Of a stretch of 33,619 bases of DNA, positions 1 through 33,619 are shown one piece after another. Both the position numbers and the translations under genes were made by a program. The stretch is from the NCBI GenBank assembly GCA_015492495.1, contig WGEY01000051.1, forward strand, positions 1 through 33,619. Reading direction: 5' to 3'. This DNA comes from Deltaproteobacteria bacterium. Its GTDB lineage: Bacteria > Desulfobacterota > GWC2-55-46 > DRQE01. The notes beneath the pieces are model-generated. The model did no database searches. It had not been told where the DNA came from and was given only the letters and a program-made list of their open reading frames with translations. Positions within the stretch are counted from its first letter, which is position 1; every line of letters starts with the position of its first letter.

Positions 1-246
1 GACTACAGGGTCTTTCTTAGCAAGTCCGATCTCAAGACACTCGGAGCAGACGGCCTTCAGGGCCTTGTAACCCTTGTAATGGTCTGTTTCGACAGGGAAA
101 AGAGCGTGATGAGCCTGAACATGAAAGGACCGATCGTCTTCAACTCCCTGAACATGACGGCGCGACAGTTTATCATAGACAGGGAGGACTACCCCTGCCG
201 GTACGAGGTCGAGCTCAAAAGGACCGAAGAATCGAAGAAAAGGTAG
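1..246 (+). CDS. fliW: Flagellar assembly factor FliW, C-terminal part (5' end outside window)
   Basis: The window starts inside this gene; 81 codons and a TAG stop are visible. The tail reads ...NMKGPIVFNSLNMTARQFII..., matching the conserved FliW C-terminal segment (N-x-KGPI-x-x-N followed by a hydrophobic strand and a short charged end). In the family, FliW binds newly made flagellin and also binds the translational repressor CsrA. When flagellin is exported, free FliW captures CsrA and flagellin translation resumes. This is relevant because the flagellin gene at 29632 has a GGA-rich leader with a CsrA-like hairpin. No csrA follows fliW here, so if present nearby it should lie upstream of the window. 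The product is cytoplasmic. Confidence 0.85.
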   Translation, partial: DYRVFLSKSDLKTLGADGLQGLVTLVMVCFDREKSVMSLNMKGPIVFNSLNMTARQFIIDREDYPCRYEVELKRTEESKKR

Positions 247-360
247 CTGCATCCTCCTCAGGCAGCCCCTTTCCACGGTTGGCTCTCGGAGATGCATAGC
301 GACTGCATGCCACGCAGCTTGCTATTAGGGAGTCTTCAAAAAACCTGACACATCCTGCCC

Positions 361-390
361 GGAAGACTTTTCCACGCGGAAGACTGTTCC
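361..390. repeat. Tandem 13-bp repeat upstream of the pse promoter
   Basis: GGAAGACTTTTCC (361-373) and GGAAGACTGTTCC (378-390) are identical except at one base and have a 17-bp period. Each copy is itself an imperfect inverted repeat (GGAA...TTCC). They sit about 110-140 bp upstream of the -24/-12 promoter at 501, where regulator sites for sigma-54 promoters often lie. Binding by a regulator is inference; the repeat itself is directly visible. Confidence 0.5.
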
Positions 391-411
391 GTCAAATATC
401 CCGCCCATGTC

Positions 412-425
412 GTCATTTATTTGAC
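412..425. promoter_or_regulatory. FleQ-like enhancer box (GTCA-N6-TGAC)
   Basis: GTCATTTATTTGAC is a palindromic pair of half-sites. It agrees with the published Pseudomonas FleQ consensus GTCaNTAAAtTGAC at all but two positions. A further half-site, GTCAAATA, lies at 391-398 and forms a 9-bp inverted repeat with 418-426. The centre is roughly 105-110 bp upstream of the start site expected from the -24/-12 promoter, a usual distance for an enhancer-binding protein. The regulator's identity in this organism is unknown. Confidence 0.5.
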
Positions 426-500
426 GCAAGGGTTTGCTTCCATTTCCAAATGTGCTTGAAAACTAAAGATATTCGGCCTCGTCGACGATAAAAACGCATA

Positions 501-516
501 TGGTATGAAAGTTGCA
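501..516 (+). promoter_or_regulatory. Sigma-54 (-24/-12) promoter of the pse/glycosylation operon
   Basis: TGGTATGAAAGTTGCA aligns without gaps to the sigma-54 consensus TGGCACG-N4-TTGCA. GG at 502-503 and GC at 514-515 have the required 10-base separation; only two C-to-T differences are seen. Transcription would begin near 526-528, leaving a leader of about 27 nt before the pseB ATG at 554. Genes follow on the same strand with only short gaps, so this could be the main promoter of the island. Confidence 0.65.
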
Positions 517-553
517 TATTAACCGGACAGGAGACCAAAGGCGGGAGGAGATC

Positions 554-1558
554 ATGGAGTTGAACGACAGGACGATCCTTATTACGGGTGGAACCGGTTC
601 GCTCGGCAACAAGCTCACCGAGATAATCCTTTCGAGATACAGGCCCAGAAAGCTCATAATCATGAGCCGTGACGAGATGAAGCAGTATGAGATGAGTCAG
701 CGGTTCGATGATACGGCATTGAGGTTTTTCATAGGGGATGTAAGGGACCGCGACAGGCTCTACAGGGCCTTTGACGGTGTGGATTACATCATACACGCGG
801 CGGCTCTCAAGCAGGTGCCGGCTGCGGAGTACAACCCCTTCGAGGCCATAAAGACCAATATCCTGGGAGCAAAGAACGTCATAGACGTGGCCGTGGATCT
901 GGGCGTGAAACGGGTGGTTGCGCTCAGCACCGACAAGGCCGCCAACCCGATAAACCTGTACGGCGCCACCAAGCTCTGCTCCGACAAGCTTTTCATATCG
1001 GGTAACTCGTACGCCGGCAGCAAACCCACGAGGTTTTCGGTCGTACGTTACGGTAACGTCGTAGGCAGTAGGGGCAGCGTCATTCCCTTCTTTCTCAAAA
1101 TGAGGGAGAAGGGGGTGGTTCCTGTCACGGACAGGCGCATGACGAGGTTCTGGATAACGCTCGAGCAGGGGGCCGACTTCGTTCTCAGGTCGCTCGAGCT
1201 CATGAAGGGCGGCGAGATCTTCGTTCCGAAGATTCCGAGTACAGGGATTATGGATCTGGTTAAGGCCATTGCCCCTGACTGCAAGGTGGAGTTCATTGGG
1301 ATAAGACCGGGAGAAAAGCTGCACGAGGTGCTGATATCTGAGGACGACGGAAGGCTCACGCTCGAATACAAGGATTACTTTGTAATACAGCCGCAGTTTC
1401 CGTGGTGGGGCGAGGAGAGAAAGAACGGCGGCAAGCCGGTGCCAGAGGGGTTCAGGTATTCGAGCGACAACAACCCACACAGGCTCAGTATCTTCGAGAT
1501 AAGGAAGATGGTCGGGGAATGGTATGGAAGTGATATCCTACGGACGGCAAACGGTTGA
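554..1558 (+). CDS. pseB: UDP-N-acetylglucosamine 4,6-dehydratase (inverting), PseB
   Basis: First step of pseudaminic acid synthesis: UDP-GlcNAc is dehydrated and inverted at C5 to the 4-keto-6-deoxy-L-arabino sugar. The 334-residue product is an extended SDR with a Rossmann motif TGGTGSLG near residues 11-18 and the PseB/FlaA1-type active-site stretch STDKAANPINLYGATK, carrying the D-K pair and the Y-x-x-x-K dyad. The length equals that usual for PseB. The start at 554 is chosen over an in-frame ATG at 512 because GGGAGGAG lies just upstream and homology begins at MELNDRTILITGG; 512 would also sit upstream of the predicted transcription start. It is the first gene of the operon, and its end overlaps pseC by 35 bp. 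Confidence 0.92.
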   Translation: MELNDRTILITGGTGSLGNKLTEIILSRYRPRKLIIMSRDEMKQYEMSQRFDDTALRFFIGDVRDRDRLYRAFDGVDYIIHAAALKQVPAAEYNPFEAIKTNILGAKNVIDVAVDLGVKRVVALSTDKAANPINLYGATKLCSDKLFISGNSYAGSKPTRFSVVRYGNVVGSRGSVIPFFLKMREKGVVPVTDRRMTRFWITLEQGADFVLRSLELMKGGEIFVPKIPSTGIMDLVKAIAPDCKVEFIGIRPGEKLHEVLISEDDGRLTLEYKDYFVIQPQFPWWGEERKNGGKPVPEGFRYSSDNNPHRLSIFEIRKMVGEWYGSDILRTANG

Positions 1559-2711
1559 AGACGACGACATCAGGGCTGTAGCCGATGCGCTCGGCCGGGA
1601 GATGATCACGCAGGGCCCTCTTGTCGAGGCATTTGAAGAAGCGCTTTGCGAGTACACCGGCGCCAAGTACTCGGTGGTGTGCTCCAGCGGTACCGCCGCC
1701 CTGATCCTTGCGTACCTGGCCGCAAAGGAGCGTGACGGCGACGGCGTGATAACCTCAACCATTACATTTGTCGCCACGGCCAACTCTGCACTGCACTCGG
1801 GCCTCAACACCGCGTTCTGCGATATAGATCCTGAGACGCACAACATCGATCCCGATGTGCTGGAAATGACGTGCTCTGAGCTCTCCGACGTGAGGATCAT
1901 AACGCCGGTACATTTTGCAGGGCTTCCATGCGACATGGAACGGATAAGGGCCGTTGCCGACAAGCGCGGCCTTGTCGTCATAGAGGATGCGTGTCACGCG
2001 CTCGGTGCCGAGTGGCGTGACTCTGCGGGCGGGTGGCACAAGGTCGGGAGCTCCTCCCACTCGGAGATGACGGTCTTCAGTTTTCATCCGGTTAAGTCCA
2101 TTACAACGTGTGAGGGCGGGGCGGTTACCACTAACGACTTACACCTGTACAGGTGCCTCAAGGAGCTGAGGGAGCACGGGATTACAAGGGAAGGCAGCCG
2201 CTTTGACTACCCGGGCAACGGACCGTGGTACTACGAGATGCACACGCCCGGGTACAACTTCAGGCTTTCGGACATCCAGTGCGCACTGGGCCTGAGCCAG
2301 CTCGGAAAGCTCGACAGGTTCGTAGCCAGGCGCAGGGAGATAGCCTCGCTGTACACGGAGCTACTGAGGGGATGCGACTTCATCACAACACCCGCGGAGG
2401 ATGGCAACAGAAGGAGCGCCTGGCACCTCTATACGGTGAGCATAGACTTCGAGGGGCTCGGAGTTGACAAGGCACGCTGGTTCGATTCGATGAAGCAGAG
2501 AGGTGTAAGGCTTCAGGTCCACTACATCCCGGTACATCTTCAACCCTATTACCGGCGCAGATACGGCTACACCGAGGGGGATTTTCCCGTGGCCGAGGAG
2601 TTCTACAGGACCGAGGTGAGCCTTCCGATATACCCGCTGCTTACCGACGATGAGGTCGAGCTGATCGCCGCTGAGGTGGTCGAGACATTGACCGTCTTGC
2701 AGCCGGCTTGA
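1524..2711 (+). CDS. pseC: UDP-4-amino-4,6-dideoxy-N-acetyl-beta-L-altrosamine transaminase, PseC
   Basis: A PLP-dependent DegT/DnrJ/EryC1 aminotransferase of 395 residues that would aminate the PseB product at C4 using glutamate. The phosphate-binding SSGTAAL segment lies near residue 54, the EDACHALGA segment carries the PLP-pyridine Asp, and SFHPVKSITTCEGG carries the Schiff-base lysine K191. The N-terminus (YGRQTVEDDDI) is typical of PseC. The ATG at 1524 follows a GGGGAA ribosome-binding site within the end of pseB, so translation is probably coupled. LegC-type or other sugar aminotransferases are the main alternatives, but pairing with a PseB-type dehydratase favours PseC. Confidence 0.9.
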   Translation: MEVISYGRQTVEDDDIRAVADALGREMITQGPLVEAFEEALCEYTGAKYSVVCSSGTAALILAYLAAKERDGDGVITSTITFVATANSALHSGLNTAFCDIDPETHNIDPDVLEMTCSELSDVRIITPVHFAGLPCDMERIRAVADKRGLVVIEDACHALGAEWRDSAGGWHKVGSSSHSEMTVFSFHPVKSITTCEGGAVTTNDLHLYRCLKELREHGITREGSRFDYPGNGPWYYEMHTPGYNFRLSDIQCALGLSQLGKLDRFVARRREIASLYTELLRGCDFITTPAEDGNRRSAWHLYTVSIDFEGLGVDKARWFDSMKQRGVRLQVHYIPVHLQPYYRRRYGYTEGDFPVAEEFYRTEVSLPIYPLLTDDEVELIAAEVVETLTVLQPA

Positions 2712-2751
2712 AGGTGCATGGCGGGCGAATAAAAAGACATCTTCCCTGCAT

Positions 2752-2787
2752 TTGAAGGTTCACCGCGGCTTGCCGCGGGGGCTTCAA
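2752..2787 (+). other. Stem-loop between pseC and the sialic acid synthase gene
   Basis: CCGCGGC (2763-2769) and GCCGCGG (2772-2778) form a very strong stem. It lies inside an outer pair TTGAAG (2752-2757) / CTTCAA (2782-2787). Only a weak T-rich stretch (ATCTTT) follows. It could be a partial terminator or an mRNA-stabilising hairpin in the 110-bp gap, the widest gap inside the nonulosonic-acid module. Confidence 0.5.
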
Positions 2788-2821
2788 TCTTTGGAGAGGC
2801 AAGATCCTCGGAGGGAGAGAG

Positions 2822-3916
2822 ATGACGGAAAAGATACTAATAGGAGAACGCTGGATCGGAGACGGCTGCCCGACGTATATCATAGCGGAGATAGGCTCAA
2901 ACCATGACGGAAGCCTTGAGAAGGCAAAGGAGCTCGTTGAGGCCTCCAGGGACGCAGGTGCCGACGCTGTGAAGTTCCAGTCCTTTACGGCCGAAGGGCT
3001 CCTGAACCCGCTGAGACCCGCTGACGACGGAAGCTGGGAGCCGAACCCGGCCTATGGTGTCCTTGAGTCTCTCTCCCTGCCGGCGCAGTGGCATTACGAG
3101 CTCAAACGCTTCTGCGACGCCGTGGGGATAGACTTTCTTTCGGCCCCGTTCGACGAGGGCAGGGCTGATCTCCTGAACGGCATCGGCGTGCCGGCGTTCA
3201 AGATAGCCTCCGGCGATATAACGAACACGCCGCTTTTGAGAAGGGTCGCATCGTTCGGCAAGCCGGTGATCATTTCAACCGGGGCCTCGTACCTCAAGGA
3301 GGTGGACGAGGCCGTAAAGACGGTCATGGAGGAGGGTAACCGGAAGATAGCCCTTCTCCACTGCGTCTCATTGTATCCCGCGGCATTCGAAGAGGTGAAC
3401 ATAAGGAGCATGGTCACGATGAAGAAGGCCTGCGGGCTTCCGGTGGGTTTTTCCGACCATACACTGGGGGCTCTGCTCCCGGTCGCGGCAGTGGCCATGG
3501 GAGCGTCGATCATCGAGAAACATATAACACTGAGCCGCTCTCTCGACGGACCCGACCACCACTATGCCATGGAAGTGGACGAGTTCAAGGCAATGGTGAC
3601 GGATATCAGAAATCTTGAAAAGGCCATGGGCAACGGGCTCAAGCGGCCGGCGGAAAGAGAGATGGGCGAGCGTATAGGGGCTAGGAGGAGTATCTACCTC
3701 AGGGAGGATGTTAAGAGAGGAACCGTTCTTACGGCCTCGATGCTCAAGGTGGTACGCCACTGCCACGGGATGGAACCGTCGGAGCTCGATAACGTTATCG
3801 GCACCGTTGCACAGAAGGACTTGAGGAAGGACATGCCCCTCAGGGCCGACGACATATGCAAGGCCTCTGAGTGGAACGGTTTGGGGGAGGAAGAGTTGAC
3901 CTATGCAGGGGGATAG
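2822..3916 (+). CDS. pseI: Nonulosonic acid synthase, NeuB/PseI family
   Basis: Condenses phosphoenolpyruvate with a 6-deoxy-hexosamine to give a nine-carbon sialic-acid-like sugar, here probably pseudaminic acid. The 364-residue protein has the NeuB TIM barrel (about residues 10-260) with IIAEIGSNHDGSLEKA, VKFQSF, HCVSLYPA, GFSDHT and EKHITLSRSLDGPDHHYAM. A C-terminal SAF/antifreeze-like domain (about 290-350) begins near RRSIYLREDVKRGT. GGAGGG lies just before the ATG. The AEIGSNHDG motif is somewhat more NeuB/LegI-like than classical PseI, so sugar specificity is not settled by sequence; the neighbouring pseB, pseC and pseG argue for Pse. The end overlaps the next gene by 14 bp. Confidence 0.82.
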   Translation: MTEKILIGERWIGDGCPTYIIAEIGSNHDGSLEKAKELVEASRDAGADAVKFQSFTAEGLLNPLRPADDGSWEPNPAYGVLESLSLPAQWHYELKRFCDAVGIDFLSAPFDEGRADLLNGIGVPAFKIASGDITNTPLLRRVASFGKPVIISTGASYLKEVDEAVKTVMEEGNRKIALLHCVSLYPAAFEEVNIRSMVTMKKACGLPVGFSDHTLGALLPVAAVAMGASIIEKHITLSRSLDGPDHHYAMEVDEFKAMVTDIRNLEKAMGNGLKRPAEREMGERIGARRSIYLREDVKRGTVLTASMLKVVRHCHGMEPSELDNVIGTVAQKDLRKDMPLRADDICKASEWNGLGEEELTYAGG

Positions 3917-4718
3917 ACTTCAAGGGGAGAGCGGCTACAGGCCGATAGTAGGCATAGTTCAGGCGAGGATGGGCTCCACGAGGCTGCCGGGCAAGGTGTT
4001 GAAGGAGATATGCGGAAGGCCCATACTCTGGCATGTGACAAACAGGCTCAGCCATTCCGAGCGTATCGATACGGTGGTTGTTGCAACCACCACAGAGGGC
4101 GAGGACGACCGGATAGCCGAGTGGTGTAAAGAGCAGCGGATTTCGTTTTACAGGGGAAGCTCGCAAGATGTCCTCGATCGCTACTTCATGGCCGCCAGGG
4201 AGTTCGGCGCAAGGACCATTGTAAGGATAACCGCCGACTGTCCCCTGATAGATCCGGTACTTGTGGACATGGCCGTGGACAAGCTCATATGGGGCGGCTA
4301 CGACTGCGTTGGACTGGACTCTTCGTTTCCTGACGGGGTCGACACGGAGGTGTTCACCCTGAATGCACTAAAGACCGCCTGGCGCGAGGCCGTCCTTGCG
4401 TCCGAGAGGGAGCATGTCTCACCCTATATGTGGAAGAACCCTCAGAAGTTCAGGCAGCTCTCAATACGCTGCGAGGAGGACCACTCCGCCATGCGTTGGA
4501 CGGTCGACGAGGAAAGGGACCTGCAATTCGTTACCGCCGTCTTCGAGGGCTTTGACTGCGCGGAAAGACCATTTGGAATGAAGGAGATCCTGGACTTCCT
4601 CGATAAAAACCCCGGGCTCCTTGAGATAAACGCCGGGATACGAAGGAACGAAGGGTATGAGAAGTCATTGAAGGAGGACAGGATAGTGGATACTCCGGTG
4701 CACGATGGTATGGAGTGA
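3903..4718 (+). CDS. SpsF-type cytidylyltransferase, probable CMP-nonulosonate synthetase
   Basis: A CTP_transf_3/SpsF-family nucleotidyltransferase of 271 residues. The nucleotide-binding motif VQARMGSTRLPGKVL lies near residues 19-33, with ITADCPLIDP further on. In Bacillus and other bacteria SpsF sits with spsE (synthase) and spsG (hydrolase). Here it lies between the synthase and pseG, and no separate PseF/NeuA is seen, so activation of the nonulosonic acid with CTP is its likely job (inference). The ATG at 3903 follows GGGGGAGGAAG. The last ~80 residues are less typical, including the DEERDLQFV segment found in SpsF proteins. Database entries sometimes call this family glycosyltransferase. 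Confidence 0.72.
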   Translation: MQGDRLQGESGYRPIVGIVQARMGSTRLPGKVLKEICGRPILWHVTNRLSHSERIDTVVVATTTEGEDDRIAEWCKEQRISFYRGSSQDVLDRYFMAAREFGARTIVRITADCPLIDPVLVDMAVDKLIWGGYDCVGLDSSFPDGVDTEVFTLNALKTAWREAVLASEREHVSPYMWKNPQKFRQLSIRCEEDHSAMRWTVDEERDLQFVTAVFEGFDCAERPFGMKEILDFLDKNPGLLEINAGIRRNEGYEKSLKEDRIVDTPVHDGME

Positions 4719-4763
4719 GGACCCGTAACGAGAACATTTACCGGTGGCTTAAACGAGATAATT

Positions 4764-6089
4764 ATGGATGCCAAGGCTGTAAAAAAAGGTGTGATACGCT
4801 TTCCGTGTTCAGAAGACCTCTGGTCCCGCGCGGTGAAGGTGATTCCGTCGGGTACACAGACGTTGAGCAAGGGGCCAGACCAGTTCGTAAGGGGTGTGAC
4901 ACCCAAGTACCTCGAGCGGGGAGAGGGCTCGCACGTGTGGGATGTTGACGGCAACGAGTACATAGACTACCCCATGGCGCTCGGGCCGATACTCCTGGGC
5001 TACAACTATCCTCCGGTAGTGGAGGCCGTTACGGCCCGGATAAGACGGGGTACGACCTTCACGCTCATGCACCCGCTCGAGGTCGAGGTAGCGGAGCTCC
5101 TGGCCTCTGTGGTGCCGTGTTGCGAGATGGTGCGTTTCGCCAAGAACGGCGCCGATGTGACGAGCGCGGCGGTGAGGGCCGCAAGGGCCTATACCGGCAG
5201 GGAGCACATAGCTTACTGCGGTTACCACGGCTGCCAGGACTGGTATGCCGTCACCACACCGAGAAACAAGGGGATTCCGTCCGTACTGAACGATCTCATG
5301 CATCCGTTTGAATACAATGACATCGCATCCCTCGAGAAGGTCCTCGCTTCCCATCCGGGGGAGATAGCCTGCGTGATGATGGAGGTTCCGGGAACAGAGC
5401 CCCTGGTGGACGCCGAAACCGGCAGGAACTTTTTGCAGATGGCAATGGATGCGGCGCACCGTCATGGAGCGCTCTTCATACTGGATGAGATAGTAACGGG
5501 CTTCAGGTTCGCGCTCGGTGGCGCCCAAGAGCTCTACGACCTCACACCGGACCTTGCCTGCTTCGGCAAGGGCATGGCGAACGGCTTTCCCATATCAGCG
5601 GTGGTCGGAAAGAGGGAGTTCATGAAGGAGTTCGACGAGGTCTTCTTCTCCATGACCTACTCCGGCGACACCATCGGGCTTGCGGCCGCGAAGGCCACGA
5701 TCGAAGAGCTTCTGAAAAGACCGGTCCTCGAGCACATATGGGAGACCGGCAGGAGGCTGCACGAGGGGATCAACAGCGTATGCCGTGAGCTCGATGTGCC
5801 GTTCAGGATAGCTGGGCAGCCCGTGAGGGGGCACTTCGAGGTGGACCTCGAGGACGAGGAGACGGCGTTCACGGTTAAAAGCCTCTTTTTACAGGAGACG
5901 GTGAAACGGGGTGTACTCTTCGGAGGCCCTGTCTTCATATCCTATTCGCACGATGATGACGATGTAGAAAGGACCGTTGACGCCGCCGGTGAGGCCCTGG
6001 TACTCGTAAGAGAGGCGATCGAGAGCGGCAACCCGGATAGATACCTCGAGGGTGAAAAGATAGGGGTCGTCTTCAGACAGAGGAAGTAA
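4764..6089 (+). CDS. Class III PLP aminotransferase, glutamate-1-semialdehyde aminomutase-like
   Basis: A 441-residue fold-type I class III enzyme. LDEIVTGFRFALGG carries the PLP-binding Asp, and CFGKGMANGFPISAV carries the Schiff-base lysine K269. The N-terminal VIPSGTQTLSKGPDQF segment resembles HemL-like proteins. True HemL makes 5-aminolevulinate, but location between spsF and a Gfo/Idh oxidoreductase inside a pse operon suggests a sugar or linker substrate. Similar paralogues occur in nonulosonic-acid and polysaccharide clusters. The ribosome-binding site before the ATG is weak. With the next gene it could form an oxidation-transamination pair adding an amino group; that pairing is inference. 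Confidence 0.78.
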   Translation: MDAKAVKKGVIRFPCSEDLWSRAVKVIPSGTQTLSKGPDQFVRGVTPKYLERGEGSHVWDVDGNEYIDYPMALGPILLGYNYPPVVEAVTARIRRGTTFTLMHPLEVEVAELLASVVPCCEMVRFAKNGADVTSAAVRAARAYTGREHIAYCGYHGCQDWYAVTTPRNKGIPSVLNDLMHPFEYNDIASLEKVLASHPGEIACVMMEVPGTEPLVDAETGRNFLQMAMDAAHRHGALFILDEIVTGFRFALGGAQELYDLTPDLACFGKGMANGFPISAVVGKREFMKEFDEVFFSMTYSGDTIGLAAAKATIEELLKRPVLEHIWETGRRLHEGINSVCRELDVPFRIAGQPVRGHFEVDLEDEETAFTVKSLFLQETVKRGVLFGGPVFISYSHDDDDVERTVDAAGEALVLVREAIESGNPDRYLEGEKIGVVFRQRK

Positions 6090-6128
6090 GGGGAAACACA
6101 GAGAACAATCGAACATGCGGGGAGCGAA

Positions 6129-7166
6129 ATGGAGGATACGGGATTGATGGTTTCGGAGTTGAAGTTTCTTGTAGCCGGCTGCGGCTCCATAGGGAGGAGG
6201 CATATCAGGAACCTTGCCACGCTCGGCGCAAGACGTTTCGTGCTGTGCGACCTCAGCCATGAAAGGCTCGACACGGCGGCCCATGGTCTCGATGCTCCCG
6301 TTCTTACTGACGACTTCGAGAGCGCCCTTGAGGAGGGGGCGGATGTTGCCCTTATATGCACCCCGTCCAGCCTGCACCTCGAGATGGCGCTTAAGGCGGC
6401 AAGGAGTGGGATGCATCTCTTCATAGAGAAACCGCTTTCCGATACCCTCGCCGGCGTGGACGAACTTTTGGATGTCGTCGAGCGCAATAACGTTACCGCC
6501 ATGATGGCCATGTGTTACAGGTTTCACCCGGTGCTTCGCAGGCTGAAGGAGATGCTCGACAGCAGGGTCGTTGGCAGGCTCTACCACGTGAACGGCTACG
6601 GAGGACATTATCTGCCGGACTGGCATCCGAATGAAGACTACAGAAAGGAATACGCCGCACGAAAGGACCTCGGCGGCGGGGTGGTGCTTACCAGTATACA
6701 TGGCCTTGACAACATAAGGTGGCTCTTCGGTGAGGTCCGGGACATGTATGCATTTGTGGACAGGGTGGGAAACCTTGAGATGGATGTGGAGGATATGGCG
6801 TTGGGGATCTTCAGGCTTGACAACGGAACGTACGTGAGCTGGCAGACCGACTTCCTGCAGAGGGCCGACCAGCACAGGCTTGTAGTAGTGGGAGAGCGCG
6901 GTACCATAAGGTGCGATGTCCTTGAGGGCAGGATAGATACCTTTCTGGTGGATACCGGCGGGTGGGAGACCGAGACGGTTCCCTTTGAGACAAATACCAT
7001 GTATGTGCGGGAGATGCAATACTTCCTTGAATGCCTCGAGAAACGGATGCGTCCTGTGATGGATGTCGTGGAGGGATACAGGACGTTGAAGCTCGCGCTT
7101 GACATCAAGGAGTGCGGAGCTAACCTCTACCGTGGCGAAGGAGAAAGAAGATGTCTTACGGTGTGA
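6129..7166 (+). CDS. Gfo/Idh/MocA-family NAD(P)-dependent oxidoreductase
   Basis: A 345-residue sugar oxidoreductase. The N-terminal Rossmann domain has VAGCGSIGRRH near residue 15 and the family signature EKPLS near residue 104; the C-terminal alpha/beta domain contains GGGVVLTSIHGLDNIRWLFG. Such enzymes oxidise or reduce secondary alcohols or ketones on sugars. The start could be 6129 (GGGGAG upstream) or 6147 (GGAGG 11 nt upstream); homology begins after the second Met. The end overlaps pseG by 16 bp. Its place after a class III aminotransferase suggests the two act in sequence on the same sugar. Confidence 0.8.
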   Translation: MEDTGLMVSELKFLVAGCGSIGRRHIRNLATLGARRFVLCDLSHERLDTAAHGLDAPVLTDDFESALEEGADVALICTPSSLHLEMALKAARSGMHLFIEKPLSDTLAGVDELLDVVERNNVTAMMAMCYRFHPVLRRLKEMLDSRVVGRLYHVNGYGGHYLPDWHPNEDYRKEYAARKDLGGGVVLTSIHGLDNIRWLFGEVRDMYAFVDRVGNLEMDVEDMALGIFRLDNGTYVSWQTDFLQRADQHRLVVVGERGTIRCDVLEGRIDTFLVDTGGWETETVPFETNTMYVREMQYFLECLEKRMRPVMDVVEGYRTLKLALDIKECGANLYRGEGERRCLTV

Positions 7167-8176
7167 CGATATGGGCCGAAGGAGGCAGGTCCATAGGAAT
7201 GGGGCATATCATGCGCAGTGTGAACCTCGGCGCGGCACTCAGGGATATTCATGTGCCCGTGACGTTCCTCGTAAACGACGAGGCCCCGGTGAAGCTCGTG
7301 TTGAGAGAGAAGGGGTTTGACTACAGGATATCTCCCATTACCGAAGACGTCCTACTATGGCCCGTGACGGATGTAGTCGTGCTGGACACCAAGAAGGACG
7401 TAAGTGCCCTCATCGAGCTCCTCCGTGGTGACGGCAAGACGGTGGTCCTCCTGGACAACACCACCGACGCGGCAGGAGCCGCCGACATGGTGGTCGTGCC
7501 TTCTCCGTTTTTCAACACGGACAGCGTTGGTAACGTGATCGGCGGACCCGGTTACATGATCATCGGGGAGAACTTCAAGCGGGCGAGGGGGGCGAGCGTC
7601 GAACTTAAACACGCCCTGCCGCTCAGGGTGCTCGTCACCATGGGCGGGGCCGATCCGAACAGGCTTACGGAAAAAATAGTGGAGGCCCTGTGGGATGTGG
7701 ACGATATCGAGGCTACGGTCATAATCGGCCCGGCGTTCCCCAAGACGCGGAAGCTCGCCGGCCTGAAGAGGCGTAAGGACAGGAGGTTCACATTCCTCGA
7801 AGGGGTAAAGGACTTGGGGCCGTTGATGGCATCCGCGCACATCGCCTTCACAGCCGTAGGTACGACCATAAACGAGCTCGCATACATGGGGGTGCCGTCG
7901 ATCATCATCTCCAACTACGTGGATGATGCGCCGGACCTCGTGGAGCTTGAAATGCTCGGCATAGCGTTGCCCCTCGGCTACCATGCGGAGGTTGTCCCGG
8001 CGGATATAAGGGACGCCGTTGAAAGGTTCGTTGAAGACAGCGAGTACTGGGAGGAGATGAAGTATAGAGCGGCATCCCTTACCGACGGTCATGGTGCAAG
8101 GAAGGTTGCCGAGATAATCGCAGTGCTCCTTGACGAGTTCGGTGTCGGTCTGAGGGTCATGTCAGGGCGAGGGTAG
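7151..8176 (+). CDS. pseG: UDP-2,4-diacetamido-2,4,6-trideoxy-altropyranose hydrolase, PseG/SpsG
   Basis: Removes UDP before the synthase step. The 341-residue GT-B-like protein has the N-terminal SIGMGHIMRSVNLG motif near residues 14-27, whose GH-x-x-R carries the proposed catalytic His. The C-terminal half has VTMGGADPN and TAVGTTINELAYMGVPSI, the UDP-binding face shared with MurG-like enzymes. Length fits the SpsG type. The usual acceptor-side D-Y/W-x-L motif is not obvious (VVVLDTKKD instead), hinting at a modified substrate. No GNAT domain is fused, so PseH activity is not supplied here. It is the last gene before a 119-bp gap. Confidence 0.85.
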   Translation: MSYGVTIWAEGGRSIGMGHIMRSVNLGAALRDIHVPVTFLVNDEAPVKLVLREKGFDYRISPITEDVLLWPVTDVVVLDTKKDVSALIELLRGDGKTVVLLDNTTDAAGAADMVVVPSPFFNTDSVGNVIGGPGYMIIGENFKRARGASVELKHALPLRVLVTMGGADPNRLTEKIVEALWDVDDIEATVIIGPAFPKTRKLAGLKRRKDRRFTFLEGVKDLGPLMASAHIAFTAVGTTINELAYMGVPSIIISNYVDDAPDLVELEMLGIALPLGYHAEVVPADIRDAVERFVEDSEYWEEMKYRAASLTDGHGARKVAEIIAVLLDEFGVGLRVMSGRG

Positions 8177-8295
8177 TGTTTTTACTTGTCTGTCGTGTGT
8201 ACGGCGACAACCGGAGAGTACAGGTACTAATTGACGCCGTAAGGGGGCGATGGTAGGCCGTTGCGGCACAGGTGCACATGATGAGCTGAGGAAAC

Positions 8296-9207
8296 ATGAA
8301 AACAAGTGTAAGGAGATGGCAGGGCCATTCCGGCATAATACTGAGTTCAGTCAATAGCTCTGATGTCATTGACTGCACGGTATGCGGCTTCAGGCACATA
8401 GTGCCCATACCGAGCCTAAAGGATATGGAGGGGCAGTATGAAGAGGACTTCTATTCAAATGAAAAGCCCGGATATATCGAGAAAAGGGAGCAGGACTCTG
8501 AATGGTGGAACCTTCATTACAATAGGATGTATGATTTCCTCGAAAGGAATGTTACCAAGGGAAGGATACTTTCCATTGGATGCGGCCCTGGCTTTTTTCT
8601 CCAGTACGGTAAGAAGAGGGGGTGGCATACCCTGGGGGTGGAGCCAGGCAGGGGGGCTGTCGAATACTTGAGGCGTAAGGGCATTGACGTGATCCAGGGG
8701 TTTTTCGAGGAGGTCGACCTCTCTGAGTACGAGCGGTTCGATGTAATCCATGCTGCAGAGGTCCTGGAACATGTCGCCAGGCCAGAGCTCCTTGTAAGGT
8801 GCGCCTACGACAACCTCAGAGACAATGGGATCATCTGCCTCGTTGTAGCTAACGAATACAATAGATTACAGACACTCCTTACAGAGAAGATGGGGCTTAA
8901 GCCTTGGTGGGTGGTCCCGAAGGAGCATATAAACTACTTTGATATAGAGAGCGCCTCCAGGCTATTACGTAATAACGGCTTTGAGGTCATCCATAAGGAG
9001 GTGACCTTTCCCATGGAGCTTTTCCTGCTCATGGGCCAGCACTACGTGGGCAATAGCGAAGTTGGCAGAAGGTGCCACGCCATGAGAAAGGAGCTTGAGC
9101 TGAACCTCTGGAGAGAGGGCATGGGCGGATTTCTCGAAAGACTGTACAGGTTTTTCATGGAAGAGGGTATGGGCAGGGAACTCATAATCTATGGACGCAA
9201 GTCATGA
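8296..9207 (+). CDS. Class I SAM-dependent methyltransferase
   Basis: A 303-residue Methyltransf_23/11-type protein. Motif I is ILSIGCGPGFFL, followed by an acidic strand end (LGVEPG) and DVIHAAEVLEHV as the post-I region. The first ~60 residues hold C-x-x-C (DCTVCGFRH), resembling truncated zinc-ribbon heads of sugar methyltransferases. GAGG lies before the ATG. The preceding 119-bp gap (8177-8295) shows no convincing promoter. Base composition seems more AT-rich than flanking genes by eye, compatible with separate acquisition. It probably methylates a sugar, but O-, N- or C-specificity cannot be read. The end overlaps the next start by 4 bp. Confidence 0.8.
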   Translation: MKTSVRRWQGHSGIILSSVNSSDVIDCTVCGFRHIVPIPSLKDMEGQYEEDFYSNEKPGYIEKREQDSEWWNLHYNRMYDFLERNVTKGRILSIGCGPGFFLQYGKKRGWHTLGVEPGRGAVEYLRRKGIDVIQGFFEEVDLSEYERFDVIHAAEVLEHVARPELLVRCAYDNLRDNGIICLVVANEYNRLQTLLTEKMGLKPWWVVPKEHINYFDIESASRLLRNNGFEVIHKEVTFPMELFLLMGQHYVGNSEVGRRCHAMRKELELNLWREGMGGFLERLYRFFMEEGMGRELIIYGRKS

Positions 9208-10277
9208 TGAGCAGGGCTGAAGAGAAGACATTCATGCTTATCGGTGCAAGCAGGCCTAATGTACCCATCATAGATATGGCGCGTGATATCGGGTACTCGG
9301 TGGTTGTTACCGATATCAACCCAGATGCCGAGGGGCTCAAGCATGGCGACTACAACTACAACGTCTCGGCCAAGGACGTTGAGTCGCTTGCGAAGATAGC
9401 CGTAAGGCACGGGGTGGACTGCGTGTACTCGGGTACGGACATAAACTTCAGCGTCGGTGTCATAAACGACACGATGTCCATAGACGGCTTTCCGCTGATC
9501 CTCGGGCTGGCGTCCGAGTATAAGAGTATCTTCAGGCGGTTGGCCAGCGAGGCCGGTATGCCACTTGTAAAGGGGTACGTGGTAAGCAGCAGGGAAGAGG
9601 CAATTCGTGCCTTTGAGGAGCTGGGGACGGACCGAGCGGTCATCAAGGCGGTGAACCTCGGCAGCAGCCTCGGCGTCAAGAAGGTGCGTACGAAAGAGGA
9701 GCTCATCCTTGGCTTCGATGAATGTTCCATGCTGAGCGGTGAGGGTGAACTCATCGTAGAGGAGTTCATAAACGGTGTCTGTCTCGATGCGAACGGGCTT
9801 GTCGTAGATGGGAGGTTCTATCCTTGCGGCATAGTACACAGGTCTTTTGTGGAGAAGGGGGACTACTTCGTCCAGAAGGAGGCCGTCTGCCCGACCGCGC
9901 TCGATGTGCGCGTGCAGAAGGAGATGTATTCGACCATGTCGAGGTTCTCCAGCCACCTCGGGATACGCACAAGCCCGGTGAAGGCCGACTTCCTCTATGA
10001 CGGCGAGAGGCTCTACATGCTTGAGTTCGCGCCGAGGTTCCACGGCGAGATGGGTTTCCTGCACATGATACCGGGCGCCATAAGCATAAGGGCCATGGAG
10101 GCGTACCTCGGGTTCAGGTACACAGGGGTGCTCGACGAGTCATTGCTCGAAGAAAGGGTCGTGGACAGGGCCGTCATGAGGGCCGAGATAAACGGCGAGG
10201 TCAAGAGCAACTACGACATAGGGAAGTACGTGATATCCTTCGAACGGAGGGAACCGATAGAGGTGTACATCAGATGA
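9204..10277 (+). CDS. ATP-grasp family ligase
   Basis: A 357-residue ATP-grasp enzyme related to carbamoyl-phosphate-synthase-like and PylC/LAL ligases. The pre-ATP-grasp region has MLIGASRPNVPIIDMARDIG and VVTDINPDAEG. The ATP-grasp core contains VIKAVNLGSSLGVKKV, IVEEFINGVCLDANG and the metal-binding MLEFAPRFHGEMG. Such enzymes join a carboxylate to an amine or thiol with ATP. In this setting it might attach an amino acid or other acid to a sugar amine (inference). It overlaps the methyltransferase by ATGA and the radical SAM gene by 4 bp. A second ATP-grasp gene lies at 23467. Confidence 0.78.
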   Translation: MMSRAEEKTFMLIGASRPNVPIIDMARDIGYSVVVTDINPDAEGLKHGDYNYNVSAKDVESLAKIAVRHGVDCVYSGTDINFSVGVINDTMSIDGFPLILGLASEYKSIFRRLASEAGMPLVKGYVVSSREEAIRAFEELGTDRAVIKAVNLGSSLGVKKVRTKEELILGFDECSMLSGEGELIVEEFINGVCLDANGLVVDGRFYPCGIVHRSFVEKGDYFVQKEAVCPTALDVRVQKEMYSTMSRFSSHLGIRTSPVKADFLYDGERLYMLEFAPRFHGEMGFLHMIPGAISIRAMEAYLGFRYTGVLDESLLEERVVDRAVMRAEINGEVKSNYDIGKYVISFERREPIEVYIR

Positions 10278-11254
10278 CCGAATACGAAAGATACAAGGAA
10301 TATCTCGGAAGCTACCTTAGGAGCAACGCCGATTACCCGCGTTCCATATTCGTCGAGGTGACCCCAATCTGCAACCTGCGCTGTGTCTTCTGTCCCTGCT
10401 ACATAGAGGGAGAGGAGGTGACCGAAGACCGTAAGACGAGGTTCATGTCGCTGTCCGACTTTCAGAGGATCATCGACCGTATAGCTGGAAGGTTCAACTT
10501 CCAGATATGTTTTACATACAGCGGAGAGCCGCTACTCAACAGGGATATACACAGGATGATCGAATACCTTGCGGAGCGCGACATACCGTCCGTGATACAC
10601 AGTAATGCCATGGCACTGACCCCCGGAAGGGCGGCAGAGCTCCTGGACGCCGGGCTCGACAGGTTCATAGTCTCCTTCGACGGCGCCACCAAAGAGACAT
10701 ACGAAGACGTGAGGAGAGGCGCTGACTTCGACAGGGTGCTTGCAAACATAAGGGGGCTTATCAGCGAGAGAAACTCCAGGGGACTTACAAGGCCCTTTGT
10801 GGAGATGCAGCTTGTGGTGACCAGCAAGAACAGGCACGAGATACCGCTTTTCAAGAGCCTGTGCAAGTCAATAGGGGTGGACAACAGCTACACGAAAACA
10901 CTCCTCGTATACCAGGATACGGCCAACAGGGATTATATAGAAGAGGTCAAGGGATACTACGTCGATGACGAGGTCGCTAGATACAAGGTGGCCGGTGGGG
11001 GCGAACTGGTCTTGAAGGACATGGGGACGTGCCCGGAGATACAGAACTGTGTAGTGACCGTCGACGGTGACGTGGTCATATGCTGCTTCGACGTCCACGG
11101 CAGGTACAAGCGCGGAAATTGCATAGAACGGGGGCTTGACGAGATATGGGACAGCGAAGAGTACAGAAGTTTCCGTGAAAAGATCATGAAAAACAGGGTG
11201 CTTCCCATATGCAAGTTCTGTAATACATCCACTCACATAACAAAGAGGATCTGA
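10274..11254 (+). CDS. Radical SAM/SPASM domain protein
   Basis: A 326-residue radical SAM enzyme. The [4Fe-4S] motif CNLRCVFC uses C33, C37 and C40. The barrel continues with TYSGEPLLNRD and the strand VSFDGATKETYEDVRRG. A C-terminal SPASM-like region has cysteines in GTCPEIQNC, VVICCFD, GNC and PICKFCN, suggesting an auxiliary cluster. SPASM enzymes modify peptides or sugars (dehydrogenation, epimerisation, C-S or C-C bonds). The chemistry here is unknown. It is translationally coupled to the ATP-grasp gene and stops 2 bp before rfbF. Confidence 0.82.
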   Translation: MTEYERYKEYLGSYLRSNADYPRSIFVEVTPICNLRCVFCPCYIEGEEVTEDRKTRFMSLSDFQRIIDRIAGRFNFQICFTYSGEPLLNRDIHRMIEYLAERDIPSVIHSNAMALTPGRAAELLDAGLDRFIVSFDGATKETYEDVRRGADFDRVLANIRGLISERNSRGLTRPFVEMQLVVTSKNRHEIPLFKSLCKSIGVDNSYTKTLLVYQDTANRDYIEEVKGYYVDDEVARYKVAGGGELVLKDMGTCPEIQNCVVTVDGDVVICCFDVHGRYKRGNCIERGLDEIWDSEEYRSFREKIMKNRVLPICKFCNTSTHITKRI

Positions 11255-11256
11255 AG

Positions 11257-12066
11257 ATGAAGGTGATAATCCTGGCAGGGGGATACGGAACACGACTTGG
11301 AAGGATAACCGAGGCCATACCCAAGCCAATGGTCAAGATAGGCAGCATGCCGATCATATGGCATGTTATGCAGATATATGCGTACTACGGCTACAAGGAC
11401 TTCATAGTGAGCCTAGGCTACAAGTCGGAAGTGATAAAGGAGTACTTCCTCAACTACAATATTTACAATAACGACTTCACCATTGAGCTCGGAAGGAACA
11501 AAATAGACGTGCACACCGACCATAACGGCAGGGACTGGAAGATAACCCTTATCGATACAGGGCTGGATACGTTGAAGGGAGCGAGGATAAAGAAGGTGGC
11601 CGAGTATCTGGATGATGACGTCAACATGGTCACATACGGAGACGGAGTTGCGGACGTAAACATCAGTGAGTTGGTGAAGTTCCATAGGTCGCACAAAAGG
11701 CTTCTCACGATAACTGGTGTACGCCCACCATCCAGATTCGGGGAGATTATTGAGAGGGATGGAAGGCTTCTGGAGTTCAAGGAGAAACCCCAGACCTCGA
11801 CCGGGCTCATAAACGGTGGTTTCATGGTCTTCAACAGAGGGTTTCTCGACTTTCTTTCGACCGACGAGTCCTGTGACCTTGAATACGGCACATTCGAACT
11901 GCTGGCCAAAAGGGGAGAGATAATGGTCTACAGGCATGAGGGGCAGTGGGAGTGTGTCGACAACGAGAGGGATGTCGCACATCTGAACAGGTTGTGGAAG
12001 GAGAACAAGGCCTTCTGGATACCCGGTGTGCAGGAGCAGCAAAAGATATCATGTTGCGGGGGATGA
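11257..12066 (+). CDS. rfbF: Glucose-1-phosphate cytidylyltransferase, RfbF
   Basis: Makes CDP-glucose from glucose-1-phosphate and CTP, the entry to CDP-3,6-dideoxyhexoses. The product begins MKVIILAGGYGTRLG (NTP-binding) and continues KPMVKIGSMPIIWHVM, YGYKDFIVSLGYK and VTYGDGVADV, all diagnostic of RfbF/AscA rather than RmlA. The length of 269 is close to the family's ~257 with a short tail. It is first in a nucleotide-sugar block with rfbH at 14516. The expected next enzyme, CDP-glucose 4,6-dehydratase, is not recognised in the window. Confidence 0.92.
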   Translation: MKVIILAGGYGTRLGRITEAIPKPMVKIGSMPIIWHVMQIYAYYGYKDFIVSLGYKSEVIKEYFLNYNIYNNDFTIELGRNKIDVHTDHNGRDWKITLIDTGLDTLKGARIKKVAEYLDDDVNMVTYGDGVADVNISELVKFHRSHKRLLTITGVRPPSRFGEIIERDGRLLEFKEKPQTSTGLINGGFMVFNRGFLDFLSTDESCDLEYGTFELLAKRGEIMVYRHEGQWECVDNERDVAHLNRLWKENKAFWIPGVQEQQKISCCGG

Positions 12067-12072
12067 TCCTGT

Positions 12073-13185
12073 ATGAACAGCGCCGAAGAGGTCATCGTCG
12101 CAGACCTTGACTATATCGTGGAGAAGGCAGGCGATGAGTTGACACGCCTGGCCGGTAAAAGCGTGCTTATCACCGGAGGGGCGGGGTTCCTCGGCTACTA
12201 CCTCGTGCAGTCGGTCCTGCACTGGAACCGTCGCGTATCCGCAGAGAAAAAGATACGCATCACTGTCTTTGACAACTACATCCGCGGCCGTGCTGGATGG
12301 ATCGAAGCGTTTGGAGACAGCGGTGCTCTCAGGCTTGTGCAACACGATGTGGCAAGGCCCCTGCCGGAAGATGTCGATGATTTCCAGTTCATAATACACG
12401 CCGCATCGATCGCCTCTCCCACGTTTTACAGAAGGCATCCCATAGAGACCATGGACGCCAACGTGTACGGCCTCAGGTACCTATTGGATTATTGTCTGCG
12501 GCAGAAGGAGTGTGGAAGGGCGGTTGAAGGTTTTCTCTTCTTTTCATCGAGCGAGATATACGGCGATCCGACCCCGGGCAATATCCCGACGCCAGAGACC
12601 TATCCCGGCAACGTCTCCTGCACCGGGCCGCGTGCGTGTTACGACGAGTCAAAGAGGTTCGGCGAGACCCTCTGCGTCAACTTCGCCAGGGTCCACGGGT
12701 TGCCGGTACGGATAGTGCGTCCCTTCAACAACTACGGACCCGGTCTTAGGCTCGATGACAAGAGGGTGATTCCGGACTTTGCCAGGGACGTCCTAAATGG
12801 TGACGACATAGTGATCCACTCGGACGGTTCACCGAGGCGTACCTTCTGCTACATTGCAGACGCGGTCACAGGCTATTACAAGGCCCTGGTGAACGGCCGC
12901 GACGGCAGGGCTTACAACATAGGCACGGACTGTCCTGAGATCTCGGTTGCCGAGCTCGCGGAGAAGATAGGATGTCTGGCTGCGGAGCTGTTCGGTTATG
13001 CCGGTGGTATCGTTCACAAGGGAAGCCGTGACAGTGACTACCTCACCGACAATCCGCAAAGGCGCTGTCCAGACATAACAAGGGCGAGAACGGAGCTCGG
13101 CTACTCACCGGGTATAGGTCTCGACGAAGGGCTCAGACGTTCGCTCCTGTGGTACGCGGGCAACTTCAAGGCAGAGGCGATATGA
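12073..13185 (+). CDS. NAD-dependent extended SDR, UDP-glucuronate decarboxylase (UXS)-like
   Basis: A 370-residue SDR with a ~28-residue N-terminal extension, then VLITGGAGFLGYYLV. The active site reads FSSSEIYGDP and GPRACYDESKRFGETL, followed by RPFNNYGPGLRLDD and SPRRTFCYIADAV. This matches the UDP-xylose synthase branch. Serine sits where 4,6-dehydratases have the catalytic Asp of their T-D-E triad, so dehydration seems unlikely although the gene occupies the usual rfbG position. Paired with the UDP-glucose dehydrogenase that follows (ATGA overlap), it would give UDP-xylose or a UDP-4-keto-pentose. Exact product is inferred. Confidence 0.75.
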   Translation: MNSAEEVIVADLDYIVEKAGDELTRLAGKSVLITGGAGFLGYYLVQSVLHWNRRVSAEKKIRITVFDNYIRGRAGWIEAFGDSGALRLVQHDVARPLPEDVDDFQFIIHAASIASPTFYRRHPIETMDANVYGLRYLLDYCLRQKECGRAVEGFLFFSSSEIYGDPTPGNIPTPETYPGNVSCTGPRACYDESKRFGETLCVNFARVHGLPVRIVRPFNNYGPGLRLDDKRVIPDFARDVLNGDDIVIHSDGSPRRTFCYIADAVTGYYKALVNGRDGRAYNIGTDCPEISVAELAEKIGCLAAELFGYAGGIVHKGSRDSDYLTDNPQRRCPDITRARTELGYSPGIGLDEGLRRSLLWYAGNFKAEAI

Positions 13186-14519
13186 AGGTTTCTGTGATAG
13201 GAACAGGCTATGTAGGGCTTATTACCGGAGTCTGCCTGGCTGAAATGGGCCACTGGATCGTCTGCGTGGATCGCGACTTGGACAAGGTGGAGACCATAAA
13301 CAGGGCAGAGGCCCCCATATATGAAGAAGGGCTCGAGGGCCTGCTTGCAAGGAACGTCGGCAAGCGCCTCTATGCAACGACTGATCTACGCAGGGCCGTG
13401 GCGGATACGGAGTTGACCCTGATAGCGGTCGGAACACCGTTCAATGGCAAGGGCATCGATCTCGGCTACATCCGTGACGCTGCCATAGAGGTAGGTAGGG
13501 CGCTCAGTGACAAACCGGATTATCATGTTGTGGTCGTCAAGAGTACGGTTGTGCCCGGGACAACGGACGAGGTCGTAGTCCCCATACTGGAGAGCGCATC
13601 GGGCAAGAAGGTCGGCAGGGAGTTCGGTGTTGGGATGAATCCGGAGTTCCTGAGAGAGGGATCAGCGGTCTCGGACTTTCTTCACCCCGACAGGATCGTA
13701 ATCGGTGCCAATGACGGAAAGAGTCTGGAGATTATGGGCGAGCTCTATAGGTGTTTCAATGGAGCAGATCTGATAAGGACGAACAACAAGACCGCGGAGA
13801 TGATCAAGTATGCTTCGAACGCCCTCTTTGCGACTATGATCTCGTTTTCGAATGAGATAGGAAATCTGTGTTCGTCGCTGGGTGATGTCGATGTTGTAGA
13901 TGTCATGAGGGGCGTGCATCTCGACAGGCGTATCGCACCTGTGGCGCAGGGTGGAAGGCGTATTGTACCAGGGGTTACGGCATACCTCGAGGCCGGCTGC
14001 GGATTCGGGGGGAGTTGTTTTCCAAAAGATCTGAAGGCACTTGTGGCCCACGGTGAGAGGGCTGGAACCAGGATGCACCTGCTTAAGAGTGTGCTCACGG
14101 TCAACAGGGACCAGCCGCTTAAAATGCTGGAGTTGCTGAAAAGGCACTTTGCCTGCCTGAACGGCCTCAAGGTGTCAGTTCTGGGGCTGGCCTTCAAGCC
14201 CGGAACGGACGACATGAGGGGATCTCCCGCGGTTCCTATAATAAGCGCTCTCTTGAGAGGCGGCGCATCAGTTAAGGCATACGATCCCGTGGCGAGGTAC
14301 GAGGCAGAAAAGGTGCTCGGTGACAACGGTATAACCTACTGCGACACGCTTGAAGAGGCCGTGAAAGGGGTAAATGCGGTTCTGCTGGTCACCAGCTGGG
14401 AGGAGTTCAGGAGGTTGAACGGGATGCTCAACGATGTCGATGATCCTCCCCTCGTGGTGGATGGCCGCAGGCTGCTGGACAAAACCAGGATTCCAAGATA
14501 CGAGGGTATAGGGCTGTGA
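13182..14519 (+). CDS. UDP-glucose 6-dehydrogenase
   Basis: Oxidises UDP-glucose to UDP-glucuronate with two NAD+. The 445-residue product starts MKVSVIGTGYVGLITGVCLAEMGH (Rossmann). It contains STVVPGTTDEVV, NPEFLREGSAVSDF, the catalytic cysteine C279 in GFGGSCFPKDLKAL, and the C-terminal UDP-binding domain with GLAFKPGTDDMRGSPA. The start at 13182 gives an ATGA overlap with the UXS-like gene and begins exactly at the conserved N-terminus; an upstream in-frame start at 13149 is discarded. Its adjacency to the decarboxylase-like gene defines a UDP-GlcA to UDP-pentose module between rfbF and rfbH. Confidence 0.92.
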   Translation: MKVSVIGTGYVGLITGVCLAEMGHWIVCVDRDLDKVETINRAEAPIYEEGLEGLLARNVGKRLYATTDLRRAVADTELTLIAVGTPFNGKGIDLGYIRDAAIEVGRALSDKPDYHVVVVKSTVVPGTTDEVVVPILESASGKKVGREFGVGMNPEFLREGSAVSDFLHPDRIVIGANDGKSLEIMGELYRCFNGADLIRTNNKTAEMIKYASNALFATMISFSNEIGNLCSSLGDVDVVDVMRGVHLDRRIAPVAQGGRRIVPGVTAYLEAGCGFGGSCFPKDLKALVAHGERAGTRMHLLKSVLTVNRDQPLKMLELLKRHFACLNGLKVSVLGLAFKPGTDDMRGSPAVPIISALLRGGASVKAYDPVARYEAEKVLGDNGITYCDTLEEAVKGVNAVLLVTSWEEFRRLNGMLNDVDDPPLVVDGRRLLDKTRIPRYEGIGL

Positions 14520-15820
14520 CCAAGGATGAGTTGAAACAGGAGATATTCGGGCTAATAGAACGATACTACAATGACTTTCACGCCACTAAAAAGTTCGAAC
14601 CAGGGGTTACCAAGATAAACTATGCCGGCAGGGTCTACGGCGCCAAGGAACTCATTTGCGCCGTGGATGCTGTGCTGGCCTTCGGCCTTACGGCCGGACC
14701 GTACGCCGCACGGTTTGAACGTGAGCTCAAGGGCTACTTTAAGTCCCCTGGTTTTCTGCTCGTCAATTCGGGCTCATCGGCAAATCTGCTGATGGTCGCA
14801 ACCTTGCTGTCGAAACAGGTGGAAGGGTGCCTGAAGGAAGGCGATGAAGTTATAACACCAGCGGTGACCTTTCCGACCACGTTGACTCCGATAGTGCAGA
14901 ACGGGCTTGTGCCGGTCTTTGTCGACTGTGAGGTCGGTACCTACAACATGAATCCCCGGCTCGTTGAAGAGGCCATAGGGCCGAGGACAAGGGCTATATT
15001 AGCACCGCATACCCTCGGTAACCCGTGCGACCTTGATCTGCTGGCCCGGTTGTGCAGAGACAAGGGGCTTTACCTTCTCGAAGACAGCTGTGACGCCCTG
15101 GGAGCGACATATGACGGAAGACCGGTGGGCTCTTTCGGCGATATAGCTTCCCTTAGCTTCTATCCCGCACACCACATAACAATGGGCGAGGGTGGCGGAG
15201 TCGTGATCAACAACCCCAGGCTGGTGAGAACCGCCCTGTCCATAAGGGACTGGGGACGTGACTGCTGGTGCGAGCCCGGTGCCAACAATACATGCGGCAG
15301 GCGTTTCGAGTGGCAGTTAGGTGATCTGCCGTATGGATACGACCATAAGTACATCTACTCCAACCTCGGCTACAATCTCAAGGTCACTGACCTGCAGGCC
15401 GCCATAGGTCTTGTCCAGTGGGAGAGGGCCCTGGGGTTCATAAAGGCCAGGCGCGAGAACTTCGCATACTACTACAGGGCGCTCAAGCCCTTGGAGGAGC
15501 ATCTCATCCTGCCGAAGGTCGATCCCAAGGCAGACCCCTCGTGGTTCGGTTTTCCGATAACCGTGCGCGATCATGTCGAAAGAAACGAACTCGTGCGCCA
15601 TCTCGAGGAGGTGAATATTGAAACAAGGCTCGTCTTCGGTGGCAACATACTTAAACAGCCGGGCTTCAAGGGGATCCGGCACAGGGTCGTGGGAGAACTG
15701 ACCGAAACGGACCGCATCATGGAGAAGACCTTTTTCATAGGGGTGTATCCAGGCCTGAATGAAGAGATGAGGGAGTTCGTTGTAGAGCGTTTCATGTCGT
15801 TTTTCAAGGTTGCTGTATGA
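14516..15820 (+). CDS. rfbH: CDP-6-deoxy-4-hexulose-3-dehydrase (E1), RfbH/AscC
   Basis: PMP-dependent, [2Fe-2S]-containing C3-deoxygenase of 3,6-dideoxyhexose synthesis. In SFYPAHHITMGEGG a histidine (H219) replaces the usual Schiff-base lysine, the hallmark of E1. The Fe-S ligands are complete: C192, C250, C252 and C260 reproduce the C-X57-C-X1-C-X7-C spacing known for Yersinia E1, shifted by one residue. Length 434 matches the family. The start is GTG at 14516 in a GTGA overlap with the dehydrogenase gene, with GAGGG upstream. E1 needs an E3-type NAD(P)H iron-sulfur flavoreductase (RfbI/AscD), which is not in the window. Confidence 0.93.
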   Translation: MTKDELKQEIFGLIERYYNDFHATKKFEPGVTKINYAGRVYGAKELICAVDAVLAFGLTAGPYAARFERELKGYFKSPGFLLVNSGSSANLLMVATLLSKQVEGCLKEGDEVITPAVTFPTTLTPIVQNGLVPVFVDCEVGTYNMNPRLVEEAIGPRTRAILAPHTLGNPCDLDLLARLCRDKGLYLLEDSCDALGATYDGRPVGSFGDIASLSFYPAHHITMGEGGGVVINNPRLVRTALSIRDWGRDCWCEPGANNTCGRRFEWQLGDLPYGYDHKYIYSNLGYNLKVTDLQAAIGLVQWERALGFIKARRENFAYYYRALKPLEEHLILPKVDPKADPSWFGFPITVRDHVERNELVRHLEEVNIETRLVFGGNILKQPGFKGIRHRVVGELTETDRIMEKTFFIGVYPGLNEEMREFVVERFMSFFKVAV

Positions 15821-16800
15821 AGGTACTTGTTACTGGAGCAACGGGTTTTTTAGGGGCACATGTGGTGAGGGAACTGCTGCACCGCGGATACAGCGTGATG
15901 GCCGCCTGCCGTGCATCATCGGATACCTGGCGCCTTGATGCCGTAATGGAAAGTATAGAGCTTGTCGAACTGGACCTTGTGGATACCGGATCCGTCGGCA
16001 GGGTTTTCAGCAGGCACAGGCCGGAGGCGGTTGTGCACTGCGCTGCATACGGTGTGAGCTACGGCGAAAGTGATGTGGACAGGGCCGTTGCCGTGAATAT
16101 CAAAGGGACATATGAGCTCGTGCGCGCCGCCTCGTCAAGCGGGGTTTCACGCTTTATACACACCGGTTCATGTTTTGAGTACGGGGACAAGGACCATCCG
16201 GTCGGCGAGGGCGATGTTCCGGCTCCAACGGGCATCTATGGAGCCACCAAGGTGTCGGCGACACTGATGGCACTGGCCGAGGCCGCCGGCTCCGGATTGG
16301 AGCTTGTGGTGGTACGGCCCTTCGGTATGTGGGGGTTGCTGGAGGATGTGCGGAGGCTGGTTCCGCAGGTGGTACGCGCCTGCATATGCAATACCCCTCT
16401 TGCCTTGACTGGTTGTGAACAGGTAAGGGACTACTCGCACGTATCAGATATCGCTGGGATGATGGTCTCGATATTGGGGTGCGAGGACTTTCCAAGTGGA
16501 CGTATACTGAACCTCGGAAGCGGAAGAAAGACGGTTTTGAGAGAGTTCGTCCTGAAGGTGGTCAGGACCCTTGGAGCGGATGAGCGGCTTATGCGCTTCG
16601 GAGAACTGCCGTATCGCCCGGACGAGATGCGGATGCTTGTTGCCGATACGACAAGGCTCGGGAAATACATCGATATAGGGGGGGAATCAGACGATCTCTT
16701 CAAGCAGCGTCTTTCCGAGCTTTCGCAGGAGCTCAAGGACAGGCGCTTCCAGAACATGCGCCGTGGGCGCATTTCCCGGAGTGCTCTACGGAGTTGCTGA
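15817..16800 (+). CDS. NAD-dependent epimerase/dehydratase, possible CDP-sugar 4-ketoreductase; 3' end may be frameshifted
   Basis: A 327-residue extended SDR: MKVLVTGATGFLGAHVV, HCAAYGVSYGESD, GSCFEYGDKD and YGATKVSATL (Tyr-x-x-x-Lys). It overlaps rfbH by 4 bp. In other organisms this position holds the reductase/epimerase that finishes CDP-abequose, paratose or tyvelose, so a 4-keto reduction is likely (inference). The last ~16 codons look unlike coding DNA, while another frame (16767-16844) reads on for 25 high-GC3 codons to TAA, ending in LARSDDYLQEKVV. A frameshift or assembly error near 16755-16770 may have altered the C-terminus. Confidence 0.78.
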   Translation: MKVLVTGATGFLGAHVVRELLHRGYSVMAACRASSDTWRLDAVMESIELVELDLVDTGSVGRVFSRHRPEAVVHCAAYGVSYGESDVDRAVAVNIKGTYELVRAASSSGVSRFIHTGSCFEYGDKDHPVGEGDVPAPTGIYGATKVSATLMALAEAAGSGLELVVVRPFGMWGLLEDVRRLVPQVVRACICNTPLALTGCEQVRDYSHVSDIAGMMVSILGCEDFPSGRILNLGSGRKTVLREFVLKVVRTLGADERLMRFGELPYRPDEMRMLVADTTRLGKYIDIGGESDDLFKQRLSELSQELKDRRFQNMRRGRISRSALRSC

Positions 16801-16901
16801 ACCTGGCGAGATCGGACGATTACTTGCAAGAGAAGGTCGTCTAAGCCCGCTGCCGTGGCCTTCAAATGTTGACAGGGTATGAGTTGTGGGGAGGAAGAAC
16901 C

Positions 16902-18326
16902 ATGAAGATAATAATAGCTACAGCCATAGGCAAGAATAAATCGGGAGAGTACTTCAACCTTTTTCCTTCGAGATGGTCCTGGACGAACAGATACCATACA
17001 TCGACATTTTATCCGTATGAACTCGGCTATCTGTCGAGCTTGTTGAAGAGGGACACGGACCATCACGTCAAGATGATAGACGGCAACTACATGGGTTACA
17101 CCATCAGAAAGTACTCAGATGTTTTGATAGAGGAAAGGCCGGATGTGATCGTCATGGAGGCCGACAGCCTCACGTATACCGAGGATATGGAGATGCTTAA
17201 CAGGGTCAAGGCCGCAGTGCCCGTGAGGGTCATCCTGTGCGGGCCTTACCCGAGCACCTATCCGCAACAGGCGTTGCGTGACGGTGCGGATTACGTGGCC
17301 ATCGGGGAGTTCGAGATGAGCATACTGGAGCTTGTCAAGAGCGGCTTCGATCCCGAAACCCTCGGCATATATCCCAACAGGAGAAGACCTCTTCTGGATG
17401 TCAACACCCTGCCGCTTCCCGAGAACGACGACATAAGGCGGAGAGATTACTGCAGGCTTTATGTCTGCGAATACAGGGAGGTTGAGGTGTTCGCAACGCG
17501 TGGATGCCCATCCAGTTGCAACTTCTGTGTGGCGACCAATATCTATTACGAGAAACCCAACTTCAGGATGCGCAATGTGAGGAGCGTGGTCGATGAGATA
17601 AGGTACCTTAAGGAGGACATACCGGAACTGGAGGGGATATTCTTTAATGAGGAGACACACACCGCGAACAAAAAGTATACGAAAGAGCTCTGTGACGCAA
17701 TAGTGGAGGCCGGGCTCGATGGGCTGAAGTACGAATGCATGACGAACTACTTTACCCTCGATGAAGAGCTCTTGTGCGCCATGAAGAAGGCCGGTTATTA
17801 CAAGATACGCATAGGTCTGGAGACCCTGGACATCGAGAATTCGGACATGATCTTCAGCAACAAGTGGAAGAAGGACAATGACAAGCTCTTTGAGGTGCTT
17901 GATGTGTGTCGAAGACTGGGCATCAAGGTATATGTGACCGTATCGGTCGGTACGTACGGATCTACTTCCAAGACCGATCTGGACACCTTGAATTCCCTCA
18001 AGGCGTTGTATGAGGCCGGCCTTGTCCATGATTTTCAGGTCTCCATAAACACCCCGATGCCAGGGACCCCCTTTTATGATATGGTAAAGGAAAAAGGCTA
18101 TCTTGTAAGCGAGAACCTGTGCAAGCAGAACGGTTCCACAAGTTGTGTCGTGAGCTACCCGAACTATTCGAAGGAGGAGATAGAGCGTAACTTCCGTCTT
18201 TTCCAGGAGTTCCTCGAGTATGTGACGAGGAAGAACATGGAGAATGGAGTGAATTACAGTATGTATGACACCGAGTGGGTAAAGAAGGTGCTTGAGATAA
18301 CCCCGATATCGGAGCAGTACACATAG
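16902..18326 (+). CDS. Radical SAM protein with N-terminal B12-binding-type domain
   Basis: A 474-residue class-B-like radical SAM protein. The N-terminal ~150 residues form a cobalamin-binding-type fold (VIVMEADSLTY, LCGPYPSTYPQQ, ADYVAIGEFE). The radical SAM motif CPSSCNFC uses C202, C206 and C209, followed by IFFNEETHTANKKY and IGLETLDIENS. Family members methylate unreactive carbon or phosphorus, or rearrange rings; many bind cobalamin without the DxHxxG motif, as here. GGGGAGGA lies before the ATG at 16902; an in-frame ATG at 16866 lacks such a site. The 101 bp before it show no clear promoter. Substrate unknown, perhaps a sugar of this island. Confidence 0.8.
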   Translation: MKIIIATAIGKNKSGEYFNLFPSRWSWTNRYHTSTFYPYELGYLSSLLKRDTDHHVKMIDGNYMGYTIRKYSDVLIEERPDVIVMEADSLTYTEDMEMLNRVKAAVPVRVILCGPYPSTYPQQALRDGADYVAIGEFEMSILELVKSGFDPETLGIYPNRRRPLLDVNTLPLPENDDIRRRDYCRLYVCEYREVEVFATRGCPSSCNFCVATNIYYEKPNFRMRNVRSVVDEIRYLKEDIPELEGIFFNEETHTANKKYTKELCDAIVEAGLDGLKYECMTNYFTLDEELLCAMKKAGYYKIRIGLETLDIENSDMIFSNKWKKDNDKLFEVLDVCRRLGIKVYVTVSVGTYGSTSKTDLDTLNSLKALYEAGLVHDFQVSINTPMPGTPFYDMVKEKGYLVSENLCKQNGSTSCVVSYPNYSKEEIERNFRLFQEFLEYVTRKNMENGVNYSMYDTEWVKKVLEITPISEQYT

Positions 18327-18332
18327 GACCGT

Positions 18333-19388
18333 ATGAGCGAGCTGGTAAGTATCTGTATTCCCAATTACAACATGGACCGCTTCGTCAGGGAGACGATCGA
18401 GAGCGCCTTGAACCAGAGGTATGCCGATATCGAGGTGGTCGTGGTCGATAATGACTCCACCGACTCCTCATGGAGTATAATCGAGTCTTATTCCGGTGAC
18501 GCCAGGTTCCGATGCTACAGGAACGACGGGAATATCGGCATGGTCAGGAACTGGAACAGATGCCTCGAATACTCGAAAGGTTATTACGTGATACTTCTGA
18601 GTGCCGACGATATCCTGGAACCGGTCTTTGTCGAAGAGTGCATGGCACTGTTTAAAGACTTCGACAACGTCGGATACGTTGCCACCGAATGCAACCGCAT
18701 AGACGAGACCGGCGCTGTAATGGATTACACGGACTTTTACAGGTGCAGTGGGGTCATCAAGGGTAAGGAGGAGGCGAGGCTTAATATCATAGGTTGCCAC
18801 ACCAACCCCTCGCAGATCCTGATAAGGAGGTCCTTTCTGGAGGGTATAGGCGGATTTGATGAAAGGTACGGCTGGGCCTTTGACATCGATGCCATGATGA
18901 AGTTGAACCTGGTCTCGGATGTCGGCTACATAAAGAAGAGGTTGTGCCGATACCGTATTCATTCCGGGATGAGCAGTTCGTATTACTTCAGGTCGAAGCT
19001 TGGGATAATGGAAAAATACAGGGTCAAGATGAACCTGCTCGATAACCTCCCGCCTGGTATGGAGGATTTGGAGAACTATAGGGGAGAGATGATAAAGGGA
19101 CTGGCGAGGACGTGTCTCTGTTACTCTGAGAGAGCCCTTATGGAAAAGGACTATACCCTTGCAAGGGAGTACCTAGACTTGGCCTGTTCATTCTCCGGGG
19201 AGATAAGGAGTGATTTGAGATATACCCTGATATCTTTCTTCATAGCTAATAAGGACCGGTTGCCGGTAGAAGATTACGCTGAGATCGGTGAGGTGATCGC
19301 TGCCAGGCGGAAGGAGTATGCCGAGGGCCCTCCGTATGATCTGCCGGAGGGGTCCGTGTTGTTGGAAGTGCACGGCGAAGGGGTGTAG
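18333..19388 (+). CDS. Glycosyltransferase family 2
   Basis: A 351-residue GT-A enzyme starting VSICIPNYNMDRFVRETIESA, with EVVVVDNDSTDSS binding the nucleotide and SADD (D92-D93) as the DxD-like metal site. GGFDERYGWAFDIDAMMKL is the typical catalytic-base region. The C-terminal ~110 residues are helical and charged with no membrane segment, so a soluble cytoplasmic transferase is likely. It is the only GT2 in the window and could extend the first sugar placed by Maf, or build the glycan on a nucleotide carrier. It lies 6 bp after the radical SAM gene. Confidence 0.86.
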   Translation: MSELVSICIPNYNMDRFVRETIESALNQRYADIEVVVVDNDSTDSSWSIIESYSGDARFRCYRNDGNIGMVRNWNRCLEYSKGYYVILLSADDILEPVFVEECMALFKDFDNVGYVATECNRIDETGAVMDYTDFYRCSGVIKGKEEARLNIIGCHTNPSQILIRRSFLEGIGGFDERYGWAFDIDAMMKLNLVSDVGYIKKRLCRYRIHSGMSSSYYFRSKLGIMEKYRVKMNLLDNLPPGMEDLENYRGEMIKGLARTCLCYSERALMEKDYTLAREYLDLACSFSGEIRSDLRYTLISFFIANKDRLPVEDYAEIGEVIAARRKEYAEGPPYDLPEGSVLLEVHGEGV

Positions 19389-19463
19389 CCGGACATGGAC
19401 CCGATGAGTTTTTCTGCGGTCTGGAGCATCGATGATGCCCGTGAATCCGTCAAATTACGATAC

Positions 19464-19469
19464 TATAAT
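19464..19469 (+). promoter_or_regulatory. Possible internal sigma-70 promoter (-10 TATAAT)
   Basis: A perfect TATAAT lies in the 98-bp gap before the second B12-type radical SAM gene, 17 bp upstream of its ATG, in locally AT-rich DNA. The -35 position at 17-bp spacing reads GTGAAT, a weak match. The expected start site near 19476 would leave a leader of only about 10 nt. A small inverted repeat GCATC-GAT-GATGC lies just upstream. It may be a weak internal promoter. Confidence 0.35.
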
Positions 19470-19486
19470 GAAATTTAGAGGTTGGA

Positions 19487-20965
19487 ATGAAAAGAGTAAT
19501 GCTTATCGAACCCCCGCAGTTGAGGGATTGGTCTGAGCTCAAGGGGGAGTTGGATTGCGAGCCGCCGGTGGGCCTATTGTATCTGGCCTCCGCATTGAGG
19601 GAGCACGGCCATCGGGTAGAGGTGCTCGATTGCTTCCAGAAGGGGTACGATGAAAGAAGGGGCTTCAACGGCAAGGTTCGAATCGGACTCGGCGACGAGG
19701 AGATAGCCGAAAGGATACGGGCCTTCAAGCCGGAGTTCGTCGGGATAAGCTGCATATTCTTCTTCAACGGCACAATGGCCCGTCACATCTGCAAGGTGGT
19801 GAAGGGGGTGGACAGGAAGATCACCACCATAATGGGCGGCATATACCCGACCGTCTACTCCGATGAAGTGATAAGGGATGAATCCGTAGACGTGGTGGTA
19901 AAGAACGAAGGGGAGGTGAGTATCGTCGAGATAGTCAACAAGGGCATCAGGAGCGGAATCGTGCACAACCCTTATGTGGAGGATCTCGACACCCTGCCTT
20001 TCCCGGCCAGGGACCTCATAAATATCGACGACTACCAGAGAAAGGCCTTCGGTATGACATCGGGAAGGAAGTTCACGACGGTCCTTACGTCACGCGGCTG
20101 TCCGTTCAAGTGCTCCTTCTGTTCCGCGCACAAGATGTGGACAAGAAAGACCAGGTTCAGGAGCGCCGAGAACGTCCTTAGAGAGATATCGATGCTCAAG
20201 GAGCTCTACGACATACGCGAGGTGCACTTCATAGACGAAAACATAAGCTTGAACAAGGAGCGGTTCAGGAAGATACTCAAGGGGCTCAAGGAGCTGGATG
20301 TAAAGTGGACCACCCCGAACGGGATAGCGTTGTTCACGCTGGACGAGGAGGATGTAGGACTCATGGCCGAAAGCGGCTGTTACAGCCTTGCCATGGCCTA
20401 TGAATCGGGGAACCAGGAGGTCCTTACGAATATCGTCCGTAAGCCCCTGGACCTTCAGAAGGCGAGGCGGCTTACGAGGGAGGTACAGCGCAGGGGGATA
20501 AAGACGAGGGGCTTTTTCATAATCGGGTTTCCGGGTGAGACGAAGGAGCAGATACTGGACACGATAAGGTTCGCGAACGAGCTGGAGCTGGACATGGTGG
20601 GCATGAACTGTCTGAGGCCGTACCCCCAGACCGACGTCTATGTTGAAGCAGAAAAGAACGGCATGATCAGGGGTTGCAAGGCGGATGACCTGACAACCAA
20701 GAACGCGGTGATATCCACGAGGGAGTTTTCCCCGTTCTGGATAAAGAGCATTATTGAAGCGGATAGGTTTCTCGCCCTGAACAGGAAGAGGGTCAAGCCC
20801 TTTTCGGTCTTGTTCAGGGAGATCTTTTCAAGGAACGGGATGGCCGCCGGTCTTTACGTTCTGGCCTTGGCCCTGCGTTACGGCAGGCGGATGGGCGGCT
20901 TCAGGCCGAGGAGAGGGCAATGTCGGGCGAGGGAAGAAGTTTACCTGAAAAGGCTCTTGAACTGA
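19487..20965 (+). CDS. B12-binding domain radical SAM protein
   Basis: A 492-residue protein with an N-terminal cobalamin-binding-type domain: EPPVGLLYLASALREHGH, VGISCIFFF, TIMGGIYPTVYSDEV and VVKNEGEVS, the usual class B pattern. A radical SAM core follows with CPFKCSFC (C205, C209, C212), VHFIDENISLNKERF and FFIIGFPGETKEQI. The C-terminal ~60 residues are basic. AGAGG lies before the ATG. The end overlaps the transketolase N-subunit gene by 46 bp. It is distinct from the gene at 16902. Such enzymes commonly C-methylate deoxysugars or lipids; the substrate here is not known. Confidence 0.83.
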   Translation: MKRVMLIEPPQLRDWSELKGELDCEPPVGLLYLASALREHGHRVEVLDCFQKGYDERRGFNGKVRIGLGDEEIAERIRAFKPEFVGISCIFFFNGTMARHICKVVKGVDRKITTIMGGIYPTVYSDEVIRDESVDVVVKNEGEVSIVEIVNKGIRSGIVHNPYVEDLDTLPFPARDLINIDDYQRKAFGMTSGRKFTTVLTSRGCPFKCSFCSAHKMWTRKTRFRSAENVLREISMLKELYDIREVHFIDENISLNKERFRKILKGLKELDVKWTTPNGIALFTLDEEDVGLMAESGCYSLAMAYESGNQEVLTNIVRKPLDLQKARRLTREVQRRGIKTRGFFIIGFPGETKEQILDTIRFANELELDMVGMNCLRPYPQTDVYVEAEKNGMIRGCKADDLTTKNAVISTREFSPFWIKSIIEADRFLALNRKRVKPFSVLFREIFSRNGMAAGLYVLALALRYGRRMGGFRPRRGQCRAREEVYLKRLLN

Positions 20966-21753
20966 GAGGGCACATCATAACCATGAACTGTCATGCCGGC
21001 TCAGGGCATCCAGGCGGGTCTCTTTCCGCGGTGGAGGTGGTTACCTACCTTTTCAACGAGGAGATGAACTTTTCGCCTGGGAACCTTGATGATCCGGCGA
21101 GGGACAGGTTCGTTCTTTCCAAGGGACACGCATGTCCCGTCCTGTACGCGGCGCTTGCCCAAAAGGGGTTCTTCGGTACAGAAGAGTTCAAGATGCTCCG
21201 CCATGTCGGCGGTATGCTCCAAGGGCACCCTGACAGGCTGAAAACGCCCGGTGTCGAGTTCAACTCGGGCTCTCTGGGGCAGGGTTTTTCATTCGCCCTT
21301 GGATGCGCACTTGGAGGCAAACGTGCGGGCCGCGGCTTCAGGGTGTACGTGCTTTTAGGCGACGGCGAGCTGAATGAAGGCCAGGTCTGGGAGGGCATGA
21401 TGTTCGGCGCGCACTACAGGCTTGATAATCTGGTGGCCGTTGTGGACTACAACAAGTACCAGAGCGACGACCTGTGCAGCAACGTGACCGCCCTCGAGCC
21501 GCTCGCGGAGAAGTTCACCGCCTTCGGGTGGCACACGATGGAGATAGACGGACACAGTTTCCAGGAGATAGGCGATGCCTTCAAGGAGGCCCGTACCGTG
21601 AAGGGACGCCCTTCCGTTATAATCGCGCACACCGTCAAGGGCAAGGGGATTTCCTTCATGGAGAACAACCCTGTGTGGCACGGAAGCCTCGCCCCGCAGG
21701 GCGAGGAGAGAGTCCGAGCCCTGAGGGAATGCGGTTTGGAGGATATAGGATAA
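20920..21753 (+). CDS. Transketolase, N-terminal (ThDP pyrophosphate-binding) subunit
   Basis: A 277-residue split-transketolase subunit: GSGHPGGSLSAVEV, LSKGHACPVLYAALA, and the ThDP-diphosphate/Mg motif GDGELNEGQVWE, which ends in NLVAVVDYNKYQ. GAGGAGAGGG precedes the ATG at 20920, which lies inside the previous gene; no later ATG preserves the conserved LPEKALELRGH start. With the next gene it forms a two-subunit enzyme like those in some archaea and in polysaccharide clusters. A transketolase moves a two-carbon ketol unit. In a deoxysugar cluster it may branch a 4-keto sugar instead of serving the pentose-phosphate pathway (inference). Confidence 0.88.
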   Translation: MSGEGRSLPEKALELRGHIITMNCHAGSGHPGGSLSAVEVVTYLFNEEMNFSPGNLDDPARDRFVLSKGHACPVLYAALAQKGFFGTEEFKMLRHVGGMLQGHPDRLKTPGVEFNSGSLGQGFSFALGCALGGKRAGRGFRVYVLLGDGELNEGQVWEGMMFGAHYRLDNLVAVVDYNKYQSDDLCSNVTALEPLAEKFTAFGWHTMEIDGHSFQEIGDAFKEARTVKGRPSVIIAHTVKGKGISFMENNPVWHGSLAPQGEERVRALRECGLEDIG

Positions 21754-22703
21754 TGACTACGATGAGGGAGGCCTTCGGCGAGGCCCTAATCGAGCTGGCA
21801 AGGACAAGGGATGACTTCGTGGTGCTCGATGCGGACGTGGCGGGCGGTACCGGTACGGCCGTATTCAGGGACGCCTTTCCCGACAGGTTCATCCAGTGCG
21901 CCATCGCCGAGCAGAACATGATGAGTGTGGCGGCAGGGCTCTCCACCACCGGCGTTGTACCCATAGTGACCTGTTACGCTGTCTTCGCCTCCATGCGCGC
22001 CGTAGAGCAGGCACGGAACTCCATAGCCTACCCGGAGTTCAATGTCAAGGTGATCGCAAGCCACCTGGGGCTTGATGTGGGCCCCGACGGCCCGACCCAC
22101 CAGGCCATAGAGGATATTGCGATATACCGTGCGATCCCCAACTTCAGGGTTGTTGCCCCGGCCGATCCCTTCGAGCTGAAAAAGGCCCTTCCGGTCATAT
22201 TGGATACAGAGGGGCCGGTCTACATGCGCACCGGCAGAAGCCCAATACCGTACGTCTTCGACAGGGACGTGGAGTTCGAGTTGGGCAGGGGAAAGGTACT
22301 GAGAGAGGGCATGGATATGACCATCATCGCAGTGGGTGTGATGGTGCACAGGGCGCTTGAGGCGGCCGAGATCCTCGAGGGTGAGGGCGTCTCGGCGCGC
22401 GTGGTCAACATGTCCACCATAAAGCCCATAGACCGTGAGCTCATAGCCGAATCCGCATCAAGGACAGGTGCCCTGGTTACCGCTGAGGACCATAACGTTA
22501 TCGGCGGGCTCGGGGGCGCGGTCTCCGAGGTCGTGACATCCACTGTGCCGGTGCCTGTTGAATGTGTCGGCATACGGGATCGGTTCGCCGAATCAGGTGA
22601 TCCTAATGATCTCGCGGAAAAATACGGGCTCACGGCCGAGGCCATCTGTGCTGCTGCGAAAAGGGTCCTTGAACGGAAGGCGGCCGTCTCGGCGGGTGGT
22701 TAG
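21753..22703 (+). CDS. Transketolase, C-terminal (pyrimidine-binding) subunit
   Basis: A 316-residue partner of the preceding subunit. It starts MTTMREAFGEALIELA. CAIAEQNMMSVAAGL supplies the glutamate that activates the thiamin ring, SHLGLDVGPDGPTHQ carries active-site residues, and the C-terminal domain includes VTAEDHNVIGGLGGAVSEV. Stop and start overlap as TAATG, with GGAGG about 10 nt upstream, indicating translational coupling. The frame stays open upstream to 21474, but that stretch overlaps the N-subunit and is not conserved in kind, so 21753 is chosen. DXP-synthase-like proteins share this fold, but the split arrangement and motifs favour transketolase. Confidence 0.88.
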   Translation: MTTMREAFGEALIELARTRDDFVVLDADVAGGTGTAVFRDAFPDRFIQCAIAEQNMMSVAAGLSTTGVVPIVTCYAVFASMRAVEQARNSIAYPEFNVKVIASHLGLDVGPDGPTHQAIEDIAIYRAIPNFRVVAPADPFELKKALPVILDTEGPVYMRTGRSPIPYVFDRDVEFELGRGKVLREGMDMTIIAVGVMVHRALEAAEILEGEGVSARVVNMSTIKPIDRELIAESASRTGALVTAEDHNVIGGLGGAVSEVVTSTVPVPVECVGIRDRFAESGDPNDLAEKYGLTAEAICAAAKRVLERKAAVSAGG

Positions 22704-22714
22704 AGGGGAAAGTG

Positions 22715-23470
22715 ATGAAGATGGGTGACAACAATAAGGTCGCGGTTGTAACCGGCAGCTCCAGGGGCATAGGAAGGGGGATAGCCCGTGCACTCGCTGA
22801 TGCAGGCAACCTCGTAGCCGTCACATACAACGTCAACGGAACATTGGCCGATGAGCTGGTAGAGGAGATCTCGTCCCGGGGAGGCAGGGCCATTGCGGTG
22901 CAGATGACGGTGGAAGACCGCCTGAGCGTGAGACGGGCACTTGAAGAGGTAAGGGAAAAACTCGGCCCGATCGACATACTCGTTAACAACGCGGCGATTG
23001 CACAGGAAAAGCCCTTTGAGACCATCACGGACGAGGACTGGGACCGCATGTTGACCGTGAACCTGAGGGGGGCGTTTGCGTGCTGTCAGGAGGTGTTGCC
23101 CGGGATGAAGGAAAAGGGTTGGGGGAGGATCATAAACATATCATCCATAGGCGGACAATGGGGCGGGTTCAATCAGGTCCACTACGCTGCGGCAAAGGCC
23201 GGGCTTATCAGCCTGACCATGTCGTTGGCCCGTATATACAGCAGGTACGGCATTACGTCCAATGCCGTGGCGCCCGGGCTTGTGGCGACCGACATGTCTT
23301 CGGCGGAGCTCGAGACCGACTCCGGAAGGGAAAAGGTGCGTAACATTCCCGTGGGGCGTATCGCAACGGTGGAAGAGGTGGCATGGGTCGTTGTCTTTCT
23401 GGCGGGCGAGGACTCCTCGTATATAACCGGCCAGACGATAAACGTCAACGGCGGGATGTACTTCGGATGA
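22715..23470 (+). CDS. Short-chain dehydrogenase/reductase, FabG-like
   Basis: A 251-residue classical SDR: VVTGSSRGIGRGIARALA (TGxxxGIG), DILVNNAAIAQ (NNA motif), the catalytic Ser in IINISSIGGQ, the Y-x-x-x-K in HYAAAKAGLIS, and the C-terminal TGQTINVNGGMYFG. It resembles 3-oxoacyl-ACP reductase but sits between the transketolase pair and an ATP-grasp gene, so a role in reducing a ketone of a sugar side chain is plausible (inference). GAGGGGAA precedes the ATG at 22715; a GTG at 22712 is a second possible start. It overlaps the next gene by 4 bp. Confidence 0.88.
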   Translation: MKMGDNNKVAVVTGSSRGIGRGIARALADAGNLVAVTYNVNGTLADELVEEISSRGGRAIAVQMTVEDRLSVRRALEEVREKLGPIDILVNNAAIAQEKPFETITDEDWDRMLTVNLRGAFACCQEVLPGMKEKGWGRIINISSIGGQWGGFNQVHYAAAKAGLISLTMSLARIYSRYGITSNAVAPGLVATDMSSAELETDSGREKVRNIPVGRIATVEEVAWVVVFLAGEDSSYITGQTINVNGGMYFG

Positions 23471-24705
23471 AGACGCTTTGGATAGTAAGCGGCGGGGTAG
23501 AGGCCGTGCCGGGTATAAGGCGGGCAAAAGAGATGGGGTTGTATGTCGTTGTAAGTGACATGGATCCTGATGCCCCCGGATTCGAGGATGCCGATGACAG
23601 GGTTATTGCCAGTACCTACGATGTCCCTGCAACCGTCGAGGCCGCACTCAGGTACCATCGTACCATCCGCCGCATAGACGGGGTCATGTGTATTGCCGCT
23701 GACGTGCCGCTTACCGTGGCCAGCGTGGCGGATGCCCTGGGTCTTCCGGGCATATCGGTGGAGACGGCGTTATTGGCCTCTGACAAGCTTGCGATGAAGG
23801 AACGCTTCGTCCGATGCGGCATACCTGTTCCATGGTTCAGCCCCGTGGATACGGTCGAACACCTCAAAGAGGTAGTCGCCCAGAGAGGGTTCCCGCTTGT
23901 CATAAAGCCGGTGGACAGCCGAGGGGCGAGGGGAGTGTTGAGGCTCGATCCTGGAATCGACCTTGAATGGGCGTGGTGCCATGCGCTCGGCCATTCACCC
24001 ACCGGCAGGGTCATGGTGGAGGAGTACCTCGATGGGCAGCAGGTGAGCACCGAATCGGTGATCATCGGTGAGACCGCATGTACGCCGGGGTTCGGAGACC
24101 GGAACTACGAGTACCTGGACAGGTTTGCGCCGTATATCATTGAAAACGGAGGTCAGCAGCCGACGGTGTTGAGCGGGGAGGATAAGGATGCGATCTCCAG
24201 GCTCGCCGAGGATGCCGCAAGGGCGATGGGTATAGAAAGGGGCGTAGCCAAGGGCGACATGGTACTTACCGAAGAGGGGCCAAAGGTTATTGAGGTTGCG
24301 GCAAGGCTTTCGGGCGGCTGGTTCTCGACCGATCAGATCCCGCTGGCCACGGGGGTCGACCTCGTTGGTGCGGCCATAAAGCTGGCCCTCGGAGAGGATG
24401 TTACGCCGCAGGAGCTTTTGCCGAGGTACACCAGAGGGGTCGCCATAAGGTACTTTTTCCCCGAGCCCGGAAGGGTCGTGGAGATTAAGAACATGGAGAG
24501 GTTCGCCGATACGCCGTGGGTTCACCGTTTGGTCTCGTTCGTAAGGCGCGGCGATGTGTTAGGGGCTGTGACAAACCATACCCAGAGGGCGGGCTTCGTC
24601 ATCACGGTGGGCGATACAAGGGACGAGGCCGTATCCAGGGCCGTGGAGGTGGTGGATACGGTCCGTATAGAGACCGTCCCGGTTGGAGGGACAGAGCCTA
24701 TATGA
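23467..24705 (+). CDS. ATP-grasp ligase (carboxylate-amine ligase family)
   Basis: A 412-residue ATP-grasp protein with an N-terminal PreATP fold (LWIVSGGVEAVPGIRRAKE, VVSDMDPDAPGFEDAD), then FPLVIKPVDSRGARGV, VMVEEYLDGQQVSTES and EVAARLSGGWFSTDQIP. A C-terminal domain of ~100 residues holds RAGFVITVGDTRDEAVSRA, the LAL/PurK-like C-domain pattern. It probably forms an amide or thioester from a carboxylate. Only remote similarity to the ATP-grasp at 9204 is seen. The start is the ATGA overlap at 23467, matching where homology begins; an in-frame ATG at 23383 is rejected. Possible substrates are a sugar amine and an amino acid. Confidence 0.8.
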   Translation: MKTLWIVSGGVEAVPGIRRAKEMGLYVVVSDMDPDAPGFEDADDRVIASTYDVPATVEAALRYHRTIRRIDGVMCIAADVPLTVASVADALGLPGISVETALLASDKLAMKERFVRCGIPVPWFSPVDTVEHLKEVVAQRGFPLVIKPVDSRGARGVLRLDPGIDLEWAWCHALGHSPTGRVMVEEYLDGQQVSTESVIIGETACTPGFGDRNYEYLDRFAPYIIENGGQQPTVLSGEDKDAISRLAEDAARAMGIERGVAKGDMVLTEEGPKVIEVAARLSGGWFSTDQIPLATGVDLVGAAIKLALGEDVTPQELLPRYTRGVAIRYFFPEPGRVVEIKNMERFADTPWVHRLVSFVRRGDVLGAVTNHTQRAGFVITVGDTRDEAVSRAVEVVDTVRIETVPVGGTEPI

Positions 24706-26804
24706 AACTTTACCTGTACAGCGTATTTCACCTCAACCTCGCGTTCTCACTCATACCGGAGGACGACTACCCCAGGCTCATAGATGACTGTTACTGGCCT
24801 CTCCTGGAACTTGCGGAGGAGGGGATACCGGTCGGCATAGAGGCCACGGCCTCCACGCTTAGAGAGATAGAGCGCCGTGACAGGGGCTTCATAAAGGCAC
24901 TGGCCAGGCTGTGGGAGGAAGGAAGGTGCGAGTTTGTAGGCTCGGGGCTTGCACAGATAATAATGCCGCTTGTCCCGGCCGAGGTGAACCTGTGGAACCT
25001 CGAGTTCGCCGGCCGATATTACAGGGAGCTTTTGGGGGATGTGCCGACGACGGTCCTTGTCAACGAGCAGACCTATTCGAGGTCCCTCGTGGACCTCTAC
25101 CGCAGGGCCGGCTACAAGACGCTCATAATGGACTGGAACAACTGCTACCAGCACAACCGCTATCCAAGGGAATTCATGTATTATCCACAGACTGCGCTGG
25201 GTGTTAAGGAGACCATGGACGTTGTATGGAACCACTCGATAGCCTTCCAGAAGTTCCAGAGGTTCGTGCACGGAGAGTACACCGAGGAAGAGTACCTTGA
25301 GTTCATCCGCTCGCATGCATCAGTCACCGATGAGAGGGCGCTTATACTTTACGGCAACGACGCAGAGGTCTTTGACTACAGGCCGGGTAGAGGTGCTGTG
25401 CAAAAACGCGATGAATACTTCAGGATAAGGGGTCTTTTGCTGAAGTTACGCGAAGATGAAAGGATGGGGTTTACCTCCCCCGGCGGGATAGTAGAGCACT
25501 TCAGGGGGCATCAGTATGCATTCAACAGGATATCGCTTGAATCCGCTGCTGTGCCCATACCATGCAAGAAGCAGCTGAAGTACAACCCGACAAGGTGGGC
25601 CGTGGCGGGCCGCGACAGCGTGCACATAAACACCAGTTGTCATAAGGTGTACGAAAACATCAAGGCTATAGATAAGGGCGGCCTTGCAGGCAAGGAAATT
25701 GTAGACCGCTACAAGGAGATGCTATGTGAACTATGGGGCAGTGACTTCAGGACCAACACGATCGACGAGAAGTACCAGGGCTTCCAGGACATGATGGGCT
25801 GGCTGAAGATCGAGACAGGTAGACTCCTCGGCCAAAGGGCTGGTGTCGGTCCGGTGGAAGGACCTTCTGTATGCTCACAGATACATGACAGACCGGCTGT
25901 GAGGATATATGAAAATACGTTGCACACAGCCCCGGCCTTTTCCACAGTGAGAACAGCTGCACCTGGTACCGATTCAGCCGGCTCGGTGATAGCTGATACC
26001 GAAAATACGCTCAAGATCTCGACGGGAAGCGTTGAAGCAGAGTTCATTAAGAACAAGGGCTTTTCAATAAGGTCGCTCAGGTTTCCGGGGATCTGCTCCG
26101 AGCCTCTCGTCGGTACGCTGGAGCACGGCTACTACGAAGACATGCGCTACGGCGCGGACTTCTTCAGCGGGCACCTTATACACGTTGCCAGGGACGGAAA
26201 GAAGACCACGGACCTCGTGCCGGTCGAGCCGCATTTGGAAGAGAGCGTGGATGAGATAAGTGTCTCTCTTCGCATACCGCTCGACATAGGAATGCTCGAA
26301 AAGAGTTATACACTGTCAAAGGCCCACGCCGAGCTTGCCGTGAGTTACAGCCTGAAGGTAGACGGGCTGCAGGCGTCCTCACTCAGGCTCGGCATATTTA
26401 CATTCATTCCCGAAGGCTTTGACCGCAGGAGACTATGGTTTGAGACCATAAACGGAGGTTTTGTACCAGAAAGGTTCTACCTGGACGGACACGTTGCTGC
26501 GCAGGATGATCCTGTAAGCCAGCGTGTGTCGGCCTCCGGCTGCCTGGGCTCGACCGAGGGATGGGTGGCAATAGGGGATATGGATAAATGCGTCAGGATC
26601 TCGACCGACAAGTCCGAGCTCTATTCGGTTCCGCTCCTGCGCTATACAGAGACCGAGGCCGGTTCAGGGAAGTCCTTCTTTCTGCGGATCTCCCACTCCG
26701 TCGGCGAGGTGGATGATACTGCATGGTGGGTCTGGAGGGGGTACAACAGGATCTCGTTCAGGGTGACTGCACACGGATGCGAAGAGGAAACGGGGGTATT
26801 ATGA
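24702..26804 (+). CDS. GH57-like glycoside hydrolase/glucanotransferase
   Basis: A 700-residue cytoplasmic protein without a signal peptide. Residues 1-~370 resemble the GH57 barrel: a His near residue 10, LAEEGIPVGIEATASTL, EFVGSGLAQIIMPLVP, then VLVNEQTYSRSL with E122 and ILYGNDAEVFDYRPGR with D220. Those residues lie close to the nucleophile and acid of Thermococcus litoralis 4-alpha-glucanotransferase (E123, D214). Residues ~440-700 look like a beta-rich C-terminal domain, also seen in that enzyme. The first ~60 codons of the longer open frame (from 24516) belong to the previous gene; the start is the ATGA overlap at 24702. Its role in flagellin glycosylation is unexplained. Confidence 0.7.
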   Translation: MKLYLYSVFHLNLAFSLIPEDDYPRLIDDCYWPLLELAEEGIPVGIEATASTLREIERRDRGFIKALARLWEEGRCEFVGSGLAQIIMPLVPAEVNLWNLEFAGRYYRELLGDVPTTVLVNEQTYSRSLVDLYRRAGYKTLIMDWNNCYQHNRYPREFMYYPQTALGVKETMDVVWNHSIAFQKFQRFVHGEYTEEEYLEFIRSHASVTDERALILYGNDAEVFDYRPGRGAVQKRDEYFRIRGLLLKLREDERMGFTSPGGIVEHFRGHQYAFNRISLESAAVPIPCKKQLKYNPTRWAVAGRDSVHINTSCHKVYENIKAIDKGGLAGKEIVDRYKEMLCELWGSDFRTNTIDEKYQGFQDMMGWLKIETGRLLGQRAGVGPVEGPSVCSQIHDRPAVRIYENTLHTAPAFSTVRTAAPGTDSAGSVIADTENTLKISTGSVEAEFIKNKGFSIRSLRFPGICSEPLVGTLEHGYYEDMRYGADFFSGHLIHVARDGKKTTDLVPVEPHLEESVDEISVSLRIPLDIGMLEKSYTLSKAHAELAVSYSLKVDGLQASSLRLGIFTFIPEGFDRRRLWFETINGGFVPERFYLDGHVAAQDDPVSQRVSASGCLGSTEGWVAIGDMDKCVRISTDKSELYSVPLLRYTETEAGSGKSFFLRISHSVGEVDDTAWWVWRGYNRISFRVTAHGCEEETGVL

Positions 26805-28789
26805 TGGACAGGTTAACTGATATTTTCGATAAGAACCTGAGGGCCTTGGAAGAAAAGAACCCAGCACTCGCCGAGAGGCTGCGCTCTGTGGATAAGCCAG
26901 GGGTGGAGATCGAGCGGACAAGGAGCGGTGATTATACCTTCCGGTACCGAGGACGCTACTTCCACAGCCGCTATGACCCCTGGAAGGAGGCAGGGATTCA
27001 GGCCGAAGAGATACTTTTTAAAAAGCCGGACTGGGTGATACTCTTCGGCCTCGGATGCGGGTACCTCCTCAGGACGCTTGTAAGGGAAGGGTTGGAGAAG
27101 TTAATAGTCTATGAACCATCCATTGAGATACTCATGGGTGTGCTTGCAAATATAGACCTCTCCGGGACACTTTCCAATGAGACGGTGCTCCTGTGCTACG
27201 ACACGGACAGGCTCGTAGAGATACTGCTAAACCATACGGACGGTATGGATGACCTTTTGGTATACCAGAGTGCACCCTACAAGGCCGTTTTCCCGGATGA
27301 ACTTCGCGAGTACCACGACCTGGTGCGTAACGTGCACACCGCGAGCATGGTGGGAATAAAGACCGATATCGATTCGAGACTGAAGTGGATCGAGAACTAC
27401 TTCGCCAACCTCCGGGCGTTTTCCGAGTATCCACCGGTTGACGTCTTGAAAGAAAGGTTCGATGGCGTACCGATGGTGATAGTCGGCGCAGGGCCGTCGC
27501 TCAGAAAGAATGCGCACCTCCTCAAGGAGGTCAAGGGCAAGGCGCTGATCATTGCGGCCGTGACCGCCTACAGGCCCCTGCTCAAGGCTGGCGTGGTGCC
27601 GGACCTCGTCATAAGCGCCGAGAAGCATGACCTTACCAAAAACGCGTACTTCACGGATGGAGAGGAAGACAGGCATATAAGGCTCGTTCTGGCGGACGTG
27701 GCCCATCCCAACATGCTCGCAAAGGAGTCAAGGGGAAAGTTCATATTCTTCAGCCCGTTCGTCAATCTAAGCGCAGGCCTTTCCAGGCTGTGGGGAAGCG
27801 AATACACGCCGTCCATAGGCGGAAGCGTTACTACCGCGGCGCTTGACATGGGGGTGGCCTTTGGCTGTAATCCGATCGTTTTCATCGGACAGGACCTCTG
27901 TTTCAGCGAGGGACGCACCCATGCGGTAGGTAGCGTGTACACCAAGGAGGATGTAACGCTGGATGCGGTAAACGGGAAGGTGACCGTTGTCATAGATGAG
28001 CACATGAGGGACAACGGCGCCGGTCCGGTCAAGGAGAGGTTCCAGGTTGACATCCAGTGGCTGAAGGGGGTCGACGGAAAGCCTGTGCCATCCAAGTTCG
28101 ACTGGGTGATCTTTCACCAGTGGCTTGAGAAGTACGCGTCCGAATTGAAGAAAAGCAGGCCGTTCATAAAGGTCATAAACGCAACCGAAGGCGGCGCTTA
28201 CATAGAAGGTATGGAACACATGTCCCTCGGTGAAGCGATCGAGAAGCACTTTGCCGTGGCTTCATCCGAGCGGAGTGTTGAGGAGGTCCTGAGCGAGGCG
28301 GAGACTGAAAGGAAACCGGTCGACTATGGCGGGCTTCTCGATGCATTTACCGAGATGAAGGCAAGGCTGGAGGATGTCGAACGCATTTCAACCCTTATAG
28401 TCAAGGAAGCTTCGAAGATAAGAAAGAGGTATGTTAAGACCGGTATGTCGCCGGAATTGAAGAAGAATGTTGACAGGATAGGACGGCTGGAAGGGGAGCT
28501 CTTTGACAGGACCTCCAAGGTGGCCTTCATGTGGGAGGCCCTTGTTGCATACACCTATGAGCTTAAGACCTATCTTCGGAAGGAACAGGATGAAAGCCTA
28601 TGTGAACAGTTCCGCAGGGATCTGGATACCCTCGTAACCTCCTACACAAAGGTGAAGGAGACCGCGGAGAGGTTCGTTCCGATCCTCGAGCGGGCGATTA
28701 TTACCATTGAGGAAGAGATGTGTTCAAAAGGAGGAGCCGATGGACAAGGGCAGAACATGGCGGCGGACCCTGCCGCGAATATATCTTGA
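26801..28789 (+). CDS. maf: Motility accessory factor (Maf)/DUF115 flagellin glycosyltransferase
   Basis: A 662-residue DUF115 (MptE-like) protein. The N-terminal ~220 residues hold a Rossmann-like part (WVILFGLGCGYLLRTLV, VYEPSIEILMGVL). The central DUF115 core has VPMVIVGAGPSLRKNAHLLK, ALIIAAVTAYRPLL, SAEKHD and NPIVFIGQDLCFS with TAGG-like GGAYIEGMEH further on. The last ~150 residues are helical. Maf proteins transfer nonulosonic acids such as pseudaminic acid to flagellin Ser/Thr in the cytoplasm before export. Position between the pse genes and flagellin supports this. The start is the ATGA overlap at 26801 (or 26804). Confidence 0.88.
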   Translation: MMDRLTDIFDKNLRALEEKNPALAERLRSVDKPGVEIERTRSGDYTFRYRGRYFHSRYDPWKEAGIQAEEILFKKPDWVILFGLGCGYLLRTLVREGLEKLIVYEPSIEILMGVLANIDLSGTLSNETVLLCYDTDRLVEILLNHTDGMDDLLVYQSAPYKAVFPDELREYHDLVRNVHTASMVGIKTDIDSRLKWIENYFANLRAFSEYPPVDVLKERFDGVPMVIVGAGPSLRKNAHLLKEVKGKALIIAAVTAYRPLLKAGVVPDLVISAEKHDLTKNAYFTDGEEDRHIRLVLADVAHPNMLAKESRGKFIFFSPFVNLSAGLSRLWGSEYTPSIGGSVTTAALDMGVAFGCNPIVFIGQDLCFSEGRTHAVGSVYTKEDVTLDAVNGKVTVVIDEHMRDNGAGPVKERFQVDIQWLKGVDGKPVPSKFDWVIFHQWLEKYASELKKSRPFIKVINATEGGAYIEGMEHMSLGEAIEKHFAVASSERSVEEVLSEAETERKPVDYGGLLDAFTEMKARLEDVERISTLIVKEASKIRKRYVKTGMSPELKKNVDRIGRLEGELFDRTSKVAFMWEALVAYTYELKTYLRKEQDESLCEQFRRDLDTLVTSYTKVKETAERFVPILERAIITIEEEMCSKGGADGQGQNMAADPAANIS

Positions 28790-29372
28790 CGGTACACTCC
28801 TGGATTACGAAGATACGGACCGTGACGCAACTGTGGGAGATCTTGTCGAGGCCGTAGAGAAGGAGATTCGCGGTATGAAGAGGTTGATCCGGGATCTGTG
28901 GGCGGACGGTAGTAAGGTTGAGCACTGGAGGATAACGGACCTGCCCACGAGGCCCCTTTCTGAGTTCGGTGAGTTGAAGCTTGTAACAGACAGCTACGAG
29001 GCGTTCGGTGCCCATGCGGTCTACACTATCCAGGAGTACATAGGCGTGATAAAGACGAATATCGACACAGTGGTGAAGATGATAAGGCTTGGCGAGGGGG
29101 CAGTTGAGGAGTGCCTTGCGAGCATATTTGACGGGCTGAAGGAGGTTTCAGGGACACTCAACGAGCTTTCAAGGTACGCATCGTCACAGAGTATGGACAT
29201 ATTCAAGGAACCTCCGACAGGCCTGTATGAACCACTTCTCAAGCACCTCGAGGTACTTGAAGAGGCCCGTTCATCCGGTGACACCCTCCTTGTAGCCGAC
29301 ACACTCGAGTACGAGCTGCGCCCTTTCATAGAGTATATGGATAAAAGACTTTTTCACAGCAGCCGGGCATAG
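28740..29372 (+). CDS. Unrecognised protein between maf and flagellin
   Basis: A 210-residue protein not recognised. AGGAGG sits 5 nt before the ATG at 28740, inside the end of maf (50-bp overlap). An in-frame TTG at 28707 is less likely. The first ~70 residues look like a small alpha/beta unit (RIYLDGTLLDYEDTD then a helix VGDLVEAVEKEIRGM). The rest appears almost entirely helical and acidic (VYTIQEYIGVIKTNIDTVV, YEPLLKHLEVLEEARSSG). There is no signal peptide or membrane segment. Coupling to maf and nearness to flagellin suggest a cytoplasmic helper, for instance a chaperone or adaptor presenting flagellin to Maf, but that is inference. Confidence 0.75.
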   Translation: MDKGRTWRRTLPRIYLDGTLLDYEDTDRDATVGDLVEAVEKEIRGMKRLIRDLWADGSKVEHWRITDLPTRPLSEFGELKLVTDSYEAFGAHAVYTIQEYIGVIKTNIDTVVKMIRLGEGAVEECLASIFDGLKEVSGTLNELSRYASSQSMDIFKEPPTGLYEPLLKHLEVLEEARSSGDTLLVADTLEYELRPFIEYMDKRLFHSSRA

Positions 29373-29482
29373 ACGGTCTGATGTGTATTTGCGCGCAACT
29401 CTATGTTTTCATAGTATTTTTTTCGGCTTGCGTCGTCATTTTGACACAGGTTGTTTTTTGTCTTTTTACAGTGACTTTGGTT

Positions 29483-29509
29483 TAAGATTTTTCGGGTGAC
29501 TACCGATAA
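29483..29509 (+). promoter_or_regulatory. Sigma-28 (FliA) promoter of flagellin
   Basis: TAAGATTT (29483-29490), an 11-bp spacer, and ACCGATAA (29502-29509) fit the flagellar sigma-28 consensus TAAAGTTT-N11-GCCGATAA with exact spacing. Transcription would start near 29516, giving a leader of about 115 nt before the ATG at 29632. This separates late flagellin expression from the sigma-54 promoter in front of the glycosylation genes. Confidence 0.78.
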
Positions 29510-29589
29510 GTTAGTAAAGAGTGATGGATAGTCTTGGCCGGAAAGGAGGGTGGACGCGTAAAGGCCTGATCCTGGACTCGAAAGAATAC

Positions 29590-29624
29590 GGCAAGGATGC
29601 CTAACAAACAACTACTAAGGAGGG
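29590..29624 (+). promoter_or_regulatory. Candidate CsrA-binding region in the flagellin leader
   Basis: GGCA-AGGA-TGCC (29590-29601) forms a 4-bp stem presenting GGA in the loop, as CsrA sites do. The second site would be the Shine-Dalgarno AAGGAGGG (29617-29624), with GGA triplets 24 nt apart. The leader from about 29516 carries seven GGA triplets in all. The decamer AAGGAGGGTG occurs both at 29543-29552 and at the Shine-Dalgarno. FliW encoded at the window start would be the antagonist of CsrA. Confidence 0.55.
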
Positions 29625-29631
29625 TGCAACA

Positions 29632-30465
29632 ATGTCAGTAGTCATCAATACGAACGTAGCGGCTTTAATAGCACAGAGAAACCTCGCCGTCTCCAATGCG
29701 CAGCTCAGGGTTAGCGTGCAGAGGCTCTCGTCCGGATACAGGATCAACAGCTCGGCCGACGACGCCTCGGGCCTTGCGAGGGCGGACCAGCTGAGGAGCC
29801 AGTCCAGGATGATCCAGGTCGCCATGCGCAACATCAACGACGGTGTGAGCGCCATGGAGATAAGCGACAAGGCGGCCGAGCAGATATCGAACGTCCTTAC
29901 CAGGATGGGTGAGCTTGCCGCGAGTGCGGCGCAGGGCACGCTCGATTCCACGACAAGAGGGTACTACAAGGACGAGTATAACAAGCTTGTCGACGAGATC
30001 GATAGGATCTCCAAAACGACGGAGTTCGGAGGAAAGAAGCTGATCGACGGCTCTCTTACGTCGATAACGATGTTCATCGGCTTCAAAAACACCACCAACG
30101 ACCAGATGAGCGTCAGCCTCGCCACCCTTACTAGCGGTGCAAACGGTGTAAACGTGAGCAAGGACGCGCTTACGAGCGTGACCGGTGCGCTCTCGGCCAT
30201 CGATACCATCAGCGCCGCGCTCAAGGCGGTCAACGACGCAAGGTCCATATTTGGCGCGACGACCAACAGGTTGAACGCGGCCCTGAGTAACCTCCAGGTG
30301 ACCTTCACCAACTTCCAGGCCGCCGAATCGAGGATCAGGGATGCGGACTTCGCCTACGAGACCGCGGTCTTCACGAAGAACCAGATACTGGTTCAGGCCG
30401 GCACATCGGTCCTGGCACAGGCGAACTTCCTGCCGCAGACCGCGCTTCAGCTACTCGGCGGTTAA
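29632..30465 (+). CDS. fliC: Flagellin, short form
   Basis: A 277-residue flagellin. N-terminal D0/D1 helices: VINTNVAALIAQRNL, VQRLSSGYRINSSADDASGLA. C-terminal D1/D0: LQVTFTNFQAAESRIRDADFA and TSVLAQANFLPQTALQLLGG. Only about 100 residues separate the conserved ends, so D2/D3 domains are absent or minimal. The central part is rich in Ser/Thr (SLTSITMFIG, SVSLATLTSGANG, KDALTSVTGALS), the likely sites for O-linked nonulosonic acid. AAGGAGGG lies 7 nt before the ATG. A sigma-28 promoter and a GGA-rich leader precede it, and a strong hairpin follows. Confidence 0.95.
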   Translation: MSVVINTNVAALIAQRNLAVSNAQLRVSVQRLSSGYRINSSADDASGLARADQLRSQSRMIQVAMRNINDGVSAMEISDKAAEQISNVLTRMGELAASAAQGTLDSTTRGYYKDEYNKLVDEIDRISKTTEFGGKKLIDGSLTSITMFIGFKNTTNDQMSVSLATLTSGANGVNVSKDALTSVTGALSAIDTISAALKAVNDARSIFGATTNRLNAALSNLQVTFTNFQAAESRIRDADFAYETAVFTKNQILVQAGTSVLAQANFLPQTALQLLGG

Positions 30466-30520
30466 GGGTGATGACGGCCGCGGCCTTGGTGCCGGGCCGT
30501 AGACAGAAGAAACGGGATGT

Positions 30521-30543
30521 GGCGTCCCGCCTCGCGGGACGCC
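30521..30543 (+). terminator. Strong hairpin after flagellin, probable (partial) terminator
   Basis: GGCGTCCCGC (30521-30530), loop CTC, GCGGGACGCC (30534-30543): a perfect 10-bp GC-rich stem followed by TCCTTCC. The U-run is interrupted, so it may end only part of transcription or protect the abundant flagellin mRNA. It lies 30 bp before the flaG start. Confidence 0.65.
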
Positions 30544-30573
30544 TCCTTCCACCTGTCATCGAGAGAGTTTGAA

Positions 30574-30945
30574 ATGATAGATACGAGTTTCAAGATAAAG
30601 GAAGTTCCATCCCAGTCGATGCAGCCAGCGCTCAACAAACCGGGCTCCCGGAACGTCCAGGAAGACGTGGGAGAAAAGCCAACCTTGCTCGGTTACGAGA
30701 CGGAGGACGCAAAGGATACCGTCGTTCAGGACCTTGAGAAGGTGGCATCCGAGATGGAGATAATGCTCAAGCGCCTGAACACCGAACTCAGGCTCGAGGT
30801 GGATCCCGAGACAAGAACCGTGGTAGTCAAGGTTCTGGACAGTGAGACCGAGGATGTAATAAGACAGATACCGCCGGAAGAGTTCATGAGGCTCAGTAAG
30901 AGGATGAAGGAGCTCATCGGGGTTCTCTTCGAAACCGAGACATGA
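30574..30945 (+). CDS. flaG: FlaG family protein
   Basis: A 123-residue FlaG protein. The N-terminal ~45 residues are probably unstructured. The conserved C-terminal part reads LNTELRLEVDPETRTVVVKVLD and then DVIRQIPPEEFMRLSKRM, the FlaG signature. FlaG is linked to flagellar filament length or stability in several bacteria and commonly stands between flagellin and fliD, as here. The ATG at 30574 is chosen because GAGAGAG precedes it and an in-frame start at 30517 lies within the terminator-like hairpin. Confidence 0.88.
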   Translation: MIDTSFKIKEVPSQSMQPALNKPGSRNVQEDVGEKPTLLGYETEDAKDTVVQDLEKVASEMEIMLKRLNTELRLEVDPETRTVVVKVLDSETEDVIRQIPPEEFMRLSKRMKELIGVLFETET

Positions 30946-31210
30946 CAACGCGCAGTTTAGGAAAGATCTGGGAAACTTCCCGAGTGGTCATTGCCTGCAT
31001 GGCGAGGCGATCCTTCTTCCATGAAGTTGAACGGTTAGGTGTTGCTTTATCTGATTCAACGCAGCCGCATCTACAGTGAGTTCGTCTTGTCGGAATAAGC
31101 GCAATGAGATCAAAATGTGATGTTTGGGAAGGTGCGGGTTATACTATGAATGCTTTTGCGGAACCAAAGTGGCCTCTTCCGTTCAAAGAATAAAGAGTGG
31201 GGAGGGTGTT
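30946..31210 (+). other. Gap between flaG and fliD
   Basis: 265 bp without a supported gene. A short inverted repeat GGGAA-AC-TTCCC lies at 30970-30981. A 26-codon open frame at 30999-31079 has no ribosome-binding site and no recognisable product. TATACT lies near 31141 but lacks a good -35 partner. No sigma-28 or correctly spaced sigma-54 element was found, so how fliD-fliS-fliT is transcribed is unclear. Confidence 0.6.
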
Positions 31211-32545
31211 ATGAGTGTTACGGCATCATCGGGGCTGATAAGCCAGATAGATTACCAGGCCCTTATAGAGCAGCTTGTTAGTGTAAAAAGGCAGCCGATA
31301 GACCAGTTGGCGTATGAAAAGGACCTGCTCGAGGATGCGGACTCGGCCTACGATACACTGAAGTCCAGGCTCTCCGATTTGAAGAGCGCAGCGGATGACC
31401 TGAGGAGCACCGCCGACTTCAAGGTGTTCACAACGAGCGTTACGGACGAGACCATCCTTGGAGCCTCGGCTACGAGCGATGCCTCTGCCGGGACGTATTC
31501 TATCACGGTAAACAATCTTGCACAGGCGCACAAGCTCTACGACGCCACTGGTGTGGCATCCGAGTCTACGGTTGTCGGCACCGTTGACGGTGGCTCACTT
31601 AAGTTCACAGTAAACGGCACGCAGTACTCGGTGTCGGTGGACTCCACCACCACGCTCTCCGAGCTCAGGGATGCGATAAACAACGCCCAATCCGCTGTTA
31701 CGGCCACCACGGTAAACGACGGTACGAACTACAAGTTGATATTGACATCCAACGCAACAGGGGCATCAAACAGCATAACAATAGACCAGAACGACACGTC
31801 CATCTCCTTTTCAACACTTCAGGCCGCCCAGGACGCCGAGGTGGTGGTAGACGGGCTGACCATTACACGTTCTTCCAACACCATCAGTGACATTATTACG
31901 GGTGTGACCCTGGACCTCAAGAGCGCCGACTCCACCAAGGAGGTCACGCTGACCGTAAACCGCGATACCGACGCCATAGAGGAGAAGATAGTGGCATTCG
32001 TGGATAAATATAATGCCGTTGTAAGCCACATACAGTCGAACAACAGGTATGACACCGACACCAAGACGGCCGGTCCCCTCTTCGGTGACGGCATTGCAAG
32101 GAGCGTCTGGGAGGACTTGAGAAGGCTCATGACGTCGGCCATAGACACTCTGCCGAGCACCATGAACCGGCTCATCCACGTAGGTATTACGAGTGACACC
32201 GAGGGCAAGATGTCTGTAGACAGCTCGGACCTTGTGGACGCGCTTACGAATAACTTCGACGACGTTGTAAACCTTTTTGTAGACGCGGCATCAACAGGGG
32301 GCACGACCGAGGGCTTTGCCGACAAGGTATACGACCTGGTGGACGACATGCTCGATATAGCCGACGGAAGGATCACATCGAAGCAGAAGTACCTCGGTGA
32401 CAGGATAGATTCGCTTACAAGGGATATCGACGAAAAAGAGAAGGATCTTCTCGATTATCAGGAGGCACTCAGACTGCAGTTTGCAGCTCTGGAGAGCCTG
32501 CTTTCCAGCCTCAGGGCGCAGAGCGATTACATGATGAACCTATAG
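31211..32545 (+). CDS. fliD: Flagellar filament cap protein FliD
   Basis: A 444-residue FliD (HAP2). The N-terminus has SSGLISQIDYQALIEQLV, and the coiled D0/D1 helix continues through LAYEKDLLEDADSAYDTLKS. The FliD_N beta domain holds DETILGASATSDASAGTYSI and VNNLAQAHKL. The C-terminal part has VAFVDKYNAVVSHIQ, LFGDGIARSV, IHVGITSDTEGKMSVDSSDL and the terminal helix ALRLQFAALESLLSSLRAQSDYM. GGAGGG lies before the ATG at 31211; an upstream in-frame start at 31124 lacks such support. It is followed 9 bp later by fliS. Confidence 0.94.
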   Translation: MSVTASSGLISQIDYQALIEQLVSVKRQPIDQLAYEKDLLEDADSAYDTLKSRLSDLKSAADDLRSTADFKVFTTSVTDETILGASATSDASAGTYSITVNNLAQAHKLYDATGVASESTVVGTVDGGSLKFTVNGTQYSVSVDSTTTLSELRDAINNAQSAVTATTVNDGTNYKLILTSNATGASNSITIDQNDTSISFSTLQAAQDAEVVVDGLTITRSSNTISDIITGVTLDLKSADSTKEVTLTVNRDTDAIEEKIVAFVDKYNAVVSHIQSNNRYDTDTKTAGPLFGDGIARSVWEDLRRLMTSAIDTLPSTMNRLIHVGITSDTEGKMSVDSSDLVDALTNNFDDVVNLFVDAASTGGTTEGFADKVYDLVDDMLDIADGRITSKQKYLGDRIDSLTRDIDEKEKDLLDYQEALRLQFAALESLLSSLRAQSDYMMNL

Positions 32546-32554
32546 GAGGAGGCG

Positions 32555-32986
32555 ATGAACAGCGTGTCGCAGTATCAAAAGGTGCAGGTGATGACGTCCG
32601 ACGGTGTGAGGCTTATCATAATGCTTTATGAAGGAATAATAAACTTCAACAACTGCGCCAAAAAGGCGATTGCCGAGAATGACATAGAGGGACGCAGCAA
32701 CTACCTTAACAGGTCGCTCGATATAATAACCGAGCTCACTAACGCACTGAACATGGACGAGGGCGGCCAGATAGCAGAGAACCTGAAGAGGTTGTATGAC
32801 TTTTCAGTATACGCCCTTACCAATGCAAACCGCACCAACGACCCGGGATCCATAGACGAGGTAAACAGGATATTCAGTGAATTGAAGGCCGGATGGGAGG
32901 GGATCGCCTCTTCTGAGAAGGGGCGGGGCGGTAACAAGGTGGCCTTGGAGACGAAACACAATGGGGTCGCGCAAAATGGACTGTAA
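32555..32986 (+). CDS. fliS: Flagellin export chaperone FliS
   Basis: A 143-residue helical chaperone that binds the flagellin C-terminus before export. The N-terminal YQKVQVMTSDGVRLIIMLYEGII segment is diagnostic, followed by helices with GRSNYLNRSLDIITELTNAL and LKRLYDFSVYALTNANRTND. Length is a little above the usual ~130 because of a polar C-terminal tail. GGAGGAGG lies just before the ATG. In FliW-CsrA systems FliS also influences flagellin availability. Confidence 0.93.
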   Translation: MNSVSQYQKVQVMTSDGVRLIIMLYEGIINFNNCAKKAIAENDIEGRSNYLNRSLDIITELTNALNMDEGGQIAENLKRLYDFSVYALTNANRTNDPGSIDEVNRIFSELKAGWEGIASSEKGRGGNKVALETKHNGVAQNGL

Positions 32987-33302
32987 GGGCGTTCTCGAGA
33001 AGATGCTCGAGATATCCACCGCGCAACTGCAACTTTTCGAGCAGAAGCGCTATGTAGAGCTGTTTAAAAATCAGGAAAGGAGAGACCGCCTTTTCGAGGC
33101 CCTTAAGGGTTTTGGTGTGGATATCATCAATGAAAACAACGAATTAAAGTGCATTGTTGATAGATTGGTTGAAAATGACAGGAGGCTCGGTGTCAAGGTA
33201 GAGTCCGAGCTCAAGGATATACGTACTCAGCTAAAAAAACTTACCGCAGGCACAAAGGCCGTCAAGGCCTATGCAGACAGTGGTGGTCGGCGTAAGCTCT
33301 GA
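32961..33302 (+). CDS. FliT-like flagellar chaperone
   Basis: A 113-residue, highly charged helical protein overlapping fliS by 26 bp. Gene order fliD-fliS-fliT and the helical pattern (EKMLEISTAQLQLFEQKRYVE..., then a second and third helix with DRLVENDRRLGVKVESELKD) suggest a FliT/FlgN-type chaperone, perhaps for FliD. Direct sequence similarity to FliT is weak, so the call rests on position and shape. The start is 32961 (GGAG 10 nt upstream) or 32976. Confidence 0.6.
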   Translation: MGSRKMDCKGVLEKMLEISTAQLQLFEQKRYVELFKNQERRDRLFEALKGFGVDIINENNELKCIVDRLVENDRRLGVKVESELKDIRTQLKKLTAGTKAVKAYADSGGRRKL

Positions 33303-33506
33303 ACCTTCACAGTCTCCGGTTTTTTCTCTTTTTCGGTCGGCGGATACCATGCGGCCTGCCGCCGGGACACCAAGTGCTCAGAGACGGACCGAAACCGAGC
33401 AAGGCGATGGGGCTGTCTCTGGGTAATCTCTGATCAACCCGTCGTTGAGAGGCGAGTTAGAGCTCCTACTCTACTGTTTTCAAGAGACTGGATTGATATT
33501 ATGAAG
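33303..33506 (+). other. Non-coding stretch after the flagellar genes
   Basis: No gene is seen. Two T-rich runs (GGTTTTTTC and CTTTTTC, 33319-33333) follow the FliT-like stop but have no good preceding hairpin. Weak inverted repeats are GGCGG (33339-33343)/CCGCC (33359-33363) and CAGAGAC (33379-33385)/GTCTCTG (33415-33421). TTGAT occurs at 33493-33497. Confidence 0.5.
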
Positions 33507-33608
33507 AAGCCACCTCCCGAGGGTTTACATTCCTGGTAGAATGTATCCCAAACAACTAAGGGTTTGCATTCCTGCTGAATGCATCCCAACATAACAAGGA
33601 GGTGGCTT
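33507..33608 (+). promoter_or_regulatory. Leader RNA whose closing stem covers the Shine-Dalgarno
   Basis: AAGCCACCTCC (33507-33517) is the exact reverse complement of GGAGGTGGCTT (33598-33608), which contains the Shine-Dalgarno and touches the ATG at 33609. The 11-bp stem would enclose the two hairpins at 33521-33587 as a three-way junction and block translation. It may be the repressing leader of an IS200-like transposase or a cis-regulatory RNA. Confidence 0.6.
33521..33587 (+). repeat. Two near-identical tandem hairpins with compensatory change
   Basis: Copy 1 (33521-33549): GGG-TT-TACATTC, loop of 6, GAATGTA-T-CCC. Copy 2 (33560-33587): GGG-TT-TGCATTC, loop of 5, GAATGCA-T-CCC. The start-to-start distance is 39 bp. 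The single arm difference (A to G) is matched by T to C in the opposite arm, so pairing is kept. Confidence 0.75.
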
Positions 33609-33619
33609 ATGAAGCAGTA
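33609..33619 (+). CDS. Start of an unidentified gene (cut by window end)
   Basis: ATG AAG CAG TA- follows GGAGGTGG immediately upstream, so a gene beginning M-K-Q probably starts here. Three codons do not identify it. The hairpin-rich leader that can hide the ribosome-binding site resembles that of IS200-type tnpA genes, whose products often begin with a short M-x-x-Y-like head; this is only a suggestion. Confidence 0.4.

What the first reader, a model, noticed from the sequence alone, without database searches (positions are those of the whole stretch)
33507..33608. Tandem covarying hairpins closed by a Shine-Dalgarno-sequestering stem
AAGCCACCTCC and GGAGGTGGCTT form a perfect 11-bp stem over the ribosome-binding site of the gene at 33609. 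Inside are two near-identical hairpins whose only arm difference is compensated (TA pair versus GC pair), indicating selection on structure. This could be an IS200/RAYT-like element end with translational repression, or a cis-regulatory RNA with duplicated arms.
Basis: partly seen in the sequence, partly recalled or inferred. Interest (0 to 1): 0.62.

Follow-up and report, generated by a model that had tools for sequence, protein, structure and literature searches.

The report
Transposase leader that hides its ribosome-binding site
The structure is the left end of a jumping gene, most likely of the IS110 family, whose messenger-RNA leader folds up and hides the ribosome-binding site so that little transposase is made; this kind of control was known, but the same design recurs in many relatives and looks like a shared lock.

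Summary
A perfect 11-bp stem (33507-33517 with 33598-33608) closes over the Shine-Dalgarno (SD) site at 33596-33603. It encloses two near-identical hairpins whose only arm difference is a compensated pair. None of 2000 shuffles folds as well.
The segment is the left end of a mobile element. It is 100% identical at two other contig ends. All three copies sit at the same point, GATTG^CTTCG, of REP-like palindromes, and an unoccupied allele of one site is assembled too. The gene begins MKQYIGVDFH, the N-terminal motif of IS110-family DEDD transposases. The rest of the gene is missing from the assembly, so the family rests on ten residues, target habit and leader type.
Opening the SD costs 13.8 kcal/mol here, against 0.3-8.0 for 28 host genes. 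Most IS110 relatives whose transposase starts G-x-D-x-H carry an equivalent stem (19 of 25 with z>2), with paired changes in one aligned subgroup. Most relatives without the His do not.
Best reading: a translational lock on transposase, as shown for ISPpu9. It is not an IS200/RAYT end and carries no visible bridge-RNA guide. New member of a known kind; the group-wide pattern is the interesting part.

The parts
33491..33495 (+). GATTG, target-derived half of the REP-like site left of the element (GAGATTG^CTTCG in empty sites); the true boundary could lie a few bases inside this shared stretch
   Evidence: three insertions share GATTG then diverge leftwards; empty sites read GAGATTGCTTCG
33496..33619 (+). 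left end of the mobile element up to the contig end; 100% identical at C54:21-149 (-) and, as far as base 33591, at C107:14806-14906 (+)
33497..33502 (+). TATTAT, candidate -10 with TG one base before it (extended -10); no -35 in the integrated state; would place the RNA 5' end near the base of the stem
   Evidence: sequence inspection; no full promoter found; inference
33507..33517 (+). 5' arm of closing stem, AAGCCACCTCC (anti-SD sequence)
33521..33549 (+). inner hairpin 1 (TA version)
33560..33587 (+). inner hairpin 2 (GC version), near-copy of hairpin 1
33596..33603 (+). Shine-Dalgarno AAGGAGGT; opening energy 13.8 kcal/mol
33598..33608 (+). 3' arm of closing stem, GGAGGTGGCTT, ends at the base before ATG
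33609..33619 (+). start of transposase ORF (ATGAAGCAGTA); the copy in C54 continues it as MKQYIGVDFH

Best explanation
This is the left end of a multi-copy insertion sequence, most likely of the IS110 family (DEDD transposase), inserted into REP-like palindromes. The roughly 118-nt leader of its transposase mRNA folds into a branched structure. An 11-bp stem pairs the SD and the bases up to the AUG with an anti-SD sequence near the element tip, and two short hairpins in between bring the arms together. Translation initiation is thereby kept low, on the element's own transcript and on transcripts reading in from the host. Shown here: the structure, identical copies, common target point, empty allele, extreme computed SD occlusion, and recurrence in related elements. 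Inferred: the family of the unread gene, repression in the cell, and how the lock is released. The guide RNA that picks the REP target is probably elsewhere in the element, for example downstream as in IS1111-type elements.
For: Three identical copies at contig ends with unrelated left flanks. Insertion point GATTG^CTTCG in REP-like repeats, with intact sites. An unoccupied version of the C107 site is at the right end of C17, with the same unique flank. ORF MKQYIGVDFH fits the first DEDD motif, as in relatives KYIGLDVH, YYIGLDIH, AYVGVDYH; two of these relatives, L258 and L268, were checked as PF01548/PF02371 proteins. SD opening 13.8 kcal/mol against 0.3-8.0 for 28 host ORF starts and 4.9 +/- 2.0 for shuffled leaders, 0/100. 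Of 25 relatives with the G-x-D-x-H start, 19 have SD occlusion with z>2, against 1 of 10 distinct leaders without it. Sequence-aligned leaders show 3 pairs changed on both sides, cells paired 92.9% versus 21-50% when slid. In ISPpu9, weakening such a leader raised expression 26-fold (PMC8450116).
Against: Only ten residues of the protein are available; the transposase is absent from the assembly and some short contigs are withheld. No relative of this exact leader was found in 395 genomes. Six of 25 G-x-D-x-H relatives and four of five plasmid or archaeal ones fail z>2, partly through uncertain starts or GC-rich leaders. No expression data.
Confidence: 0.8

Rival explanations
1. The leader is itself the bridge RNA (guide RNA) of an IS110-group element, the two hairpins being target- and donor-binding loops, and SD occlusion is a by-product.
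For: Bridge RNAs of the IS110 group lie in the left end and have two loops; position and two-hairpin form agree.
Against: The two hairpins are near-copies with 5-6 nt loops and no guide-sized internal loops. The longest match of the leader to the target is 6 nt, equal to the shuffled mean of 6.0. The leader is about 120 nt against a 191-bp left end in IS621. IS110 relatives without the His motif, whose leaders look conserved, mostly lack SD occlusion.
Confidence: 0.08
2. IS200/IS605 or RAYT-type end, with hairpins recognised as single-stranded DNA by a Y1 transposase.
For: Hairpins near an element end, REP-like sequences and two Y1_Tnp genes in the genome.
Against: The gene start is IS110-like, not Y1 or TnpB; the Y1 genes are on other contigs; the 11-bp stem ends exactly at the AUG; insertion is into REP-like repeats at one fixed point.
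Confidence: 0.03
3. A ligand- or temperature-sensing cis-regulatory RNA of a host gene.
For: SD-sequestering branched leader.
Against: Three identical copies at unrelated loci, no Rfam match, transposase-like ORF.
Confidence: 0.02
4. As in the best explanation (a refinement, not an alternative to it), but the lock is opened by an antisense RNA made within the element, as Asr9 does in ISPpu9, rather than acting as a fixed brake.
For: ISPpu9 precedent; the antisense strand of codons 3-5 reads TATACT, a possible -10.
Against: The -35 region would lie beyond the known sequence; no transcript data.
Confidence: 0.15

Closest known systems
ISPpu9 (IS110 family, Pseudomonas putida), tnp 5'-UTR and Asr9/Ssr9
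   Same: Element in REP sequences; leader fold buries the RBS; mutating it raised expression 26-fold (PMC8450116)
   Different: 244-nt leader and a demonstrated antisense activator; here a roughly 118-nt leader with a perfect 11-bp closing stem and duplicated hairpins, no antisense RNA shown
IS110-family relatives with G-x-D-x-H transposases (L249, L252, L256-L258, L265-L268, ISSso6)
   Same: Leader stem closing over SD, often to the AUG, around one or two hairpins
   Different: Stem and hairpin sequences unrelated to this one; several have conserved blocks downstream of the gene, unknown here
IS621 and its bridge RNA
   Same: REP target habit, structured left end
   Different: No guide match found in this leader
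IS10, IS50, IS200 protection against read-through transcription (recalled, not tested)
   Same: End-proximal inverted repeat masks the transposase RBS on incoming transcripts
   Different: Unrelated transposases

Membership tests
IS110-family insertion sequence | DEDD (RuvC-like) transposase, PF01548 plus PF02371 | tested here: inconclusive
   only MKQYIGVDFH readable; fits the first motif; PF01548 absent from the assembly
IS110-family insertion sequence | Site-specific insertion, often into REP-type repeats | tested here: met
   three insertions at GATTG^CTTCG of REP-like repeats; empty allele
IS110-family insertion sequence | No terminal inverted repeats, circular intermediate | not testable with these tools
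   right end not assembled
IS110-family insertion sequence | Guide (bridge/seek) RNA in one non-coding end | tested here: inconclusive
   not visible in the left end; right end unavailable
Bridge RNA in the left end (IS621 type) | Loops complementary to target, 8-14 nt | tested here: not met
   longest complement 6 nt, as in shuffles; discontinuous pairing was not tested
SD-sequestering transposase leader (ISPpu9 type) | 5'-UTR fold that buries the RBS | tested here: met
   opening energy 13.8 kcal/mol, 0/100 shuffles, by computation only
SD-sequestering transposase leader (ISPpu9 type) | Weakening the fold raises translation | not testable with these tools
   needs a reporter assay
IS200/IS605 or RAYT | Y1 transposase with terminal hairpins | tested here: not met
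   Y1 genes only on C68 and C9, away from this element; ORF start is IS110-like
Rfam families | Match to a covariance model | tested here: not met
   none at E<=5

The most novel reading that the evidence does not exclude
An SD-sequestering leader stem is an old, conserved translational lock of one large branch of the IS110 family (transposases starting G-x-D-x-H, with the guide RNA downstream), and is missing in the branch whose left end is used as guide RNA. The position of the guide RNA and the mode of transposase control would then be linked.
Probability: 0.45. Interest if true: 0.6.

Novelty: new member of a known kind. Interest (0 to 1): 0.42.

Why it matters
IS110-family recombinases are being developed as RNA-guided DNA insertion tools, and how cells keep them quiet is studied for very few. 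A leader stem that recurs across diverged elements with paired changes offers a simple, testable brake, and explains a feature that could be mistaken for a bridge RNA or a riboswitch. In this genome there is also direct evidence of recent movement: an occupied and an empty allele of the same site.

Tried and rejected
Exact and degenerate DNA patterns for the leader and gene start in 85,000 genomes and in viral contigs: no hit. BLAST with the leader in 196 relatives: two short matches, both chance hits at ordinary genes. Covariance model R1 over 395 genomes: only own copies, plus a chance hit in the ATP synthase operon. Reading 171 contig ends for the right end of the element: not found; six short contigs read N. 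Leader as bridge RNA: no guide-length match. A full sigma-70 promoter in the integrated state: none. Rfam: none.

Full report
Observation. The minimum-free-energy fold of the copy in contig C54 is that branched structure, z -3.7 with 0 of 200 shuffles as stable. For the 102-nt unit 0 of 2000 shuffles reach -43.5 kcal/mol, and an 11-bp stem into the last 25 nt occurs in 2 of 2000.

What it belongs to. The window is the end of contig C51 of a 2.26-Mb draft genome. Bases 33491-33619 recur at 100% identity at the end of C54, and as far as base 33591 at the end of C107, next to unrelated sequence. Repeats of this kind end contigs, and no contig shorter than 2.3 kb is held, so a 1-2 kb element would be lost. 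The C54 copy extends the ORF to MKQYIGVDFH. No PF01548 protein is in the assembly.

Target. C107 reads ...ACTAAAAACGAGATTG|ATATTATG.... Many intact repeats in the genome read ...ACTAAAAACGAGATTG|CTTCGCTGCGCTCGCAATGACG.... The right end of C17 carries the same flank as C107 without the insert, differing by a 3-nt indel upstream, so an occupied and an empty allele appear to coexist in the sampled population. C54 and C51 are inserted after GAGATTG and GGATTG. Fixed-point insertion in REP-type repeats is typical of IS110-family elements.

Occlusion of the SD. The free energy needed to open eight bases of the SD is 13.8 kcal/mol. It is 0.3-8.0 (median 4.1) for 28 ORF starts of the window, taken from the ORF list and not curated, and 4.9 +/- 2.0 for leaders shuffled upstream of the SD.

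Relatives. One IS110-family element in the same class, L024, had a high value (11.2), so its transposase was used to search 395 genomes of the phylum. Starts were chosen by SD match, without regard to folding. Of 25 relatives with the N-terminal motif G-x-D-x-H (loosely including ATDLH), 19 have z>2 against shuffles. Among ten relatives without the His (L013-L018, L020, L023, L030, L033) only L017 does. A rank test on opening energies, plasmid-borne elements included, gives p about 1e-4 between the two sets, but the sequences are not independent. Note that the starting element was picked because it scored high, which favours its own close relatives. Examples of stems ending at the AUG: GACCTGCC/GGCAGGTC (L249), GACCTACC/GGTAGGTC (L256, L258), GACCGGCC/GGCCGGTC (L257), GGCAAGTCTC/GAGACTTGCC (L244, L245). 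ISSso6 of Shigella has one too, 12.9 kcal/mol.

Covariation without circularity. Five leaders of one subgroup (L249, L253, L256, L258, L276) were aligned by sequence and the stem then counted. 92.9% of cells pair, against 21-50% when the partner is slid. Three pairs have changes on both sides, against 1.1 in shuffles (18 of 500 reach it). Five sequences are few, so this is support, not proof.

Guide RNA. In L249, L252 and L258 the region downstream of the gene contains shared blocks (AGGAGAAYCCTCG, GAGGCAGCTC; seen by eye), as expected if the guide RNA is downstream (IS1111-type arrangement). In the window's leader no stretch matches the target beyond 6 nt, the chance level. I therefore think the leader is a control region, and that the guide lies elsewhere.

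Mechanism. TATTAT at 33497-33502 sits at the element tip, preceded by TG from the target. In IS110-family circles the joined ends drive expression of the guide RNA. If the same junction promoter exists here, RNA would start close to 33507, the base of the stem; this is inference. Either this RNA or a host read-through RNA would contain both arms and fold into the lock. The experimental precedent is ISPpu9. Literature searches for an account of such leaders across IS110/IS1111 elements found none in the open library, which does not exclude one elsewhere.

Verdict. Real structure, ordinary kind of function, new member; interest lies in the recurrence across relatives.

Noticed in passing
own genome, contig ends C10, C17, C19, C21, C41-C43, C45, C47-C49, C56, C58, C83: Another multi-copy IS (end ...GATACATTACC) sits with a TTGACA-like -35 box starting 16-18 bases from its end in 10 of 15 flanks, i.e. 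it inserts just upstream of promoters; such specificity is described for Mutator-superfamily transposases (PMC3942029, found, not read).
   Followed up: partly
own genome, ends of C46, C90, C99, C22: Three further repeats at contig ends also have some copies shortly upstream of -35-like boxes, fewer and less regular.
   Followed up: partly
C17 right end (L195) versus C107 right end (L005): Occupied and empty alleles of one insertion site in one assembly, with a 3-nt indel nearby: strain variation in the sampled population.
   Followed up: yes
C98:1-150 (L053), also C54, C43, C91, C31: REP-like repeats of this genome come in composite forms; some carry an extra insert GAGATTG-GAGAAGGTATTAAAAGCTTCTCCCCGGCAAG at the same GATTG point that the IS uses, perhaps a small non-autonomous element or a second palindrome.
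   Followed up: no
L272, L274, L279 (IS5708-like, GIDLAKNVF): These elements keep a short stem AACGAAT/ATTCGTT ending at the ATG in all three, although the SD itself scores as only moderately occluded.
   Followed up: no
window 31124-33302: The insertion lies just downstream of what look like flagellar filament-cap and chaperone-type ORFs (31124-32545, 32555-32986, 32961-33302), judged by reading only; no family search was run.
   Followed up: no
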